64,000 nucleotides of DNA, from assembly GCF_900143005.1 (NCBI RefSeq), contig NZ_FRCS01000003.1:124001-188000 (forward strand), given 5' to 3'. A program made the translations under genes and the position numbers. Source of the DNA: Cryptosporangium aurantiacum. Its GTDB lineage: Bacteria > Actinomycetota > Actinomycetes > Mycobacteriales > Cryptosporangiaceae. The notes beneath the pieces are model-generated. The model worked only from the letters and a program-made list of their open reading frames with translations. It made no database searches and was not told the DNA's origin. Positions 1 through 64,000 of this stretch are shown piece by piece (position 1 is the first letter of the stretch; each line of letters starts with the position of its first letter).

Positions 1-886
1 CCGACTCGATCCGGAGCAGCACGTCGGCCAGGTCGTCCGGGCGGCTCGACGCGCCCCGGCGGAACAGCTCCGCGTAACCGCGCACGGTCGCGATCGGCGT
101 CCGGAGCTCGTGCGAAGCGTCCGCGACGAACCGCCGGAGCCGATCCTCCGAACGCCTCCGCGCCGCGAACGCCGCCTCGATCTGTCCGAGCATCGCGTTC
201 AGCGCACGCCCCAGCCTCCCGACCTCCGTCCGGGCGTCGGCGGTGGCCACCCGGGACGACAAGTCACCCGCGCCGATCGCCGCGGCGGTCGTCGCGATCT
301 CGTCGAGCGGACGCAGTGCCACGCGTACCGTCCGCAGCGAGAGCAAACCGAGCCCGAGCAGCACCGCGGCGCCGGTGATCAGCGCGGTGTTACGGACCCG
401 CGCGCTGAACTCGTCAGCGACGTCGGTGCGCATGCCGAGCACCAGGACGGTGTCCCGTCCGTCGACTCGGGTGGCCATCAGCCGCCAGTGCGAGCCTCGT
501 TCAGCCAGCCGGACGCCGTCTGGCCCGTCGGCCGGGCGCAGTTCGCCGGGCAACTCGTCACCCAGGTCCGGCCGAGGTCCGAACGCGACGGTGTCGAGGA
601 CCCGCCCCTCGGCGTCGCGCAACTGGTAGAACGACGGGAGGTCACCGGCCTCGGCCAGCCGCCGCCAAACCGGCCCGGCGCCCTCCCCCGGCACGAGGTG
701 CTCCAGCAGCCGGGCGTCGGTCTCCCCGGTGGCGCGGTCCGCCTCGCGGGCGACCGCGGCCAGAACGTCGTCGGTCCGATCACCGCGGAGGTCCTGCAGC
801 GCACCGAAGATCGCACCGACCATCACGAAGAGGCCCAGCGTCACCATCGTCATCACGGTGAGGACCAGGCGTGCCCGCAGCGACAT
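1..886 (-). CDS. Two-component sensor histidine kinase (C-terminus beyond window)
   Basis: Membrane sensor kinase that should phosphorylate the response regulator encoded just upstream. The visible 295 residues show an N-terminal membrane segment (about 7-28), an extracellular sensor loop, a second membrane segment (about 157-178), a HAMP linker and the start of the dimerisation domain with the phospho-acceptor motif ASHELRTP, His259. The ATP-binding domain lies outside the window, so the gene is partial only because of the window edge. The ATG overlaps the regulator's stop as TGATG, showing translational coupling. The ligand is unknown; the divergent MMPL exporter suggests an envelope or toxic-compound signal (inference). 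Confidence 0.93.
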   Translation of the reverse strand, partial: MSLRARLVLTVMTMVTLGLFVMVGAIFGALQDLRGDRTDDVLAAVAREADRATGETDARLLEHLVPGEGAGPVWRRLAEAGDLPSFYQLRDAEGRVLDTVAFGPRPDLGDELPGELRPADGPDGVRLAERGSHWRLMATRVDGRDTVLVLGMRTDVADEFSARVRNTALITGAAVLLGLGLLSLRTVRVALRPLDEIATTAAAIGAGDLSSRVATADARTEVGRLGRALNAMLGQIEAAFAARRRSEDRLRRFVADASHELRTPIATVRGYAELFRRGASSRPDDLADVLLRIES

Positions 887-1575
887 CAGGCGCCCGGAAT
901 CCGCACCACGTAGCCGACCCTCGGCACCGTATGGATCAGCGGCGGGTCGAAGGCGTCGACCTTGCGACGAAGGTAGGAGATGTACGTCTGCACGTTGGCG
1001 TCGTTGCCGCCGAAGTCGTACTCCCAGACGTGCTCCCGGATCTGGCCCTTGGACAGCACCCGACCGGCGTTCGCGACCAGCAGGTGCAGCAGCCGGAACT
1101 CGGTCGGGGTCAGGTCGATCACCCGGCCCTGGCGACGCACGACGTGGGCGCCGTCGTCGATCTCCAGGTCGGCGAAGGTCAGGACGGCGTCGCTCCGGAC
1201 CTGCTGCGCGCGGCGGAGCACCGCCCGGATCCGCGCCACGAGTTCTTCGATGCTGAACGGCTTCGTGACGTAGTCGTCGCCGCCGACGGTCAGCCCGTTG
1301 ACCTTGTCCTCGGTCGCGTCCCGTGCGGTCAGGAAGACCACCGGCGCGCTACACCCGCGCCGCCTCAGCTGACGACACACCTCGATGCCGGAGAAGTCCG
1401 GCAGGACGACGTCGAGCACGATGAGGTGCGGATCGAAGCCGCCGACCGCGGCGACCGCGTCACGCCCGCTGTAGGCGACCTCGGTGCGGAAGCTCTCGTA
1501 GCGCAACGCCGTCGCCACCAGATCGGCGAGATAACGTTCGTCGTCCACGACCAGGATGCGAGGGCCTGTCTTCAC
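886..1575 (-). CDS. OmpR-family response regulator
   Basis: DNA-binding response regulator of 229 residues. It has an N-terminal receiver domain with the acidic pair D11/D12, phospho-acceptor D55 and conserved K105, followed by a C-terminal winged-helix domain ending in GYVVRIPGA. I chose the GTG at 1575 because it puts the receiver strand (RILVVDDE) at the expected distance from the N-terminus. An upstream extension to 1719 is possible but would run into the divergent MMPL gene. It forms an operon with the sensor kinase and is divergent from the MMPL gene 111 bp away, which is its likely target (inference). Confidence 0.93.
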   Translation of the reverse strand: MKTGPRILVVDDERYLADLVATALRYESFRTEVAYSGRDAVAAVGGFDPHLIVLDVVLPDFSGIEVCRQLRRRGCSAPVVFLTARDATEDKVNGLTVGGDDYVTKPFSIEELVARIRAVLRRAQQVRSDAVLTFADLEIDDGAHVVRRQGRVIDLTPTEFRLLHLLVANAGRVLSKGQIREHVWEYDFGGNDANVQTYISYLRRKVDAFDPPLIHTVPRVGYVVRIPGA

Positions 1576-1686
1576 GTCCTCAGTCTGGCCGCCACCGACC
1601 AGTTTGACCGTCGAGCCCCCAGGTCCACAGAGTTTCCCCAGAGCGGTCCCAGAGCGGTTGAAGAGCCGGCTGGTCCGCTGGTGGAC

Positions 1687-3813
1687 ATGGAAGCTTTCTC
1701 GAGATTCGTGCTGGGACACCGGCGCCTGATGACCGCGACGATCGTGCTGCTCCTCGCGGTCGGTGGAGCGTCGATCGCGCTCGTCCTTCCGTCCGTTTCG
1801 GAGCGGAACGAGTACCCGGGGCTGGACAGTTACCGGGCCAACCAGAAGATCGAGCAGGTGGCCGCCGCCGGCGGGTACGAACGACCGCTGGTCCCGGTGG
1901 TGACGCTGGCCGGCGACACGACCGTCGACTCCCCCGGCGTCCGCGCCGCACTCGGCGCGGCGTTCGACCGTGCCGCGGCCCTCGCCGACGGTCGCTCCGT
2001 CTCCTACGCCGATGCGGGCGATCCGGGCTTCGTCGGCGCCGACGGCCGGGTGACGTTCGGGCTCGTCTACCCACCGACCGCCGAGGTGGGCGGTCTACCG
2101 GGGAGCGCGCTCGGCGAAGGCGCCCTGATCCACGAGGCGCTCACCTCCGCGATGGCTGCGGAGCTGCCGCCGGGCAGTCGCGTGCAGGTCACCGGGCTCG
2201 ACTCGCTCGCAACCGGCACCGACGCCGGTGGGCTGAACGTCCCGATCAAGCTGGCGATCACGATCGTCGCGGCGCTGGCCGTGCTGCTGTGGATCTTCCG
2301 GTCCTCGCTCGCCCTCGTGCCGCTCCTCGTCGCGTTCGTGGCCGTTCCGATCTCGTTCCTCGGCCTGCTCGTCGTGAGCCCGTTCGTAACGATCCACGAG
2401 ACCACGGTGATCATGCTGCCGCTGTTCGGCATCGGCATCGCGATCGATTACGCGTTGATCCTCGTGACCCGGTGGCGGGAGGAACGTGCCCGCGGGAACG
2501 ACGACGCCGAAGCGGTGCACCGCGCCATGGGCACCGCCGGGCACGCCGTCGTCTTCAGCAGCCTCGCGGTGGCGTTCGGCCTGGTGACTATGCTCGTGCT
2601 CCCGATTCCGCTGCTCCGCAGCCTCGGCATCGGCGGCATGCTGGTCACGGCGTCCAGTGCGCTGGTGACGCTGGTGCTGCTCCCGGTTCTGCTCGAGCGG
2701 TACGGCCGTCGGCTGCGGCGCAGGCAGGGCCTGGACGAGCGGGAGGAAGCCGCGAGCCGGACCTGGACCGGCTGGGCTCGGCTGGCCGTTCGGTTCCGCC
2801 GGCCCGCCGCGCTGGTGACCGCCGCGTTCCTGGGCGGTCTGTGCCTGGTCGCCACCACGATCAACCTCAACGTCCCGACCACCGACCACCTCCGTACGTC
2901 GGGGCCCGGCCACGACGCCCTGCTCACCTTGGACCGGGCCGGCGTGCCGCGCGGCGTCCTGACGTCGTTCGAGGTGTATGTCCCACCCGGACAGAACACC
3001 GCGACGGTGGCCGACTCGATCACGGACCTCGCCGACATCCACGCCGTCGCCGCCTCCCCCGCCGATCCGTCGCTCCTCACCGTCCTCCCGGTTCACGAAG
3101 GTGGCGATCCGGCCGGTCGGGTGACGATCTCGCAGGTGGTGGCGGCCGTTCCGGACGATGTGCTGGTCGGCGGGAACATCACCCAGCAGGTCGAGTACCT
3201 GGACGCGACCTACGCGATGATCCCGTGGATGCTGGCGCTGGTCGCGCTGGTGACGTTCGTCGTGCTGGCGCGGGCGTTCCGCTCGCTGCTCATCCCGATC
3301 AAGGCGATCGTGCTGAACCTGCTGTCGCTGGGTGCGGTCCTCGGCGCGATGGTCGTCCTGTGGCAGTGGGGCTGGGGCACCGAGGCTCTCCTCGGCATCC
3401 GACCGGACGGTTCGATCGGTTCGTTCGTCCCGGTGACGATCTTCGCGTTCCTCTACGGGCTGTCGATGGACTACGAGGTCTTCATCCTGTCCCGGATGCG
3501 GGAGGAGTACGACCGGACCGGCTCCACCGGGCGCGCCGTGATCAACGGCGTGGGACGCACCGGACGCCTGGTGACCGCGGCCGCGTTGATCCTGTTCTTC
3601 TCGTTCGCCTCGATGGCCATGGGCGGCGAGCTCGACGTGTCGGTGTTCGCCACCGGCCTCGCGCTCGGCATCCTGATCGACGCCACGCTGATCCGGTCGG
3701 TGCTGGTGCCGGCGACCGTGGCGATGATGGGCCGGTGGAACTGGTGGCTGCCGGCCTGGGCCGCCCGGATCCTCCGGGTGCCGCCGTCCCCGCTGGCCCC
3801 GGACCGGCCGTGA
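1687..3813 (+). CDS. MMPL-family (RND superfamily) membrane transporter
   Basis: A 708-residue inner-membrane transporter of the MMPL family, which exports lipids or hydrophobic compounds using the proton gradient. It has the duplicated RND layout: a first membrane helix (about 15-35), a soluble loop to about 175, a block of helices, then a second loop and a second helix block near the C-terminus. Polar residues sit inside helices (IAIDYALIL in the first half, GLSMDYEVFILSRMREE in the second), as expected for proton relay. ATG 1687 starts MEAFSRFVLGHRR; an in-frame GTG two codons earlier is an alternative. It is divergent from the two-component genes, the likely regulators. Confidence 0.92.
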   Translation: MEAFSRFVLGHRRLMTATIVLLLAVGGASIALVLPSVSERNEYPGLDSYRANQKIEQVAAAGGYERPLVPVVTLAGDTTVDSPGVRAALGAAFDRAAALADGRSVSYADAGDPGFVGADGRVTFGLVYPPTAEVGGLPGSALGEGALIHEALTSAMAAELPPGSRVQVTGLDSLATGTDAGGLNVPIKLAITIVAALAVLLWIFRSSLALVPLLVAFVAVPISFLGLLVVSPFVTIHETTVIMLPLFGIGIAIDYALILVTRWREERARGNDDAEAVHRAMGTAGHAVVFSSLAVAFGLVTMLVLPIPLLRSLGIGGMLVTASSALVTLVLLPVLLERYGRRLRRRQGLDEREEAASRTWTGWARLAVRFRRPAALVTAAFLGGLCLVATTINLNVPTTDHLRTSGPGHDALLTLDRAGVPRGVLTSFEVYVPPGQNTATVADSITDLADIHAVAASPADPSLLTVLPVHEGGDPAGRVTISQVVAAVPDDVLVGGNITQQVEYLDATYAMIPWMLALVALVTFVVLARAFRSLLIPIKAIVLNLLSLGAVLGAMVVLWQWGWGTEALLGIRPDGSIGSFVPVTIFAFLYGLSMDYEVFILSRMREEYDRTGSTGRAVINGVGRTGRLVTAAALILFFSFASMAMGGELDVSVFATGLALGILIDATLIRSVLVPATVAMMGRWNWWLPAWAARILRVPPSPLAPDRP

Positions 3814-3929
3814 GCAAATCAGAGCGAATTCGCGCAATCCGGTTGCTGTAGCCGCCGGGGATGGGCCAGGCTGGCCCACCTCGGCGGGGCGCTGAGCCCG
3901 AGTGTTTGTCGGCGACCGGAGGTACGACG

Positions 3930-4358
3930 ATGTCCTCGAGTCCTTTACGACGCAGCCGCGGGGTGGGCCGGCGGGCCGTGCTCACGCTTGCCGTGCTCGC
4001 CTCGGCGGTGCTCACGGGCGCCTTCGCGTCGGCCTCGCCGGCACAGGCGGACTCGTTCGCCGGCTGCATTTACCCGCGGGTCTGCTTCTACCGGACCACG
4101 AGCGACTACTTCGCCAGCAGGCCCTCGGCGGCCTACCAGGACAAGACGAACTACTTCCAGACCTTGGGCTCGCGGAGCCGGGGAGCCCTGGTCGTCTACA
4201 ACACCCGCAACGACGACGTCGCGCTGCTCAAGTTCGGCGAGTTCGTGGCCTGCCTACCGACGAATCGTGGGTGGAGCCACGATCTCAACCCCATGGGCAC
4301 CGTGACCGCGATCCGGATCATCGACGCGCCGACGTGTGCGGGGTACTACCAGCTGTAG
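3930..4358 (+). CDS. Small secreted protein, possibly peptidase-inhibitor I36/crystallin-like
   Basis: A 142-residue exported protein. The ATG at 3930 follows a good ribosome-binding site (ACCGGAGGT, 3915-3923). Residues 1-45 form a Sec signal peptide: Arg-rich start, hydrophobic core, cleavage near SPAQA-DS. The mature part begins with CIYPRVCFYR, has four cysteines that could form two disulfides, and is rich in Tyr, Asn and Phe. The CxxxxxCF(Y/W) start resembles small actinobacterial secreted proteins labelled peptidase inhibitor I36, but I cannot confirm the fold. It stands alone between the exporter and a pseudogene. Confidence 0.8.
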   Translation: MSSSPLRRSRGVGRRAVLTLAVLASAVLTGAFASASPAQADSFAGCIYPRVCFYRTTSDYFASRPSAAYQDKTNYFQTLGSRSRGALVVYNTRNDDVALLKFGEFVACLPTNRGWSHDLNPMGTVTAIRIIDAPTCAGYYQL

Positions 4359-4359
4359 G

Positions 4360-4985
4360 CCGGATCAGAACCTTGAGCGCGTCGCGCTGGTCCATCGCCC
4401 GGTAGCCTCGGATGTCTCCTCGATGCTGACCATGTGGTCGAAGACCTTGCCGGGCTCGACGGTCCCGTCGAGGACGGCCGGGAGCAGGGTCTCGAGGTAG
4501 GCGCGCACCCGGGCCGGTCCGCCGGTGAGCGTGATGTTGTGGCGGAAGAGGCTGCCGAACCCGACGGGGGCGTTCTCGTACTGGGGACGCCGACCCGGCT
4601 GATGATGCCGCCCGGCCGGACGACGCCGAGGGCTTGATCGTAGGCGGGGCGGTGGCCGACGGCTTCGATGACGACGTGGGTGCCCTCGCCGCCGGTCAGC
4701 TCGCGGCCCTGCTCGATGCCTTCCTCGCCGCGCTCGGCGACGACGTCGGTGGCGCCGAACTTCGCGGCCGAGGTCGGTGCGGGTCTTGTGCCTGCCCATG
4801 AGGATGATCCGCTCGGCGCCGAGTTGCTTGGCCGAGAGCACCGCGAGGAGACCGACCGCGCCGTCGGCGAACGGCACGCGGACTGCCTCGGCCTGCCCAC
4901 CGCCGATGCCGCCGGCGGCCCAGAAACCGCCGTGGCGGCAGGAAGTGTGCAGGCCCTCGCGGTACCCCCTCGGCGCGGGCCCAGT
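4360..4985 (-). pseudogene. Decayed zinc-type alcohol dehydrogenase
   Basis: Remnant of a zinc-dependent medium-chain alcohol dehydrogenase. Family pieces occur in order but in changing frames: GLHTSCRHGGFW and GGQAEAVRVPFADG (4880-4965), directly fused to AVGLLAVLSAKQLGAERI; then in another frame FGATDVVAERGEEGIEQ and GTHVVIEAVGHRP; then back to YENAPVGFGSLFRHNITLTG and PVGFG...KVFDHMVSIEET; and in a third frame YRAMDQRDALKVLI at the end. The N-terminal GroES-like catalytic half and the segment between the cofactor domains are missing. At least three frameshifts plus deletions make it non-functional. It sits head to head with the XRE regulator at 5042, which may once have controlled it. Confidence 0.85.
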
Positions 4986-5041
4986 CTTCGGGGGTACTGA
5001 CAGACCCTCCCTCCTTCTCAAAGGCGGCCTAGCCTGGAGTT

Positions 5042-5917
5042 ATGGGCCAGATCGACCACCGCGCCGAGATTCGCGAGTTCCTGTCTTCGCGGCGGGCGCG
5101 ACTCACCCCCGAGCAGGCGGGGCTGCCTGCCTACGGCGGACACCGGCGCGTCAAGGGGCTCCGCCGGGAAGAGGTCGCGCTGCTCGCCGGGGTCTCCATC
5201 GACTACTACGTCCGCATGGAGCGCGGGAACCTCGCCGGTGCCTCCGAGAGCGTGCTCGATGCCATCGCCAGGGCACTGCAGCTCGACGACGCCGAGCGCG
5301 ATCACCTCTTCGCGCTGGCCCGGGCGGCGGGCCCGGCATCGCGTCCCCGCCGCGCTACGCCGTCCGGCGTCCGCCCCGTCATCCAGCAGGTCCTCGATGC
5401 GATCGGCGACGCGCCCGCCTGGGTGCGCAACGGCCGCCACGACATCGTCGCGATGAATCGCCTCGCCCGAGCCCTCTACGCCCCCGTGCTCGCCGATCCA
5501 CGCCGGCCGGCCAACACCGCACGGTTCGTCTACCTCGACCCGGCCGCCCGCGACTTTTTCGTCGACTGGGACCGCATCGCCAACGACGCCGCCGCGATGC
5601 TCCGGCTCGAAGCCGGCCAGAACCCGCACGACCGCGCGCTGATCGAACTGATCGGCGAGCTCTCCACCCAGAGCGAGGTCTTCCGCACGCGCTGGGCGTC
5701 CCACGACGTGCGGTACCACCGCAGTGGCCAGAAACGGCTCCGCCACCCGATCGTGGGGCAGCTCGACCTGGACTTCGAGTCGATGGAACTGCCGTCCGAA
5801 CCCGGACTATGCCTGAACGTCTACACCGCCGCCGCCGGCACACCCGCGGCCGACGGCCTGAAGCTGCTCGCCAGCTGGGCCGCCACTCGAGACCTCACGA
5901 TCGCAGAGGACGTTTGA
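5042..5917 (+). CDS. XRE-family regulator with MmyB-like ligand-binding domain
   Basis: A 291-residue transcription regulator. Residues about 10-80 form a lambda-repressor-type helix-turn-helix (GLRREEVALLAGVSIDYYVRMERG). The remainder matches the MmyB-like domain (HDIVAMNRLARALY, FVYLDPAARDFFVDWDRIAND, VRYHRSGQKRLRHPIVGQLDL), thought to bind a fatty-acyl-like ligand. It overlaps the aldo-keto reductase start by one base (TGATG at 5915-5919) and so probably controls that gene. This arrangement of MmyB-type regulators with adjacent oxidoreductases is common in actinomycetes. Confidence 0.92.
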   Translation: MGQIDHRAEIREFLSSRRARLTPEQAGLPAYGGHRRVKGLRREEVALLAGVSIDYYVRMERGNLAGASESVLDAIARALQLDDAERDHLFALARAAGPASRPRRATPSGVRPVIQQVLDAIGDAPAWVRNGRHDIVAMNRLARALYAPVLADPRRPANTARFVYLDPAARDFFVDWDRIANDAAAMLRLEAGQNPHDRALIELIGELSTQSEVFRTRWASHDVRYHRSGQKRLRHPIVGQLDLDFESMELPSEPGLCLNVYTAAAGTPAADGLKLLASWAATRDLTIAEDV

Positions 5918-6795
5918 TGCACACCCTCACGCTCAACAACGGCGTTCCGATGCCGGCCCTCGGCCTGGGCGTCTTCCAGACTCCGCCGGACGAGACCCGC
6001 GCCGCGGTCACAGCGGCTCTGAGCACCGGCTACCGGCACATCGACACCGCCGCCGCGTACGGCAACGAACGCCAGGTCGGCGAGGCGATCCGCGAGTCCG
6101 GACTCCCCCGTCACGAGGTCTTCCTCGAGACCAAGATCTGGATCAGCGACTACGGCTACGACCAGACCCTGCACGGGTTCGAGAAGAGCGCTCGCAAACT
6201 CGGCGTCGACCAGATCGACCTGCTCATCCTCCACCAGGCCCTCCCGTCGGGCTTCGACAAGACCCGCGAGGCCTACCGCGCCCTCGAAACGCTGCTCGCC
6301 GACGGCAAGGTCCGCGCCATCGGCGTCAGCAACTTCATGGTCGACCACCTGGTGGCGCTGCTCGACGAAGCGAGCACGGTCCCGGCGGTCAATCAGATCG
6401 AGGTCCACCCGTACTTCGCCCAGCGCGAAGTGCAGAAGTTCGACGCCGAGCACGGCATCCTCACCCAGGCCTGGGCACCGATCGGCGGCATCACCTTCTA
6501 CCGCGACAGCGGCCACACCAGCACCCTCGACGACCCGGTGATCGGCCGGATCGCCGCCGCGCACGGCAAGACGCCCGCGCAAGTCATGTTGCGCTGGGGG
6601 CTGCAGCAGGGCCGCTCGGTGATCCCGAAGTCCGTCCGCCCGGAGCGCATCGCCGAGAACTTCGCGGTGTTCGACTTCGAGCTCACCGACGCCGACCTCG
6701 CCGCGATCGACGCACTCGACACCGGAAAGCGCGGCGGACCGGAGCCGGCCGACGTCACGCTCGCGACCTTCGGGAGGCCGATCCCGGAGAACTGA
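5917..6795 (+). CDS. Aldo/keto reductase
   Basis: A 292-residue NADPH-dependent oxidoreductase of the AKR superfamily, soluble (beta/alpha)8 barrel. The catalytic tetrad is intact: D43 (YRHIDTA), Y48 (AAAYGNE), K73 (ETKIW) and H106 (LLILHQ). The C-terminal cofactor motif IPKSVRPERIAEN is present. Length is normal and the N-terminus (LNNGVPMPALGLGVFQ) is typical of 2,5-diketo-gluconate reductase-like members. Translationally coupled to the MmyB-type regulator upstream. The substrate cannot be inferred; detoxification of reactive aldehydes is the usual role. Confidence 0.95.
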   Translation: MHTLTLNNGVPMPALGLGVFQTPPDETRAAVTAALSTGYRHIDTAAAYGNERQVGEAIRESGLPRHEVFLETKIWISDYGYDQTLHGFEKSARKLGVDQIDLLILHQALPSGFDKTREAYRALETLLADGKVRAIGVSNFMVDHLVALLDEASTVPAVNQIEVHPYFAQREVQKFDAEHGILTQAWAPIGGITFYRDSGHTSTLDDPVIGRIAAAHGKTPAQVMLRWGLQQGRSVIPKSVRPERIAENFAVFDFELTDADLAAIDALDTGKRGGPEPADVTLATFGRPIPEN

Positions 6796-6805
6796 GCGCC
6801 ACGAT

Positions 6806-6840
6806 CGGCGGGACGCGGGCCGGCGGCCCGCGTCCCGCCG
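6806..6840. terminator. Perfect 16-bp hairpin, bidirectional terminator
   Basis: Arms at 6806-6821 and 6825-6840 are perfectly complementary over 16 bp, all but two pairs G-C, with the three-base loop GGC. It lies exactly between the convergent ends of the aldo-keto reductase and the liv operon. There is no T-tract, as is usual in high-GC actinomycetes. Confidence 0.85.
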
Positions 6841-6845
6841 GTCTG

Positions 6846-8078
6846 TCAGCTCCCGGCGAGCGCCTCGGCGAACTGACCCTGGAACGCGTCCTGGACGATC
6901 GTCGCGCCACCGGGCACGTCGGCCGGGCGATAGATGAAGCTGTACAGGCTGGGCGACCGGCCCAGCGTGAAGCCGTCGATCGGCACCAGCAGCCCACCAG
7001 TGTCGATCTTCTTCAGCCCGTTGAACGCGTCGAGCACGCCCTGCCGGGTCAGGTCACCCTTCTCGCAGGCCGCGTCGAGCACCTGCTTCATGACCTCCCC
7101 CATGCCGTAGCCGAAGATCACGCCGGCGCTGGCGCTCTTCTCCTTGGGGTAGGCCTTGGTGTACTGCTCGTAGAGATCGGGGTGAGCCTCGAAGGTGGAC
7201 GTCTGCGCCGCCACGTAGAGGTGCGACTTCAGCCAGGGGGCGGTCGGCCCGGCGAGCAGCCCCGGCGCGAACACCGGCGCGCTGGAGACGATCGGCACGT
7301 CGAGGCCCTGGGCCTGGGACGCCGCCGCGACGGACGCGAGCTGGGGCGGCGCGACGGTCAGCGCGATCGCGTCGACGCCGCGGGCCTTGAACTGGCTGAC
7401 CTGGGCGCTCATGTCCTGGTCAGTGGGCTTGATCTGGGCTTCGACGACCTGCAGCTTCTTCGCCTTGGCGACGTGGCGGGTGCCCTCCAGGCCGGTCTCG
7501 CCGTACTCGCCCTCGAAGTAGATGTGGCCGACCGTGTCACCCTCCTTCAGCATCTTCTGCCGGAAGAGGTAGTCGAGGCCGTTGGACATCTCGACGTCGT
7601 AGGTCGGGCCGAGCACCGCGGTGCCGGGGATGTCGGTGAGCACCTCACCCAGCGCGGACGGGAAGTTCACGATCTTGTCGGCCACGAAGTCCTTGGCCAG
7701 CGCCGCGTTGATCGGGGAGCCGATCGTCTGCTGCATGGCCAGGACGTCCGACTTCATCGAGCTGTAGAGCTGGACGCCCTGCTGGGGCACGTACTGGGTG
7801 TCCTGCACGTCGAGCTTCACCGTGTACTTGTCGCAGACCTTCGCGGTCTTCCAGTACAGCGAGTTGCCGTTGGTCATGTCCTTGCCGATCGAGGCGAAGA
7901 CGCCGGTCAGGTCGGTGAGCACACCGAGCGTGATCGTGTCGCCCTCGACGCCGACGTCGGTGGCGACGTCCCCGGACCCTCCGTCCGAGCCGTTCTCGGC
8001 CTTACTGCTGCACCCGGTCACGATCATCGAGAGCGCGGCCGCGATCGCCGCTACCCGGATCAACGCTGGTGTTCTCAT
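6846..8078 (-). CDS. livK: Branched-chain amino-acid type ABC transporter, substrate-binding lipoprotein
   Basis: Periplasmic-binding-protein type 1 lipoprotein of 410 residues, the receptor of the liv transporter. ATG 8078 gives a lipoprotein signal with lipobox VTGC at about residue 23, then a Ser/Gly linker and the fold start ITLGVLTDLTGVFASIGKDM. It is the last gene of the operon and starts 77 bp inside the end of livM in another frame, with AAGGGG upstream as ribosome-binding site. Family members bind leucine-like amino acids, urea, short amides or aromatic acids. The ligand here is not determined, so the liv name marks the family only. Confidence 0.93.
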   Translation of the reverse strand: MRTPALIRVAAIAAALSMIVTGCSSKAENGSDGGSGDVATDVGVEGDTITLGVLTDLTGVFASIGKDMTNGNSLYWKTAKVCDKYTVKLDVQDTQYVPQQGVQLYSSMKSDVLAMQQTIGSPINAALAKDFVADKIVNFPSALGEVLTDIPGTAVLGPTYDVEMSNGLDYLFRQKMLKEGDTVGHIYFEGEYGETGLEGTRHVAKAKKLQVVEAQIKPTDQDMSAQVSQFKARGVDAIALTVAPPQLASVAAASQAQGLDVPIVSSAPVFAPGLLAGPTAPWLKSHLYVAAQTSTFEAHPDLYEQYTKAYPKEKSASAGVIFGYGMGEVMKQVLDAACEKGDLTRQGVLDAFNGLKKIDTGGLLVPIDGFTLGRSPSLYSFIYRPADVPGGATIVQDAFQGQFAEALAGS

Positions 8079-9108
8079 CAGGTGTGCCCCTTCGCACGTG
8101 AGCGGTACGGAATCGGAAGCGGCGGGCGAGTCCGGCCAGGCCCGCCGGCTGGAACAGGACGACCAGGACGATCGCGAGTCCGTAGAGGTAGCGAGCGGCC
8201 TCTCCGGCAGCCAGACCGTCCCCACCGGCGCCGGTGACCAGCGGCAGTTCGTCCGCATAACGCTGGAGAACCAGTGGCAGAGCGGTCACGAACGCAGCGC
8301 CGAGAACCGCGCCACCCAGCGACCCGAGGCCGCCCAGGATGACCATCGCGAGGTATTGGATGGAGACGAAGAGTCCGAAGGACTCGGGTGCGACGCTGCC
8401 GATCGACAGCGCGTACAGAACGCCGGAGAGCCCGGCGAAGGCGGAGCTGACCAGGAAGACCCCGGCCTTGTAACGCTGGACGTTGACGCCCATGACCGAC
8501 GCGGCGATCTCGCTGTCGCGGACGGCCTGCAGCGCGGTGCCGGGGCGGCTGCGGACGAGGTTGCGGGCGAACAGAAAGGCGCCGAGGAGCAACGCGAGGC
8601 CGAGGTACCAGAGGCGTTCGGACTCAGCGAACGGGACGCCGAGCAGGACCACCCGCGGGGTGTCCGCGAACGGAAAGCCGAACAGCGAGAAGTCCGGCAC
8701 CGAACGTCCGTTGAAGCCGCCGGTCACCGACGTCCAGCTGTTGAGGACGTGCTGGCCTCCGAACACCAGCGCCAGCGACGCGACACCGAGGTAGATGCCC
8801 CGGAGACGGGCGGCCAGCGGGCTGAACGCCAGCCCGGCGAGCCCGGCCAGGCCGACGGCGATGAGCATCGCGAGCGCCGGTGGCCAGCCGAGGCTGTCGG
8901 CGAAATACGTGTAGCCGATCGCGCCGACCGCCAGGAAGAACGAGTGCGCGAGCGACAGCTGACCGGTGGTCCCCAGCAGCAGGTTGAGCCCGAGCGCACC
9001 GATCGCGGCGCCGCAGATCGCGAAACCGGTCCGGAGCCAGAACTCGTCCACGTAGAACGGGAGGATCAGCAGCGCGATCGCCGGCAGGATCCAGCGCAGC
9101 CTAGACAC
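8002..9108 (-). CDS. livM: Branched-chain amino-acid type ABC transporter permease LivM
   Basis: Second permease, 368 residues, with about nine to ten membrane helices. The family motif GLNLLLGTTGQLSLAHSFFL is near residues 40-60, and the loop coupling to the ATPases lies after helix 6. The GTG at 9108 overlaps the end of livH by 8 bp. The C-terminal 25 residues are hydrophilic, run past the last helix and overlap livK; this tail may be a chance extension of the frame. Works as heterodimer with LivH. Confidence 0.93.
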   Translation of the reverse strand: MSRLRWILPAIALLILPFYVDEFWLRTGFAICGAAIGALGLNLLLGTTGQLSLAHSFFLAVGAIGYTYFADSLGWPPALAMLIAVGLAGLAGLAFSPLAARLRGIYLGVASLALVFGGQHVLNSWTSVTGGFNGRSVPDFSLFGFPFADTPRVVLLGVPFAESERLWYLGLALLLGAFLFARNLVRSRPGTALQAVRDSEIAASVMGVNVQRYKAGVFLVSSAFAGLSGVLYALSIGSVAPESFGLFVSIQYLAMVILGGLGSLGGAVLGAAFVTALPLVLQRYADELPLVTGAGGDGLAAGEAARYLYGLAIVLVVLFQPAGLAGLARRFRFRTAHVRRGTPDENTSVDPGSGDRGRALDDRDRVQQ

Positions 9109-9991
9109 GGGTCATCTCCCGGGTGCCGAACAGCCCCGACGGGCGGACCAGCAGGACGACGATCATCACCAGGTACGGCACCACCGCACCGAAGCCGCGG
9201 CCGAGGAAGAGCAGCTGGTCCTGGTAGCCGGCGGCGAGCGCCTCGGCGACACCGATCAGCAGTCCGCCGGCGAGCGCGCCGCCGGTCGAGTCCAGACCGC
9301 CGAGGACCGCGGCCGGGATCGCGCCGAGCGCGACCGTGTAGACGGCCGGGCTGACACCAGGCGTCGGCGAGCCGACCAGGAACAGTGCCGCCACCGCGGC
9401 GAGCAAACCGGCGACCAGCCAGGCGATCGCCGAGACCCGGCCCTGCCGGATGCCCATCAGCGCGGCGGTGTCGCCGTCCTCGGCCACCGCGCGCATCGCC
9501 ACGCCCCAGCTGGAGTACTTGAACGCGGCGAAGAACCCACCGATCAGCAGCGCGGCCATGCCGATCGCCAGCGCACGGTTCGTGCTGATGCCGACGTCAC
9601 CGAGCCGGACGACGTCCCCGCCCCAGGGGTGCGGGACGTTGAGGATGTCCGAGCCGATCCGTCGGACCAGGTCGGTGAGCAGCAGGATGTCGATGCCGAT
9701 CGTGACCACGGCGAGGCTGATGTCGGAGGATCCCCGCAGGCGGGCGAGCACGAGCCGCTCGATGAGCCATGCCGCCGCGGCGGTGAGCGCCACCCCGGCG
9801 AGAGCGCCCGCCCAGAACCCGAGTGGCTCTGAGAGCCGGACCACCGCGTAGGCGCCGAGCAGCAGGAACGATCCGTGGGCGAAGTTCACCACGCCGCTCG
9901 ACTTGAAGATGATCACGAAGCCCAGCGCGATCAGCGCGTACATGGCGCCGAGCGAGACGCCGTTCAGCAGTAGCGAGAGGAACTGCGTCAT
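9101..9991 (-). CDS. livH: Branched-chain amino-acid type ABC transporter permease LivH
   Basis: First permease of the transporter, 296 residues and about eight helices. The N-terminus (NGVSLGAMYALIALGFVIIF) and the motif VVNFAHGSFLLLGAY are characteristic of LivH. The C-terminus ends RPSGLFGTREMTRV, the usual family ending. Its ATG overlaps the stop of livG by four bases (ATGA). Confidence 0.95.
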   Translation of the reverse strand: MTQFLSLLLNGVSLGAMYALIALGFVIIFKSSGVVNFAHGSFLLLGAYAVVRLSEPLGFWAGALAGVALTAAAAWLIERLVLARLRGSSDISLAVVTIGIDILLLTDLVRRIGSDILNVPHPWGGDVVRLGDVGISTNRALAIGMAALLIGGFFAAFKYSSWGVAMRAVAEDGDTAALMGIRQGRVSAIAWLVAGLLAAVAALFLVGSPTPGVSPAVYTVALGAIPAAVLGGLDSTGGALAGGLLIGVAEALAAGYQDQLLFLGRGFGAVVPYLVMIVVLLVRPSGLFGTREMTRV

Positions 9992-10761
9992 GTCGCCCCC
10001 AGGTAGGCCCGGATCACGTCCGGGTCGGACTGCACTTCGTCCGGGGTGCCATCGGCGATCCGACGGCCGAAGTCGAGCACGGTGACTCGGTCAGCCAGTG
10101 CCATGACCATCCCCATGTCGTGCTCGACCAGCACGATCGTGATGTCCAGCGCCGCGCGGATGGATCGGACCGTGTCGGCCATCCGGCGGGTCTCGTCGGC
10201 GTTCATGCCGGCCACCGGCTCGTCGAGCAGCAGCAGACGCGGCTCGGCGCAGAGCGCCCGGGCGGCCTCGACCCGCTTCTGCACGCCGTAGGGCAGCACC
10301 CCGACCGGTGTGGTGAGCACGTCGCCCAGCTCCAGGAACTCGGCGATCTCGGCGACCCGGGCCGCGTGCTTGCGGCGCTCCCGGCCTTCGCGGGGCAGGC
10401 CGAGACCACCGGCGAGGAACCCCGTCCGGGTGAGGTGGTGCCGGCCGAGCATCAGGTTCTGCGCCACGGTCTGGTGCGCCGAGAGCGCGATGTTCTGGAA
10501 CGTCCGGGCGACGCCTGCGCCGGCGACCTGGAAGGGGCGCATGCGGTCCAGGCGCACCTCGCCGAACCGCACTTGCCCGGCGGCCGCGCGGTAGACCCCG
10601 GACAACACGTTGAACAGCGTGGACTTGCCCGCGCCGTTCGGGCCGATGACCGCGTGGATGGTGCCGGGCTCGACCGTGAACGAGACCTCCGACAGCGCGG
10701 CGACCGCGCCGAACCGCACGCTGACGTCGTCGACCTCGAGGCGGTCGATCATTCCGACCAC
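9988..10761 (-). CDS. livG: Branched-chain amino-acid type ABC transporter ATPase LivG
   Basis: Cytoplasmic ATPase of 257 residues. Walker A is GPNGAGKST (about residues 37-45), the signature region is LPYGVQKRVEAARAL, Walker B is LLLLDEPVAGM, and the switch His is in LVEHDMGMVM. The signature deviates from LSGGQ in the way usual for LivG. The C-terminus has the LivG-specific ending (TPDEVQSDPDVIRAYLG). Two starts are possible, 10761 and 10752. The first 13 bp overlap the end of livF. Confidence 0.94.
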   Translation of the reverse strand: MVGMIDRLEVDDVSVRFGAVAALSEVSFTVEPGTIHAVIGPNGAGKSTLFNVLSGVYRAAAGQVRFGEVRLDRMRPFQVAGAGVARTFQNIALSAHQTVAQNLMLGRHHLTRTGFLAGGLGLPREGRERRKHAARVAEIAEFLELGDVLTTPVGVLPYGVQKRVEAARALCAEPRLLLLDEPVAGMNADETRRMADTVRSIRAALDITIVLVEHDMGMVMALADRVTVLDFGRRIADGTPDEVQSDPDVIRAYLGAT

Positions 10762-11522
10762 CGGGAGAGGACCGGACGTTCCTCGGTGCTCTCCGGCCGG
10801 ACGCCGAGGTAGAGCCGTTTGACGTCGTCGTTGCGGGACAGTTCGTCGGCGCTACCCGACAGCGACACGGTCCCGACGTCCAGGACGAACGCTTCCGACG
10901 CCACGCGCAGCGCCATCGTCGCGTTCTGTTCGATCAGCAGGACCGACGTGCCCTGCCGGTTGATCTCGGTGATGACCTCTCCGATCTGTCCGATGACCTT
11001 CGGTGCCAGGCCCAGCGATGGTTCGTCGAGCAGCAGCAGCCGCGGTCCGGCCATCAGCGCGCGGCCGATCGCGAGCATCTGCTGCTCGCCGCCCGACAGC
11101 AGTCCGCCCCGTTGCGTCCGCCGCTGGGCGAGGATGGGAAACAGCTCGTGGACGCGCTCGCGGGCGGCGGCGCGGGCGGCCCGGCTGGGGTTGCCCAGCC
11201 CGCCGGCGCGAAGGTTCTCCTCGACGGTCAGCCGGCCGAAGATCTTCCGTCCCTCCGGGACGTGCGCAACTCCCCTGCGGACGATGGCCGCGGGGTCGAG
11301 CCTGCTCAGGTCGGCGTCGTCGAGGCGGACGGTGCCGCGGTCGATTCGCCCGCCGCGGCTGCGCAGCGCGCCTGAGACGGCTCGCAACAGCGTGCTCTTC
11401 CCCGCGCCGTTGCTGCCCAGCACCGCCGCGATGGCGCCGTCGGGCACCGCGAGCGAGATCCCACGGAGTGCCCGCACCGCCCCGCCATAGGAGACATGGA
11501 GGTCGTCAACGGTCAGTGCCAC
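10749..11522 (-). CDS. livF: Branched-chain amino-acid type ABC transporter ATPase LivF
   Basis: Second ATPase, 257 residues, first gene of the operon. Walker A GSNGAGKST, signature LLSGGEQQMLAIGRAL, Walker B LLLLDEPSLGL, H-loop replaced by LIEQN as normal for LivF. The GTG start at 11522 is preceded by an excellent ribosome-binding site, AGGAGG, six bases upstream. The operon promoter must lie between here and the divergent PucR gene. Confidence 0.95.
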   Translation of the reverse strand: MALTVDDLHVSYGGAVRALRGISLAVPDGAIAAVLGSNGAGKSTLLRAVSGALRSRGGRIDRGTVRLDDADLSRLDPAAIVRRGVAHVPEGRKIFGRLTVEENLRAGGLGNPSRAARAAARERVHELFPILAQRRTQRGGLLSGGEQQMLAIGRALMAGPRLLLLDEPSLGLAPKVIGQIGEVITEINRQGTSVLLIEQNATMALRVASEAFVLDVGTVSLSGSADELSRNDDVKRLYLGVRPESTEERPVLSRWSE

Positions 11523-11629
11523 GGAAACCTCCTGAGTGCGGGGTGGCGACAGTGTGTGCGCGGGTATCGCTCGTCGCTCGTCGCATGGACCGTGATGGGT
11601 ATCGACAGCACCCTGTGTTCTCCAGCTCG

Positions 11630-11666
11630 GTGTGCGGAGTGCACACCTGTCGCTCCGCCGGACAGG
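11630..11666. promoter_or_regulatory. Two adjacent palindromes between livF and the PucR gene
   Basis: GTGTGC-N5-GCACAC at 11630-11646 and CCTGTC-N9-GACAGG at 11646-11666 are both perfect inverted repeats and share one base. They lie in the 188-bp divergent intergenic region, so they could be operators for the PucR protein acting on livFGHMK (inference). A TATCGT -10-like hexamer at 11697-11702 sits eight bases before the PucR ATG, suggesting a leaderless PucR transcript. Confidence 0.5.
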
Positions 11667-11710
11667 CGAATCGCTGTCGCGCCGATCGGCGACGCGTATC
11701 GTGCGCCGTT

Positions 11711-12907
11711 ATGGCAGCGCCTGCGGGCCCGAGCGTGTCGGCGCTGGCCGTCCGTCTCCGGGAGCGACATCTCACGACCCTCACGGCGGAGGTGTCTCAG
11801 CAGGTCCTCGCCGCGTTACCCGACCTGCCCGGCTCCGAGGTCGTCACCGTCGCCGAGATGCGTGAGGCGTGCGCGGTGAGCATCGAGCAGATGCTCTGCG
11901 AGCTGAGCGGTGAGGGCCAGCGGATCTCGCTGACCGATACCGGCCGCCGCCGCGCGCAGCAGCGTGTGCCGGTGGAGTGGCTACTGCACAACTTCCGGCT
12001 GTGCGCGCGCACGATCTGGCACGGGCTGGTCAGGGAGGCCGGCTGCTCCGGCGACGGCGGCGCCCACCGGCTGCTGGAGGAGGCGGCCGTCGTCTGGGAC
12101 GCGCTCGACCGGGTGTCGACGGTCGTGACCAAGGCCTACCGCGTCGAGCGGAACCGTCTGCGACGCACCGCGCAGCGCCGCCGTGAACAGGTGCTCTCCG
12201 CGCTGCTGGAACGGGCGCCCACCGCGCAGGGCGCCGAGGAGGAGGCCGCCGACGTGCTGGGGATCCCGCCGCGCGGGCCGCGCGTCGTCGTCGTGTCGTC
12301 GGTCGGCTCCGGCCATCCGACGACCGCCCTGCGGTCGGCCGGCTACACCTCGGCGTGGGTCACCCAGGGCCCCCGGGACGTCGGGCTGATCGCCTGGGGG
12401 GCGGCCGACGACCTGCCGGAGCTCGCGGCGATCCTGGGAAACTGCCTGCCCGGATCGGTGACCGTCTCACCACTGATCCACGGCTTCGAGGACGTCGCCA
12501 CCGCGTACCGATTGACGGCGCTCGCCCTTCGGACGCTGCCCTCCGGCTACCAGGGCATCACCCAGGTCACCGACCGGCTCCCGCACACGATGATCGCCGC
12601 GGTGCCGGAGGTCTCCGACGTCCTGGTTCGGCACACGCTCGGCGGCCTGCTCACGGTGCGCGCCGGGGAACTCGAGGTCTACCTCGCCACGCTCGAGGCG
12701 CTGGTGGACGCCGACGGCTCGTTCGCCGCTGCGGCCCGCAAGCTGTACTGCCACCGCAACACCGTGCTCAAGCGTGCGCACCGCATCGAGGCGTTGACCG
12801 GCAGACGGCTGACCAGCACCCGCGCGCTGCTGGAGCTGTATCTCGCGGTGCTGGCCGTCCGGATGGACGCCACCGGCCGGTTCGCCACCTCCGGCCCGAT
12901 CAGCTGA
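11711..12907 (+). CDS. PucR/CdaR-family transcriptional regulator
   Basis: A 398-residue regulator. The N-terminal half is helical (RsbRD-like N-terminal region of many actinobacterial PucR proteins). The centre holds a GGDEF-like degenerate domain, and the C-terminus has the PucR helix-turn-helix (AAARKLYCHRNTVLKRAHRIEALTG, quoted here in part: HRNTVLKRAHRIEALTG, about 345-375). ATG 11711 has no Shine-Dalgarno sequence but is correctly placed for leaderless translation. Divergent from the liv operon, which it probably activates in response to the transported nitrogen compound (inference). Confidence 0.92.
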   Translation: MAAPAGPSVSALAVRLRERHLTTLTAEVSQQVLAALPDLPGSEVVTVAEMREACAVSIEQMLCELSGEGQRISLTDTGRRRAQQRVPVEWLLHNFRLCARTIWHGLVREAGCSGDGGAHRLLEEAAVVWDALDRVSTVVTKAYRVERNRLRRTAQRRREQVLSALLERAPTAQGAEEEAADVLGIPPRGPRVVVVSSVGSGHPTTALRSAGYTSAWVTQGPRDVGLIAWGAADDLPELAAILGNCLPGSVTVSPLIHGFEDVATAYRLTALALRTLPSGYQGITQVTDRLPHTMIAAVPEVSDVLVRHTLGGLLTVRAGELEVYLATLEALVDADGSFAAAARKLYCHRNTVLKRAHRIEALTGRRLTSTRALLELYLAVLAVRMDATGRFATSGPIS

Positions 12908-13032
12908 CCGCAGCGCCTCACCGGGCGCAGCCCGGCTCCCGAATCGATTGAGACGACAACGGCTGGGTACCACCCCCGGGGACGGCGCCGGCGTGGCTCC
13001 GACGCCCCGACCACCGAGGAGCACGCACACCG

Positions 13033-13422
13033 ATGACCAATTCCCCCACCGCCAGCCCCGCGCCGACCGATCCGGACACCATCCGTGCCGAGATCGACGA
13101 GACCCGCGCCGACCTCGGCGCCACCGTCGACGCGCTCGCCGCGAAGACCGACATCCGCGGCCGCGTCCAGGCCCGCCTCGCCGACACCCGTGTCCAAGCC
13201 CGGCAGGCAACCGCGCGCGCCACGATCACCGCACGCGGCAAAGCCGGACCAGCCCTCGAACACACCCGCGTCTACACCGCCAAGGCCAGGCAGGCAGCCA
13301 CAAACACCAGCCCCCGCACCCGGGCGATCTCCGCGGCGAGCGCTGCCGCCGTCCTCGTACTGGTCCTGGTCGGTGTCCGCCGTCGGCGGCGCGCGGTACG
13401 CACCCCCTGGTACCGGCGCTGA
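13033..13422 (+). CDS. DUF3618 membrane-anchored protein
   Basis: A 129-residue protein. Residues 18-50 match DUF3618 (IRAEIDETRADLGATVDAL followed by AKTDI). The middle is an Ala/Arg-rich amphipathic helix, and one membrane segment (about residues 104-118, AAVLVLVLVG) precedes an Arg-rich cytoplasmic end. In actinomycetes such proteins usually sit beside phage-shock-like or envelope genes with a DUF1469 partner; no partner is present here. The GAGGAGCAC at 13016-13024 serves as ribosome-binding site. Confidence 0.85.
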   Translation: MTNSPTASPAPTDPDTIRAEIDETRADLGATVDALAAKTDIRGRVQARLADTRVQARQATARATITARGKAGPALEHTRVYTAKARQAATNTSPRTRAISAASAAAVLVLVLVGVRRRRRAVRTPWYRR

Positions 13423-13448
13423 GGTTCCACGCATGCTGCCCCGGACAG

Positions 13449-13469
13449 GCGGGCGACCAGGGCGCCCGC
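13449..13469. terminator. Candidate terminator hairpin
   Basis: A 7-bp GC stem (GCGGGCG / CGCCCGC) with a 7-base loop lies between the convergent ends of the DUF3618 gene and the methyltransferase operon. Placement fits a terminator, but the stem is short. Confidence 0.4.
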
Positions 13470-13525
13470 CCGACCGGGTGCACTACGGTTGATCGGCGAT
13501 GCCATGCCGGACCTTCTCGGCGGGC

Positions 13526-14173
13526 TCAGCGATTCCGCTCACGGAGGGCCGTGCCGCGGATGTGCGGCGCGTAGGGCGTGGCCAGACCGGTGGCCGGGAA
13601 ACGGAATCGGTCCATCTTCTCGATGCGGAAACCCGCGGCCGCGATGGCGGTAGCGGTGTCCCGGCTGGTGTGGCAGCCGCCCATGAGCCGCGGTCCGAGG
13701 GTGGCGTCGGTGAGGCGCTGGATGCGCAGCAGCCGCCGGCCGTGGCGCGCGGCGACGTGCTCGAGGAACCGCAGCCGGCCGCCGGGCCGCAGCACGCGGT
13801 GAATCTCGGACAACGCCGTGGCCTGGTCGGGAACGGTGCAGAGGACCAGCGACGCCACGGCGACGTCGAACGTGTTGTCGTCGGCGGGAAGTGCTTCTGC
13901 GCTGCCGTCGAGAACCGTGATCGGTACCGAGGCGCTGGAGGCGGCTTTTTGTGCGGTGGCGCGCAGGCGGGGCTCGGGTTCGACGGCGATGACCTCCGTG
14001 ACGGTGCCGGGGTAGTGCGCGAAGTTCAGGCCGTTGCCCGCGCCGACTTCGATCACTCGTCCGTGGAGGCCGGCCAGCAGGTCGCGGCGGTGCTCGGCGT
14101 AACCGGAGCGTTCGACCGCTGCGCTGTAGCGTTCGTAGAGGCGGGCGAAGATCGGATGTGACGTCGTCGTCAT
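13526..14173 (-). CDS. Class I SAM-dependent methyltransferase
   Basis: A 215-residue soluble methyltransferase. Motif I is VIEVGAGNGLNFAHYP (about 40-55), an acidic residue ends strand 2 (VIAVEPEP), motif II/III FDVAVASLVLCTVPD, and LRPGGRLRFLEHVAA follows. The pattern is that of METTL7/phospholipid-type methyltransferases. It is the third gene of the CmtR-CDF operon, its ATG overlapping the exporter stop (ATGA, 14170-14173). A role in metal or metalloid methylation is possible from context but unproven. Confidence 0.9.
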   Translation of the reverse strand: MTTTSHPIFARLYERYSAAVERSGYAEHRRDLLAGLHGRVIEVGAGNGLNFAHYPGTVTEVIAVEPEPRLRATAQKAASSASVPITVLDGSAEALPADDNTFDVAVASLVLCTVPDQATALSEIHRVLRPGGRLRFLEHVAARHGRRLLRIQRLTDATLGPRLMGGCHTSRDTATAIAAAGFRIEKMDRFRFPATGLATPYAPHIRGTALRERNR

Positions 14174-15012
14174 CGGTGCTCTCTCCGCGGTGCAGGTGTT
14201 TGTGGACCTCGCGTTGATGGAACGGCGACTCCATGGTGGAGGTCCTGTTCAACCCCGGTCGCCCGAGCCCGCGGTGGCGCGCAGCAACCGTCCGCGCATC
14301 CCTCGTCCGCGCATCCCTCGTCCGCGCATCCCTCGTCCGGCGTAGCCTGCGCCGTGCCGCTGCCGGCGCTGAGCGCACCGGCCGGGCCGCAGCAGGCGTC
14401 GCCGCGCCAGGCCTCCCGGCCTTCCTTGACCGCGACTGCGGCGATGACCAAGGCAGCGACCGGGTCGGCCCACCACCAGCCGAACGCCGAGTTCACCGCC
14501 AGCCCGACCAGCAGCACGCCGGAGAGGTACGTGCACAGCAGCGTCTGCTTGGAGTCCGCGACCGCCGACGCCGATCCCAACTCGCGGCCCGCCCGGCGTT
14601 GCGCTGCGGAGAGCACGGGCATGACCGCCAGCGACACCGCCGCCAGCACCAGCCCGACCGCGGAATGGTCCGCCCGCTCCCCGCTGACCAGCGCGCGCAC
14701 CGACTCCACGGCGACGTAGGCGGCCAGGCCGAAGAACGACACCGCGATGATCCGCAGCGCCACCTTCTCCCGCGTCTCCGGATCCGGACCGGCGAACTGC
14801 CAGGCCACCGCCGCGGCCGAGGACACCTCGATCACCGAGTCCAAGCCGAAGCCGATCAACGCGGTGGAGGAAGCGAGGCTGCCCGCGGTGATCGCGATGA
14901 CCGCCTCGATCACGTTGTAGGTGATCGTCGCAGCCACCAGCAGCCGGACCCGCCGCGCGAGCACGGCCCGTCGGACGGGTGAGGGTCCCAGACTCACCAA
15001 GGGCAGCGACAT
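14170..15012 (-). CDS. Cation diffusion facilitator (CDF) family metal exporter with Cys-repeat tail
   Basis: A 280-residue inner-membrane protein with about six helices. Helix 2 carries the CDF signature IGFGLDSVIEVSSAA, and a second Asp motif is VADSKQTLLCTYLSG. It lacks the long cytoplasmic domain of classical CDFs. After the last helix comes a tail with a Cys-Cys pair (GDACCGP) and three identical five-residue repeats (EGCAD) followed by GCCAPP, a likely soft-metal-binding site. Start ATG 15012 overlaps the stop of the CmtR-like repressor (TGATG). The genes on both sides support export of Cd, Pb, Zn or similar (inference). Confidence 0.88.
   Translation of the reverse strand: MSLPLVSLGPSPVRRAVLARRVRLLVAATITYNVIEAVIAITAGSLASSTALIGFGLDSVIEVSSAAAVAWQFAGPDPETREKVALRIIAVSFFGLAAYVAVESVRALVSGERADHSAVGLVLAAVSLAVMPVLSAAQRRAGRELGSASAVADSKQTLLCTYLSGVLLVGLAVNSAFGWWWADPVAALVIAAVAVKEGREAWRGDACCGPAGALSAGSGTAQATPDEGCADEGCADEGCADGCCAPPRARATGVEQDLHHGVAVPSTRGPQTPAPRREHR
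14291..14335. repeat. Three perfect 15-bp tandem repeats encoding EGCAD units
   Basis: TCCGCGCATCCCTCG is repeated three times without a mismatch, in frame in the CDF gene, so each copy adds one Cys to the tail. Perfect identity suggests recent, possibly variable, expansion. Confidence 0.95.
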
Positions 15013-15341
15013 CAACAGCAGCCCTTCTCCGCCGAGTCGGGGCACGCGGCCGGATCCACCGCCAGCACCAGCCCCAGCAGATCCCCCAGCGCGTGCCGCA
15101 GGCGGGCATCGGCCAGCTCGTACCGGGAGCGACGCCCCTCCGGCACCGCGACCACCAGCCCGCACCCACGCAGACACGCGAGGTGGTTGGACAGCTTCTG
15201 CCTGCTGACCCCGAGCAGGTCGGCGAGCTCGGCCGGGTAACCGGGAGCCTCCCGGAGTGCCAGCAGCAACCGCGCGCGCGTCGGGTCGGACAGCGCGTGG
15301 CCGAAGCGGGCCAAGACCGCGCCGTGCGTCAACGTCTCCAT
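15012..15341 (-). CDS. ArsR-family metal-sensing repressor, CmtR-like (Cd/Pb type)
   Basis: A 109-residue winged-helix repressor. The recognition region reads SRQKLSNHLACLRGCGLVV, with Cys56 and Cys60 spaced as the metal-binding C57-x3-C61 of mycobacterial CmtR. A third thiolate would come from Cys100 (DPAAC), at the position of CmtR Cys102, and there is an extra Cys108-Cys109 end. This predicts derepression by Cd(II) or Pb(II). It heads an operon with the CDF exporter and a methyltransferase. A GTACAG (15353-15358) / CTGTAC (15381-15386) inverted repeat upstream of the start is a possible operator. Confidence 0.9.
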   Translation of the reverse strand: METLTHGAVLARFGHALSDPTRARLLLALREAPGYPAELADLLGVSRQKLSNHLACLRGCGLVVAVPEGRRSRYELADARLRHALGDLLGLVLAVDPAACPDSAEKGCC

Positions 15342-15422
15342 GGACCAGAACAGTACAGAGAAGGCTGAATAAACGAAACGCTGTACCGTCGCCGGGTGGG
15401 TGAAACTCGCGGCTCACCAGCC

Positions 15423-15454
15423 TTGCATTCGGTACCTGGGTACAGGCTTACCGT
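15423..15454 (+). promoter_or_regulatory. MerR-type promoter with long spacer and central dyad
   Basis: TTGCAT (15423-15428) and TTACCG (15449-15454) are separated by 20 bp, longer than the usual 17, and the spacer holds the dyad TACC-TG-GGTA (15433-15442). Overlong spacers with a centred dyad are the hallmark of MerR-activated promoters. It lies upstream of the three-gene operon that includes a MerR gene. Confidence 0.55.
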
Positions 15455-15507
15455 CGAGTGGACGGCGCCGCGCCGGTGCCGGAACCCGCCGCTCGAAGGA
15501 GCCTGCG

Positions 15508-15855
15508 ATGTCGTTCGATGTCCCCGATGCGTGCACACTGCCCGCGGCCGAACACCCCGGGCGGCTAGCCGAGTTCGACGACCTGTTCGCCACGGCCCTG
15601 CGGCGGGTCGAGCCGGTCAGCGCCACCCACGCACGGCTGCATCTGACCGGCCCGGCCGGGTTAGCGGCGACGGTGCGGGATCTGGCTGCGCGGGAGTCGG
15701 CGTGCTGCTCGTTCTTCACCTTCGTCATCACCCCGCAGCCGGCGACCGACGGCGAGGGCGTGCTCGTGGACGTCGAGGTACCGGCGGCCCACGCCGACGT
15801 GCTCGCTTCCTTGGCTCAGCGCGCGGGCGCCGTCTCCGCGGGTGCGACGCCGTGA
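15508..15855 (+). CDS. Small conserved protein of a MerR-type metal operon
   Basis: A 115-residue soluble protein of unknown function. ATG 15508 follows GAAGGA. The core has RVEPVSATHARLHLTGPAG and a Cys pair in RESACCSFFTF (about residues 68-78), which could bind a soft metal. Small proteins of this pattern occur directly before MerR genes in actinomycetes. Its stop overlaps the MerR start (GTGA), so the two are co-translated. Confidence 0.8.
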   Translation: MSFDVPDACTLPAAEHPGRLAEFDDLFATALRRVEPVSATHARLHLTGPAGLAATVRDLAARESACCSFFTFVITPQPATDGEGVLVDVEVPAAHADVLASLAQRAGAVSAGATP

Positions 15856-16289
15856 CCGCCGGGCTGCGTACCGGTGAGGTCGCCGAACGGGCCGGGGTCA
15901 ACATCCAGACCCTGCGCTACTACGAGCGGCGCGGGCTGCTGGCCGAACCGCGCCGCTCCAACGGCGGCCACCGCCTTTACCCCGCCGACACCGTCGCCCT
16001 GCTCCACGTCATCAAGGCCGCGCAGCGCCTCGGGTTCACCCTTGACGAGGTAGCCGAACTCCTCGACGCCGGCCGGCGCCGCCACCCCACCGCGGACCTG
16101 CGGCAGCGGGCCATCGACAAGATCGCCGAGATCGACCAGAAGATCGCCGACCTCGCCACCATTCGCACCTCGCTCACCGAGGTCGTCAACGCCCGCTGCG
16201 ACAGCCTCACCCACTGCACCTGCGCCGACTGCCCGATCCCGTTCCTCACCATCGGCACCGCCGAGCACCCCTCCGGAGACCCGGCATGA
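15852..16289 (+). CDS. MerR-family metal-responsive activator
   Basis: A 145-residue regulator: winged helix at 5-70 (GEVAERAGVNIQTLRYYERRGLL), dimerisation helix (about 80-112), then a Cys-rich C-terminus with C116, C122, C124 and C127. Mercury MerR uses three cysteines equivalent to C82, C117 and C126. Position 82 here is Asp, so the site differs and mercury specificity should not be assumed. The GTG start overlaps the previous stop. It probably acts on the long-spacer promoter upstream of the operon. Confidence 0.9.
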   Translation: MTAGLRTGEVAERAGVNIQTLRYYERRGLLAEPRRSNGGHRLYPADTVALLHVIKAAQRLGFTLDEVAELLDAGRRRHPTADLRQRAIDKIAEIDQKIADLATIRTSLTEVVNARCDSLTHCTCADCPIPFLTIGTAEHPSGDPA

Positions 16290-16639
16290 GTCAGCCGCTG
16301 CCCACGCCCACCCGAGCTCGGCACCAGGAACCGGTGATCCAGAACGCGCCGCCGCGACACAGCATCGTCACCGGCGGCCTGGCCGCAGCAGCGTGCGCGG
16401 CCTGCTGCGCGCTACCGGTACTCATCGGGGCCGGCGCACTCACCGGAGCCGGCGCGGCGATCGTCGAGCAGACCCTGCTCGCGATCGCCGCCGTCCTCGC
16501 GACCGCGGCGCTGGGCATGTGGTGGCTGCACCGGCGCCGCTCCGCAGCCACCGGCGCCGGTTGCGGGTGCGGGTGCGGCGCCGACTCCGAGAAAGCCGCA
16601 GCGTCGGGCCGGCCTACGTGCGGGCCGGGACCGGCGTAA
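16286..16639 (+). CDS. Small MerT-like membrane protein with Cys motifs
   Basis: A 117-residue protein with two or three membrane helices. The first helix carries C37, C40 and C41 (CAACCALP), like the Cys pair in the first helix of MerT mercuric transporters. The C-terminal tail has alternating Gly-Cys (GCGCGCG) and another Cys. Its ATG overlaps the MerR stop (ATGA). No mercuric reductase or lyase is nearby, so uptake for reduction is not supported; metal binding or transport is the best guess. The last 26 bp overlap the convergent MFS gene. Confidence 0.75.
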   Translation: MSQPLPTPTRARHQEPVIQNAPPRHSIVTGGLAAAACAACCALPVLIGAGALTGAGAAIVEQTLLAIAAVLATAALGMWWLHRRRSAATGAGCGCGCGADSEKAAASGRPTCGPGPA

Positions 16640-18002
16640 GGACGACCGTCACGAGCGCAGCGGCCAGCGCCACGATCGCGCCGGTCGTGAAGCCCCGGGA
16701 GAAGCCGGCCGCGCTGGTGCCTGCGATGCCGGCTGCCGCCACACTGGACACGACGGCCGCGCCGAGGGACGCGCCGAACTCGTGGAAGGTGCTGACGATG
16801 CCGGAGGCGAGCCCGGCTTCCTGCGGCGCGACCTGCCCGAGCGCGGTCGCCGACGCCACCACGAAGAGCGAGCCGGTCCCGGCGGCGGCGACGCCGACCC
16901 CGACCACCAGGGCCGTGGTGCCCTCCCACAGGGCCGGAACGGCCATGCCCGCGGCGGCGACGAGCAGACCCGCCACGCCCAGCACGCGCGGCCCGATCCG
17001 CCCGAGGACACGGCCCGACGCGTCCGCCCCGACCATCGTGGCGATCGCGACGGGCAGGAACAGCAGGCCGGTCGTCAGGGGCCCGTAGCCGCGGTAGTCC
17101 TGCAGGTAGAACGTGCCGAGGAAGAACACCATGATCATCAGCGCGGTCGCCACGAGAATGAGCAGCGTTCCGGTCGCGACCGGCCGCCGGATCAACAGCC
17201 GCAGATCCATCAGCGGGTGGGCGGCGGTGCGCTGGCGAACCACGAACGCGGCGTAGAGCACGACGGCGACGCCCACGAGTGCCGCCGTGGTCGCGGTGAG
17301 CCAGCCGTGGTCGCCGGCCCGGATGAGCGCGTAGATCAGGACGCCGGTCGCTGCGGTGACCAGGGCAGCGCCGAGCACATCCAGGCGTCCCCGCTCTGGC
17401 GCGGAGGGTTCGGCGGGCAGCTGCAGACGCAGCGCCAGCAGCAGGGCGAGGCCGACGGGAACGTTGACGTAGAACACCCAGGGCCAGCCAGGTCCGGCGG
17501 TGAGTAGTCCGCCGAGAAGAACACCGAGGGCGGCTCCGCCGCCGCCGAGCGCCGACCAGATCCCGAGCGCCTTGTTGCGCTCCTCCCCGTCGAAGATCGT
17601 GACGACGAGCGAGAGTGCCGCCGGCGAGAGCAGCGCGGCGGCCAGGCCCTGGGCGACGCGGCCACCGAGCAGCATCGGGCCGGAGGTCGCCAGCCCGGCG
17701 ACGAGGGACGCCGCGGCGAAGAGCAGCAGCCCGGCCAGGACCAGACGACGGGCGCCGAAAAGGTCAGCGGCGCGGCCACCGAGCAGGAGGAGACCGCCGA
17801 ACGTGAGCGTGTAGCCGCTCACCACCCAGGTCAGGGTTTCGCGTTCCAGGCCCAGGTCAGCGCCGATGTGGGGCAGCGCGATCGCGACCACGGTCACGTC
17901 CAGGATCAGCATGAGTTGGGCGATGCCGACCATCCAGAGAATGCGCCAGCGTCGCGGATCGGGTGTGCGGGTGGGGCTGGTGGAGGTGAAGGGGTCAGCC
18001 AC
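16614..18002 (-). CDS. MFS drug exporter, DHA2 (14-helix) type
   Basis: A 462-residue transporter. The start of helix 1 (QLMLILDVTVVAIALPHIGADL) and the motif-C-like segment (ALGVLLGGLLTAGPGWPWVFYVNVPVG) are diagnostic of DHA2/EmrB-QacA exporters using proton antiport. The GTG at 18002 follows GGAGG with correct spacing; an ATG further upstream would lie in the operator. It is divergent from the TetR gene, which almost certainly represses it through the twin sites at 18025-18086. Confidence 0.93.
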   Translation of the reverse strand: MADPFTSTSPTRTPDPRRWRILWMVGIAQLMLILDVTVVAIALPHIGADLGLERETLTWVVSGYTLTFGGLLLLGGRAADLFGARRLVLAGLLLFAAASLVAGLATSGPMLLGGRVAQGLAAALLSPAALSLVVTIFDGEERNKALGIWSALGGGGAALGVLLGGLLTAGPGWPWVFYVNVPVGLALLLALRLQLPAEPSAPERGRLDVLGAALVTAATGVLIYALIRAGDHGWLTATTAALVGVAVVLYAAFVVRQRTAAHPLMDLRLLIRRPVATGTLLILVATALMIMVFFLGTFYLQDYRGYGPLTTGLLFLPVAIATMVGADASGRVLGRIGPRVLGVAGLLVAAAGMAVPALWEGTTALVVGVGVAAAGTGSLFVVASATALGQVAPQEAGLASGIVSTFHEFGASLGAAVVSSVAAAGIAGTSAAGFSRGFTTGAIVALAAALVTVVLTPVPART

Positions 18003-18024
18003 GGCGTTACGCCTCCCAGACGCT

Positions 18025-18086
18025 AAGTCGTACATCGATGCTTGAGTTAATGGCGCTACTGTAGCTCGTACATCGCTGCTCGACTT
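18025..18086. promoter_or_regulatory. Twin TetR operators
   Basis: Two 24-bp copies, 18025-18048 and 18063-18086, share the core CGTACATCG-N-TGCT. Each is an imperfect palindrome around CATCGATG / CATCGCTG with AAGTC/GAGTT-type arms, and the starts are 38 bp apart. They fill the gap between the MFS and TetR starts and should repress both. Confidence 0.75.
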
Positions 18087-18096
18087 ACGGAGATTC

Positions 18097-18690
18097 ATGG
18101 CCCGCGCAGAGGTCACACCCGCCCGTCGGGCTGACGCCCGGCAGAACATCGAGAAGATCCTGGGCGCCGCAGTGGCCTGCCTCGGGCGCAAGCCGGATGC
18201 CAGCGTCAACGAGATCGCCCAGGCAGCCGGCGTGGGACGGATGACCCTCTACGGCCACTTCGCCACCCGGGAGGCGCTCGTCGAGGCGGCGCTCCGCAGA
18301 GTGCTGGAGGACGGTGACGCCGTCCTCGAAGACTTGGACCTCGACGGCGATCCACCCGCGGCGCTGCGAGCGCTCATCGAGTCGAGCTGGCTATTGATCG
18401 CCCAGGCGAGCGCCGTCCTCGAGGCCGCGCAGGCCACCTTGCCGCCCGAGCGGATTCGCGAACTCCATGCCAAGCCGGAGCTGCGCGTGCACGACCTCAT
18501 CCGCCGCGGCCAGGCCGAGGGCGCGTTCCGCGACGACCTTCCGGTCGAGTGGCTGGCCGGCGTCCTCTTCCACCTGATGAAGGGGGCAGCAGCCGACGTC
18601 GTCCGCAATCGCCTCGACCCGGCGGACGCACCGCGCTACCTCGCCGAAACCGTCCTCGCCGCATACGCGGGCCCGCGGGCCGGCGTCTGA
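18097..18690 (+). CDS. TetR-family repressor
   Basis: A 197-residue repressor. The N-terminal helix-turn-helix (ASVNEIAQAAGVGRMTLYGHF, ending at about residue 53) is followed by an all-helical ligand domain. ATG 18097 directly follows the operator region and ACGGAG. It is divergent from the DHA2 exporter and likely autoregulated. The following MFS gene may be read through from it, as only 19 bp separate them. Confidence 0.92.
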   Translation: MARAEVTPARRADARQNIEKILGAAVACLGRKPDASVNEIAQAAGVGRMTLYGHFATREALVEAALRRVLEDGDAVLEDLDLDGDPPAALRALIESSWLLIAQASAVLEAAQATLPPERIRELHAKPELRVHDLIRRGQAEGAFRDDLPVEWLAGVLFHLMKGAAADVVRNRLDPADAPRYLAETVLAAYAGPRAGV

Positions 18691-18709
18691 CCGTGCTGAC
18701 GACCCTGCA

Positions 18710-20038
18710 GTGGCGATGATCGCCGCCCCATCGTCACTGCGCCGCGCGCGGGTCCTCGTCGCGGGCTCAGCCGTCATGAGCCTCGCGACGTCGATCACCG
18801 TTCCGTTCCTCGCCATCTACCTCCGCACCGAGCTGGACGTCTCCATCTCCGCGGTGGGACTGCTCCTGGGATGCGCGGTGCTCCTCGCGATCGCCGGGAG
18901 CTTTCTCGGCGGCGCGCTCTCGGACGCGCTGGGGCGGCGTCCGGTCATGGTCGCGGCGCTGATCGTCGTCATCGGCTCGTTCGCCGGCCTGTTCCTCAGC
19001 AACGACGTCGTGACCGCGTCCCTCTGCGCGGCGACGCTCATGACCGCGTCGGGCACCTACAGCCCGGCGGCCAAGGTGCTGCTCGGCGACCTGGTCGCGC
19101 CGACCGACCGAGGCCGGTGGTTCTCCTATCAGTACCTCGCCATCAACGCGGGTTACGCCGTCGGACCGCTCGTGGGCGCGGGGCTCGGGTTAACTGCGGG
19201 CCGCGTGTCCTTCATCGTCGCGGCCGGGGTGTGCGCGCTGTACCTGCCTGTGCTGATCGTGGTCGCCGCTCCCCCACGGTCGGCACCAGCGACGCCCGAC
19301 ACCCGGACGCCCGACATCCGAGAGCCCGACATCCGAGAGCCCGCCATCCGGGAGCCCGCCACCCGGGCGCCCGGAACGCCGGGGCGGCCGAGCTGGCGCG
19401 CCGCGCTGCGCCGAACCGCCCTGGCGCTGGTCACCGACCGGCGGCTGCTCTGGCTCCTGATCGCTGCCCTGCTGCTCGAAACCGTCCACAACAAGATCTC
19501 CGTGCTGCTCGCCCAGCACTTCGTGGGCGTGGCAGAGAACGGCGCCCAACTGCTCGCGGTGGTGATGACGACCAACGCGGTCGTCGTCATCGGTCTGCAG
19601 GCCGCCCTGGCCCGATACGTCGCCCGCCTCGACCCGATCCACGCCCTGTCCGCCGGCGGCGTGCTGACATTCGCCGGCATGGCGGGATTCGCCCTGGCGG
19701 CCGACCTGTGGCACTACGTCGCCGCGATGGTTGTGTTGACCGTCGGCGAGGTACTGATCGTCCCGTCGGAGTTCGCTCTGCTCGACCGGATCGCCCCCGC
19801 CGACTTGCGCGGCGGCTACTTCGGCGCGCAGACGCTCTCTCAGCTCGGCGGCTTCACCGGCCCCTATTTCGGCAGCCTGCTCCTGGCCACCTACGGCGGC
19901 CGGGTCATGTTCCTGACGCTCGGATCCCTGGCCCTGATCAGCGTCGCGATCTACCTCCTCGTGGGGAAGGTGGCCCGCGGCCCGGTCCAGGTGCCGAGCC
20001 ACCCCGAGCCGACGAGAACCGAGGAGAAGGGTTTGTAG
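18710..20038 (+). CDS. MFS transporter with repeat-containing central loop
   Basis: A 442-residue, 12-helix exporter. Motif A is GGALSDALGRRPVMV, between helices 2 and 3. The loop between helices 6 and 7 (about residues 190-222) is extended and made of Pro-Asp-Ile-Arg-Glu type repeats encoded by tandem 15-bp units. GTG 18710 and ATG 18716 are both possible starts; neither has a clear ribosome-binding site, which suits coupling to the TetR gene upstream. The C-terminus is hydrophilic. Substrate unknown. Confidence 0.88.
   Translation: MAMIAAPSSLRRARVLVAGSAVMSLATSITVPFLAIYLRTELDVSISAVGLLLGCAVLLAIAGSFLGGALSDALGRRPVMVAALIVVIGSFAGLFLSNDVVTASLCAATLMTASGTYSPAAKVLLGDLVAPTDRGRWFSYQYLAINAGYAVGPLVGAGLGLTAGRVSFIVAAGVCALYLPVLIVVAAPPRSAPATPDTRTPDIREPDIREPAIREPATRAPGTPGRPSWRAALRRTALALVTDRRLLWLLIAALLLETVHNKISVLLAQHFVGVAENGAQLLAVVMTTNAVVVIGLQAALARYVARLDPIHALSAGGVLTFAGMAGFALAADLWHYVAAMVVLTVGEVLIVPSEFALLDRIAPADLRGGYFGAQTLSQLGGFTGPYFGSLLLATYGGRVMFLTLGSLALISVAIYLLVGKVARGPVQVPSHPEPTRTEEKGL
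19295..19369. repeat. Five imperfect 15-bp tandem repeats in the MFS loop
   Basis: Units of CCCGAC/CATCCGAGAG type; the second and third copies are identical and the outer ones have diverged. Each adds one five-residue unit to the cytoplasmic loop without disturbing the frame. Confidence 0.9.
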
Positions 20039-20169
20039 CGCCGAAGAGAGCTGTTCCAGGCCCACCTCGGATCGTCGCAAGCAGACGCCGGATTCGCTGG
20101 ACTCTGGCGGGACAAAGCGTCGGTGGACAGATGTTCGAGTGTCGCAGCGTGATCGGAGCGGGGCATCAC

Positions 20170-20175
20170 TATGAT
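20170..20175 (+). promoter_or_regulatory. TATGAT -10 element for a leaderless transcript
   Basis: A near-consensus TATGAT lies five bases before the ATG at 20181, so transcription would begin at or next to the start codon. No Shine-Dalgarno sequence is present. No convincing -35 was seen. Confidence 0.55.
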
Positions 20176-20180
20176 TGGGC

Positions 20181-20456
20181 ATGGCGGTTGAGCACGCGCA
20201 CTCGTTGATCGACGCGATCTGTGGGCAGCCTGATGCGGCCGCGACCAGGGCGGTAGAGGTGCTCAGCGCCCAGGCCGCCGCGTTGGCCTGGGTTGGGCAG
20301 GCGACCGGTTCGTATCCGGCGCCGGCCGGTGTCGCCGCGCGTCTGCGAGAGGTTGCCGACGAGCTAAAAGACCCGTCAGACTCCCGTGACCCGGATGCGG
20401 TCATGATCCAGGTTGCCGCCGAGGCCCTCGCCGAAGAGCGCTCTAGCGCAGCGTGA
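20181..20456 (+). CDS. Putative antitoxin-like partner of a PIN-domain gene
   Basis: A 91-residue, mostly helical, acidic protein with no motif that I can name. Its last bases overlap the next gene's GTG (GTGA at 20453-20456), and the next gene looks like a PIN-domain nuclease, so by position it would be the antitoxin. It does not resemble a classic Phd or VapB DNA-binding domain. It could equally be a helper of unknown function. Confidence 0.6.
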   Translation: MAVEHAHSLIDAICGQPDAAATRAVEVLSAQAAALAWVGQATGSYPAPAGVAARLREVADELKDPSDSRDPDAVMIQVAAEALAEERSSAA

Positions 20457-20847
20457 ACGGCTACGTCCTCGACCATCTGACGTTGAGCGCAGGCCTGGCC
20501 GCTACCGGCAGCGAACACCAACGACGCGAGACCTCCCGCCTGTTACACGCTGCCGTTGACGGTGGTCCGCCGCTGATCGTGCCGGCACTATGCCTGGCAG
20601 GACCGCTACTCAGCGCCCCGCGGTGGCTGGGCATCTGGCCGCTCTGGTCACCGATGCTCCTGCCGGAGCGCTGCTGATCCTCGGCGTGGAGCGAACTCCA
20701 CAATGGGATGCCGTCCGCCATACTTTCCCCGGTTTAGGTTGGCCAGCGTTGCATGCGGCAGTCCAGGCCATCACCACTGGGCTGCTCATCATGACCACCG
20801 ACGCGGACATCTACCGCGGAGTACCGCTCGACGTCCTCGTTCTCTGA
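20453..20847 (+). pseudogene. PIN-domain-like nuclease, frameshifted
   Basis: With one base restored near 20600 the two reading frames join into a 131-residue protein of PIN-toxin size. The first part (frame of 20453) reads MNGYVLDHLTLSAG with an Asp at the PIN D1 position, then GSEHQRRE with an acidic residue. The second part (20590-20847) reads RPAVAGHLAALVTDAPAG and ends in TTGLLIMTTDADIYRGVPLDV, with the Asp of the typical PIN C-terminal TTD motif. As sequenced, the first frame stops at about 20677, before the catalytic C-terminus. Overlap with the upstream gene suggests a toxin-antitoxin type pair. Confidence 0.65.
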
Positions 20848-21387
20848 CGCGTCCGCCGCAAGGCGAGCAGCGCAGACCCGTCGCAGCACTCGATCTCCTC
20901 GTGTACGCGGTCGGTCGGCGCCACTGGGATGACTCACGCCGCCGGAGCGTAGTTCTGGACCGGCACGCCGACTCAAGCATCTCGCCGGCATCCGGATGCC
21001 GCGAATTCACCCGCACACATGCTGAGACGCACTTTCGTCACCACGACGCTCGACGCCGGCGTCGGCCTTCGCAACCCAGATCGCCGCCACGCCGTCCCGC
21101 GTACCACGATGCGCCATGACCGCGCCCGCAAGAACCTCGACCGGCACCCCGACTAGATCCTCGCCGCCTACAGGGCCTCCGGGACATAACGCGAACACGC
21201 GACGTGCCGAGTTGAGCGCGTTCGCTGACCCCGGTCCGGCCTTTCGACCGGGCGGGACGACTGGGCGCAGTCGCATACTGAGCGCTTTCAGTTAGCGCTA
21301 TTTTGCGCGTTCTTGAAATACATGCCGCTCGGCGACTTGCCGACCAATGCGACGATTGACTCAAGGACTCTCCAGCCGGGAGCAACT
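20848..21387. other. Gene-poor stretch in accessory region
   Basis: No convincing gene. Short pieces look protein-like (for example LLVYAVGRRHWDD near 20900 and RARKNLDRHPD near 21125) but stop codons break them; they may be remnants of lost genes. Base composition becomes less GC-rich from about 21280. Confidence 0.5.
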
Positions 21388-21879
21388 ATGGCGACACTTT
21401 TGTCATCTATTGGAGCCATTGGGATTATCGGGTCACTACTCTTTGCTGGTTGGCAATCCCGAGCACTCGCCAAGCAGGTCGCCTATCAGGGCACGATGGA
21501 TGGCGTCGCCACCCTGTACAGCACCCTAGAGGGCCTCCACCGTGTCCAACACTATCTGGTCGAGGATCCGACTTTGATCCCTCACTTCGCGCCCGAACGA
21601 GTACACGGGTCGCCGAATACCTTAGATGTTGCGGATCCTGGCAAGGTCCAGATGGTCGCAGCAATGTACGCGGACATACTTCACGTTGGTCTGCATGCGT
21701 TGTACGCCGTACCCGGGGCGCGGCCAGTAAGCGCCTGGGAGAAGTACTGCAAGGATCTTTGGGACCGATCTCCGGCCATTCGGACTGAGGTGGAAACCAA
21801 GCCTTGGGCCTATCCGCTTGTGGCGAGCCTGGCCGGCGTCGAAATCGCGGGCGGACCCACCGTCATTCGCCAACGGTGA
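21388..21879 (+). CDS. Orphan membrane-anchored protein
   Basis: A 163-residue protein of unknown function. ATG 21388 has CCGGGAG upstream. One membrane helix at about residues 5-24 (IGAIGIIGSLLFAGWQ) is followed by a soluble domain with YSTLEGLHRVQHYLVEDP and a C-terminal WEKYCKDLW segment. The architecture (one helix plus helical domain) resembles small membrane proteins of accessory islands. Codon choice is visibly less GC-biased than in neighbouring genes, which suggests recent acquisition. Confidence 0.7.
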   Translation: MATLLSSIGAIGIIGSLLFAGWQSRALAKQVAYQGTMDGVATLYSTLEGLHRVQHYLVEDPTLIPHFAPERVHGSPNTLDVADPGKVQMVAAMYADILHVGLHALYAVPGARPVSAWEKYCKDLWDRSPAIRTEVETKPWAYPLVASLAGVEIAGGPTVIRQR

Positions 21880-22014
21880 TTCAACAGCCCATCTAACGCC
21901 TTATGTAACCTCGTAGGCGCATCGCCGTGCCCTTCCCCAGAACGCCAGATGCGACGGCCATCGCCAAAGTCGCAGTGCGGAGCAGCTAAAGTGGACGCGA
22001 ATCAGTTGATCAAT

Positions 22015-22951
22015 GAGCCATTGCCAACCTGATTATGCGCTGGCGATCATGAGGGTCTGAACTGCGGCGATGAGCCGGTGGGCGGTGTTCGGGCTGGAGC
22101 GGATCTTCCGCAGGATCCGCCAGTTCTTCAGCTCGGCGTTGGCCCGCTCGCCGGGTCCACGGCGGCGGGCGTGGGCGGTGTTGACGTCCTTCTGGTTCCG
22201 GGACAGGCGCCGGTAGCGGCCGGTGCCCAGATCCTTCCGACGGCGCCGCTGCGGAACCGCGACCGTCGGCCCGGCGCCCTGATAGGCGGTGTCGGCCGAC
22301 GCGGGGATCTCGTGGGTGGCCAGCGCGTCGATGATCCCGTGCTCACGGGCAGCGCCCATGTCATGTCTCGCGCCGGGCAGCGGCGGCGAGATCCACACCA
22401 GCCGGCCGATCGGGTCGGCGACGACCTGCACGTTCAGCCCGTGGGCCTTGTGCTTGCCGGAGTAGAAGGCCTGGTCATAGCCCGATGTCATGCCTACCCG
22501 GTCGATGCGCAGCAGGGTGCCGTCGAGGATCACGAACGCCTTGCGGCGGGCGACCTCGATCGCCTGGGCCAGGTTGGGAGCCATCGCGGCGAGCAGTTCG
22601 AGCGCCTCACGGATGTACCGGTACACCGTCGAGGTCCCATTCGGAAGCCGCAGGCCAGGTCGGCGTAGGTCTCGCCCTTACGCACGTGCGCGACCACGAG
22701 CAGCGCCTGCCGGCCGGGCGAGAGCTTCCGCCACCGGGTTCGGCGCTGGTTGCGCTGCGCTCGCAGCGCATCGGAGAGCACGCCGAGGGCGCGCCTGGAC
22801 ACGGTCATCCCGGACGGGTAGGACAGCACGTTGAAGCTCCTGGTGGGACGTGTTGATCTAGGCAATCGCCCGTCTACCAGGAGATTCACCCATTCGACGT
22901 CACGCCACGCTGCACACCGCTGACTGCCCGCCCAGGTCGGCAAATTCACTC
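22015..22951 (-). mobile_element. IS5-like insertion sequence (inactive)
   Basis: An element of about 0.94 kb with one transposase gene. Imperfect terminal inverted repeats: left 22015-22031 (GAGCCATTGCCAACCTG) and right, read from the other strand, 22951-22933 (GAGTGAATTTGCCGACCTG). I could not fix a target-site duplication, so ends are approximate. The transposase frameshift makes it non-autonomous. Confidence 0.7.
22033..22829 (-). pseudogene. IS5-family DDE transposase, frameshifted
   Basis: The N-terminal part (GTG 22829, LSYPSGMTVSRRALGVL, then SPGRQALLVVAHVRKGETYADLACGF) is the helical THAP/HTH region of IS5-group transposases. The catalytic part continues in another frame as VYRYIREALELLAAMAP, then VILDGTLLRIDRV (first Asp), SPPLPGARHDMGAAREHGI (second Asp) and GERANAELKNWRILR (Glu). 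The break is near 22650, where GGCTTCCGAAT-GGG appears to lack one base relative to the expected GFxIGTSTVYRY. Otherwise the DDE triad is intact. Confidence 0.85.
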
Positions 22952-23611
22952 GTTACTTCTGGCGTCATGGCGCGCCAGCAGGTATCCGGCGGGCGGCTTG
23001 CCTGGCGCCGGAGCAACGATTCGCAGGCGTCCGAGCTCGGCGAAGTCGTGCTCGCGCAGTCGGTCGGCGAGCGCGTCGAGGGTCCACAGATACGCCGGTG
23101 AGGCTCTGTGGTCGTACGGGACCCAACCGTTGGTGTCTGCGGTGTCGGTGATCTGCACACCGATCAGCAGGGGTCCGCCCGGCTCTACCACTCGGGCGAA
23201 CTCGGACAGGACACGCGGAAGCAGGTCCGGCGGCGTGTGGATCAACGAGAAGTGCGCCAGGATGCCCGCGATCGACTCGTCCCCTGCGTCGAGATGGAGC
23301 ATAGAACCGACCTCGTAGCGCAGGTCGGGACGATACCGGCGGGCGATCGCGACCATGGCCGGTGACAGATCGATCCCGTAAGCCCGGATACCGGCTCGAT
23401 CCAGGTGATCGGTCCACTGTCCGGGACCGCAACCCGCATCGACCACAGCACCCACCGACCCACCGGCGCGGACGAGGTCGGCGAAGGCGTTGATCATCCC
23501 TGCTGACAGCGCATCGATGACTTGGTCACCCTGTCGCACCATGTCGTCGTACAACTCGGCGACCTCGTCGTAGTCTCGACGGGTCCGATCCAACGCTTCG
23601 TTCTCACTCAC
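22946..23611 (-). CDS. Class I SAM-dependent methyltransferase
   Basis: A 221-residue methyltransferase. GTG 23611 gives SENEALDRTRRDYDEVAELYDD. Motif I is VVDAGCGPGQWTDHL, followed by AYGIDLSPAMVAIARRY and ILAHFSLIHTPPDLLPRVL. It resembles ubiquinone/trans-aconitate type methyltransferases. The stop codon (22946-22948) lies inside the right inverted repeat of the IS, so the last few residues (RSNE) come from or abut the element; the protein core appears complete. Substrate unknown. Confidence 0.87.
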   Translation of the reverse strand: MSENEALDRTRRDYDEVAELYDDMVRQGDQVIDALSAGMINAFADLVRAGGSVGAVVDAGCGPGQWTDHLDRAGIRAYGIDLSPAMVAIARRYRPDLRYEVGSMLHLDAGDESIAGILAHFSLIHTPPDLLPRVLSEFARVVEPGGPLLIGVQITDTADTNGWVPYDHRASPAYLWTLDALADRLREHDFAELGRLRIVAPAPGKPPAGYLLARHDARSNE

Positions 23612-24106
23612 CCGCCGGACTCTAGGGAACAGGTCGGACGTAGGAGTGTCGGACACTCCAACCGCGAAGGCGACGCGATCGATCCGTCCGCCCAGGACGG
23701 TGGGCACCACCTTTACCACCGCCCCCACCAAGCTGTCCACGACGGCCGCAGCGCTGGCACATCCACTCCCGGGCCGCACGCCACGCGCACAACCGCTGGC
23801 CAGCCCCCTCACAAGGTTGGCAAAGGCTCAATATCTGAGCTACCTCGCGGAGTTCGGTCTGGCCGACTGGGATTTCGTCGCTACGCAGGTCGAATACCGG
23901 CTTACACGCACCTGGGAATGCATCGAGGCGCACGTGCGAGTGGAGCGTGACTACCGTGGCGGACCTGACACGTGCCGGTAGCGTGACGATGCATCGTCAT
24001 CGCCGAAGATCGCGGGTGACAAATAGCAGCTCGACGGCCATCCTCGACGGACATCCTGGATTGCGCCGCCCTCATCACAACACGAAGTCGCCGCGGAACG
24101 CTGCGG
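23612..24106. other. Intergenic stretch with a possible gene remnant
   Basis: No convincing gene. A short plus-strand frame at about 23812-23981 is protein-like (YLSYLAEFGLADWDFVATQ) but lacks a good start and could be a remnant of 55 residues. The promoter of the methyltransferase is expected next to 23612. Confidence 0.45.
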
Positions 24107-24607
24107 TTAGCTGATGTCGTAGTACTGATCGTGGTCGAGGCTGGCGCCGAGTTCGGCGAGCCGCTGGATCGTGCGCGTGGAGTAGCTGATCGCGGCGCTG
24201 GACACGATGGATTCGCCCTCGTCGCGGTAGCCGTGGGCCTCGATGACCAGCGTCATGTGGACTTGAAGGCCGAGCGTCTGGCAGGCATTGCGGATTCCGT
24301 CGGCGACGGGCGCGACGGCGTCCAGGAGCGCGACCAGCACGGGCTCGCTGTAGGGGGTGTCCTGCGGTGGGAGTTCGTAGCTCCAGTTGGCGAAGTTCCG
24401 GGTGGCCGCGCCATTCCGGTGGGGCGATGGGTCGCCGCGTCGCCAGCTGCGGGTGGGCATCAGCCCGACCAGCTCGGTGATCTGGTCGGGGTCGAAGGCC
24501 ATCTCGTCGAGCTGGCTCGGCGTGTAGGGCGGGTCGCCGTGGTCGCCCTGGCGGCTGAAGGACAGGTAAGCGCGCTGGGTCCAGGTCACGTTGATCGGCT
24601 GATCCAC
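24107..24607 (-). CDS. DUF4279 domain protein
   Basis: A 166-residue soluble protein. It matches DUF4279 in AYLSFSRQGD, FDPDQITELVGLMPTRSWRRGD, and the paired C-terminal beta region. DUF4279 proteins are often encoded singly in accessory regions and some are suspected immunity proteins of polymorphic-toxin systems; no toxin is visible here. GTG 24607 is the first start in frame. Confidence 0.82.
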   Translation of the reverse strand: MDQPINVTWTQRAYLSFSRQGDHGDPPYTPSQLDEMAFDPDQITELVGLMPTRSWRRGDPSPHRNGAATRNFANWSYELPPQDTPYSEPVLVALLDAVAPVADGIRNACQTLGLQVHMTLVIEAHGYRDEGESIVSSAAISYSTRTIQRLAELGASLDHDQYYDIS

Positions 24608-24814
24608 CGGCCTACCGTAGAGCGTCGTTGCTGTTCACCGGCTTAGGCGGTGCGTTTGGCTCAAGTGCGGGCAACGAGGCCCCGCTCCCGCCCCTATGGG
24701 TCGCGCGAGGCAGTCGACGAGCGCTGCCAGCACGTCACGAGCGCGGCGTCGCTCGACGATAGGCGCTGCCGGCAGAACGCCCGCCGCGAGTCGAGTGGAC
24801 TCTGCGCAGCCAGG

Positions 24815-25099
24815 TCACGGCTGCTCGACGCTGGCGATCCGGTACTTGTGCACATCGGCTGACCGCAGCGGTGGCGCCTCCGGCACGGGCCCGCCGCTGG
24901 AACGAAACCGGTGCAGGTCGTCGTCGGATTCCCACCGCTCGTACACGTTGATCCGGGTGGGATCGAGCGGATCCGGACTTTGCACAAAATCCAGGCAGCC
25001 CACCGCCTGGCGTGCCAGTCGCGCCACGTCGAATACGCCGGCCAAGTACCGGTCACGATCGGACGCGTCGAGGTACAGCGCTCCCGCGATGATGATCAA
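24815..25099 (-). CDS. Antibiotic-biosynthesis-monooxygenase (ABM) fold protein
   Basis: A 94-residue ferredoxin-like-fold protein of the ABM/YgiN family: MIIIAGALYLDASDRDRYL, GCLDFVQSPDPLDP and NVYERWESDDDLHRF are family landmarks. Members are small cofactor-free monooxygenases or heme-degrading enzymes that act on quinols and polyketides. It is 81 bp from a second protein of similar fold (25181-25489). Start ATG 25099. Confidence 0.88.
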   Translation of the reverse strand: MIIIAGALYLDASDRDRYLAGVFDVARLARQAVGCLDFVQSPDPLDPTRINVYERWESDDDLHRFRSSGGPVPEAPPLRSADVHKYRIASVEQP

Positions 25100-25180
25100 G
25101 TCGCCTCCCTCAGTGAGGGCCGCCGGAGCGAACCCACAGCCGCCGCGCGCGGGGCTATCCCGGTGCTTCCGACGCGCCGG

Positions 25181-25489
25181 TCAGTCGAGCATGACGGCGA
25201 CCTCATGGTGATCCACTCGCTCATCCCAGCGTGTCAGCGCTCGGCGAGCCGCCGGCTCGACGACCGCACGACTGGGGTCGTCGCCTGCGAACGCGTGAAC
25301 GGACGCCATGTCGGCGAAGTAGACGATCGAGGTGAACTCGACGTCGGCCCCATCGGTCCGGCGGAGTAGCCGTGCTCCGCAGAACCCGGGGACATCGCGA
25401 AGGTGCTCGCTGACCGCGGTCTCGTAGTGCCGCTCGTAGTCGCCGGCGGTGGCGTGGGGTGCCCAGCCGTGCCAGGTTCGTGCAATCAC
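25181..25489 (-). CDS. ABM-like dimeric alpha/beta-barrel protein
   Basis: A 102-residue protein starting at GTG 25489 (IARTWHGWAPHATAGDYERHY). The sequence GFCGARLLRRTDGADVEFTSIVYF followed by an Asp/Ala-rich helix is typical of the dimeric ferredoxin-like superfamily, quoted here in part as FTSIVYFADMASVHAF. An upstream extension to 25549 is open but lacks family features. May act with the neighbouring ABM protein. Function unknown. Confidence 0.8.
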   Translation of the reverse strand: MIARTWHGWAPHATAGDYERHYETAVSEHLRDVPGFCGARLLRRTDGADVEFTSIVYFADMASVHAFAGDDPSRAVVEPAARRALTRWDERVDHHEVAVMLD

Positions 25490-25545
25490 ATCCGGACTCC
25501 GATCGATGTCCGAGAGCGCCGTCACCGTAAGAATCCGACCAAATA

Positions 25546-28500
25546 TCAACCAGAGACGTCAAACCAGTGTTCGTACCGGGCCGCGCAGGCTGGACAGTGC
25601 CCGGGAATTCGAACCCAGCGCCGTCTCGATGGAGCGGTGTGCTCGGTGGACTCGCCCGCCGTCTGCGGGACGGATCCACATCGGGGACAGGGGCTGAGCT
25701 CGACGTCGCGTCGTGCTTCGGCCTCGGTCCGGGCGTGCCGCGCGGTCGGCGGGTCGCTGCTGTCGGCGTCCGGATCCACCACCGGCAGCATGCGCAGCGC
25801 CGATGGACCCGACCACGCCTCGGCCATGCGGAGCAACTGCGCCCGGACGCCCGCCGGCCGCACCCATCCCAGCCCTGCCCGGCGCAGTCGGCCGAGCAGG
25901 GCGTCGACGTCCTGCGGTCGCCAGGTCGAGGGGTCGCCGGTGCACTGGTCGAGGAAGCTGCTCAGTAGAGGACTGGCGTCCTCGTGCCAGTCCGCGGCGT
26001 CGGGTGCATGGAGTTCCCAGTCGAGTTCCCAGACCAGGATCGCGCCGTCGTCGGTGCCGGCCAGCACGAACCTGGCGTCGGCGCTGAACTGCACCGAGCT
26101 GAGCCGAGCGCTCGCCTGCAGTGTCCGCAGGCAGGTGCCCGTCGCCAGATCCCAGATCCGTACTGTGTGGTCGTCGCCGGCCGATACGACGAAGCGCGCG
26201 TCCGGGCTGAACTGGGCATACCGCGCCGCGGAGGGGCTTCCGTCCATCACCGTGGCGGCAACCCCGCTGAACGGGTTCACGACGTGAAGGCGCCATCCGT
26301 CGAGCAGCAACAGTCGGCCGTCGGGGCCGAGGGCGGCCGGGTGGTAGTCGTGCTCGGGCCACAGCATGCCTAACTGCCGGCCGTGGTCCAGGTCCCACAG
26401 GCGGACCCCTGAGCCGAGAGCGTGGTCGACGGCGAAGCGCGCGTCAGGGCTGAGCACCAGTGACAGCGACTCGAACTGCTGCTCGGGGAGGGTGACCCGG
26501 CGGCTGCCGTCCGTCACGTCCCACACGATGAGGCGCGTTTGCGGGCTGTTGGTGATCGCGTATCGGCCGTCGGCGCTGACCGCGAGTGGGCCACCGATCC
26601 GTTCGTCGGCTTGGATCGGCCCGAGGACGTCGTCGGCCACTTTCCCCACGGTCGTGTCGGTCCACAGGTACAGCGCAGCGTCCCGGATGAAGAGGACCCG
26701 TCGTCCGTCCCGGCTGACCGCGACCTCATGGGCCTCGCCGTGCCCAGACACGCTCTGCAGGCACTGCCCGGTGTCGAGGTCCCACAGGCGTACCGTGCCG
26801 TCCGCACCTGCGGAGAACGCGCGGTCCGGCTCCTCGCTGACCGCGATCGCGTTGACCCTCCCCGCGTGGCCGGTCAACGGCGTTGCCTCCCACACCGAGC
26901 GCAGGCCGACCCGGACCGACCGGTCGGCAACGCGTCGCCACGCGTCGAGCACAGGGCGGGACCGTTCGTGACCGGGGGTAGTCCGGGCACCGCGGAGCAC
27001 GGTGAGCGCGTCCGGGTACCGCTGCTCGTCCAGGGCTCGGTCGGCGTCGGCCAGCTGCACGCGGACCCGCAGCTCGGACTGGGCGAGCTCGGGCTGTGAG
27101 CGCGGGCGGCACGGCACGAGCGGCGCGGTGTTCCCGGTCGGCAGCCCCCAGAGCCGCAGGGACTTCCGGCCGGCTGAGAACACCGACCGGCCGTCGGCGG
27201 TGAAGGTGGCGCTCGTGTCGGCGGGATCAGTCCACGGCCGCTTGAGGCCGTGCTGGCTGACGCACGTTCGCAAGCACCGTCCGGTGGAAGTGGACCAGAT
27301 CCGGAGGTAACCGTCGGTGCCACCGGTGACGGCCAGGCTGCCGTCCCGGTTGAGAGCCAGGGTGAGCACCTTGCTGGGGTCCGCGCGGATCTGGCGGTAC
27401 GAGCCGGTGCTCACATCTCCGACGTACAGCCAGCCCTCTCGGTCGCCGAACGCGACCCGGCGACCGTCCGCGCTCAGCGCAACGACCATCACCATGTGCG
27501 CGTGATCATGCACTCGCAGCGACCGGCCGGACGCCAGGTCCCAGAGGCGGACGGTGCCGCCGCTGCCGGACACCCCGAAATGGCCACTGCCGGACACCGC
27601 GAGACGGCCGTCGGCGCTGACGGCCACGTCTTGGATGGCCTCGACGTGACCCGTGAGCACGGGTCCGGCGGCGCCAGTGGTGAGGTCCCACACCCGGACG
27701 GTCCGATCCTCGGAGCCGGTCACCGCGACGCGGCCGTCGACACTGACGCGCACCGCGGACACCGGCCGGGAATGCCCGGTCAGGACGTACCGGCATGTTC
27801 CTCGGACGACGTCCCAGACGCGGACGTCGCAATGCTCGCCGTCGAACTTGAAGGCAGACCGTTCCACGAGCCGTCCGCCGCCCGAAACCACGAGCCGGCC
27901 GTCAGCGGTCACGTCCGCGGCGAGCACCCGCGAAAGGTGCCCGCGCAGCTCACACCGTGTCGTACTGCGCACGGCGTCCCAGACCACGACCGCATGCTCA
28001 CCGTCGTAGCCGGCCCCCGGTACGGGCATGATTCCGACGACGCAGTCACCGCCGGCACCGGGCCGGAGGACGGTGGCCGAGGACGACGGCTCGAAGCTGC
28101 CGTCACCGTCGCGCGTACCGTCACCGGCAGCGCCGGGATCACCGCGTTCGCGCTGGACCTGGGCCAGCAGATCGTCGACAACCGTGCCAGCACCGGCCAC
28201 GCGCGCTTCCTCGAGTCGCGCGACGACCTCGGTGTCGGAGATCTCGGCGCGCCGCCAGCGCAGCAGGCCGTCGTTGTACACGGCCTGCGGATGGCGGGGG
28301 TCGATGCGCAACGCCTCGGCCAACGCACGATCGGCCTCTTCCGGGCGGCCGAGGTCGAGCAGCGACAGCGCGCGGTTGGTGAGTTCGTCGGCACGCAGTT
28401 CCGCCGGCCGCGGCGCCGCCCGCGGGTAGCGTCGGCCGAAGCACTGCTCGTAGATCTCGACGAGTTCCTCGGCGACCGCCGTCATCGTGCGCGGCCGTCC

Positions 28501-29319
28501 GGCCGGATCGGTGCGCAAGCACCGGTTCAGCAGGTCGTGCAGGGGCGCGGGCATGGGCGGCAGATGCGGTTCCGGCGGACCGTTGTGCCAATAGTCCTCG
28601 AGGGCGTGCGGCGCAGCCGCACCCGTGGACCAGGAGATCCCGCCGGTGAACAGCTCCAGGACCGATACGGCCAGACTCCAGACGTCGGTGCGCCGGCTCA
28701 GCCGTCCACGAGCAATCTGCTCCGGGGAGGCGTAGGCCGGTGTCAGCCCGCCACGCGAAACCAGGACGCTGACCCCCGGGTCGGCCGCTGCCGGCCGGTG
28801 CCCGGACACGCTCGCCCGCGCCTTCGCGATCCCGAAATCGGTCACCTTCGCAGTGGCGTCCGCGTCCAGCAGCACGTTGGCCGGTTTGACGTCCTGGTGC
28901 ACCAGACCGTGCTCGTGCGCGTGCCCCAAGCCCCAGGCAACCTGGACCGCGATGTCCACGATCCGAGCCAGAACGTCCTCGGTGGTGCCGTCGTACAGCC
29001 GCCGATCGTCGATCCACTCGCGGAGGCTCCCGCCGGCGAGGTACTCCGCGAACACCAGGGGGACATCGTCCAGCACCCGCACGTAGTGACACGCGCAGAC
29101 GTGCGGGTGCAGGCCGAGCGACACCCAGGTCTGCGCCTCGACGGTGAACCGCTCCCGGTCGGCGGCGGATCGGAACATCTCGGTCCGCGGGCTCTTGACC
29201 GCGAGATCAACGTCCCACTGCAGGTGCCGGACCTGATACACGAGGCCCATGCCACCGCTGTCGTGTGTCCGCAGGACACGGTAGGTCCCTGCGATCGTGT
29301 CCCCGACCGTCCAGTGCAT
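25546..29319 (-). CDS. Very large Ser/Thr kinase with two WD40 propellers and zinc ribbon
   Basis: A 1257-residue cytoplasmic protein. Residues 10-290 are a Hanks-type kinase: Gly loop, K42, E61, catalytic H141-Q142-D143 (non-RD kinase), N148 and D161-F-G. A TPR-like stretch follows (about 320-395). Then come about seven WD40 repeats (about 460-740; repeats end in VRVWD, LRIWS), a second helical linker (about 750-810), and a second set of about seven WD repeats (810-1130; TVRLWD, TVRIWD). The C-terminus carries two CxxC pairs (SPCPRCGS and HCPACAARYEHW) forming a likely zinc ribbon. There is no membrane helix. Probably a signalling scaffold; co-transcribed with the gene at 29344. Confidence 0.95.
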   Translation of the reverse strand: MHWTVGDTIAGTYRVLRTHDSGGMGLVYQVRHLQWDVDLAVKSPRTEMFRSAADRERFTVEAQTWVSLGLHPHVCACHYVRVLDDVPLVFAEYLAGGSLREWIDDRRLYDGTTEDVLARIVDIAVQVAWGLGHAHEHGLVHQDVKPANVLLDADATAKVTDFGIAKARASVSGHRPAAADPGVSVLVSRGGLTPAYASPEQIARGRLSRRTDVWSLAVSVLELFTGGISWSTGAAAPHALEDYWHNGPPEPHLPPMPAPLHDLLNRCLRTDPAGRPRTMTAVAEELVEIYEQCFGRRYPRAAPRPAELRADELTNRALSLLDLGRPEEADRALAEALRIDPRHPQAVYNDGLLRWRRAEISDTEVVARLEEARVAGAGTVVDDLLAQVQRERGDPGAAGDGTRDGDGSFEPSSSATVLRPGAGGDCVVGIMPVPGAGYDGEHAVVVWDAVRSTTRCELRGHLSRVLAADVTADGRLVVSGGGRLVERSAFKFDGEHCDVRVWDVVRGTCRYVLTGHSRPVSAVRVSVDGRVAVTGSEDRTVRVWDLTTGAAGPVLTGHVEAIQDVAVSADGRLAVSGSGHFGVSGSGGTVRLWDLASGRSLRVHDHAHMVMVVALSADGRRVAFGDREGWLYVGDVSTGSYRQIRADPSKVLTLALNRDGSLAVTGGTDGYLRIWSTSTGRCLRTCVSQHGLKRPWTDPADTSATFTADGRSVFSAGRKSLRLWGLPTGNTAPLVPCRPRSQPELAQSELRVRVQLADADRALDEQRYPDALTVLRGARTTPGHERSRPVLDAWRRVADRSVRVGLRSVWEATPLTGHAGRVNAIAVSEEPDRAFSAGADGTVRLWDLDTGQCLQSVSGHGEAHEVAVSRDGRRVLFIRDAALYLWTDTTVGKVADDVLGPIQADERIGGPLAVSADGRYAITNSPQTRLIVWDVTDGSRRVTLPEQQFESLSLVLSPDARFAVDHALGSGVRLWDLDHGRQLGMLWPEHDYHPAALGPDGRLLLLDGWRLHVVNPFSGVAATVMDGSPSAARYAQFSPDARFVVSAGDDHTVRIWDLATGTCLRTLQASARLSSVQFSADARFVLAGTDDGAILVWELDWELHAPDAADWHEDASPLLSSFLDQCTGDPSTWRPQDVDALLGRLRRAGLGWVRPAGVRAQLLRMAEAWSGPSALRMLPVVDPDADSSDPPTARHARTEAEARRDVELSPCPRCGSVPQTAGESTEHTAPSRRRWVRIPGHCPACAARYEHWFDVSG

Positions 29320-29343
29320 ACGCGGCTCGCCTGTCTCGTCGGA

Positions 29344-29703
29344 TCAGTTCGCCTCGGGACGAGCTGCCCCACCCACCAAGATCACCCGACGTCCGCTCTG
29401 CAGGTTGTACTCGGTGACCCTCACTTCGGGGATCGGACGATCACCGGCCGCTCGCCGCACCACCTGGCTCACGGCGTTGTAGACCACGGCCGGCATCACG
29501 TTCGCCGGCAACGGGATCACTACCAGCGTGCGCGCTACCAGCCACGGGTCTTTCGGCGCCGGTTCCACCCGAGCCTGACCGACGTCGGGTCCGCGCGGAT
29601 CCGCTCCCCACTCGGCCGCGAACTCCTCAGGACTCACCCCGACCGAACGTTGGAGTTCCACGAACAAACCAGCCGGACGTCCGAGCCCTCCTAACAGATC
29701 CAT
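29344..29703 (-). CDS. Conserved small protein upstream of the WD40 kinase
   Basis: A 119-residue soluble protein with no recognised domain. It starts MDLLGGLGRPAGLFVELQRS, has a proline-rich middle, and a C-terminal half predicted as beta strands (VRVTEYNLQSGRRVILVGG). Its stop lies 24 bp before the kinase start on the same strand, so it is probably in the same operon and may be a partner or substrate of the kinase (inference). Confidence 0.72.
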   Translation of the reverse strand: MDLLGGLGRPAGLFVELQRSVGVSPEEFAAEWGADPRGPDVGQARVEPAPKDPWLVARTLVVIPLPANVMPAVVYNAVSQVVRRAAGDRPIPEVRVTEYNLQSGRRVILVGGAARPEAN

Positions 29704-30276
29704 CGCTGCATTCTGGCAGGCACCTGCCAGCGATCGGGCGGAGGCAGACTGCAGTGCCCTACGTCAATAAATGGACGAGACGCTGCGCGCAAAATCGCCT
29801 ACCGTGGCCGGCATGACGAGCACGAATCCCTGGCCGTTCAGCTAGCACCGCCGGCTACTCCGAGGCAGCGCCCGCAGCCGGCGACGTGGGACGGCGATCA
29901 GCCGTACCAACCGCTGACGAAGGGTTCACCATGCTCTTGCTCGTCTCCGGCGTCCGTGGCGCCGGTGAGTCGATCGTGTTCCGGGGTTCGCTCGTCCTCC
30001 CACCGGCGCTCGAGGTCCGCTGGCGGCAGCGAACGACCGGATTAGCCGCACAGCGCGCCCGCGAGCTGGCTGTTTGGGCGCCGCCCCTCCCGAACCGGCG
30101 CCCCAGCCGGGCCCGGGCGGATCGCCGGCGTGCCGTCAGCCCACGGTATCGACGTCGCGTCACACCGGCCCACCGCCGACGAAGCCACCCGGATTGAGCG
30201 CCGGTGCGCTCAGTTCGGATGCGCGGCTGCCGATGCGGGGGGCACGACGCCCTCGAGGGGAGCGGGTAGGACCACC
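29704..30276. other. Intergenic stretch with a possible 24-codon peptide
   Basis: No ordinary gene is convincing. A short plus-strand frame, 29771-29845, would encode a 24-residue peptide (internal Met at codon 15) ending TSTNPWPFS. The rest has only low-complexity Arg/Pro-rich frames. It contains the divergent promoters of the kinase operon and the diguanylate cyclase. Confidence 0.4.
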
Positions 30277-31872
30277 ATGTGGCCGCAGCTGATGACGCTC
30301 GCCTATGGGGTGTGTGCGTCTATCGGCGCACACACCGTGGTGGCGGCGTGGCACGTGCACGCACGCCGTACAGGCGCACTGCCCCTTGCCGGTCTCGCCG
30401 CCGGCATCGGGCTGTGGGCGGTGCTCGCGTGCGCGTCGACGCTGACCACCGACGTCACGACGCTGCGGGTCCTGGCCATCGCCGGCATCCTTCCGCAAGG
30501 CGCGCTGATCGCGTCGTACGCCGTACTGGTCTGGACGATCGGCAACCCGTCCTGGCCGACTCGGCGGCGGATCGTGCTGCTGTCGATCGAGCCGGTCGTC
30601 TCCACCGCGCTGGCAGCCACCGACGGATGGCACCATCAGTTCTTCGGCGAGGTCGCGCTGAACCCGCTCGGCGTGTGGGTCGTCCAGCTCGGCCCGCTCT
30701 ACTGGGCTCACCTGCTGTTCCTGTACTTCCTGACGATCTGGAGCACGCTGCACTTCGGGCTGGCCGATCCCGCGGCCCCGCAGAAGAAGAACCGGCAGCT
30801 GGGCTGGATGCTCGCGATCGCGCTGCCGCCGATCGTCGTGAACCTCCTCGCGCTGGAGGTGTTCGCGCTCGGTGTCGAGTTGACGCTGATCGGGATGGCG
30901 TCCACGGTCGTTGTGCTGCGGATCGCGCTGGACCGGCACTCGTTCGACCTGTTGCCGGTGGCGCGGGAACAGGTGATCGACGAGCTCTCCGACTCCTTCT
31001 GCATCGTCGACCGGGCCGGGTACGTCCGGGACTTCAATCGGGCGGCCCGGCGGCTGCTGCCGCACCTCAGCCCCGGGCTGGCCGGGCGGCACGACGTCCG
31101 GATCGAGGACTTCGGGCTCGGCGTGCAGCCGGACCCGGAGCACGACACCACCTGGCTGGTCGAAGACGCCACCGTCCTCGGAATCGATCTCGAAATCCGG
31201 CTGATCGTTCTTCGCGACCCTGCGGGCTCCTGCGTCGGCTGGGCGATGGTCAGCCGCGACGTCACGACGGCCAACCGGCAGCAGCGGAGCCTGGAGACCG
31301 CGAACGTCCGGCTGCGTACCCAGCTCGACACCATCGAGGCGCTCCGGGCCGAGCTCGCCGAGCAAGCCGTCCGCGACCCGCTCACCGGGCTGCACAACCG
31401 CCGCTATCTCACCGACGCGCTGACCATGCGCTCCGCAGGCGCCGCGGGAGAGCCGGTCTGCCTCGCGTTGGTGGACATCGACCACTTCAAGCGCGTCAAC
31501 GACACGTACGGCCACGCGGTCGGCGACGACGTGCTCGTGGGCGTCGCCCGGGAACTTGCCGAGGGACAGCCGCCGAGCGTCGTGGTGGCGCGGAACGGCG
31601 GCGAGGAGTTCGTCCTGGTGTTTCCGGGCGCCACCGCGGAGGAGGGCCGTACCCGGGTCGAGGCGCTGCGGGAGCGGGTGGCCGCGCACCGGTTCGCGGC
31701 CGACGACGTCACGCTGCAGGTGACGTTCAGCGCGGGTATCGCCGCGAGCGACGGGCACTTCGACGCGGAGGCCCTGCTCGAAGGCGCCGACCGGGCGCTC
31801 TACCGGGCGAAGGACGGAGGCCGGAACCGTACCGAGACGGCGTCCGCGGCCGAGCTGGTGCACGCGGTCTGA
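30277..31872 (+). CDS. 7TM-PAS-GGDEF diguanylate cyclase
   Basis: A 531-residue membrane protein. Residues 1-225 hold seven to eight helices of the kind found at the N-terminus of 7TM histidine kinases. A PAS domain follows (about 235-345, DSFCIVDRAGYVRDFNRAAR), then a coiled coil and a GGDEF domain with the active-site motif RNGGEEFVLV and the preceding LALVDIDHFKRVND. GGEEF is a catalytically competent variant. The RxxD product-inhibition site five residues upstream is absent. ATG 30277 fits the first helix. It should make cyclic di-GMP in response to a membrane or PAS signal. Confidence 0.92.
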   Translation: MWPQLMTLAYGVCASIGAHTVVAAWHVHARRTGALPLAGLAAGIGLWAVLACASTLTTDVTTLRVLAIAGILPQGALIASYAVLVWTIGNPSWPTRRRIVLLSIEPVVSTALAATDGWHHQFFGEVALNPLGVWVVQLGPLYWAHLLFLYFLTIWSTLHFGLADPAAPQKKNRQLGWMLAIALPPIVVNLLALEVFALGVELTLIGMASTVVVLRIALDRHSFDLLPVAREQVIDELSDSFCIVDRAGYVRDFNRAARRLLPHLSPGLAGRHDVRIEDFGLGVQPDPEHDTTWLVEDATVLGIDLEIRLIVLRDPAGSCVGWAMVSRDVTTANRQQRSLETANVRLRTQLDTIEALRAELAEQAVRDPLTGLHNRRYLTDALTMRSAGAAGEPVCLALVDIDHFKRVNDTYGHAVGDDVLVGVARELAEGQPPSVVVARNGGEEFVLVFPGATAEEGRTRVEALRERVAAHRFAADDVTLQVTFSAGIAASDGHFDAEALLEGADRALYRAKDGGRNRTETASAAELVHAV

Positions 31873-31917
31873 GCCTCGGACGCCGGGCACGCGCTGCCGA
31901 TGAGCGGACGTTCAGCA

Positions 31918-32391
31918 CTACCCCCGCCGAGGATGGGGCGCGCCAGCAGGCCCTCGTGCGGTTCGGGCGAGCCGGGCCAGCAGCGCCTTACCGGCGCCAC
32001 GGACGCCGGCGGCCATGAACGTCGTCCAGTCGAAGTAGTCCCGCCAGAGCACCACGCGGCCCGCGCGCACCTCGAACGTTCCGCACACCCAGAACGCGGC
32101 CTCCCACGATCCGATGCGCAGAACGTCGGTTCGTTCGGTGAGCACGATCGGTCCGTTCGCCGCGATGTTGTGCATCCGGGCTTCGAACCCGGTGCAGTAC
32201 CGCAACATTTGCCGCAGCGTCCGTTCGACGGCGGCGCGTCCGCGTGCGGGTCGTAGCGGCACGTTCTGGTAGACGATGTCGTCCGAGACGAGAAGGAGCG
32301 CGGCATCCAGGTCGAGTCGCTCCAGCGCCGCGAGGAACGCGACGACCACCCCCTGGGGATCAGCGTCGGGTTGGACCTGCTCATCCGGCAT
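31918..32391 (-). CDS. Limonene-1,2-epoxide hydrolase family protein
   Basis: A 157-residue soluble enzyme with the NTF2-like fold. Family landmarks: VSDDIVYQNVPL (Y41 and N43 position the water), ERTDVL (R87, D89) and WRDYFDWTTF (D118), which reproduces the Arg-Asp-Asp catalytic triad of limonene-epoxide hydrolase. ATG 32391 is preceded by a very good ribosome-binding site (GGAGG, eight bases upstream). Probably hydrolyses an epoxide; in actinomycetes such genes also occur in polyketide and terpene pathways, but no such pathway is nearby. Confidence 0.9.
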   Translation of the reverse strand: MPDEQVQPDADPQGVVVAFLAALERLDLDAALLLVSDDIVYQNVPLRPARGRAAVERTLRQMLRYCTGFEARMHNIAANGPIVLTERTDVLRIGSWEAAFWVCGTFEVRAGRVVLWRDYFDWTTFMAAGVRGAGKALLARLARTARGPAGAPHPRRG

Positions 32392-32507
32392 GACAAATCC
32401 TCCGGTTCGCGGGAACGGTGCGTCGCAGCGTTCGGATACCACGGTCAGCGTAGAAGGCCCGCCGCCGGCGGCGGCACGTTCTGGAGTGTGTGCTTCGGAT
32501 GGAACGC

Positions 32508-33239
32508 TCACCGGCTCGGCGCGCGCCTGGCGAGGAACACCCACTCCAAACCCGGCCGGTCAGGAGCGTCTCGAACCTCGAGCAGCTCGTAGCCGTGTGT
32601 CCGCAGCGACGCTTCGATCTCGCGGCGGGACCGGAACCGCAAGGTCGAGTGGGAGGACAGAACGGCGCCGTCGGGGAAAACCCAGGAGGCGCGAAAGGTG
32701 ACCAGCGGTTCCGCGAGGTCGACCACCTCGGTCCAGGTCCGTACCGGGCCGATTCCGTCGACGTCGACGGTGCGTTCGGTCAGCTCGCGGGTCCACAGCT
32801 CCCAGGCGCGCTGCTCGGGGACGCGGGTCTCGAACACCAGGTGCCCACCTGGTCGCAACAGCCGACGCGTGCCCGCCAGGGTCTTGTCCCACTTGTTGCG
32901 GTCGACGATTGCCTGAGCCACGTTGCCGGTCATCGTCGCGAGGTCGAAGTCCCCGACGACCACGTCCCGGACCTCGCCGCGGATCCAGTTGACATGCTGC
33001 CCCCCGGGCCGGTTCCGAGCGTGGTCGATCGAGCCGGGAGCCGGGTCGACGCCGGTGACGATCTTCCCGGCGGCGGCCAGCCGGACCGCGAGAATGCCGG
33101 TGCCGCAGCCGATGTCCAGGATTCGTTCAGCCCCCAATTCGTCTACGAGGCCCTCGTAGACGTCGAGGTCGGGACGGTCACCTTCCAGGGCGTCGTAGAC
33201 GGCGACCAGCCGGGGATGGTCGAAGATTGGGTCCGGCAT
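32508..33239 (-). CDS. Class I SAM-dependent methyltransferase
   Basis: A 243-residue methyltransferase. ATG 33239 starts PDPIFDHPRLVAVYDALE. Motif I ILDIGCGTGILAVRLA, IVTGVDPAPGSIDHAR, then FDLATMTGNVAQAIV and LRPGGHLVFETRVP. The C-terminal half is a lipocalin-like beta region (VVDLAEPLVTFRASWVF) found in small-molecule methyltransferases. It lies upstream of the epoxide hydrolase, 116 bp apart and probably separately controlled. Substrate unknown. Confidence 0.9.
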   Translation of the reverse strand: MPDPIFDHPRLVAVYDALEGDRPDLDVYEGLVDELGAERILDIGCGTGILAVRLAAAGKIVTGVDPAPGSIDHARNRPGGQHVNWIRGEVRDVVVGDFDLATMTGNVAQAIVDRNKWDKTLAGTRRLLRPGGHLVFETRVPEQRAWELWTRELTERTVDVDGIGPVRTWTEVVDLAEPLVTFRASWVFPDGAVLSSHSTLRFRSRREIEASLRTHGYELLEVRDAPDRPGLEWVFLARRAPSR

Positions 33240-33273
33240 GCTTCGACGGTACGGCGCTCGGAAGCGCACGACG

Positions 33274-33510
33274 TCAGGGTTCGTAGTCATTCCATCCGGC
33301 GTCGTAAACCGGCTTGCTCTCGGGATCCGCGTCGTGGCCCGGCCAGATCCGTACCCGCCAGTCGGCGCCGTCAGCGATCCAATTCGTCTGCACGACCCAT
33401 TCGCCCAGGTCGGCGGGAGTACGGTCGTCGGTCACGTGGGCCCACCGGCTAACGACCCGCCAGTCGTAGTCATAGTCAGAGGTTTCGATCTGGACGGTGT
33501 AGTCGGCCAT
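33274..33510 (-). CDS. Small acidic protein of unknown function
   Basis: A 78-residue, Asp/Trp/Tyr-rich protein (YTVQIETSDYDYDWRVV, DWRVRIWPGHDADPESK). No domain recognised. ATG 33510 and codon choice support coding. It lies 34 bp upstream of the methyltransferase on the same strand and is likely in its operon. Confidence 0.65.
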   Translation of the reverse strand: MADYTVQIETSDYDYDWRVVSRWAHVTDDRTPADLGEWVVQTNWIADGADWRVRIWPGHDADPESKPVYDAGWNDYEP

Positions 33511-33570
33511 GGATTCATGGTGCGTGATACTCGGCCCGCCGCGCGGGAACGCGACTCGTAGAGTGGCCAT

Positions 33571-33924
33571 ATGGGAGCTTGCCTGCGCACCGATGCCGCG
33601 TACTGCGCGCTCGCCGCGCTGATTCTGGGCCTGTTCGCGGGGCCGGTTGGTGGTGCGCTCGGCGTCCCGGCCGGGGTGCCGTTCGCAGCGGCGGTACTGA
33701 CGTTCGGCTGGGCGGGAGTGCTGCTCGTTCTTGCCTCCCGACGCAGGCTGCGCGGCCCGGTGCGGTTCGTGCTGGTGGCGAACGTCGTCGCAGCGGCGGG
33801 GCTGGCCGCGCTCGCGCTCACCCGGCCGCTCGACGCGCTGTCGCTGCTGCTCCTGGCGGTCGCGGTCGAGGTCAGTGCGTTCGCGGTCTGGCAGGCCGTG
33901 CTGCTGCGTCCGGCGCGCGGCTGA
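33571..33924 (+). CDS. Small integral membrane protein
   Basis: A 117-residue protein with four predicted membrane helices and short loops (Arg-rich loop SRRRLRGPVR). No family recognised. Its stop overlaps the ATG of the UDG-like gene (CTGATG), so the two are translationally coupled. Divergent from the gene at 33274-33510. Confidence 0.7.
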   Translation: MGACLRTDAAYCALAALILGLFAGPVGGALGVPAGVPFAAAVLTFGWAGVLLVLASRRRLRGPVRFVLVANVVAAAGLAALALTRPLDALSLLLLAVAVEVSAFAVWQAVLLRPARG

Positions 33925-34766
33925 TGGGCCGGGACGCGCACAAGCGGATGCGCGATCCGCGCTTCCGGCGGCAGCAGGAACGCGAGACGTACGCCCCGCA
34001 CGTGCGGGCGGTGAACGAGTTCGTGGACGAGCTGCGGGCGGAGCCCGGCCGCGGCTGGGTGCCGTACATCGCGCCGTGGCACGGCGGTACCGAGGCGCGG
34101 GTCCTCTCGGTGCTGAGCGATCCCGGAAAGAAGACGCGTCGCAAGGGCGGGTCGGGCTTTCTCTGCATCGAGAACGACGACGAGTCCGCGAAGCGTCAGG
34201 CTGAGCTGTTCGCGAAGGTCGGTGTCTCACCGCGGGACATCACACCGTGGAATGCCTATCCCTGGTACATCGACGCGACGCCGACCTCGGAGCAACTCCT
34301 CCTGGGCATCCCTCCGCTGCTGCGGCTGATCGCGCTGATGCCCAACCTGCGTGTCGTGCTCCTTCAGGGCAACACCGCCCAGGACAGCTGGGATCGCTTG
34401 GTTACGCAGGAGCCGCGACTGGTGCGGGAGCGCGGGCTTGTTGTCGTGCCGACGTACCACCCCAGCCCGAAGGCGATGTGGCATCCGGATCCGGCGGAGC
34501 GTCAGCGCCGCGAGGAGGACCGGCGCGCGAAGTACGGCGAGGTGTCCGACGCACTCCGCACGGCCGGCGACGCGGTAGGCGGCCACGACGCAGCCGATGC
34601 CTCCGCCGAGGCAGAGGCGGGATGGACTCGCCTACGGCGGGTGCGCGACGCTGCCGCCGAGCGGCTGCGGGATGCGCCCGGCACGCTCACCAAGGCCGCC
34701 GTGCCGGCCGCAGGTGCTGCGATCGCGCTCGCAGCCGCCGCCCTCGTCCGTCGCGGACGACGCTGA
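33924..34766 (+). CDS. Uracil-DNA-glycosylase-superfamily protein with C-terminal membrane tail
   Basis: A 280-residue protein. The core (about 50-200) has VLSVLSDPGKKT, DITPWNAYPWYI, LRVVLLQGNTAQDSW and the motif YHPSPKAMWHP, which fit the UDG superfamily (nucleobase pocket and His-Pro-Ser loop). The region after residue 215 is not part of the fold: a charged helix, then a hydrophobic Ala-rich segment (about 258-275) and a basic end, suggesting tail anchoring or DNA contact. ATG 33924 overlaps the preceding stop. Whether it excises uracil is unproven. Confidence 0.78.
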   Translation: MGRDAHKRMRDPRFRRQQERETYAPHVRAVNEFVDELRAEPGRGWVPYIAPWHGGTEARVLSVLSDPGKKTRRKGGSGFLCIENDDESAKRQAELFAKVGVSPRDITPWNAYPWYIDATPTSEQLLLGIPPLLRLIALMPNLRVVLLQGNTAQDSWDRLVTQEPRLVRERGLVVVPTYHPSPKAMWHPDPAERQRREEDRRAKYGEVSDALRTAGDAVGGHDAADASAEAEAGWTRLRRVRDAAAERLRDAPGTLTKAAVPAAGAAIALAAAALVRRGRR

Positions 34767-34969
34767 GCTCGCCGGCGTAGCCGCTGCCCTGCCCTGCCCG
34801 TCGGCTACGGCCGCACGGACGTCACCGTGTACCCGCCAGGTAGTGCGCGGCGATGTCATCGCTGGTGGTGAGCCAGCTGTCCGGCTGAGCGGCGAGGTCC
34901 GCGGTACTCAGGAGTGCTCCACCCATCTGACAGCGAACCGACCGGCGCTGCACGGTGGAACATGGATGC

Positions 34970-35643
34970 ATGATCGGTGACCGTGGGGCGTTACTCCCAG
35001 CGAGATAGCCCGTTCCTATCCGTGCGACGACTTCGTGGTTTCGCCCACTCTGCAGGCGTGGCGGGGAGTGCAGGTCGAAGCGTCTGCCGCAGCGGTGTGG
35101 CCTTGGCTTGCCCAAGTGAGACTTGCGCCGTACTCCTACGACTGGATCGACAACCTCGGACGCCGCTCACCACGACGTCTGCTCGGTCTTCCCGAGCCCC
35201 GTGTTGGGGAAGCATTCACGACCGCCGGCGGACGAAAACGGGGCAGGATTCTCTCGGTTGACGCTGAGAGACAACTGACGGGCACGATCATGGGCGCCTT
35301 CATGTCCTACGTTCTCGTGCCCGAGTCGCCCGCAACGACGCGCCTGTTACTCAAGGTCGTCATAAAAACGACACCCGTTGCCGCGATCGGATTGTCCATT
35401 GGCGATCTGGTCATGGCTCGCAGGCAGTTGCTGAATCTGAAGCAACTCGCCGAGCGGCACCCTCACCCTCCTCGCGGCACTCCCGGTCGCGCGAGGCGCG
35501 GCGGTTTCGGTCGTGCACTAGCCTGTCGGCGACGATCCTCTGTGTACCGTCTGCGTTCTCTGTCCTGGGTATCCTCCGACGACCTGGGCCGCGATGTCCG
35601 AAGAAGCCGAGAAGGGTCCGATGGCTACCGAGACACCCACTGA
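34970..35643 (+). pseudogene. SRPBCC/START-like protein, frameshift near its start
   Basis: The main frame (open from 34981) reads WGVTPSEIARSYPCDDFV, AAAVWPWLAQVRLAPYSYDW, IDNLGRRSPRRLLGL and ends its fold near MARRQLLNLKQLAERH; it is a START-type hydrophobic-ligand-binding fold. No standard start codon precedes GTG 35035. An ATG at 34970 gives MIGDR in another frame, and one added base near 34984 would give the natural start MIGDRWGVT. The C-terminus also runs about 55 Arg-rich residues past the fold, into the next gene, so it may carry a second lesion. If translated from 35035 the product lacks its first strand. Confidence 0.6.
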
Positions 35644-36463
35644 CGGGGCGGCGGAGTTCATGTCCCGACCGATCGATCCTGACCGGAAATCTGTGCCGAT
35701 CGATACCGGGGTGCCACATCCTGCGCGGGTCATGGATTTCTGGCTCGGCGGGAAGGACAATTTCGCGGCGGACCGGGCGGTGGGCGAGCAGATCGTCGGC
35801 GGTGCGCCGATCCTGCCCATCGTCATGCGGGCCGAGCGACAGTTCCTCGGCCGCGCTGTCGGGTACCTGGCCGGCGTCGGCGAGGTACGGCAGTTCCTCG
35901 ACATCGGCACCGGAATCCCGACTGCGGGAAACACCCACGAGGTGGCGCAGGCGATCGCTCCCGACGCGAAGGTCGTTTACGTCGACAACGATCCCATCGT
36001 GCTGTCGCACGCGCGGGCGCTGTTGGTAGCGGCCTCGCCGGGAACGGTCGACTACATCGACGCCGACCTCCGCAACGTCCGTCAGGTGCTGGAGGGCGCC
36101 TCGGGTCTCTTGGACTTCAGCCGGCCGGTAGCGGTGACTCTGCTGGGGATTCTCGAGTTCATCGCCGACGACCAGGTCGCGGAGATCCTCGCGGTGATCA
36201 AGGAGGCTCTGTCGGTGGGAAGCTATCTGGCGGTCGCCAGCAGCGCCTCGGAGGGACCGTTGCCTGCGGCCGCGGAGCTGTGGAACAGCAGCGGCGCGAC
36301 TCCGATCACCCTGCGGACCGCCGCGCAGATCGGGGCATTCCTCGACGGCCTGGAGGTGGTTTCGCCGGGCGTGGTGCAACTCCCGCAGTGGCGGCCTGAC
36401 GCGTCGACCGAATATCTCGAGCTGGATGTGCCGCAGTACGGCGGACTGGCGCGCAAGACCTGA
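35621..36463 (+). CDS. SAM-dependent methyltransferase, DUF574 family
   Basis: A 280-residue member of the large actinobacterial DUF574 family. Landmarks: DTGVPHPARVMDFWLGGKDN (quoted part), FLDIGTGIPTAGNTHEVAQ (SAM site), VVYVDNDPIVLSHARALL and ILEFIADDQ. ATG 35621 is preceded by AGAAGGG; an earlier ATG at 35594 is weaker. Many genomes of this phylum carry dozens of copies; substrates are unknown. A structural DUF574 member binds SAM. Confidence 0.93.
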   Translation: MATETPTDGAAEFMSRPIDPDRKSVPIDTGVPHPARVMDFWLGGKDNFAADRAVGEQIVGGAPILPIVMRAERQFLGRAVGYLAGVGEVRQFLDIGTGIPTAGNTHEVAQAIAPDAKVVYVDNDPIVLSHARALLVAASPGTVDYIDADLRNVRQVLEGASGLLDFSRPVAVTLLGILEFIADDQVAEILAVIKEALSVGSYLAVASSASEGPLPAAAELWNSSGATPITLRTAAQIGAFLDGLEVVSPGVVQLPQWRPDASTEYLELDVPQYGGLARKT

Positions 36464-36492
36464 GCCGGTAGGCGGACCGCCTCGCCGTTTGA

Positions 36493-36540
36493 CTTGTCGC
36501 AAGCCTTGTCTCACCATAATGGGACAGGACTTGCGACAAG
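36493..36540 (+). promoter_or_regulatory. Paired operators around the promoter of the GntR operon
   Basis: CTTGTCGCAAG (36493-36503) and CTTGCGACAAG (36530-36540) are exact reverse complements and each is itself CTTG-N3-CAAG symmetric. Between them lies TGTC-N12-GACA and a CATAAT -10-like hexamer (36515-36520). YtrA-type GntR repressors typically bind such paired sites across their own promoter. The second site ends next to the ribosome-binding site. Confidence 0.7.
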
Positions 36541-36550
36541 GAGGCTCGTC

Positions 36551-37342
36551 ATGCCGGAGCGCTCTGCGCACCTCGAGATAGCCCGCCTCTGGTTGGCCGG
36601 GCGCGGCCTGACCGACGTCCCGCCGACACCGTGGCTCGCTGCGCGCCTGACGGTACGGCGACGAGCGCGCCTGGCCGCTTCCACCCTGGTGGCCCTGTTC
36701 CTCTGCGGGGTCGCACTCATCTACGTCACCGCCCTGCCGACCGGCGAACCCGCGGACGAACTCCGGTCCCTGCTGGTACTGATGGCGCTGGTGGTTGTGT
36801 TGGTGCTGGCACAAGCGCTACTGGACCGGTGGGTGCGGCACGTCGATCGGCAGGCCAGCGAACAATTGCCGCAGCGGGCGGCCCACACCATCCGGCCCGG
36901 CTGGCGCACGGTCCTCGGCCTGCCCCGGGCCGCGTTGCTGGTGACGACGTACATCGCCGCGACGACGCTAGCGATCGGTACCCTGATCGTGCGTGACTCG
37001 ACGGACCGGTACCCGCCGGTCATCCTGCTCATCGGGCTGTGCGGGGTCGCGATCGGCACGGTCATTCAGCTGCGCCACGTCCTCACGCACCCGGTCGTGG
37101 CCGACGACGAGGGTTCACTGGCCGCCGACCTCCACATGAGGGTCGAGGACGCCCGCGAACTCGCGATGCCGACGGCGGTGTGGTCGCTGCCGGTCGTGTC
37201 GGTGTTCAGCGCCGGGCTCGACCCGTGGAACACGGCCTGGCTCGTCTTCATCGTCCTGAGCATCATCGCGTTGCTCCTGATCACCGCGTGGACCGGGCGC
37301 AGCACGCTGGCGGCGGCCCGGCACGCCACCAGCGCCCGGTGA
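36551..37342 (+). CDS. Multi-pass membrane protein in a GntR operon
   Basis: A 263-residue integral membrane protein with about six helices. ATG 36551 follows AAGGAGG. Charged cytoplasmic N-terminus (ARLTVRRRARL), helices in two blocks, a soluble Asp/Glu-rich loop (VADDEGSLAADLHMRVED) before the last pair. DUF1648-like membrane proteins occupy this position beside YtrA-type regulators, but I see no firm family motif. Five bases separate it from the GntR gene. Confidence 0.82.
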   Translation: MPERSAHLEIARLWLAGRGLTDVPPTPWLAARLTVRRRARLAASTLVALFLCGVALIYVTALPTGEPADELRSLLVLMALVVVLVLAQALLDRWVRHVDRQASEQLPQRAAHTIRPGWRTVLGLPRAALLVTTYIAATTLAIGTLIVRDSTDRYPPVILLIGLCGVAIGTVIQLRHVLTHPVVADDEGSLAADLHMRVEDARELAMPTAVWSLPVVSVFSAGLDPWNTAWLVFIVLSIIALLLITAWTGRSTLAAARHATSAR

Positions 37343-37346
37343 ACGC

Positions 37347-37742
37347 ATGATCGTCATCGACTCGGCCTCCCCCGTCCCCCCGTTCGAGCAGCTCCGGGCC
37401 CAACTCGCCCGGCAGATCCAGGACCACACACTGGCCGTCGGCTCCCGGCTGCCGACCATCCGCCGCCTGGCCGCAGACCTCGGCCTGGCCGTCAACACCG
37501 TCGGCCGGGCCTACCGGGAGCTGGAAGAGGCCGGGCTGATCGAGACCCGGGGAGCGGCCGGCTCGTTCGTGTCCGCAGCCGGCGAGCAGTCCCGCGAACG
37601 AGCCCAGCAGGCCGCCGCTGAGTACGCCGCCGTCGTCGCCAGCATCGGCATCGACACCAACGAGGCGCTCCACATCGTCCGCGCGGCCCTGACCAAGGCC
37701 ACTGCGGTCGTCGCGGGACGTCAGCCGGCGAGCGAGGGGTAA
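37347..37742 (+). CDS. GntR-family regulator, YtrA subfamily
   Basis: A 131-residue regulator: N-terminal winged helix (PPFEQLRAQLARQIQDHTL, SRLPTIRRLAADLGLAVNTV, YRELEEAGLIETR) and a short helical C-terminal dimer domain, as usual for YtrA types. YtrA-type genes normally sit with ABC or membrane genes and repress their own operon in response to envelope stress. The operators at 36493-36540 are the likely targets. Confidence 0.93.
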   Translation: MIVIDSASPVPPFEQLRAQLARQIQDHTLAVGSRLPTIRRLAADLGLAVNTVGRAYRELEEAGLIETRGAAGSFVSAAGEQSRERAQQAAAEYAAVVASIGIDTNEALHIVRAALTKATAVVAGRQPASEG

Positions 37743-37760
37743 TCCGGGTAGACCCGCACG

Positions 37761-39230
37761 TCAGACCCCGACCGAGGGACGGGCTCCACCGCCGGAGGCC
37801 GGCTCCGCGCCGGTACCGGCGGCCGTTCCGGTCCCGACGGGCACGGCCGCCGGCTCCGCGTCGTCCTGCGGGGCCTCGGCGGCACGCGCGCGGTCGGCTG
37901 AGGTGTGTTCGACGTCGCTCGGAGCATCCATGTCCGCGACGGTGTCTCCCCGGAAGACGGCGCGGGCGCGCTCGTGGTCGAGCGTGCCGTCCCAGCGGGC
38001 GATGAACAGGGTGGCGACCGCGTTGCCGCAGAAGTTCACCAGCGCCCGGCACTCGGACATGAACTTGTCGATGCCGAAGACCAGCATGATCCCGGCTGCC
38101 GGAACCGTGCCGACCGAGGCCAGCGTCGCGGTCAGCGCGATGAAGCCACCACCAGCCACGCCCGCGGCTCCCTTGGAGGTCAGCAGCATCACCGCGAGCA
38201 GACCGATCTGCTCGCCCACCGACAGCTCGGTGTTCGTGGCCTGCGCGATGTAGAGCGAGGCGAGGGACAGGTAGATGGCCGCACCGTCGAGGTTGAACGA
38301 GTACCCGGTCGGCACGACGAGCCCGACCGTGGACTTCTCGACACCGGCGAACTCCATCTTGCGCATCAGCCCGGGCAGCGCCGGCTCGGCTGTGGAGGTG
38401 CCCAGGATGAGCAGCAGTTCCTCACGCAGGTAGCGCAGTAACTGGAAGAGGTTCAGGCGCAGGTAAAGCATCACGGCACCTAGCCCGACGAAGACGAACA
38501 GCGCCGAGGTGACGTAGAACAGCGCGATGAGTGAGCCGAGGCTGGTCAGGGTGTCCAGACCGTACTCACCGATCGCGTAGGCCATCGCCCCGAACGCACC
38601 GAGGGGCGCGAGCTTCATGATGTAGCCGAGGACCTTGAACACGATCGCGGTGAGTCGCTGCACGGCGTTGAGCACCGGTGCGCCGACCGGCCCCACGGCG
38701 TTGAGCGCGACGCCGAAGATCACCGCGATGAAGATGATCTGCAGGATCTGGCCCTCGACGAACGGGGCGGCGATGCTGTCCGGGAACACCCGCAGGATGA
38801 AGTCCCACCAGTGCTGCTCCTCACCGGCCTCGACCAGCTCGCCGACGTCGTCATTAGTCTCGAGTGTGGATGCGTCGGCGTTCACCCCGTCGCCGAGCCG
38901 GAAGAGGTTGATCGCAACCAGGCCGGTGATCATCGCGACGATCGTGCCGACCTGGAAGTACGTGAGGGCCTTGATGCCGGTCAGACCGACCTTCTTGAGG
39001 TCGGCGACGCTCGCGATGCCGCCCACGATGGTCAGGAACACCACCGGGCCGATGAGCATCTTCATCAGATCGACGAACGTCGTCCCGATCGGTTCCATTG
39101 CCTTGCCCACGGACGGCCAGACGGCGCCCACGAGAACACCTAGCACGATCGCGACCAGGACGTAGAAGTACAGCTGCCGGTACCAGCGCTTCGGCTTGAC
39201 CGGTGCGGTGTCCGTGTGCGGGATGTCCAT
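37761..39230 (-). CDS. dctA: C4-dicarboxylate:cation symporter DctA
   Basis: A 489-residue secondary transporter of the DAACS family. Landmarks: PIGTTFVDLMKMLIGPVVF, the hairpin serine-rich motif (GTSTAEPALPGLMRKME), PTGYSFNLDGAAIYLSLASL and FGIDKFMSECRALVNFCGNAVA. It imports succinate, fumarate, malate or related acids with protons or Na+. The C-terminus has an extra Ala/Gly/Pro-rich tail of about 50 residues, beyond the usual end. Divergent from the LysR gene; the tartrate/malate dehydrogenase behind it suggests uptake of its substrate. Confidence 0.92.
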   Translation of the reverse strand: MDIPHTDTAPVKPKRWYRQLYFYVLVAIVLGVLVGAVWPSVGKAMEPIGTTFVDLMKMLIGPVVFLTIVGGIASVADLKKVGLTGIKALTYFQVGTIVAMITGLVAINLFRLGDGVNADASTLETNDDVGELVEAGEEQHWWDFILRVFPDSIAAPFVEGQILQIIFIAVIFGVALNAVGPVGAPVLNAVQRLTAIVFKVLGYIMKLAPLGAFGAMAYAIGEYGLDTLTSLGSLIALFYVTSALFVFVGLGAVMLYLRLNLFQLLRYLREELLLILGTSTAEPALPGLMRKMEFAGVEKSTVGLVVPTGYSFNLDGAAIYLSLASLYIAQATNTELSVGEQIGLLAVMLLTSKGAAGVAGGGFIALTATLASVGTVPAAGIMLVFGIDKFMSECRALVNFCGNAVATLFIARWDGTLDHERARAVFRGDTVADMDAPSDVEHTSADRARAAEAPQDDAEPAAVPVGTGTAAGTGAEPASGGGARPSVGV

Positions 39231-39326
39231 GAGGCACCTTTGCTTCGTCGGAACAGGGGTGCGCAGCGAGCCGTGGTTCCTACCACACTGGGGCGCGGGA
39301 ACCCGGGGAGTCCAAGACGCGTTGGC

Positions 39327-39350
39327 TAGGCCACTAGTAGGCCTGGCCTA
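39327..39350. promoter_or_regulatory. LysR-type operator in the dctA-lysR gap
   Basis: TAGGCC-ACTAG-TAGGCCTGGCCTA. The second part (39338-39350) is an odd palindrome, TAGGCC-T-GGCCTA, and the first TAGGCC repeats one arm 11 bp before it. The same motif recurs before the dehydrogenase gene at 40269. Confidence 0.7.
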
Positions 39351-39371
39351 TCGATCCGCTGGAGGCGACGG

Positions 39372-40271
39372 GTGGACGCACGTCAACTCACGTACTTCCT
39401 GGCGATCGTCGAGCACCTGAACTTCAACCGCGCCGCCGAGCAGCTGCACATCGCCCAGCCCTCGCTCTCCCAGGCCATCCGGACGCTGGAGCACGAGCTC
39501 GGTGTCCCGCTGTTCCACCGGGTCGGACGGGGAATCGTGCTGAGCGACGCCGGCGAACAGCTCATCGAACCCGCGCGGCAGGTGATCCGCGACCTGGACA
39601 CCGCCAAGGCCGCCGTCCGGTCCACCCGGGGTTTACGGCGCGGCCGGGTAGAGCTCATCGCGATGCCCAGCCCCGGCATGGAGCCGCTCTCCACGATCAT
39701 CGCGCGTTTCACCGACGACTACCCCGGCATGACGCTCACCGTCGACGCCGCGTTCCGGCCGGAGGAGGTCGTGCACGCCGTCAAGGCCGGGAAGGCGGAG
39801 GTGGGGTTGCTGGGCGCCGCCTCGGCACCGCACACCCAAGGGCTAGAGGTGCTCCACGTCGAGGACCAGCCACTCGTCCTGATCTCCCCACCGGACCTCG
39901 CCCCGGGCACAGGGCCGATCCGGCGATCGGAGCTGGCCGGTATGCGCCTGATCGCGAGCAAGCGGGGCAGCCTGATGCGCCAGCTGGTCGACGACGTCCT
40001 CGCCAGTGGCGTCGAGGCCCAGGTCGTCGTCGAGGTGGAGCACCGGACGTCGATCCTGCCGATGGTGCTCTCCGGCGTCGGGCACGCGGTCATGCCCTCG
40101 TCCTGGACGCCGCTGGCCCGCCGGGCCGGCGCCTCGGTCCGGGCCATCCAGCCCGCATCCCTGCTCCGGATCTCCCTCGTCTCACGCAAGGGTCCTCTGA
40201 CCCCGGCCGCCCGCGCCTTTGTCGGCTGCGTCCACACCTACATCGACCGGGCCCGGCCCGGAGATCAGTAG
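39372..40271 (+). CDS. LysR-family regulator of the dicarboxylate module
   Basis: A 299-residue regulator with an N-terminal winged helix (MDARQLTYFLAIVEHLNFNRAAEQLHIAQPS, quoted part LTYFLAIVEHLNFNRAAEQL) and a periplasmic-binding-like effector domain. GTG 39372 follows GGAGG. Divergent from dctA and directly before the dehydrogenase gene; copies of one palindrome in front of both targets make it the likely activator of the pathway, with tartrate, malate or a related acid as coinducer (inference). Confidence 0.93.
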   Translation: MDARQLTYFLAIVEHLNFNRAAEQLHIAQPSLSQAIRTLEHELGVPLFHRVGRGIVLSDAGEQLIEPARQVIRDLDTAKAAVRSTRGLRRGRVELIAMPSPGMEPLSTIIARFTDDYPGMTLTVDAAFRPEEVVHAVKAGKAEVGLLGAASAPHTQGLEVLHVEDQPLVLISPPDLAPGTGPIRRSELAGMRLIASKRGSLMRQLVDDVLASGVEAQVVVEVEHRTSILPMVLSGVGHAVMPSSWTPLARRAGASVRAIQPASLLRISLVSRKGPLTPAARAFVGCVHTYIDRARPGDQ

Positions 40272-40282
40272 GCCTCGCCTAT
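40269..40282. promoter_or_regulatory. Second LysR-type operator
   Basis: TAGGCCTCGCCTAT overlaps the stop codon of the LysR gene and differs by one base from the palindrome at 39338-39350. It lies about 90 bp upstream of the dehydrogenase start. Confidence 0.65.
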
Positions 40283-40369
40283 TGGCGGCATCGGGCTTCG
40301 GTCTTGGACGCCACGCGTCACCCGCCGTTAACTCGGGACGACGACGCAGCACCGACGACGGAGGCCACC

Positions 40370-41455
40370 GTGACCGAGCAACCCCAGACCTTCCGGATCG
40401 CAGCCGTTCCCGCCGACGGAGTCGGTATCGAGGTCGTCGAGGCCGGACGAGCCGTCCTCGAAGCGATCGCCGGCGCCGCCTCTGGCCGCTTCGCCTTCGC
40501 GTGGCAGGACTTCCCGTGGGGCAGCGAGTACTACGCGAACCACGGCCGCATGATGGCCGAGGACGGCCTGGACCAGCTGAAGGACTTCGATGCGATCTAC
40601 TTCGGTGCGGTGGGGTGGCCGACGGTCCCCGACCACGTCAGCCTGTGGGGGCTGCGGCTGAAGATCTGCCAGTCGTTCGACCAGTGGGCGAACATCCGCC
40701 CGGTCGAGTTCCTCCCCGGCATCCAGAGCCCGCTGCGCAAGGCCGACACCACCGACCTCAACTGGGTCGTGGTGCGGGAAAACTCCGAGGGCGAGTACGC
40801 CGGATTCGGCGGCCGTAACTTCGCGGGACGCGGCCCTGGCGGTGAGGTCGCGGTGCAGTCCGCGGTCTTCACCGAGGCCGGCTGCGAGCGGATCATCCGG
40901 TTCGCATTCGACTTGGCCCGGGGCCGGGCCCACAAGAAGGTCTCCAGCGTCACGAAGAGCAACGCCCAGCAGTACGGCATGGTGCTCTGGGACGACGTCT
41001 TCGCCCGCGTCGCCACCGACTATCCCGACGTGGAGACCGAGAGCGTCCTGGTCGACGCCATGTCCGCGAAGTTCGTGCTGCGCCCGGAGGACCTGTCGGT
41101 CGTCGTCGCGTCCAACCTCAACGCCGACATCCTCTCCGACCTCGGCAGCGCCCTGGCCGGGAGCCTCGGCCTGGCGGCCAGCGCGAACCTCAACCCCGAG
41201 CGCCGCTTCCCGTCGATGTTCGAGCCGGTGCACGGGTCCGCACCGGACATCGCCGGCCAGGGCGTCTGCAACCCGGTCGGCGCGATCGGTAGCGCGGCCC
41301 TCATGCTGGATCACTTCGGCCTGCACGACGAGGCCAAGCGCGTCCACCGCGCGATCGAGGCCACTACCGGTAGCGGCATCCGCACCCGCGACGTCGGCGG
41401 TACCGCCACGACGCGTGAGGTCACCGCGGCGATCATCGACAACCTCGCGGGCTGA
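40370..41455 (+). CDS. Tartrate dehydrogenase / D-malate dehydrogenase (decarboxylating)
   Basis: A 361-residue NAD-dependent beta-decarboxylating dehydrogenase of the isocitrate/isopropylmalate family. Landmarks: RIAAVPADGVGIEVVEAG, FGAVGWPTVPDHVSLWGLRL (not the GGPKW of LeuB), the arginine triplet region IRPVEFLPG, VVRENSEGEYAGFGG, the metal site SNLNADILSDLGSALAGSLG and EPVHGSAPDIAGQG. GTG 40370 has CGGAGG nine bases before. With DctA and LysR it forms a complete module for growth on tartrate or malate. Confidence 0.92.
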   Translation: MTEQPQTFRIAAVPADGVGIEVVEAGRAVLEAIAGAASGRFAFAWQDFPWGSEYYANHGRMMAEDGLDQLKDFDAIYFGAVGWPTVPDHVSLWGLRLKICQSFDQWANIRPVEFLPGIQSPLRKADTTDLNWVVVRENSEGEYAGFGGRNFAGRGPGGEVAVQSAVFTEAGCERIIRFAFDLARGRAHKKVSSVTKSNAQQYGMVLWDDVFARVATDYPDVETESVLVDAMSAKFVLRPEDLSVVVASNLNADILSDLGSALAGSLGLAASANLNPERRFPSMFEPVHGSAPDIAGQGVCNPVGAIGSAALMLDHFGLHDEAKRVHRAIEATTGSGIRTRDVGGTATTREVTAAIIDNLAG

Positions 41456-41589
41456 CTCTCGTGACCAGGCCCGGCCCGAGACGCTTCTGGCGGTCGAGGC
41501 GATCACCGCAGAGGTAATCATGCGAGGGCCCCCGGCGGATGCGGCGCAGTCGGTGCAGGACGTCGTTGGTTCCGCGTCCGAAGTAGCCG

Positions 41590-43431
41590 ATGGGCGGATA
41601 CCTGATCGCGTTGCGCATGGGAGCGCTCCCGGGCGAGGATTTGATTCATGGCCTACTGGAAGGGCGCTCCGCGCCTCGTGGAGTGAACGGCCCGGAGTGG
41701 TTGGAAGCAGGCATCGTCTCGGGTGACGTTCTGGTCGTCGGTAGCGACGCACGCGAACACATCCTCCACTTTGTTCGGGCCGACCGGGACGGGCTGATGA
41801 CCCGTCGCCTGCTGAGCTTCACCACCGACCGTCGCGCATCGGTGCGCCGGACGATCTTCGAGTTGCTGGACCAGTTGTGGGGCCGGGACTCCGGCTGGCC
41901 CCTGGTCGCGGACGCCGCCGAGCCGGCTCTGCGCGACGTGGACGCGGTGGTGCGGCGCGCCGCGGCGACACTGCTGGTGAACACCGCGGAACCGGATCGG
42001 GCCATGGCGGCGTTGTGCGCCTCGACCGATCCGGTCGTCCGGATCGCCCTCATGGACGCGATGCCCTGGCACAGGGTCGCCGGGCGGCAAGCCATCCTGC
42101 AACGCCTGCAGTCAGATCCCGTTCCGGCTATCCGGCTGCTGGCCAACGTCGCCACGCTCAGCGAAGACGACCCGGCGGCCTGGCCGGCGCTGGACGCGGC
42201 GATCCGTGCCGATCTCGACGCCTCCGCCGCTGTCCTGGACGTGCCGGGATCCCGCCTTCAGACGGCAGGCCGGCTCTGGGCCCGGGCGTTGATCCGCCTC
42301 GACCGGGAGGACGACTGCTGCTCCTGGGCGCGACGGCTGGCGAAGCCGGGCGAAGGTCCGCAGGTCCGGCTCGAAGGCGTACGGCTGGCGGTTGCGGCGA
42401 TGCGTGAGTGGCGGGCTGCGCCCGGCCGGGTGACGCCGATACTGACCGGCACGCTGGGGGAAGGGCCGTCCGAGGTGCGGTCTGCGGCGCTGAACGCGTT
42501 GGCGGCATCGTTGACGGCGTCCCGGCTGGCCGCCGACGACCTCGCGACGGTGATGGACGACCCTGAGCTCGGGGCGGTGGCCGCCACCGCGCTGGGTAGC
42601 GTCGGCGACCACCGGGCGGTGCCGTCTCTCGTGCGGCTGATGCTCTCCGACAGCGACGAGCCCCGCTTGGCCGAGGCGTTCAGGGCGGTTGCGCGGGCAG
42701 ATGCTGATCCGGGTGCGCCGGTGACCGCCGCCCGGCAAATGTTGGCCGCGCATCCGGACTCCTGCGCTCCGGACCTGCCGATGCAAGTGCTTGCCGCGTT
42801 CGGCCCGGCTGCGGCCACCGCGTTGCCGGAGCTGATCGCCAGGCTCCGGGGAGCCGAGAACGACACTCCGGACTGGGCGTTCTACGTCTTGGGACGGATC
42901 GGCCCAGCCGCCGCAGCCGCAGTCCCCGAGCTACGCCAATATCGGGCCCAAGGCGCGACGTTGGCTCTTCTCCGGGTGACCTCGGACCGGGAGGTGGCCG
43001 AGCGGTATCTCGCCGGCCGCCCGGACGAACCTCACCGTGGCCGCTTCGAATCGGAGCTGCTGACGTGGCTCGCCGAGCACGGCGGGCTCACCGTCCGCCA
43101 GCACAAACAGGTGCGGAGTCTGTTCCGGGCTCCCGGATTCGAGGAGGTGGAATCGGCCCGCGCGCTCTGGCTGCACGAAGGGCCCGCGGTAGCCCCCGAA
43201 CTACTGGAGGTTTTGCCGAAGTACCTGTCCGACGACCGGTACGCGGCCAAGGCGCTGCGGGTATTGGCTGCGATGAGGCCGCATGCGCGCCCTGTACTCG
43301 ACCAGCTGGATCAACTCGTGTCCTCGCGGCATCGGATCCGATTTAACATCGCCGACCTCGATGCCCAGATGCGCGCGGACGAGATGCTGCTCGCCGCGAC
43401 GCTCGCCGCCCGAAATCAAATCGCCGGATGA
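41590..43431 (+). CDS. HEAT-repeat protein (start possibly frameshifted)
   Basis: A long alpha-solenoid of about 600 residues, made of HEAT-like helix pairs (for example VVRIALMDAMPW, AVAATALGSVGDHRAVPSLVRLM, ATALPELIARL), with no other domain and no signal peptide. The frame is open from ATG 41590, but the more natural start is ATG 41648, which follows GCGAGGA and reads MAYWKGAPRLVE; one base added near 41684 would join it to WNGPEWLEAGIVSGDVL. HEAT proteins are scaffolds; its end is 31 bp from the convergent radical SAM gene, but no shared transcript is implied. Confidence 0.8.
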   Translation: MGGYLIALRMGALPGEDLIHGLLEGRSAPRGVNGPEWLEAGIVSGDVLVVGSDAREHILHFVRADRDGLMTRRLLSFTTDRRASVRRTIFELLDQLWGRDSGWPLVADAAEPALRDVDAVVRRAAATLLVNTAEPDRAMAALCASTDPVVRIALMDAMPWHRVAGRQAILQRLQSDPVPAIRLLANVATLSEDDPAAWPALDAAIRADLDASAAVLDVPGSRLQTAGRLWARALIRLDREDDCCSWARRLAKPGEGPQVRLEGVRLAVAAMREWRAAPGRVTPILTGTLGEGPSEVRSAALNALAASLTASRLAADDLATVMDDPELGAVAATALGSVGDHRAVPSLVRLMLSDSDEPRLAEAFRAVARADADPGAPVTAARQMLAAHPDSCAPDLPMQVLAAFGPAAATALPELIARLRGAENDTPDWAFYVLGRIGPAAAAAVPELRQYRAQGATLALLRVTSDREVAERYLAGRPDEPHRGRFESELLTWLAEHGGLTVRQHKQVRSLFRAPGFEEVESARALWLHEGPAVAPELLEVLPKYLSDDRYAAKALRVLAAMRPHARPVLDQLDQLVSSRHRIRFNIADLDAQMRADEMLLAATLAARNQIAG

Positions 43432-43462
43432 ACCGGGAAGGCGCTCCCGACTGCAGGTGCGG

Positions 43463-44725
43463 TCAGGTGTGTTCGAGGACGTTCTCGGCGACGCGGTGGA
43501 TGATATGGGTGATCAGGACGGTGAGATCCGCGCAGTAAACGGATGGATTGCGATATCCGACTCCAGTTTTGTACCGGTGCGCGTAGAGCCCACCACCGCA
43601 GATATCGCGGAGGGGACAGGCATTGCAGGTCTCGCAGAGCGCGGCTGCGCCGATCTGGCGGGCGACGACACCGGGATGTAGCAGCAGGCTGTCGAGCGGA
43701 TCGCGGGAGACGTGGTGGCCGGTGCTTGCGGCTCCGTTGAAGGCCGACTTGAGTTGATGGCAGAAGTCGACGGAGCCGTTGGTATCGATCGTGAGCGATT
43801 GAAAGGGAGCCAGCCCCACTGACTCCACTAGAGGCTGTCCACCCAGCACGAGACGGATGATCGCGTCGAACAAGCGAACCGTTATTGGCTGTGCTGGGGC
43901 GTCGTACCAGCGATCAAAAATCGGAATCAGCCAGTCGGCGTATGGGGTGGCACCTGAATTGCCGCCCCAGGCCGGCGGTGGCTGGCTCCAGTTGCCGTGT
44001 GGCAGCAGGAAGTCCAGCATGGGCGGCTGGTGGGCGATCAGCGCGTCATAGACCTCGATTGGATCGTTCGCCACGTCGACCGTGCACAGCATGCCGGCAA
44101 ACAGGTCGCGATACTCCGGAGTGCGCAGCGCGTCGAGGCCACGGACGACCGAATCGTAGCTGCCGCGTCCGTTGGCGTACTTCCGGTGCCGGTCGTGCGC
44201 CCCTTGGTCTCCATCCAGGCTGACGTAGGCGCGAATCCCGCAGTCCCGCATCAGCCGCAGGTTGTCGCAGTTCAGCAGCACCGCGTTCGTGGTCATGCGA
44301 ACGTCGAGTTCGATGCCGGGCGGGGTCTCGGCGCGGAACCGGGCGGTGAGGTAGGTGATCAGTTCGGGGCCGGCCATGAGCGGTTCCCCGCCGTGTAGCA
44401 CAACCTTCGCGACGCGAATATCGTCGGCGTGCATCCGCAGGTGTTCGCCGAACCGGATGGCCGCCTGGTCCACTGTGGTCTTCGACATGGTTGCCGGGTT
44501 TGCCTGCCAGCTGTCGTCCGCCATCTCGTAGACGTAGCAGTAATCGCACGACAGGTTGCACCTGCTGTGAACTTTGAGAACGAACTCGATAAACGGCCGG
44601 GGCTGCCACTGGGGATCGGCCAGCGCGGCATCGACGACGTCCTTGGCCGGCCACTCGGGACACTTGGCGCCTGCTGATGTGATCGACTCCAACCTCACCA
44701 GAGGAAGCTCTTTCACTTCGGCCAC
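43463..44725 (-). CDS. FxsB-like radical SAM/SPASM peptide maturase
   Basis: A 420-residue enzyme. The radical SAM cluster motif is C56-NLS-C60-DY-C63 (SRCNLSCDYCYVYE), with GGEPL for SAM binding. The C-terminal SPASM region (about 355-410) has CETCNACPLRDICGGGLYAHRY and NPSVYCADL, a pattern I know from FxsB-type enzymes, which join an aromatic side chain to the beta-carbon of a residue two positions on, giving a strained three-residue cyclophane. GTG 44725. It lies 126 bp behind a small Ala-rich gene ending in Phe-Ala-Asn on the same strand, its predicted substrate. Confidence 0.92.
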   Translation of the reverse strand: MAEVKELPLVRLESITSAGAKCPEWPAKDVVDAALADPQWQPRPFIEFVLKVHSRCNLSCDYCYVYEMADDSWQANPATMSKTTVDQAAIRFGEHLRMHADDIRVAKVVLHGGEPLMAGPELITYLTARFRAETPPGIELDVRMTTNAVLLNCDNLRLMRDCGIRAYVSLDGDQGAHDRHRKYANGRGSYDSVVRGLDALRTPEYRDLFAGMLCTVDVANDPIEVYDALIAHQPPMLDFLLPHGNWSQPPPAWGGNSGATPYADWLIPIFDRWYDAPAQPITVRLFDAIIRLVLGGQPLVESVGLAPFQSLTIDTNGSVDFCHQLKSAFNGAASTGHHVSRDPLDSLLLHPGVVARQIGAAALCETCNACPLRDICGGGLYAHRYKTGVGYRNPSVYCADLTVLITHIIHRVAENVLEHT

Positions 44726-44770
44726 CTTTGCGTAGTCCTCGTTTGCCCTGAACCTTGGCTCGCGTTGGAT

Positions 44771-44806
44771 GGCTGCGTGGTGTCAATGGCCAGTCACCAC
44801 GCAGCC
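44771..44806 (-). terminator. Strong hairpin between precursor and maturase genes
   Basis: A perfect 12-bp stem (44771-44782 with 44795-44806; GGCTGCGTGGTG) and a 12-base loop sit in the 126-bp gap. In RiPP operons such an intergenic hairpin often lets the precursor be made in excess over its enzyme by partial termination or mRNA protection. A small AGAAC-CA-GTTCT palindrome (44807-44818) adjoins it. Confidence 0.7.
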
Positions 44807-44851
44807 AGAACCAGTTCTGTTCTGAAGCCGGATGACTACTCAATCGTCGGA

Positions 44852-45034
44852 TCAGTTTGCGAACGAACCCGCCAGTGTCACGCCGCTATCGTGACTGTTG
44901 ACGCTTCCCACGATCGCATCGAGGGCGCTAGAGCCCGTGCCAGTCGCAGCGGTAAGCGCGGCCGCCGCAGCGGCTGTGGCGGCAGCAAGCGCTGCCGCCC
45001 GACGCAGAGAGTCCAGATTAGAGCTTTGTCGCAC
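44852..45034 (-). CDS. Putative triceptide (cyclophane RiPP) precursor peptide
   Basis: A 60-residue peptide. GTG 45034 has a strong ribosome-binding site, AGAAGGAGC, eight bases upstream. Residues 1-12 are polar (RQSSNLDSLRR), 13-31 almost pure Ala/Thr, then a Gly/Ser-rich stretch and the end VTLAGS-F58-A59-N60. The last three residues fit the aromatic-x-polar motif that three-residue-cyclophane radical SAM enzymes crosslink. Known Fxs precursors end F-x-S-x-x, so Phe at the third-last position and Asn in place of Ser differ. Ala-rich, low-complexity leaders are usual in this group. The next gene on the strand is the maturase. Confidence 0.75.
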   Translation of the reverse strand: MRQSSNLDSLRRAAALAAATAAAAAALTAATGTGSSALDAIVGSVNSHDSGVTLAGSFAN

Positions 45035-45575
45035 GTGGATGCTCCTTCTCGCCGAATTGGGTTAGGTCGAGAGCTTGCGATGTGCGTACGTCGAACCTGA
45101 TAGGTAGCTGCCGCAATGCGATGGTCTAGTGCGGTGTTGCCTACCGCAGCCGAATGCTTGCCTCTTGCGTGCCGTGGCCGATTCTGCGTGCCTTAGCCCT
45201 GGCCGCATCGTCGACGTTCCGGTAATCGCTCCGACGCTCTCAATGCCGTGCACATCAAGTCCAGATCGGAACCGGCGTGTCAAGGGTCATGCCGCATTTG
45301 ACCTTGTCCCGAGAATCGCTCACCGTGTGTCGGCTGACGAGCGATATACCTGCGCACCAGTAAACAATGACCGGATGCGAGCGTGTCGGGCTCACAGATC
45401 TCGCCGCCGGCTCACCAAGCCGAGCCCATGAGCGCCCAGCGCAAACGGGCTCGCAGACGCCACCTGGCCACCTGGAATCTGAGCTGTTGAAGACCCCCGG
45501 TATCGGCGCCCACCTTCATCTCGATCCGCAGGGCCGCCTCCGTATTCCCCTCGACGGCAACTGCTGGCACGCGGG
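45035..45575. other. Intergenic stretch upstream of the peptide gene
   Basis: No convincing gene. A plus-strand frame ending at 45579 has a good-looking end (IGAHLHLDPQGRLRIPLDG, then NCWHAG) with high third-position GC, and could be a small gene of up to 70 codons (45367-45579) without clear start. The promoter of the precursor gene must be on the minus strand near 45040-45130; I see no consensus element. Confidence 0.45.
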
Positions 45576-46028
45576 TTAGCGCAGCACGTCGGCTACCTTC
45601 TCAAGGCCGTCCCGGATCAGCCGCCCATAGTCATCGTCACCCAGCGCGCCGATCGTGTCGCGCGCCTGCTGAAGATGCTGACGAGCACGATCGAGATCGC
45701 CCAGCTTCCGATAGCACTCGCACAAGCTCAGGTGTAGCGACGGGTACAAGCCTGCGACCGACAGCGACACCCCGGCCTCTGCCAGGCGCGCATCGGTGAG
45801 CAGTTCGACTGCTTCCAACGCTCGCTGATCCCACAGAAGTTCTTCACGCACGTCATCCTGCGCATCAGCCATGGTGTGCGCGAGTGTGCACCGCTGGAGC
45901 GGATCCCCGCGCTCACGGCCGATCTCGTCCCAGAGCTCGCCGAGAAGACGACGTGCCGTCTCCCGCTCGCCCTGGTGATTGAGCTGCGCCGCGTCGCCGA
46001 TTCGGAGGAGCGTTGGATCCGTGATCAC
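45576..46028 (-). CDS. TPR-repeat protein
   Basis: A 150-residue helical protein with three to four tetratricopeptide-like helix pairs (AQLNHQGERETARRLLGEL, LHLSLCECYRKLGDLDRARQ, HLQQARDTIGALGDDDYG). Soluble. Starts at GTG 46028. Such proteins are common in actinomycetes as single genes and, with kinases or regulators, act as scaffolds. TPR proteins also occur near fxs-type RiPP genes, but the 541-bp gap argues against one operon. Confidence 0.8.
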   Translation of the reverse strand: MITDPTLLRIGDAAQLNHQGERETARRLLGELWDEIGRERGDPLQRCTLAHTMADAQDDVREELLWDQRALEAVELLTDARLAEAGVSLSVAGLYPSLHLSLCECYRKLGDLDRARQHLQQARDTIGALGDDDYGRLIRDGLEKVADVLR

Positions 46029-46315
46029 ACAGGCACCTTCCGCCGAGGCGCGCCCGTCGTGCGGAGCGAACCTGGCCGTACTTCAGCGCATCCAGAGCGC
46101 TTCGTCAACGTTTCAACTGCCGCGGACGCGGGTCGCTGGGCCAGCCGCTGTCGTCGCGTCCCCATGCTTCGCGCCCTGGACCGGCGCCCACCGGTCGGCT
46201 CCGCTCGGCGCGAGTCGGATACCTGTCGTAGGCGCGATTTGCGCCACTACGACCGCCGACAATTCCGGGCAGGACGGGCGGCCGGTGTCCGCCAGACCGA
46301 GGGAGGGCGTCGCCG

Positions 46316-46903
46316 TTGACCTTTCCTATCGACAACAGCCGCGTTCGGCCCCATCAAGCCTGGTACGCCGTCGCCGGGGTCGTCTTCGCGGTCAGCGTCC
46401 TCGCCGGCTGCGCCCTCAGCTTCAGGACCACCGAACGCGTCACGCCCGGTTCCCGGGCAGTCCTCGCGCAGTCGTTCGGCACGCGCATCGAGCACCCCTT
46501 ACAGGCGGGACGCATTTACGGCATCTATGTGCCCGAGAGGACGACCCTCACCGAAGACTGCACGACCATCCCGGCGGACGCCGGTGAGCTCCGCCGATCC
46601 GACCCCGCGGATCCGCGCGTCACCCACAGCAACTCGACATGGGTGGCTCGGCACGATCTGGAGGTACGCAAGTCCGGCCTGTACGGGATCATGTGCGGCC
46701 AGGAGAGCTTCGTCATCACCGACAACGCGACGGTCACGAGGACGGCCGGCTTCTACTTCAACGTCGGGGTCGGCGGCGTGGGCTGCCTCGGGGTCCTGAT
46801 CGCCGGCGGTGTCCTCGCGACCGTCGCGATACTGCGCGACATCAACCGGCGGCGGCTGCTCGAGGAGGCCGCGCGGTACCACCGCTGGGGCCCGCGCTAC
46901 TGA
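46316..46903 (+). CDS. Two-helix membrane protein with extracytoplasmic domain
   Basis: A 195-residue protein: membrane helix at about 16-35, an outside domain of about 110 residues with two cysteines that could pair (ERTTLTEDCTTIP and LYGIMCGQESF), then a second helix (about 145-170) and a basic tail (RDINRRRLLEEAARYHRWGPRY, part). TTG 46316 is preceded by GGGAGGG. No family recognised. It seems to stand alone. Confidence 0.68.
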   Translation: MTFPIDNSRVRPHQAWYAVAGVVFAVSVLAGCALSFRTTERVTPGSRAVLAQSFGTRIEHPLQAGRIYGIYVPERTTLTEDCTTIPADAGELRRSDPADPRVTHSNSTWVARHDLEVRKSGLYGIMCGQESFVITDNATVTRTAGFYFNVGVGGVGCLGVLIAGGVLATVAILRDINRRRLLEEAARYHRWGPRY

Positions 46904-46983
46904 GCGACCGAGGCGACGCCGCGGTCGGCGCGGCGACGGGCCGCCAGGCGGCCCTCGTGAAGCTCGTCCGAACCGGACCGTGC

Positions 46984-47380
46984 TTAGCCGGACGTTGAGC
47001 GGCGTCCCGACGGGCGGCGGCGAGGCTGTCGCACGGTGCTGGACTCCCGCACGACCAACTCCGGCTCGAAGACGAGATCGCGGTGCTCCCGCGTCCGGTC
47101 GGCCATCTCCTCGAGGAGGACGTGCACGGCGGCGCGGCCGATCTCGGTGGCCGGTTGGTGCACGCTGGTCAGCTCGACGGCGCTGGCCGCGCTAGCCAGG
47201 TCGGTGTCGTCGAAGCCGACCACCGCAAGATCGTCCGGGATGCGCAAGCCTGCGTCGGTCGCCACGCGAACGAGACCCACCGCGATCAAGGCGTTGGCGC
47301 AGAACACCGCCGTCGGTCGCTCCGCTGCATCGAGGGACAGGAGGTGAGCACCGGCGGCGATCCCATCGGTGATCAGCGAG
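46984..47380 (-). pseudogene. LacI-family regulator, C-terminal remnant
   Basis: The C-terminal third of a LacI-type regulator: LITDGIAAGAHLLSLDAAER, PTAVFCANALIAVGLVRVA, IPDDLAVVGFDDTDLA, LTSVHQPATEIGRAAVHVL and PELVVRESS. DNA-binding and most of the sugar-binding domain are missing. At its upstream edge (about 47380) the frame abuts a remnant of another gene, showing a deletion fusion. Non-functional. Confidence 0.82.
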
Positions 47381-47473
47381 GGCCTCCTCGCGCCACCGAG
47401 CCCGCGCCGCACGCGGCAGGAGCCGGGCCGCGACCGCGAGCAGGATCCGTAACGTCGGCTCGGAGGCGCTCAC
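47380..47473 (-). pseudogene. Truncated PadR-partner gene
   Basis: GTG 47473 overlaps the PadR stop (GTGA) and reads SASEPTLRILLAVAARLLP and then RAARARWREEALA before running into LacI-derived sequence. PadR genes are usually followed, with such an overlap, by a membrane-protein gene starting in this way; only about 30 codons remain. Confidence 0.6.
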
Positions 47474-47802
47474 GCCTCGGCCCCCGCGCTGCGCACCACC
47501 GACGCCCGGCCCGGCCGACGCCGACGCTCCTCGACCCGGGCGAGCGCGGTGCGCGCTTGCCGTGCTCCATCGGCGGTGAGGCGGTAGAAACGCCGGCGCG
47601 GGCGTCCTTCGGCCCGGGGATCGACGTCTTCCCACCGGCTGGTCACCCAGCCCGCGGTCTCCAACCTGGTGAGGATCGGGTAGATCGTGCCCGGCGGCAA
47701 GCCGGTGCCGTCGACCACCGCCAGGCCGTAGCGTTCCGCGTCGGGTTCGGCGAGGAGATCACGCAGCACGAGTTGTGTCTGCAGGGTCATCCGAGGGTCC
47801 AT
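47470..47802 (-). CDS. PadR-family transcriptional regulator
   Basis: A 110-residue winged-helix repressor (TLQTQLVLRDLLAEPDAERYG, quoted part; LPPGTIYPILTRLETAGWV; GRPRRRFYRLTADG). ATG 47802 is preceded at eight bases by CTATATAGA, a -10-like element (about 47812-47819), so the mRNA is probably leaderless and the site may also be the operator. Its usual downstream partner gene is truncated, so it may only regulate itself or a distant target. Confidence 0.92.
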   Translation of the reverse strand: MDPRMTLQTQLVLRDLLAEPDAERYGLAVVDGTGLPPGTIYPILTRLETAGWVTSRWEDVDPRAEGRPRRRFYRLTADGARQARTALARVEERRRRPGRASVVRSAGAEA

Positions 47803-47977
47803 ACTCGTACTCTATATAGGGTCGCAGATTCGCCACAGCCAGTTGGTGAGGACCGCGCACCGACGAGGCAGTCGCTCAGCTCTGCCGGAGCAGTGCGAGG
47901 AATTCGTGACCTCGCTGCTGAGCACCTCGGCCGTCGCGGCCAGGCCTTCTCGGACGGCGTCCGCGTCGCGTCGCTGC

Positions 47978-50446
47978 TCACCCTTCGCCGCCGGGGCCGG
48001 TGCGGGCGGCCGCGGACGGCGCAGCAGACGGTAGGCGAACGGTCATGGTGGTACCGGGCTTGTTGTCGCTCGCGGCGATCTGTCCGCCGTGGCATTCGAC
48101 GATGGTGCGGGTGACGACCAGACCCAGCCCGGTGCCGGGCGCGCCGCTGGCGCGTGCGATGGAGGACCGGAAGAAGCGCTGGAAGAGCTGATCGCGTTCG
48201 GCTTCGGGAATACCGATGCCAGTATCGGAGACGGTGAGGACGGTACCGGCGCAATCGGTGGCCAGCCGGATCGTGAGAGTCCCGCCGTCGCGGTTGTACT
48301 TGACCCCGTTCGACAACAGGTTGTCCAGCATTTGCCGCAGGCGCTGCGGGTCGCCGTGGAGGGGCACCCGATCGGGAACGTCCAGGATAAGGGTGACCCG
48401 GCGCCGGTCGGCGGCGGCCCGCACCGAGACCGCGGCGTCACGGACGAGACCGGCTAGGTCGATGTCGGCCGGCCGGAGCGTGATCTTGCCGGACTCTAGC
48501 CCGGCCAGGTCGAGGAGGTCATCGATGATCGCAGTCAGGCTGTCGCTGTTGCGGCCGATGACCTCGATCATCGGCCGGATCTCCGGTGGCAGTTGCTCAG
48601 GCAGGTCGGCCAGCAGCTGGGTGTACGTGGTAATCGAGGTCAGCGGAGTGCGCAGCTCATGGCCGACCAGCGCCAGGAAGTCGTCCTTGGTGCGGGCCAG
48701 CTCGAGCGCCACCTCCTCGGCGCGGCGCCGCTGCAGATACTCACCGACGTATGCGGCGACGCTGCACAGGTGGCTGGTCAGCAGCTCCTGATCCTCATCG
48801 AGGGTGTCGGCGTAGAGGGCGAGGACACCGAGCACGTCCGACCCTGAGCGGACCGGAACGGCCAGCGCGGTGCGCAATCCTGGCCAGGGCAGGGTCTCGT
48901 ATTCGAAACAGTGACCGGCCGTCAGATCAGCCACCCACACCGGAGCGCCGGTGGACCAGGTCGTACCGGCCAGTCCCTGCCCGGGGGACAGTGCGGGGAC
49001 GACGAGCGGATCGCCGCGGCCCGGCTCGGCGGTCCAGGTTGCCGCCGGCCGCAGCACGTCGGCGGACTCGTCGACCAACCACAACTCCGCGTGCGGCCAC
49101 TTCCAGCAATCCGCGATCGCAGCCAGGACCGCCTGGGCCGCCTCGGCAGTCCCGGCGGCATCGACCAGGGCCCGGGAGACGGCCAGCTCACACTCCCGGA
49201 ACCGCTGGGCACGCCGCTGCTCGGTGACCTCGTCGAGCACCACCACCGCACCGAGGACGACACCGTCCACGACGATGCGTTCGGCGTTGACAATCAGGGT
49301 CCGCCGGGGGCGTCCGGGGACCGCCAGACCCAGTTCAGCCTGACGGACCTGCTCACCGGCCAGGGCGCGGGCGCTGGGATGCTCCGCCGGGACCAGCGGG
49401 CGCCCGTCCGGCCAGACCAGGTGGTCGCGTCCGAGGTCGGCCGCGGCGGTAGGAACGCCGACGGGCAGGTCCAGCAGCCCACCCAGCGCAGCGTTGGTGA
49501 ACGCGGTCTGCCCGGCGGCGTCGCACGCGTAGACGCTCGCGGTCAAGCTATCGAGCAAGGTACGAAGAAATCCGCCGGTACGGGCAGGCGCTCGCCCGTC
49601 GCGGCGCAGCGACAGGTCCACCATCGTGCCGCAGATCCAGCTGCCGCCCGGCACCGGCAACGCAGAGAGAGCCACCTGGACCGGCACGTCTCCACCGTCC
49701 CGCGTGCGGACCCGCAGAACCCGCTGCGCCCCCTGTCCGTCCCGCCGCTCGAGGAGAAGATCGCGCAGCTGGGACAACGCCTGACGTCTCTCGGCCAGGT
49801 CCGCCGCGGGTAGCAGGAGATCGTGGAGGAACCGGCCGCGTGCTTCCGCCGCGGTCCATCCGAACAGCGCGCTGGCCGCCGTGTTCCACAGCCGGATCCG
49901 GCCGGTCGTGTCCACGGCGACGAACGCCTCGGCGAGGGCGTCGATCACCGAAGTGACATCGGGCGGGCCGTCATCGTCCGGCGCGGGATGAACCAGCCCG
50001 GGGATCAGACCGGCGGTGAGTGCGACTGCGTTGAGCGCTGCCACCTGCTCCGCGGTCCAGGGCCGGGCCCGGACGTCCACCGCGCACAGCACACCGACCA
50101 CCGTCTGACCATCGCAGAGCGGCACACCGGCGTAGGCGCGCAATCCGAGCCGGGCAGCGCCCGGCGAATTCCGCGCCCGCTCGTCGCCGTCGGCATCGGT
50201 AATAAGTACCGGCCGCAGGCCAGCCACAACATGCTGGCACAACGAATCGACCAGCGGAATGCGATCTCCTGCAGCCAACGACCCCGGCGCGCCGAACACT
50301 CCGGCGAAATGGTCCCACTCCTCGTCGACCAAGGAGACCAACCCCGCAGGTGCCTGCGCGACGTGCGCGGCCGCCTCCGCAATCGTGGTCAACGAGCACG
50401 CCATACCCGTACTGGTCGCGCTCATCGCACTGGCACCGTTGACCAT
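47978..50446 (-). CDS. Soluble hybrid-sensor histidine kinase GAF-PAS-PAS-GAF-HisKA-HATPase
   Basis: A kinase of about 822 residues. N-terminal GAF (GLVSLVDEEWDHFAGVFGA, VLITDADGDERARN, AYAGVPL), two PAS domains (ALAEAFVAVDTTGRIRLWNT; TASVYACDAAGQTAFTNAAL), a second GAF (LWLVDESADVLRPAATW), HisKA with LVGHELRTPLTSI and an intact ATP-binding domain (DNLLSNGVKYN, VSDTGIGIPEAE, GAPGTGLGL). No membrane helix. Starts at 50446 or 50425 are both possible. No response regulator is adjacent (orphan). Paralogous to the kinase at 51265-53784, which is on the other strand. Confidence 0.92.
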   Translation of the reverse strand: MVNGASAMSATSTGMACSLTTIAEAAAHVAQAPAGLVSLVDEEWDHFAGVFGAPGSLAAGDRIPLVDSLCQHVVAGLRPVLITDADGDERARNSPGAARLGLRAYAGVPLCDGQTVVGVLCAVDVRARPWTAEQVAALNAVALTAGLIPGLVHPAPDDDGPPDVTSVIDALAEAFVAVDTTGRIRLWNTAASALFGWTAAEARGRFLHDLLLPAADLAERRQALSQLRDLLLERRDGQGAQRVLRVRTRDGGDVPVQVALSALPVPGGSWICGTMVDLSLRRDGRAPARTGGFLRTLLDSLTASVYACDAAGQTAFTNAALGGLLDLPVGVPTAAADLGRDHLVWPDGRPLVPAEHPSARALAGEQVRQAELGLAVPGRPRRTLIVNAERIVVDGVVLGAVVVLDEVTEQRRAQRFRECELAVSRALVDAAGTAEAAQAVLAAIADCWKWPHAELWLVDESADVLRPAATWTAEPGRGDPLVVPALSPGQGLAGTTWSTGAPVWVADLTAGHCFEYETLPWPGLRTALAVPVRSGSDVLGVLALYADTLDEDQELLTSHLCSVAAYVGEYLQRRRAEEVALELARTKDDFLALVGHELRTPLTSITTYTQLLADLPEQLPPEIRPMIEVIGRNSDSLTAIIDDLLDLAGLESGKITLRPADIDLAGLVRDAAVSVRAAADRRRVTLILDVPDRVPLHGDPQRLRQMLDNLLSNGVKYNRDGGTLTIRLATDCAGTVLTVSDTGIGIPEAERDQLFQRFFRSSIARASGAPGTGLGLVVTRTIVECHGGQIAASDNKPGTTMTVRLPSAAPSAAARTGPGGEG

Positions 50447-51264
50447 GCCCGCGGACGGCACGTCACCGCTTCCTGGCCGTATGGCCAGGAAGCCGCGAAG
50501 GCAACACCACGTAGCCACATAGTTGACCTGTGTCTGCATGAGCATGGCCAGATGCACCGAGTCGTGCGGCCACGGAATGAAGCGGTATCTAAGTGCAGAA
50601 ATAGCAGTATATCACCGCCTGATGCGCGGCACGGCGGCAGCCGGAGTTACCGAACACGACGCCACCGTGACGGATGGCCCTGCCCAGGCGCCGAAGGAGT
50701 ACCTCAGCGCCCGCGCACTCTGAGGTGAGCGCCTCCGGACCTCGATCTCGCGATCGTCCCGCCGGGCACACCGCCGCAACCGATCCTCGCCGACACCGGT
50801 CCCGTCTTCGTGAACGGCGTGACCAGCGGCGCTCTGCTCGTCACGCGGCCCCCTCCGGCCCGACCAGCTGAAACGACCGCGAAGAAGCCCGCCTGCCCTA
50901 GATGCGCCTATCGGCGGCCCCGCCGGTACCGCGGAGCCGGTGCGCGAGAGTGCGAGCCGCGGGCGGCGCGCCAGCGGTCCGGGTTGTTGTCGAGTTGCTC
51001 GCCGAGGAGCACGGCGCGCAGCGTCCCACCAGGCGTTTCGTAGCGGGGTGAACTTCCCGGCCGAGTGCGCCCGCTCGAGGTGCGGTCACGGACAACCAGG
51101 AGTCAAAACCTTCATGGCGCCATAATGCCCCAATAGTATATTTATTGGTGAAAGTATGACGATTCTGCAGCGCAGACTCACCGTGCGGACGACGTCCCTG
51201 GTCGTGGCCGGGTGGGGCTCAGTGCCAGGACTGAGGATCGCCTCGGAAGAAGGCGGTGCCGGCC
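50447..51264. other. Divergent intergenic region between the two paralogous kinases
   Basis: About 0.8 kb without a convincing gene. A frame near 50735-50890 reads PPGTPPQPILADTGPVFVNG and looks like a coding fragment without a start. An AT-rich patch (51122-51157, with TATATTTATT) stands out from the GC-rich surroundings and may hold a promoter of the 51265 kinase. Confidence 0.45.
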
Positions 51265-53784
51265 ATGGTGGTCGAAGACTCGGGAGTGCTGGCGGACCCG
51301 GCGCGGCTGGCGGCGGTGGACAGGGCCCTGCGGGTGATGGCGGCGCTGCCCGTGCCGCTGGCGGGCATCGCCCAGGTCGCGGCCCGGTTGTCCGACGCGC
51401 CGATGGGCGTGATCACTCTCGTCGGCGTGGAGCAGGAACATCTGGCCGGGAGCTACGGCACGCCGGCCGCCCTGGTCGCCGACGGATGCATTCCCGAGGC
51501 GTATTCGGTATGCAAGTACGTCGTCAGCGGCGACGCACCGGTCGCCTGCGAGAACATGCGCACCGACCCCGAGAAACAGCTGCGGGAGCATCCGCTGACG
51601 CGGGAGTACGGCATCCGGGCGTTCCTGGGGATACCGCTGCGCGATGCCACCGGGCGTCCGGTCGGGTCCCTGACCGTGCTGGACACCCGGGCCCGACCGT
51701 GGACCGATGCGCACCGCTCGGCGCTGACGGAGCTCGCGGTGCTGGTCGACCAGGTACCGGCGACCGTCCCGGAGATCGGCACGGCGCTGCTGGCGGAGCT
51801 GGACACCATGGAGGTTCTGGACTCACTCGCCGAAGCGTTCCTGACCCTGAGCCCGGCCGGGGTGATCACCGGGTGGAACGCCGCAGCGAGGGACATGTTC
51901 GGCTTCACCGTGGCCGAGGCCTGCGGACAGCCGGTGGCGGAGTTGTTCGACGCCCACTACAACGGTCGGCCGGTCCCGGACGTGCTGGGTGCACTGCTGG
52001 CCGGCGACGGCGAGACGATTACCGGAACCGCGGTACTGCGCCACCGCGACGGCCGGGCCGTTCATGCCCGGGTGCGCATGTCGACCCTGCACGGCCCCGG
52101 CGGCAGCGCGGTGGTGTGTGTCTTCCTCACCGACATCACCGACCAGGTCGACGCCGCTGAGACCGCACGTGCCGCCGCGGCGAAAGCCGACAACGCCGTC
52201 GACGCCCAGCGCGGATTCGCCGAGGCACTGCTCGACAGCCTCGGTGAGGGCGTCATCGCGGTGAACGAGGAAGGCCGCGCGGTGGTGTTCAACCGTGCGC
52301 TGCGTGCGCTGCACGCCATACCGGCCGAGCTACCCCTGGACGCCGCGCACGCCGTGGCACTGACTCAGCTGCACCGCCCCGACGGCGAGCCGATGGGCCC
52401 CGACACCCGAGTGCTGGAGAAAGCCCAGCAGGGCGGCACCACACGCGAGTCCGAAACCCTCATCCGTGTGCCCGGTCATCCCGACCGGCACGTGGTGGCC
52501 AGCGCGCAACCCATCCGCACCAGCGACGGCCGGCGGATCGGCGCCGTGACCACCGTCCAGGACGTCACCGACCGGCGCCGCGCCGAACGGTTCCGCGACT
52601 GCCAGCTCGCCGTGGCCAAGATCCTCAACCAGCCCCGGTCCCTGACCGACCTGGCCCAGGACGTGCTGCGGCTGGTCGGGCAGACGCTGAGCTGGCCGTA
52701 TCTCAGTCTCCGGCTGTCCGAGCCCGCCACCGACACCCTCTACCGGATCGCCCAGTGGCACCCGGAAGACTACGACCTCGACGAGATCCTCCCGGCGCGG
52801 ATGCCGCGGGACGCCGACACAATCCCCACCCAGGTGTGGGCGACCGGCGAACCGATCTGGGAACCCGACCTCGCGTCCTCGCACTGGATCACCGATCCGG
52901 ACTCGCGGGACCGCGCGCACGTCTTCGCCGAGCGCGGGCTGCGCTCGGTATTGTCGGTTCCCGTCCGCGACGGCGAGGACGTGCTCGGTGTCCTGACCTG
53001 CTTCGCCGACACCGTCGAACACGACGAGTTCCTGCTCACCGGGCTGCTCGGCGACGTCGCCGCCCAGATCGCCCAGTTCCTGATCCGGCGTCACGCCGAG
53101 GAACTGGCCGCCGAGCTGTCCCGGGCCCGCGCGGACTTCACCGCGCTGATCGGCCACGACATGCGAACCCCGCTGACCACGATCGGCACCTACATCCAGT
53201 TCCTGCTCGAGGATCCCGGCCCGCGCCCGGACACCGAACGGCAACTCCTGGAAGGCATCGACCGCAACAGCCAAGCCCTGCGGGAACTCGTCGAAGGCCT
53301 GCTCGACCTGACCGCGCTGGAATGCGATGACCAACCGCTCGCCACCCACCACGTCGACCTGTGCGCCCTGATCACCGACGCGACCGCCGCCGCGCTACCG
53401 GCCGCTACCGCCACCGGCATCCGCCTGCACACCACACTCCCCCACCAGGTTCACGTCAACGGTGACCGTGACCGGCTCCGGCAACTCATCGACAAGCTGC
53501 TCACCACGACGATCACCGGCAACCCGGGAGGCGGTGACGTGCACCTGATCCTCGACCGGGCCACGGACACCGCCCGCCTCACGATCACCGATCCCGGCGG
53601 ACTCGACCTGCCCGACGAAGCCTTCGAACGGTTCTCTCAGGCCAACACCACCGGCACCGGCAACACGACCTCAGGCCTGGGCTTCGTCCTCTCCCGCGCC
53701 ATCGCCGAACGCCACGGCGGCACCCTCACCGTGACCAAAACCGCCCAGACGATCACGACCACCGTTCATCTACCACTGCCCTGA
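51265..53784 (+). CDS. Orphan histidine kinase paralog with eroded ATP-binding site
   Basis: A kinase of about 839 residues with the same order as its neighbour: GAF (MGVITLVGVEQEHLAGSYG), PAS (AEAFLTLSPAGVITGWNAAA), PAS (EGVIAVNEEGRAVVFNRAL), GAF (YLSLRLSEPATDTLYRIAQW) and HisKA with LIGHDMRTPLTTI, so the phospho-acceptor His is kept. In the ATPase domain the N-box is KLLTTTITGNPGG instead of NLLxNAxKY, the G1 box is ITDPGGLDLP instead of DTGIGI, and G2 is TSGLGF. It may bind ATP weakly or act only as phospho-acceptor partner. ATG 51265 or GTG 51256. Confidence 0.9.
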   Translation: MVVEDSGVLADPARLAAVDRALRVMAALPVPLAGIAQVAARLSDAPMGVITLVGVEQEHLAGSYGTPAALVADGCIPEAYSVCKYVVSGDAPVACENMRTDPEKQLREHPLTREYGIRAFLGIPLRDATGRPVGSLTVLDTRARPWTDAHRSALTELAVLVDQVPATVPEIGTALLAELDTMEVLDSLAEAFLTLSPAGVITGWNAAARDMFGFTVAEACGQPVAELFDAHYNGRPVPDVLGALLAGDGETITGTAVLRHRDGRAVHARVRMSTLHGPGGSAVVCVFLTDITDQVDAAETARAAAAKADNAVDAQRGFAEALLDSLGEGVIAVNEEGRAVVFNRALRALHAIPAELPLDAAHAVALTQLHRPDGEPMGPDTRVLEKAQQGGTTRESETLIRVPGHPDRHVVASAQPIRTSDGRRIGAVTTVQDVTDRRRAERFRDCQLAVAKILNQPRSLTDLAQDVLRLVGQTLSWPYLSLRLSEPATDTLYRIAQWHPEDYDLDEILPARMPRDADTIPTQVWATGEPIWEPDLASSHWITDPDSRDRAHVFAERGLRSVLSVPVRDGEDVLGVLTCFADTVEHDEFLLTGLLGDVAAQIAQFLIRRHAEELAAELSRARADFTALIGHDMRTPLTTIGTYIQFLLEDPGPRPDTERQLLEGIDRNSQALRELVEGLLDLTALECDDQPLATHHVDLCALITDATAAALPAATATGIRLHTTLPHQVHVNGDRDRLRQLIDKLLTTTITGNPGGGDVHLILDRATDTARLTITDPGGLDLPDEAFERFSQANTTGTGNTTSGLGFVLSRAIAERHGGTLTVTKTAQTITTTVHLPLP

Positions 53785-53959
53785 CCCACCAACGACGCGC
53801 CATAGCGCGAACCGGAGACCTGACGACTGACCTGCGCCGCGGCCTCCGCGCTCCGGGCCGCGGCACGTCCGGATGGTGGCCATTTGCCCGGGACGGGCTA
53901 ATGACGGCAATAGGCGAGCGCGTGCTGACTCGCGAGAAATACCGGCCGACCGGAAACTT

Positions 53960-54226
53960 TCAGCGCTCCCGTTCCAAGAAGAAAATAGCCCGGTCGGTGT
54001 CCATATTGATGATGTATACGCAGTCGTAGGCCGCCCAATTCCTGAAACTCACGTATTCTTGTCCCTTCGCCGCGCAGCTTTCGGCCGTGTGATAGTACAG
54101 CTGGGGATTGAGTGTGATGGTGTGGTCCCCGTGCCGCACAGAGGCACCCTGAGCAGGGACGGAACCGAGTGCGCCACTCGCAAGCAGGCCGAGACCGGCG
54201 GCGACCATGGTCGATCTGGCGAACAA
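53960..54226 (-). CDS. Small secreted protein
   Basis: An 88-residue exported protein. TTG 54226 is preceded by GGGAAGG; an ATG at 54208 is an alternative. Signal peptide: FARSTMVAAGLGLLASGALG, cleavage near AQGAS. The mature part (about 60 residues) has two cysteines (ESCAAKG and YDCVYI), is rich in Tyr and Asn and ends FFLERER. No family recognised. Less GC-rich than neighbours. It may be a structural or hydrophobic surface protein; function unknown. Confidence 0.6.
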   Translation of the reverse strand: MFARSTMVAAGLGLLASGALGSVPAQGASVRHGDHTITLNPQLYYHTAESCAAKGQEYVSFRNWAAYDCVYIINMDTDRAIFFLERER

Positions 54227-54421
54227 TATATTGCCTTCCCTCAAATTGTGTACTGCCAGGAAAAGACGATAACGCGGATGCCTCCGAAAGAGCGTGTTTG
54301 AGAACCGCGTCTGGCGTGTCGGAATGACTGTGGAGGCTCGGTCTCGGCGGCCGGTTCTGCGCACGGTTGTCGTCCGGCTGTCCGACCGTCGGTCTGACCT
54401 CGATCTCTGGGAGTCGTGTGG

Positions 54422-55222
54422 TCAGGTAGTGGTGCGGGTGAGCACGGTGTCGACGATGCCGTCGAAGATCAGCCGGTTCCCCGCGCAGGTGAATTGTTCG
54501 ATCGCGTCGTCGCTGCCTGCCGGTACCGGAAATTGCTGATGCAGAGCTCCGTTGCGGGTGATCCGCAGCCGCAGATTACCGCTGGTCCGGGTGAGGTCGA
54601 GCAGCAGCGATCCACGGTCTATCCGGATGCCGTACCGGTAGGTGTTCGCACCGGTCAGCGTCACCGCGTACCTCGAGCCGCCAGCAGCGGTGAGTGCCGG
54701 CCGGTCCGCGGGGTGGTTCTCGCTGGCAGTCCCGTCCCGCCGGAAGGTATAGGTGCCACCTCCCCCGCCCTCCGCCACGTAGCCGCGCTTGTCGGCTCCG
54801 AGGACGACCTTGCCGTAGTCGGTCACCGTCCACGATCCCAGCAGGCACTCCCGTGCGATCTCCACGCGCGTCCGGGAGGGTGTCGGCGACGGCGCGGATG
54901 CCGTAGCCGTGGCCGCTGATCGCGACGATGGCTGGGCTGGCGTGTCGCGGCTCGTCGGGCCCGTGAGACGGTTCATGGCGATCAGCAGCGGCACACCGGC
55001 AGCCACGATCAGCACGGCAAGGATCAGCACTACCCTGCCCGGCCCAGGCTCCGGCGTGGGGTCGGCGTCCGCGTGGCGATCCGGCTTGGCCGCAGGCCGC
55101 CGATCAGGGAGCCCGCCGTGCCGGAGAGTCTCATCCGTGCCGGGTCCGTCCGGGGAACCCGTCAGGGAGCCCGCCTCGGTCAGCGCGAGCGCACTGGTCG
55201 CTGCCTCAACCGGCAGGGACAC
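54422..55222 (-). CDS. Membrane-anchored protein with extracytoplasmic beta domain
   Basis: A 266-residue protein. The first 62 residues are disordered, Pro/Gly/Asp-rich, followed by one helix (about 64-83, VVLILAVLIVAAGVPLLIAM), a Ser/Thr/Pro linker and an outside domain of about 145 residues predicted as beta strands (LLGSWTVTDYG, GTYTFRRDGTASEN, YAVTLTGANTYRYGIRID). The pattern resembles lipocalin-like domains. It begins 42 bp behind the Hsp70-like gene and is likely co-transcribed with it. Confidence 0.78.
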   Translation of the reverse strand: MSLPVEAATSALALTEAGSLTGSPDGPGTDETLRHGGLPDRRPAAKPDRHADADPTPEPGPGRVVLILAVLIVAAGVPLLIAMNRLTGPTSRDTPAQPSSRSAATATASAPSPTPSRTRVEIARECLLGSWTVTDYGKVVLGADKRGYVAEGGGGGTYTFRRDGTASENHPADRPALTAAGGSRYAVTLTGANTYRYGIRIDRGSLLLDLTRTSGNLRLRITRNGALHQQFPVPAGSDDAIEQFTCAGNRLIFDGIVDTVLTRTTT

Positions 55223-55264
55223 CGGTGGTTCGTCCTCGCGCCGCAGGGCAGGCAGAGCGGGGAA

Positions 55265-56323
55265 TTAGGCGTCGGCGGGGACCTGCAGGGAACCCGCGGC
55301 CACGGCCAGCTCCGGCCGCTCGACCACGGTCGGCGCCACATCCAACGCGCGGTGGATCATCGTGGCGACAAGAGGAATGCGTGAGGACCCGCCGACCAGC
55401 AGCACGGCGGCCAGATCCCGCACCGCGAACCCTGCATCGACGATCGCGTTGCGGGTGACCTCGACCGTGGCCGCGATGAACGGCCTCGCGATTCCCTCGA
55501 ACTCCTCCCGGCCGAGCACTGTCTCGTCGTCGAAGAGCGGCACGAACATCGTGGTCGACGCCGTGCGGGACAGCGCTTCCTTACCGGCGCGCACCTCCTG
55601 CATCCACTGTCGTCGCGCGCGCCGGTCGACCGACGTCTCCGGGTGGGTCAGCCGCTGCCAGAGCGGGCGGTCGCGGCCGGTGTAAACCTGTTCGATCGAC
55701 GCAGCCACGGCGGCGTCGATGTCCAGCCCGCCGACGTCGGTCAGGCCGCGGCCGGCAAGGACCTGCAGGCCGGCCGCGGTGTGCTGCACCACCGACGCGT
55801 CGAAGGTGCCGGCGCCGAAGTCGTACACCACGACCGGCGCCTCGGACGGCGCCCGCCGCAGCAGACCGGCGGCCGCAGCGATGGGCTCAGCGGCCATAGC
55901 CACCGTGCCGAGACCGGCCTGTCTGGCCGCGGCGGCGAGAATCGCCCGCCGGGGCGGCCCCCACTCGGCCGGGCACGTCAGCACGGCTTCGTCGCCGTCG
56001 GTCCAACCTGCCTCGGTGGCCACCCGCCGCAAGATCGCGGCGAGCAGATCCGCGACCGGCACCTCGACGGCACCGAGGAGAACCGCGGTGTCATCGATGC
56101 AGCGCTTAGGGTTCGGCTCGAGCGACTCCGGCGCTGCCTGGGCGCGGTGCAACGCATCGCGGCCGGTCAAGAGTTCACCCGAAGCCGGATCGCGCCAGAT
56201 CGCCGAGGGAAGGATCTCCGAACCGTCGAACAGCACCGGTCGCGGCGCCTCCTCCGCGTCCGCGACGACGGCGACCGTATTCGCGGTACCGACATCAATC
56301 CCGACACGCCGACCGCGCCCCAC
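55265..56323 (-). CDS. Hsp70-like protein with ATPase domain only
   Basis: A 352-residue actin-fold ATPase: phosphate-1 loop VGIDVGTANTVAVV, phosphate-2 loop VVVYDFGAGTFDASVV (the usual DLGGGT is changed to DFGAGT), and adenosine motif AVLLVGGSSRIPLV. The substrate-binding and lid domains of DnaK are missing, and the sequence ends SLQVPADA right after the ATPase fold. Actinobacteria have several such short members, often fused or coupled to membrane proteins; here the next gene encodes one. Starts at GTG 56323. Confidence 0.9.
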   Translation of the reverse strand: MGRGRRVGIDVGTANTVAVVADAEEAPRPVLFDGSEILPSAIWRDPASGELLTGRDALHRAQAAPESLEPNPKRCIDDTAVLLGAVEVPVADLLAAILRRVATEAGWTDGDEAVLTCPAEWGPPRRAILAAAARQAGLGTVAMAAEPIAAAAGLLRRAPSEAPVVVYDFGAGTFDASVVQHTAAGLQVLAGRGLTDVGGLDIDAAVAASIEQVYTGRDRPLWQRLTHPETSVDRRARRQWMQEVRAGKEALSRTASTTMFVPLFDDETVLGREEFEGIARPFIAATVEVTRNAIVDAGFAVRDLAAVLLVGGSSRIPLVATMIHRALDVAPTVVERPELAVAAGSLQVPADA

Positions 56324-56400
56324 CCGACCAACCTACCGGCAGCGCCACCAGCATGTCCTCTGCCTCGAATCGTCACTCGCCCAGCGACAGAAACAACTCG

Positions 56401-56580
56401 TTACTGGTTCGTGGAACTGCGATCGGCGCCCATCAACCCGACTGCTATGAGCAGCACCGCGGCGAGCGCGATGCAGAGCAGGAACGGAATCATCGGTAGG
56501 TCGGCAAACGCACTGGGCCGCCAGAGGATCAGCAGAGTCGCCGCAAGTAACAGCGGGAGGGAGACCACCCCGGTTGTCAC
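56401..56580 (-). CDS. Tiny two-helix membrane protein
   Basis: A 59-residue protein, GTG 56580, with two helices (VSLPLLLAATLLILW and PFLLCIALAAVLLIAVGL). It begins three bases after the stop of another tiny membrane protein (56584), so the two are translated together. No family recognised. Confidence 0.55.
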   Translation of the reverse strand: MTTGVVSLPLLLAATLLILWRPSAFADLPMIPFLLCIALAAVLLIAVGLMGADRSSTNQ

Positions 56581-56583
56581 CAG

Positions 56584-56760
56584 TTACCGGGACCGGACGC
56601 CTTTGGCGACGGGGCCCGAACCCCATCGGGCCCCGATGGCGCTGCCCAGCACCAAGAACATGACGAATCCGATGCCGAAGGGCATTCCGGCACCGGTACC
56701 AGCACTGAACAAAATGATGAGACCGGCGCCGCAGACTGCCGAAGCGACGACGTACAACAC
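56584..56760 (-). CDS. Tiny two-helix membrane protein
   Basis: A 58-residue protein from GTG 56760 with two helices (YVVASAVCGAGLIILF and GIGFVMFLVLGSAIGA) and a basic end. An upstream start at 56820 would add 20 polar residues. It forms a pair with the following gene at 56401-56580. Confidence 0.5.
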   Translation of the reverse strand: MLYVVASAVCGAGLIILFSAGTGAGMPFGIGFVMFLVLGSAIGARWGSGPVAKGVRSR

Positions 56761-56897
56761 TGAGGGGCTTTCTTCGATCCGCGATCCCCGACCCTCTGAG
56801 CACACAAACCCATCGAGCACCGCCGTCGGGCCTCGGCGGATCGCGTCGGACTAGGGCCTCATCGTCGAGCCGGTGCCGGCGTCTCGGCGGCGTCTCG

Positions 56898-57425
56898 CTA
56901 GCTGGCGGCGCGTTCGGTGGGCGGGCCGTGTCGTTCCTCGTTGCCGTGGCCCGGCTCGAGGTGTGCGGCCTGAGACAGCCGGAACGGCGTGAACGGCTTC
57001 CCGTGCCGGGCCGCGACTACCTCGGCGGGCAGGCAGACATGGTCGCCTCCCTCGTCGAGCAGAGCGCTACGGCGTACTACCAGCACATTCGGGCAGTCGG
57101 TGAGAAGCGGGACCCCGCCAGTTCCGGTTTCGGTCGGGAGGTCGGCGAACTTGTCGACGGTGTCACCGCTCATCGTCCCGAAGTGGGTGGCGAGTGATAG
57201 GTCGCCGGTGTCCAGGAAATGCAGCGCGAGGTAGTCCGAGCGCAGCGCGACCCGGTAGGTGTGGTTGGCCTTGGACAACCACACGCAGTAGCGCTCCGGC
57301 GTAATGCTCGACTGGGCATGGAAGCCGACCAGGCAACCCGCCCGCTCGTCGCCGACCGCCGTGGTGACCACGATCAACGGCGGGTCGAGCGCGGCCACCA
57401 GCCCGCTGAACGCTTCGGTGGTCAT
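56898..57425 (-). CDS. Flavin reductase-like (FMN-binding split-barrel) protein
   Basis: A 175-residue protein. Landmarks of the flavin-reductase domain: LIVVTTAVGDERAGCLVGFHAQSSI (part), YCVWLSKANHTYRVAL and LALHFLDTGDLSLATHFG. Provides reduced FMN/FAD or acts as an FMN-binding enzyme. ATG 57425 overlaps the stop of the RibD-like gene (ATGA). The pairing of a flavin reductase-type and a RibD C-terminal-type gene is common in actinomycetes and suggests one pathway. Confidence 0.9.
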   Translation of the reverse strand: MTTEAFSGLVAALDPPLIVVTTAVGDERAGCLVGFHAQSSITPERYCVWLSKANHTYRVALRSDYLALHFLDTGDLSLATHFGTMSGDTVDKFADLPTETGTGGVPLLTDCPNVLVVRRSALLDEGGDHVCLPAEVVAARHGKPFTPFRLSQAAHLEPGHGNEERHGPPTERAAS

Positions 57426-58168
57426 CGTGGTCCCCGTTCGTAGCGGAGGAAGAGGGTGTCGCCGTCGGCGAGCACGTGCCGCAGAGCGAACGGAGTGACC
57501 GGTGCACCGGCCGGGGTGACCGAGACCGGCAACGGGTCGCCGCCCATCACCGGGGAGATCGTGAGACAGAGCTCGTCGAGGAGATCCGCGGCGACCAGTT
57601 CACCGAGCCAGGTGGGTCCGCCCTCGCAGACCACGACCCGGTGGCCGAGCTGGGCGAGACCGGCGAGCGCCGCGGCGGGCTCGACGCGGTCGGTACCGGC
57701 CAGCACCACCTCCGCCGCGCCGCGGGCCGCGGCCAGCCGATCGGGATCAGCGCTCTGACAGGTCACTACCATCGTCCGGCGATCGGCCGGAGTGTGGGTG
57801 AACATCTTCGCCGACCAATCCAGGTCCAGCGAGCGGCTCACAATCGCGATCGCCGGAGTGTCCGACTTCCCCGCGGCCCGCCGCGCCGCGACTCGCTCAG
57901 GGGGCAAGGTGACCGGGCCGTATCCTTCTGCGCGCACGGTCTGCGCGCCGACCAGCACCACATCGGCCAGAACCCGCATCAGCCGGAACAGCTCGGCGTC
58001 GGGCGCGGTCGAGAGCTGACCGACTCGGCCGCCGATCGCCGCCGAGCCGTCCAGCCCGCCGACCATGTGGCCCATCACCCAGCAACCGAGCCGGCCCGGA
58101 CGCCGCTCCACCGCTACATACGGCGCGAGCGGATCAGAAACACTCTCGCCAGTCGTGAGTACGTGCAC
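57422..58168 (-). CDS. RibD C-terminal (DHFR-like) pyrimidine reductase family protein
   Basis: A 248-residue protein with the reductase fold of RibD. Landmarks: MGHMVGGLDGSAAIGGR, ADVVLVGAQTVRAEGYGP, VVCEGGPTWLGELVAADLLDELCLTISP. There is no deaminase domain, so it is unlikely to be the housekeeping RibD; stand-alone members reduce pterin-, flavin- or deazaflavin-related intermediates. Starts at 58168 and overlaps the flavin reductase gene downstream. Confidence 0.9.
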   Translation of the reverse strand: MHVLTTGESVSDPLAPYVAVERRPGRLGCWVMGHMVGGLDGSAAIGGRVGQLSTAPDAELFRLMRVLADVVLVGAQTVRAEGYGPVTLPPERVAARRAAGKSDTPAIAIVSRSLDLDWSAKMFTHTPADRRTMVVTCQSADPDRLAAARGAAEVVLAGTDRVEPAAALAGLAQLGHRVVVCEGGPTWLGELVAADLLDELCLTISPVMGGDPLPVSVTPAGAPVTPFALRHVLADGDTLFLRYERGPR

Positions 58169-58267
58169 GGCACTCCCTCGTCGCAGCCCGATGGCAATAC
58201 CGTGCCCGACCCCGGCCCACGCCGAGCGGCTATTCCCATAACCGGACGAGGGTCACATCAGCAAGAC

Positions 58268-58798
58268 TTACAACACCGACTGGTAACTGGAAGGTGCACG
58301 GGCCCACAGCCTGACCGCTGCCTCTCGATCGCCGCCCCGCGACCACGGACTGATCAGCGCAAGCAGCCAGGCGCCCGAGGTCACCGGCCTCGATTCCTCA
58401 CTGGGGTCGAGAGCTACGGCTATCGCGGCTGTCAACGCCCGCTGCGCCGGCCATTCGGCAGGAACAAGGTCGAGGCAGAACCACCACGACTCGTCCGGTC
58501 CGGGACGGAAGACGGCGTCCGCGACGGAGTCCCAGCCCACAATCACATCGGGGTCGGCTGCCCGGGCTCCGCGCTCACGGGGAAAGGCGCCGTTGTGCCG
58601 AACGCCCTCGGAGCCCAATTCCATCGCCCGGCCGTCGCGAACTGTCCGCCACCGGCGACGAGCAAGCAGATCGGTGAGGCCGTCGGACAGCATCGGCGCA
58701 CCCCGATCCACCAGCCACACGCCGCGCAGCACCCACAGGAGGTAGGCCAGAACTCCGCCGTCCGCGGCGCGGATCACGAAGACACCTGCGATGGCCAC
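58268..58798 (-). CDS. Hypothetical protein
   Basis: A protein of about 176 residues from GTG 58798, possibly longer from 58945. One hydrophobic segment near the N-terminus (IAGVFVIRAADGGVLAYLLW), then a charged region with DGRAMELGSEGVRHNGAF and a Trp-rich part (DESWWFCLDLVPAEWP), then HVWARAPSSY-like end. No domain recognised. Codon use supports coding. Confidence 0.55.
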   Translation of the reverse strand: MAIAGVFVIRAADGGVLAYLLWVLRGVWLVDRGAPMLSDGLTDLLARRRWRTVRDGRAMELGSEGVRHNGAFPRERGARAADPDVIVGWDSVADAVFRPGPDESWWFCLDLVPAEWPAQRALTAAIAVALDPSEESRPVTSGAWLLALISPWSRGGDREAAVRLWARAPSSYQSVL

Positions 58799-59211
58799 AA
58801 CGTCAACAGCAGCCCGAGGACGCTCTTCACCAGCCCGAGGGGTATCGAGCGGCCACGATGTACGAACTGGATCGTTGCCGCCCGACGAACGACCATGGGC
58901 AAGGACGGTAGCAGCGAGGCCTGGCCGTTTGAGGCCAACGCACACCTGCCCCCCGTGCGCGGTGGGCCTGCGCCGCCGACCACGGCCGGGCCGTCCGGCT
59001 GTTCCCCTCGAGGGCCTTCCCGACGATGCTGTCGGGATGGACGCCGGCGTCGCTCACCAGGACGACATCGCCGTCCTGGCACTGCGGGTACCGTGACGTG
59101 CCGGGATCACGGGCACTCGGCCGGGCGCCTGCTGTCCCGTTGTGACGTTTCGGGGGCACTCGGTGAGGCATCCCTGCCGCGTTGGTCAGAATCAACGAGG
59201 AGCCGCACCGA
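58799..59211. other. Intergenic stretch
   Basis: No convincing gene on either strand. It should hold divergent promoters for the gene at 58268-58798 and the RsbW-like gene; no consensus element recognised. Confidence 0.4.
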
Positions 59212-59607
59212 GTGAACGCCGAATCCTCCTGCGACAAACCCCTGCTCGCGGAGGAGTATCCACCGCTCGCGGGGGCCGTCACCGAGGTACGCCGCACTGT
59301 CCGGACAATGCTGACGCAGTGGCAGGTGCCCGGGCCCGCCGCCGAGGACATTCTGCTGGTCGTCGAAGAGCTGCTCGCCAATGTCATCGACCACGCGCAA
59401 ACCCCGTTCCGCATCACCGTCGACCGCCGCGGTTCCACGGTTCAGGTCGCCGTGCGCGACCGCAGCTGCGCACCACCCCGAATGCGCGAGGTCGATCTGA
59501 CGGCACTACGTGGACGCGGTCTGCGTCTCGTCGCGGCGATCGCGCAGCGATGGGGCTACGACGGCGAGGACACCGGCAAGACGGTCTGGGCCGAAGTCGC
59601 CGTCTGA
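59212..59607 (+). CDS. RsbW-like ATP-binding protein (anti-sigma factor/serine kinase type)
   Basis: A 131-residue GHKL-fold protein. N-box: LLVVEELLANVIDHAQ; G1 is degenerate (VRDRSCAPP); G2 is GRGLRLVAAIAQRWG. Such short stand-alone HATPase_c proteins regulate SigB/SigF-type sigma factors or phosphorylate STAS antagonists; a sigma factor of this group is encoded 2.8 kb away. GTG 59212 has GAGGAG 11 bases before. No STAS antagonist gene is seen in the window. Confidence 0.9.
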   Translation: MNAESSCDKPLLAEEYPPLAGAVTEVRRTVRTMLTQWQVPGPAAEDILLVVEELLANVIDHAQTPFRITVDRRGSTVQVAVRDRSCAPPRMREVDLTALRGRGLRLVAAIAQRWGYDGEDTGKTVWAEVAV

Positions 59608-59717
59608 CCGGCCTCACCGCGTCAGCCAGGCCCGGGCCGATTGCGCCGCGGCTAGGCGGGTATCCGGCCGCATGCCGGGGCTGCGGTAGGCGGACCGGCC
59701 GACGAGAGGACCACCAC

Positions 59718-59891
59718 ATGGGTGCCGAGGACAAGCTGAGCAATAAGGCCGAAGAACTCGGCGGCAAGGTCAAGGAAGGCGCCGGCAAGGCGACCGACGA
59801 CAAGGACCTGGAAGCCGAAGGCAAGGGCGACCAGGCCGGCGCCAACCTCAAGCAGGCCGGCGAGAAGGTCAAGGACGTCTTCAAGTCCTGA
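59718..59891 (+). CDS. CsbD-family stress protein
   Basis: A 57-residue, highly charged helical protein with the CsbD pattern (DKLSNKAEELGGKVKEGAGK, then DDKDLEAEGKGDQAGANLKQ). CsbD is part of SigB-type general stress regulons. A GGGTAT hexamer (59658-59663), like the -10 of SigB/SigF promoters, lies 55 bp upstream without a clear GTTT -35. ATG 59718 has GAGAGGA before it. Followed by a strong terminator. Confidence 0.92.
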   Translation: MGAEDKLSNKAEELGGKVKEGAGKATDDKDLEAEGKGDQAGANLKQAGEKVKDVFKS

Positions 59892-59908
59892 CCCTGCAGC
59901 AAGAGAAC

Positions 59909-59937
59909 CGGTCGGCCGGCTCATCGCCGGCCGACCG
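59909..59937. terminator. Perfect 12-bp hairpin terminator
   Basis: CGGTCGGCCGGC (59909-59920), loop TCATC, GCCGGCCGACCG (59926-59937). It lies between the convergent ends of the CsbD and GAF-ANTAR genes. Confidence 0.8.
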
Positions 59938-59978
59938 CCTGCTCCGAGGTGCACTCCCCGTCGCGCAGCGGGCGTCGG

Positions 59979-60761
59979 TCAGGTGTCGATTGCGGGGCCA
60001 CGCTGAGGCGCACCGGGCCGGTAAACCGCGGGGCGCTGCGCCCGGGCCACCAGGCCGGCCGCGACATCACGCAGTTTGCGGTTGGTGTGCTGCGACAGGG
60101 CAGTCAGCTGGTTGAACGCCTCTTCGGCCGAGCAGCCGCGCTGTCCCATCAGGATTCCCTTAGCCTGCTCGATCACCGCCCGGGACACCATGGCCTGGCG
60201 CATGCCCTCGGCCAGCTCGGCCGTCGTAGCGTACAGATGCGCGTTGGCCACCGCGACCGCCGCGTAGCTGGCGAAGAGCACCGGGACGTCGACCGTCTCC
60301 GGAGAGAAGGCGTTCGGAGTGTCCCCGTAGAGGTTCAACGCGCCCAGGACGTGCTCCTGGATCGGCAGCGGGACCGACAACCCGCTCCGGGCGCCACGAG
60401 AAAGGGCCTCGGGACAGTAGTGGGGCCACCGCGTCTCGGCCGCCATGTCCGGGATGAGCATGATTTCGCCGCCGCGCGCGGCATCCAGGCAGGGCCCGTA
60501 GCCATGGCGATACTGGCGTTCATCGAGTTCCAGCGCGAGCGGACCGGTGAACGCTGCGGTGCTCGGCCGGTCGTTCACGATCAGCGTGACCGAGGCTTCG
60601 GTCACGCCCGGGATCACGTCCCGCGCAAGGGTCCCGACGCGTTCGAGGACCTGCTCCAGAGACAGGTCCGCGAGGGCGATCCGGCCGAGTTCGGCGATCC
60701 CGGCTGCGGCCGCGGCCGGCAGCGCGACACCGCCGCCGGGCAGGCGGTCACAAGCTTCCAC
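59979..60761 (-). CDS. GAF-ANTAR regulator
   Basis: A 260-residue cytoplasmic regulator. GAF domain at about 30-180 (VSVTLIVNDRP-like strand, HGYGPCLDAARGGEIMLI, SGLSVPLPIQEHVLGALNLY) and C-terminal ANTAR RNA-binding domain (VIEQAKGILMGQRGCSAEEA). ANTAR proteins bind paired hexaloop RNA hairpins to prevent transcription termination. GTG 60761. One of two such genes in the cluster. Confidence 0.93.
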   Translation of the reverse strand: MEACDRLPGGGVALPAAAAAGIAELGRIALADLSLEQVLERVGTLARDVIPGVTEASVTLIVNDRPSTAAFTGPLALELDERQYRHGYGPCLDAARGGEIMLIPDMAAETRWPHYCPEALSRGARSGLSVPLPIQEHVLGALNLYGDTPNAFSPETVDVPVLFASYAAVAVANAHLYATTAELAEGMRQAMVSRAVIEQAKGILMGQRGCSAEEAFNQLTALSQHTNRKLRDVAAGLVARAQRPAVYRPGAPQRGPAIDT

Positions 60762-61043
60762 GTTGTCTGATGCTTCCCGCTGCGGGAAACGCCGGCCCGC
60801 GACGCGGTCGAGCGGCGTTTCGTCACGTCCTCCGCCGGGATTCGACGAAGGTGACGAGGCCCGTGGGGCCCCGTCTCTACGCCGCTCCTTGACGTCGCCC
60901 CGCCGCTTCGTACCGCCGGGGCAGCGTCACAGTACCCGCCCGCCGCCCGCCGCGCCTCTCGAGCGATTACCCGCCATCGGCAAAGACCCCGTCCACGGTG
61001 CAGAGGACGGGCCGAACGCGACAGCCGGGTGCCCGGAGTGTGA

Positions 61044-61784
61044 TCAGACCAATCGCTTCACGGTCCTGATCGCCATGGCAGGCAGAGGAACGCCGGCGTC
61101 GGCAGCGCGCACCCGAAGCGAGAGATAGGCCTCGTGCGCCGAGCACCCTTGACGACTCACCAGCATGCCGATGGCCCGCTGGATCTGATCCCGGACGGCG
61201 AGAGCCTTCACCACTCCCGTCGCGAGGTCTCCGGCGCCGGACGCCGGCTGCTCGGTAGACGACGCGTGGGGGGTCGACCCGGCGGAACCGAATGCCGCCC
61301 GGACATGGCCGGTCAAGTCGGTCATCGCGGTCCGATCGCGCCCGTAGAGGTTCATCGACGCGAACGCGTGGCCGCTTCCGGCGAACAAGGGGATCGACAG
61401 CGAGGACTGCAACCCTATCCGCCGCGCGACCCGGCGGAATCCCGGCCACCTCATCGTCATCGCGACATCCCTGACCGCGACCGGGGTAGCCGAGTCCAAC
61501 GCCTCCAGACAGGGCCCCGTCCTGTCGGCGTACTGCGCGTCGTCGAGGGCCGCAGCCAGCGGGTGGGTCGCCGCGACCGTGGTGTAGGAGTCCTCGCGCA
61601 ACACGGTGGTCGACGCGTAGCTCACCGCCGACAGGTGCTCCGCCGCCAACCGTGCGAGCTCGACGAGTTGCCTCTCCACGTCCGACGCGTCGTCGGGCGT
61701 GCTGGCCAACTCCACCAAACTCCGGGTGAGAGGCCCGTTCTCCGGAAAGTCCTCCTGATGAGGTCGCCGCCGCACCGTCGTCAC
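61044..61784 (-). CDS. GAF-ANTAR regulator (second copy)
   Basis: A 246-residue regulator from GTG 61784; the frame is open further upstream, but the added part is Arg/Pro-rich and not domain-like. GAF (SYASTTVLREDSYTTVAATH, GPCLEALDSATPVAVRDV, SLSIPLFAGSGHAFASMNLY) and ANTAR (AVRDQIQRAIGMLVSRQGCS). It shares layout but limited sequence with the copy at 59979, so the duplication is old. The ANTAR start RDQIQRAIGML lacks the usual EQAKG core. Confidence 0.9.
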   Translation of the reverse strand: MTTVRRRPHQEDFPENGPLTRSLVELASTPDDASDVERQLVELARLAAEHLSAVSYASTTVLREDSYTTVAATHPLAAALDDAQYADRTGPCLEALDSATPVAVRDVAMTMRWPGFRRVARRIGLQSSLSIPLFAGSGHAFASMNLYGRDRTAMTDLTGHVRAAFGSAGSTPHASSTEQPASGAGDLATGVVKALAVRDQIQRAIGMLVSRQGCSAHEAYLSLRVRAADAGVPLPAMAIRTVKRLV

Positions 61785-62186
61785 AGCGCGGCCCGCCCAC
61801 GGGCCAGACCCGTACGCGCAGCGCGGACGCCAACGGCACGCCGGAAGCGTTTCGGGAGATGACGGCAGCGCCGAATGTCGCCGAGACCAGCGCTGAAAGC
61901 CACCATGCCCAATCCCGTTCTCCCGCGCCCTGCACAACGGGAACCGGATACCCACAGATTCGCCAGGGGAACACGGAACCGGCCCTTTCGTACCGCGGCA
62001 ATGGGCATCAGGGCCTTCCAACCGCGAATCGTGCATTCAGGTCACAGCTTGTGTGCACACGACCGCAAGTCGTGTGGCGTTTCGCCGGGCTTCACCGGCC
62101 CCGCGCGGGCCCTCCACACCTCGGCGGTCTCGGTCGCTGCCGACCTGCGCCGGCTGTTGATCTCCCCCTTCGCGCGACCGACGAGC
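61785..62186. other. Intergenic stretch upstream of the second GAF-ANTAR gene
   Basis: No convincing gene; only low-complexity Arg/Pro-rich frames. It should contain the promoter of the GAF-ANTAR gene on the minus strand. Confidence 0.4.
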
Positions 62187-62399
62187 ATGAACGGGCTCAG
62201 TCATCCGGCCACCTCCCTGACGCCGACGCCGTTCGAGGCGTTGTTGGCGGTCGCGCGCCGTTGGCCGGCGGACCGTGCGCCGGCTGAGTCGGCGGTCGCG
62301 TTCCCGCATGGGGGCTGGCCGAGCATCGTCGTTGTGTCGGCTGCAGTCGGTCGGCCCGTGCATGCGTTCTCAATCCTCAGCGAGGAGCTGAGTGCGTAG
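62187..62399 (+). CDS. Possible small gene overlapping the sigma-factor end
   Basis: A 70-codon frame from ATG 62187 with strongly G/C-ending codons (MNGLSHPATSLTPTPFEALL to FSILSEELSA). The last 30 bp overlap the convergent sigma-factor gene. No domain and no clear ribosome-binding site; it may be a chance frame. Confidence 0.3.
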   Translation: MNGLSHPATSLTPTPFEALLAVARRWPADRAPAESAVAFPHGGWPSIVVVSAAVGRPVHAFSILSEELSA

Positions 62400-63188
62400 C
62401 CGCGCGAGCGTCGTGGCGAGTAGCCGCGAGACGTGCATCTGGGAGATGCCGATTTCCTGCGCGATCTGGCTCTGCGTCATGTCGGCGAAGAAGCGCAGTC
62501 CCAAGATCTGTCGTTCTCGTTCGGGCAGTGCCGCCAGCAGCGGCATCAGCGCTTCATGGTTCTCCACGAGGTCGAGGGCAGGATCGGCGCCGCCGAGTGT
62601 CTGGCCGAGGGATGGTGCCTCCGCCTCGCCCCCGAGAGGAGTGTCCAGCGACGTCGACGCGTAGGCATTGGCGGCCTGCAGCCCTTCGATGACCTCCTCG
62701 ATCGGGATACCGAGATGGGCGGCCAACGTCCGGGCGGTCGGAGCCCGGCCGTCGCGCTGGGAGAGCTCGTTGATCGCGAGCCCGAGCTGCAGATGCAGTT
62801 CCTGAAGCCGTCGGGGAACCCTGACGTCCCAGCCGAGATCGCGAAAGTGCCGGCGGACCTCCCCGGCGATCGTCGGAATGGCGTAGCCCAGGAAATTCAC
62901 CCCGCGGCCAGGGTCGAACCGATCAATGGCTTTGAGCAGGCCGAGCCGCGCTACCTGAATCAGGTCCTCAAAGGGTTCACCGCGATTGCGAAACCGCCGG
63001 GCCAGATTCTCAGCAAGCGGAAGATGAAGCCCTACGAGCCGCTCCCTGAGCGCGGCACGCCTCGGATCGGCGGGGTCGAGTGCCGCGTAACGCCGGAACA
63101 GGGGCTCGACGTCGGCGTAGCGGTCGTAGCTCCTGCCGACGTCACCCAACTCCCCCTCGGCCGAGGAAGGACCTGTCTCCACCGCCAT
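62370..63188 (-). CDS. SigB/SigF-type RNA polymerase sigma factor
   Basis: A 272-residue group 3 sigma-70 factor. Region 2 (LPLAENLARRFRNRGEPFED, LIQVARLGLLKAIDRFDPGRG, FLGYAIPTIAGEVRRHFRD), region 3 (VPRRLQELHLQLGLAINELS) and region 4 (LPERERQILGLRFFADMTQSQ, EIGISQMHVSRLLATTLARL) are complete. ATG 63188 has GGAAGGAGGAG before it. Members control general, osmotic or sporulation stress and are held by RsbW-type anti-sigma factors such as that at 59212. Confidence 0.95.
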   Translation of the reverse strand: MAVETGPSSAEGELGDVGRSYDRYADVEPLFRRYAALDPADPRRAALRERLVGLHLPLAENLARRFRNRGEPFEDLIQVARLGLLKAIDRFDPGRGVNFLGYAIPTIAGEVRRHFRDLGWDVRVPRRLQELHLQLGLAINELSQRDGRAPTARTLAAHLGIPIEEVIEGLQAANAYASTSLDTPLGGEAEAPSLGQTLGGADPALDLVENHEALMPLLAALPERERQILGLRFFADMTQSQIAQEIGISQMHVSRLLATTLARLRTQLLAED

Positions 63189-63513
63189 GCCGCTCCTCCT
63201 TCCCCCGCGGTGACCACTCCTCCGCACGGTGTTCCGGCAATCGCGAGGGGCCCGCAGAGCACAGCGCGGTGGTCGTGCACCCTCGATAGCCACTCGATAC
63301 CCCTGCCAACCGCCACGAGCCGGGCGCCGTGGCCGGATCGACGGGATCACCGGAGTCGTTGAGGCTCCCGCCATCGATTGAGTAGACCCGTATGCGGTCA
63401 GTCGCGCAGGGTCGTCCTCGCGTCGCGCCGCAGCGTGAGTGCAGGACCGGCGCCGACCACCCCCGGCGCACTTCCTGAGGTGTAAATAGCGTGTCGGTGG
63501 TGATGTAACTGTT
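63189..63513. other. Divergent intergenic region, sigma factor and lipoprotein
   Basis: No gene. It holds the ribosome-binding site of the sigma gene (63189-63200 side) and, on the plus strand, an AT-richer patch (TGTAAATAG near 63480) that may belong to the lipoprotein promoter. A GGGGTATC motif on the minus strand (63298-63305) resembles a SigB-type -10, but has no -35 partner. Confidence 0.45.
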
Positions 63514-63924
63514 GTGACGAAATGGCCGGGGTGCCGAGCGCTGGCCGTCGCTGGGGCCATGATCGCTCTGGGCGGCTGCGGAGTGCTGGAATCGGTGCAG
63601 CACGAGGCACGCGATGCCGCCACCCGTTTCGCCGCGGCCGTGGACGCTAGGCAGATGTCCGCGGCGTGTGTGCAGCTGGCTCCGGCGACGCGCACGGAGC
63701 TGGAGTCGGACGAGCAGAGTTCCTGTCCGGAGGCGCTGCAGACCGCGAAGCTGCCACCCGCTGGTTCCGTGGGGCGCGTCGATGTCTACGGTCAGCAGGC
63801 CCGGGTGGTCTTCGACGGCGACACGTTCTTCCTCACCCGCACGTCCGGCGGGTGGAAGATCACCGCGGCCGGTTGCCGGCTCCAGTCCGGCGAGGTCTAC
63901 GACTGCACCGTGAAAGGCCGGTGA
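63514..63924 (+). CDS. Small lipoprotein
   Basis: A 136-residue lipoprotein, GTG 63514. Signal peptide with lipobox LGGC (Cys22). Mature part: helix (HEARDAATRFAAAVDARQM), then a Cys pair (SAACVQLAP and SSCPEALQT) and a beta domain with VDVYGQQARVVFDGDTFFLT and GGWKITAAGC. The NTF2-like order (helix, then strands) suits a small solute-binding or scaffold domain. The following gene starts eight bases after its stop, so they form an operon. Confidence 0.88.
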   Translation: MTKWPGCRALAVAGAMIALGGCGVLESVQHEARDAATRFAAAVDARQMSAACVQLAPATRTELESDEQSSCPEALQTAKLPPAGSVGRVDVYGQQARVVFDGDTFFLTRTSGGWKITAAGCRLQSGEVYDCTVKGR

Positions 63925-63931
63925 GCGTGCG

Positions 63932-64000
63932 ATGCGCGCGATCTTCCTCGGATGCCTGCTGCTGATCGGCGTCGGGCTGGGCTGCTTTTTCCTCCTCGGC
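63932..64000 (+). CDS. Membrane protein, N-terminus only
   Basis: ATG 63932 opens a frame that runs to the window end: 23 codons, one hydrophobic helix with Cys and Gly (IFLGCLLLIGVGLGCFFLLG). It follows the lipoprotein by seven bases and is likely its operon partner. Family cannot be judged. Confidence 0.6.
   Translation, partial: MRAIFLGCLLLIGVGLGCFFLLG

Follow-up and report, generated by a model that had tools for sequence, protein, structure and literature searches.

Fxs triceptides (TIGR04268/TIGR04269) are the described systems that come closest to the locus presented here. They combine an FxsB-type radical SAM maturase with a precursor gene directly upstream, whose product carries an aromatic-x-X3 core near its C-terminus. 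Excerpts from PMC11002830 describe several crosslinks of this class: XncB or OscB joins Phe C4 to the beta carbon of Asn, MscB forms a Phe-to-Ser link and YhhB a His-to-Arg link. ChlB, a cyclophane synthase whose structure was solved with the precursor leader (9gm3, 9gmc), is fused with a HExxH hydroxylase according to part of the text of PMC12636437. RiPP precursors bearing their own export signal are represented by MNIO RiPPs with Sec signals, bufferins among them; according to PMC12452194, precursors of bacterial RiPPs rarely have a Sec signal peptide, and bufferins are the only case in which Sec export was demonstrated in the native host. In a search of the open-licence literature, none of the papers listed for cyclophane, signal peptide and radical SAM together appeared to concern FxsB.

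In a 64,000-nt stretch of Cryptosporangium aurantiacum DNA, referred to as the window, a maturase gene lies behind a small candidate precursor gene. The pair is like the Fxs triceptides in that the maturase scores above the family cut-off, the precursor gene is positioned directly upstream and an aromatic-x-X3 core stands near the C-terminus of the peptide. It is unlike them in that the peptide lacks the TIGR04268 leader, the F-x-S-x-x end and a tail and begins with an Ala-rich, signal-like N-terminus. We consider it probable, by a narrow measure, that the two genes form a triceptide locus of the FxsB type, a signal-bearing and tail-less variant with a crosslink between Phe58 and Asn60. The FxsB enzyme type is common; what is unusual about the peptide is the export-signal-like front and the proposed ring at its last residue.

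The maturase gene (43463-44725; this and all following coordinates of the two genes and of the region between them refer to the minus strand) starts with GTG and encodes 420 aa. TIGR04269 (FxsB) matched the product with 446.3 bits, above the curated cut-off of 370. The YhhB model was the second-best NCBIfam model and stayed below its cut-off of 445 with 332.8 bits. The sequence contains the stretches CGGGLYAHRY and NPSVYCADL as well as the radical SAM cluster motif C56-x3-C60-x2-C63 (codons at 44537-44560), the three cysteines of which are invariant in all 175 other aligned FxsB enzymes. The C-terminal cysteine set is also present: C367, C370 and C376 are each shared by 173 of the 175 other enzymes and C398 by 165. 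MscB belongs to IPR026335, which we take to be the FxsB family. An AlphaFold2 model of the enzyme reached a mean pLDDT of 90.5, and the ChlB-leader complex 9gm3 was its top match in Foldseek (TM 0.85 by query length, 34% identity). Unlike ChlB with its hydroxylase, the window enzyme displayed Pfam matches to radical SAM and Fer4 only.

Upstream of the maturase gene and on the same strand, the candidate triceptide precursor gene (44852-45034) starts with GTG and encodes a peptide of 60 aa, MRQSSNLDSLRRAAALAAATAAAAAALTAATGTGSSALDAIVGSVNSHDSGVTLAGSFAN. A Shine-Dalgarno sequence, AAGGAG (45042-45047, minus strand), is located 7 nt before the start codon, the stop codon follows directly after N60 of the terminal GSFAN, and 126 nt separate the peptide stop from the enzyme start. 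Both strands of the 64-kb window together hold five ORFs of 45 to 90 aa with such a strong Shine-Dalgarno sequence, the window peptide included, which gives a rough estimate of 0.03 for the chance of one in any given 700 nt of one strand. An earlier interpretation of this DNA made from the letters alone (the sequence-only reading) had claimed an FxsB-like radical SAM/SPASM gene behind a 60-codon gene with a strong ribosome-binding site and a GSFAN end, and all of this was borne out by the profile scores, motifs and coordinates given above.

Profile searches left the peptide without a family. Nothing above curated cut-offs was obtained in NCBIfam (best E 0.03; 14.2 of 100 bits) or Pfam (best E 0.083; 13.9 of 25), and the best match in the PDB had an E of 0.77. 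TIGR04268, the FxSxx-COOH precursor model, did not match the peptide at E up to 10; its 17 matches in the genome at E up to 1, from 150 of 789 first-look candidates scored, all lie outside the window. Our own FxsA profile, built from 29 precursors, did not detect the peptide either. Elsewhere in the 64-kb window no FxsA-like ORF was found (best profile E 0.43), and the 60-codon ORF is therefore the only precursor candidate on hand. No close homolog of the peptide and enzyme pair was found. When the peptide, the gap and the enzyme were modelled as one read-through chain with AlphaFold2, the peptide part had a pLDDT of about 42 to 59, and we do not claim docking from this model.

The frame of the peptide gene has the best codon score of the six at its site. 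This score of -0.114 per codon compares with 0.06 to 0.23 in five other precursor genes, two of them from other genomes, on a codon table trained on six long genes (0.15 to 0.36). So low a value would fit a 60-codon ORF that is not the substrate, the maturase then being an orphan FxsB whose precursor is supplied in trans by another locus of the genome or has been lost. The failure of the FxsA profile to match the peptide points in the same direction, high-GC DNA easily yields Ala-rich ORFs, and 104 of 176 FxsB loci are without a profile-detected precursor nearby. The genome itself has four further FxsB genes on contigs C6, C2 and C1 (two places). Three of them are accompanied by FxsA-like peptides ending GFGNIP (L002), GFTSSL and AFSSAI, all likewise below the TIGR04268 cut-off, and the fourth (L004) has no clear precursor. 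Set against these points are the strong Shine-Dalgarno sequence, the correct strand and place, the aromatic-x-Asn end and a hairpin behind the stop codon, as at other loci of the signal type described below. On balance we regard a non-substrate ORF as unlikely, though it keeps appreciable weight, and infer that the 60-aa peptide is the substrate of the maturase.

The end of the peptide was compared with precursors beside other FxsB enzymes. The set comprised 176 unique enzymes, 63 of their loci from genomes of named species and the rest from further genomes. With the profile of 29 precursors and a threshold of E 0.02 or better, 74 ORFs were found in 72 of the 176 loci; this catalogue replaced an earlier one based on regular expressions (25 of 163 loci), which had missed the window peptide. 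Among 64 aligned precursors the core is FxS in 36, FxN in 22, FxA in 4, FxD in 1 and WxA in 1, that is F-x-S or F-x-N in 58; these counts omit 10 of the 74 ORFs that are gapped at the core column, L186, L192 and L194 among them. The FxN cores include an F-A-N example, the L106 precursor reading SGFAND, as well as the GFGNIP end at the paralogous locus L002 of the window's own genome; the L192 precursor ends with GFQN-COOH. F58-A59-N60 (codons at 44855-44863) fits this pattern of an aromatic residue and, two positions on, an X3 residue that has a beta carbon, and a maturase gene of the matching class, FxsB, lies downstream.

F58 is the sole Phe, Tyr or Trp of the peptide, and F-x-N cores occur beside FxsB homologs; the earlier suggestion that the last three residues are the likely crosslink site is thus upheld as a prediction. 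The sequence-only reading had also regarded F-x-N as a departure from Fxs and a pointer to Grr. That link falls because F-x-N is ordinary in the FxsB group (22 of 64 cores) and the window enzyme is far from GrrM/OscB, with 78.2 bits at a cut-off of 310. The F-x-N crosslink itself is known for OscB from excerpts of PMC11002830; unlike Grr precursors, the window precursor is not Gly-rich, and kinship with Grr was rejected. The conservation that had been expected of the peptide near FxsB homologs was found in kind and not in sequence, as both TIGR04268 and our FxsA profile miss the peptide and no close homolog of the pair was found.

Three features that the sequence-only reading had overlooked set the window peptide apart: the tail-less motif, the signal-like leader and the hairpin between the genes. 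All 64 aligned FxsB precursors carry a tail of at least 2 residues behind the core motif, compared with 0 in the window peptide, which ends in F-A-N where F-x-S-x-x is absent. Ends of the type aromatic-or-His-x-X3 are not enriched ahead of FxsB genes at large; at 150 loci they were seen in 4 of 76 strong Shine-Dalgarno ORFs in sense and in 1 of 49 in antisense orientation. The other crosslink candidate within the peptide is H48. H48-D49-S50 fits the pattern aromatic-or-His-x-Ser, and crosslinks through His have been described for HaaB, ScaB and YhhB in the excerpts of PMC11002830. A ring at His48-Asp49-Ser50 in place of Phe58-Asn60 nevertheless seems very improbable to us, as the cores of FxsB precursors are close to the C-terminus and often preceded by an AG step, which the window peptide shows as LAG-S-F. 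We therefore keep Phe58-Asn60 as the proposed site.

Signal-like N-termini are present at seven FxsB loci, the window, L084, L168, L186, L192, L194 and L215 (L numbers denote loci of our collection), labels that were assigned by eye and hydropathy before the hairpin test. Further hydropathy hits, L002, L092, L146 and L151 among them, were not counted because they resemble normal FxsA leaders, fragments of other genes or chance hits, and the same applies to an Ala-rich ORF near L206. Codons 1-32 of the window gene (44939-45034), about the N-terminal half, encode a basic start (R2, R11, R12) followed by an Ala-rich hydrophobic stretch that looks signal-peptide-like by hydropathy and profile, whereas the usual FxsA leader is acidic. 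In L168, L186 and L215 a start of basic, hydrophobic and small residues, as in Sec signals, precedes a normal FxsA leader; the cores of these precursors are FTSVAPRL, FQSVSPQ and FSNAPPR, respectively, and the L168 precursor has a second copy without enzyme in the same genome (L179/L222). The best 16-residue hydropathy of the window peptide is 1.74, in a stretch that is nearly pure Ala/Thr, and no clear signal peptidase site is visible by eye. These properties would also suit a divergent leader helix in a peptide that is crosslinked as proposed and stays inside the cell or leaves it by another route. With the Sec-like starts ahead of normal FxsA leaders at L168, L186 and L215 in view, we hold this reading to be quite improbable and prefer a putative export signal.

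Tail-less ends of the type aromatic-or-His-x-X3-COOH recur in four of the seven signal-type peptides: SFAN in the window, RHNR in L084 from Nonomuraea longispora (LAGRHNR), GFQN in L192 (HHGFQN) and AHGS in L194 (GFAAHGS). Position -3 is aromatic or His in 4 of 7 signal-type peptides versus 4 of 69 other profile-found ORFs. RHNR, GFQN and SFAN have chemical precedent, because the His-to-Arg link of YhhB, the kind required for the HNR end of L084, and the Phe-to-Asn link of XncB or OscB are described in the excerpts of PMC11002830.

The L192 and L194 peptides are identical in 51 of the first 74 residues and in 2 of the last 16. Between them the very end changes from Phe-x-Asn to His-x-Ser, with Phe or His kept at -3. 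Their dN/dS was 0.19/0.37 in the leader and 0.31/0.38 in the whole ORF, and the differences between the two genes are spread evenly over the codon positions (24, 24 and 23). On account of the whole-ORF values and this even spread, the sign of selection at the protein level appears modest, with purifying selection visible in the leader only.

A profile of seven other signal-type peptides (six loci and the L179 copy) scored the window peptide with 6.2 bits, a value reached by 31 of 3000 shuffles. The C-terminal half of the peptide was matched equally well by 1563 of 3000 shuffles, or 2342 of 3000 when L084 was omitted, in a test weakened because the L192 and L194 rows of the profile were trimmed at a motif that comes before the one used for the others. 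In a pairwise comparison with L084 the full score was reached by 1528 of 5000 shuffles and the C-terminal score by 295 of 5000; with these scores not beyond shuffles and an empty BLASTP result, direct homology of the two peptides was rejected. From the chance-level C-terminal part and the non-significant L084 comparison it follows that a relationship between the window peptide and the signal-type group is likely but weak. The variant group of seven loci is more secure than the place of the window in it. Peptides of the signal type are rare, and few loci underlie the group, as searches returned the source and little else: the source and two weak matches for L084 in 54 genomes of the genus of its genome (G901), the source, a second copy with 91% identity and four weak matches for L168 in 200 genomes of the family, and the source only for L194 and L192 in 6 and 160 genomes of their respective genera.

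Folding of the 126-nt gap between precursor and maturase gene gave -49.3 kcal/mol (z -4.06), and none of 200 shuffles was as stable. This low energy is largely due to a perfect 13-bp hairpin with a 12-nt loop at 44770-44807, detected by gap folding and a stem scan. Stems differing in sequence follow the precursor stop at the other signal-type loci as well, with 13 bp in L168, 14 bp in L215, 11 bp in L192, 9 bp in L084, 8 bp in L186 and 7 bp in L194. A hairpin of at least 9 bp within 80 nt of the precursor stop, a threshold set after the first hairpins were seen, was counted at 5 of the 7 signal-type loci and at 4 of the 65 others (Fisher 1.7e-4, or 9.8e-4 when the window is excluded). Wider limits raised the number for the other loci to 5 of 65 at 100 nt and 6 of 65 at 130 nt. 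At L222 (6183-6416, minus strand, genome G797) the second signal-type precursor and the hairpin are kept and the FxsB frame is lost after about 16 codons, with no FxsB found in the 13 kb there. L222, by its sequence, looks like a decayed copy of a signal-type locus, and because it retains precursor and hairpin without the enzyme, the hairpin goes with the precursor. We infer that the hairpin is an attenuator or processing site favouring precursor over enzyme.

An enzyme tree was calculated with 174 rows, two of the 176 enzymes (among L026, L085 and L088) being left out. The seven signal-type rows account for 3 changes on this tree, compared with a mean of 6.9 after shuffling, and none of 500 shuffles was as low. 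L084, L192 and L194 form a clade (SH-aLRT 99 with 174 rows, 100/99 with 39 rows) that spans two families (f31 and f15) and unites Ala-rich leaders with the tail-less ends HNR, FQN and HGS. The window enzyme was placed beside L186 and L187 on the 174-row tree (SH-aLRT 96) and elsewhere on the 39-row tree; grouping it with L084, L192 and L194 was not rejected by an AU test on 39 hand-chosen rows (p-AU 0.236), and its position is unstable. Among the enzymes found, that of L186 is the closest relative (486 bits). The sole candidate precursor at L187 is weak (E 0.14), lies on the opposite strand and is not signal-like.

The branch of the window enzyme is long (0.86 to 1.02), and several conserved residues are changed. 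Position 145, Gln in all 175 other enzymes, is Thr, which makes Q145T unique among the 176. Position 323, Asp in 170 of the 175, is His, a residue found there in no other row, and is Cys in the enzymes of the signal-type loci L168 and L215. Asn replaces the Asp that 165 of the 175 others have at position 316. C364 is common to the enzymes of the four tail-less cases, the window, L084, L192 and L194, and also occurs in 29 of 172 other rows. The substitutions may be marks of an altered substrate end or of decay, and Q145T and D323H may reflect altered or lost activity. A drifting copy with impaired chemistry in a decaying locus would account for the long branch and for the two singular residues, and a decayed locus of the signal type does exist elsewhere in L222. 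We give this explanation a low probability in view of the open frame, the retained cluster cysteines and the confident structure model; moreover, over 93 columns conserved to at least 90% (150 rows) the window enzyme departs at 5, where the median is 2 and the largest number 27.

The scan of the neighbourhood covered ten ORFs, from 37.5 to 50.6 kb. They comprise a HEAT-repeat gene (41590-43431) converging on the maturase gene, a TPR gene (45576-46028), a dicarboxylate symporter, a LysR regulator, an isocitrate/isopropylmalate-type dehydrogenase, a GAF/PAS histidine kinase, a PadR-like and a LacI-like piece and two ORFs without match. The LacI-like ORF (46984-47412, minus strand, 142 aa) consists of a LacI-type sugar-binding domain without the DNA-binding part and looks truncated; the PadR-like regulator (47470-47802, minus strand) is encoded near it.

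For the triceptide locus proposed here, the following course of events can be envisaged. The 60-aa precursor would be made first, and the hairpin that follows its stop codon probably reduces transcription continuing into the maturase gene or sets processing ahead of it. The radical SAM cluster of the FxsB-type enzyme would then abstract a hydrogen at C-beta of Asn60, the C-terminal residue, and joining of this carbon to the ring of Phe58 would give a three-residue cyclophane at the extreme C-terminus with a mass change of -2 Da. The Ala-rich, basic-led N-terminus would act as a Sec or Tat signal, through which the ringed peptide might be exported and then cut by general machinery. The ten neighbouring ORFs include no gene for a peptide exporter or a peptidase, and export and cutting by general machinery would explain this absence. 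A precursor with its own export signal would be shared with bufferins and other MNIO RiPPs (PMC12452194); these differ in enzyme class and chemistry (MNIO enzymes, mostly acting on Cys).

More tentatively, and short of calling it probable, we propose a scattered group of FxsB triceptides that carry their own Sec or Tat signal and the hairpin, part of them with a cyclophane at the last residue. The window would belong to this group, and the active-site region of its maturase would be changed to accommodate a free C-terminal carboxylate. If these proposals are true, self-exporting cyclophane peptides would arise from two genes alone, and export of a radical-SAM RiPP would be testable with one precursor and one enzyme. 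A cyclophane at the C-terminal residue would broaden the substrate rules of FxsB, and the recurring hairpin would provide a handle for tiny precursor genes that are missed by profiles.

Some FxsB loci of the collection encode several precursors or cores. L007 (genome G001), from the same genus as the window, displays five tandem precursor-like ORFs of 43 aa before one FxsB, each with a Shine-Dalgarno sequence. Relative to the point where the enzyme match begins, their stops are located at -658, -511, -363, -206 and -58, and they end with AFTSFA, GFNSFL, GFGNFV, AFGSFV and AWSSFI. At the loci L037, L009 and L006 of Nocardia-type genomes, two to three core repeats of GNFNSFI or GNFSSFI stand within a single precursor, and at L150 one FxsB is preceded by three precursor ORFs with the cores FDNNV, FDNKM and FTNHV.
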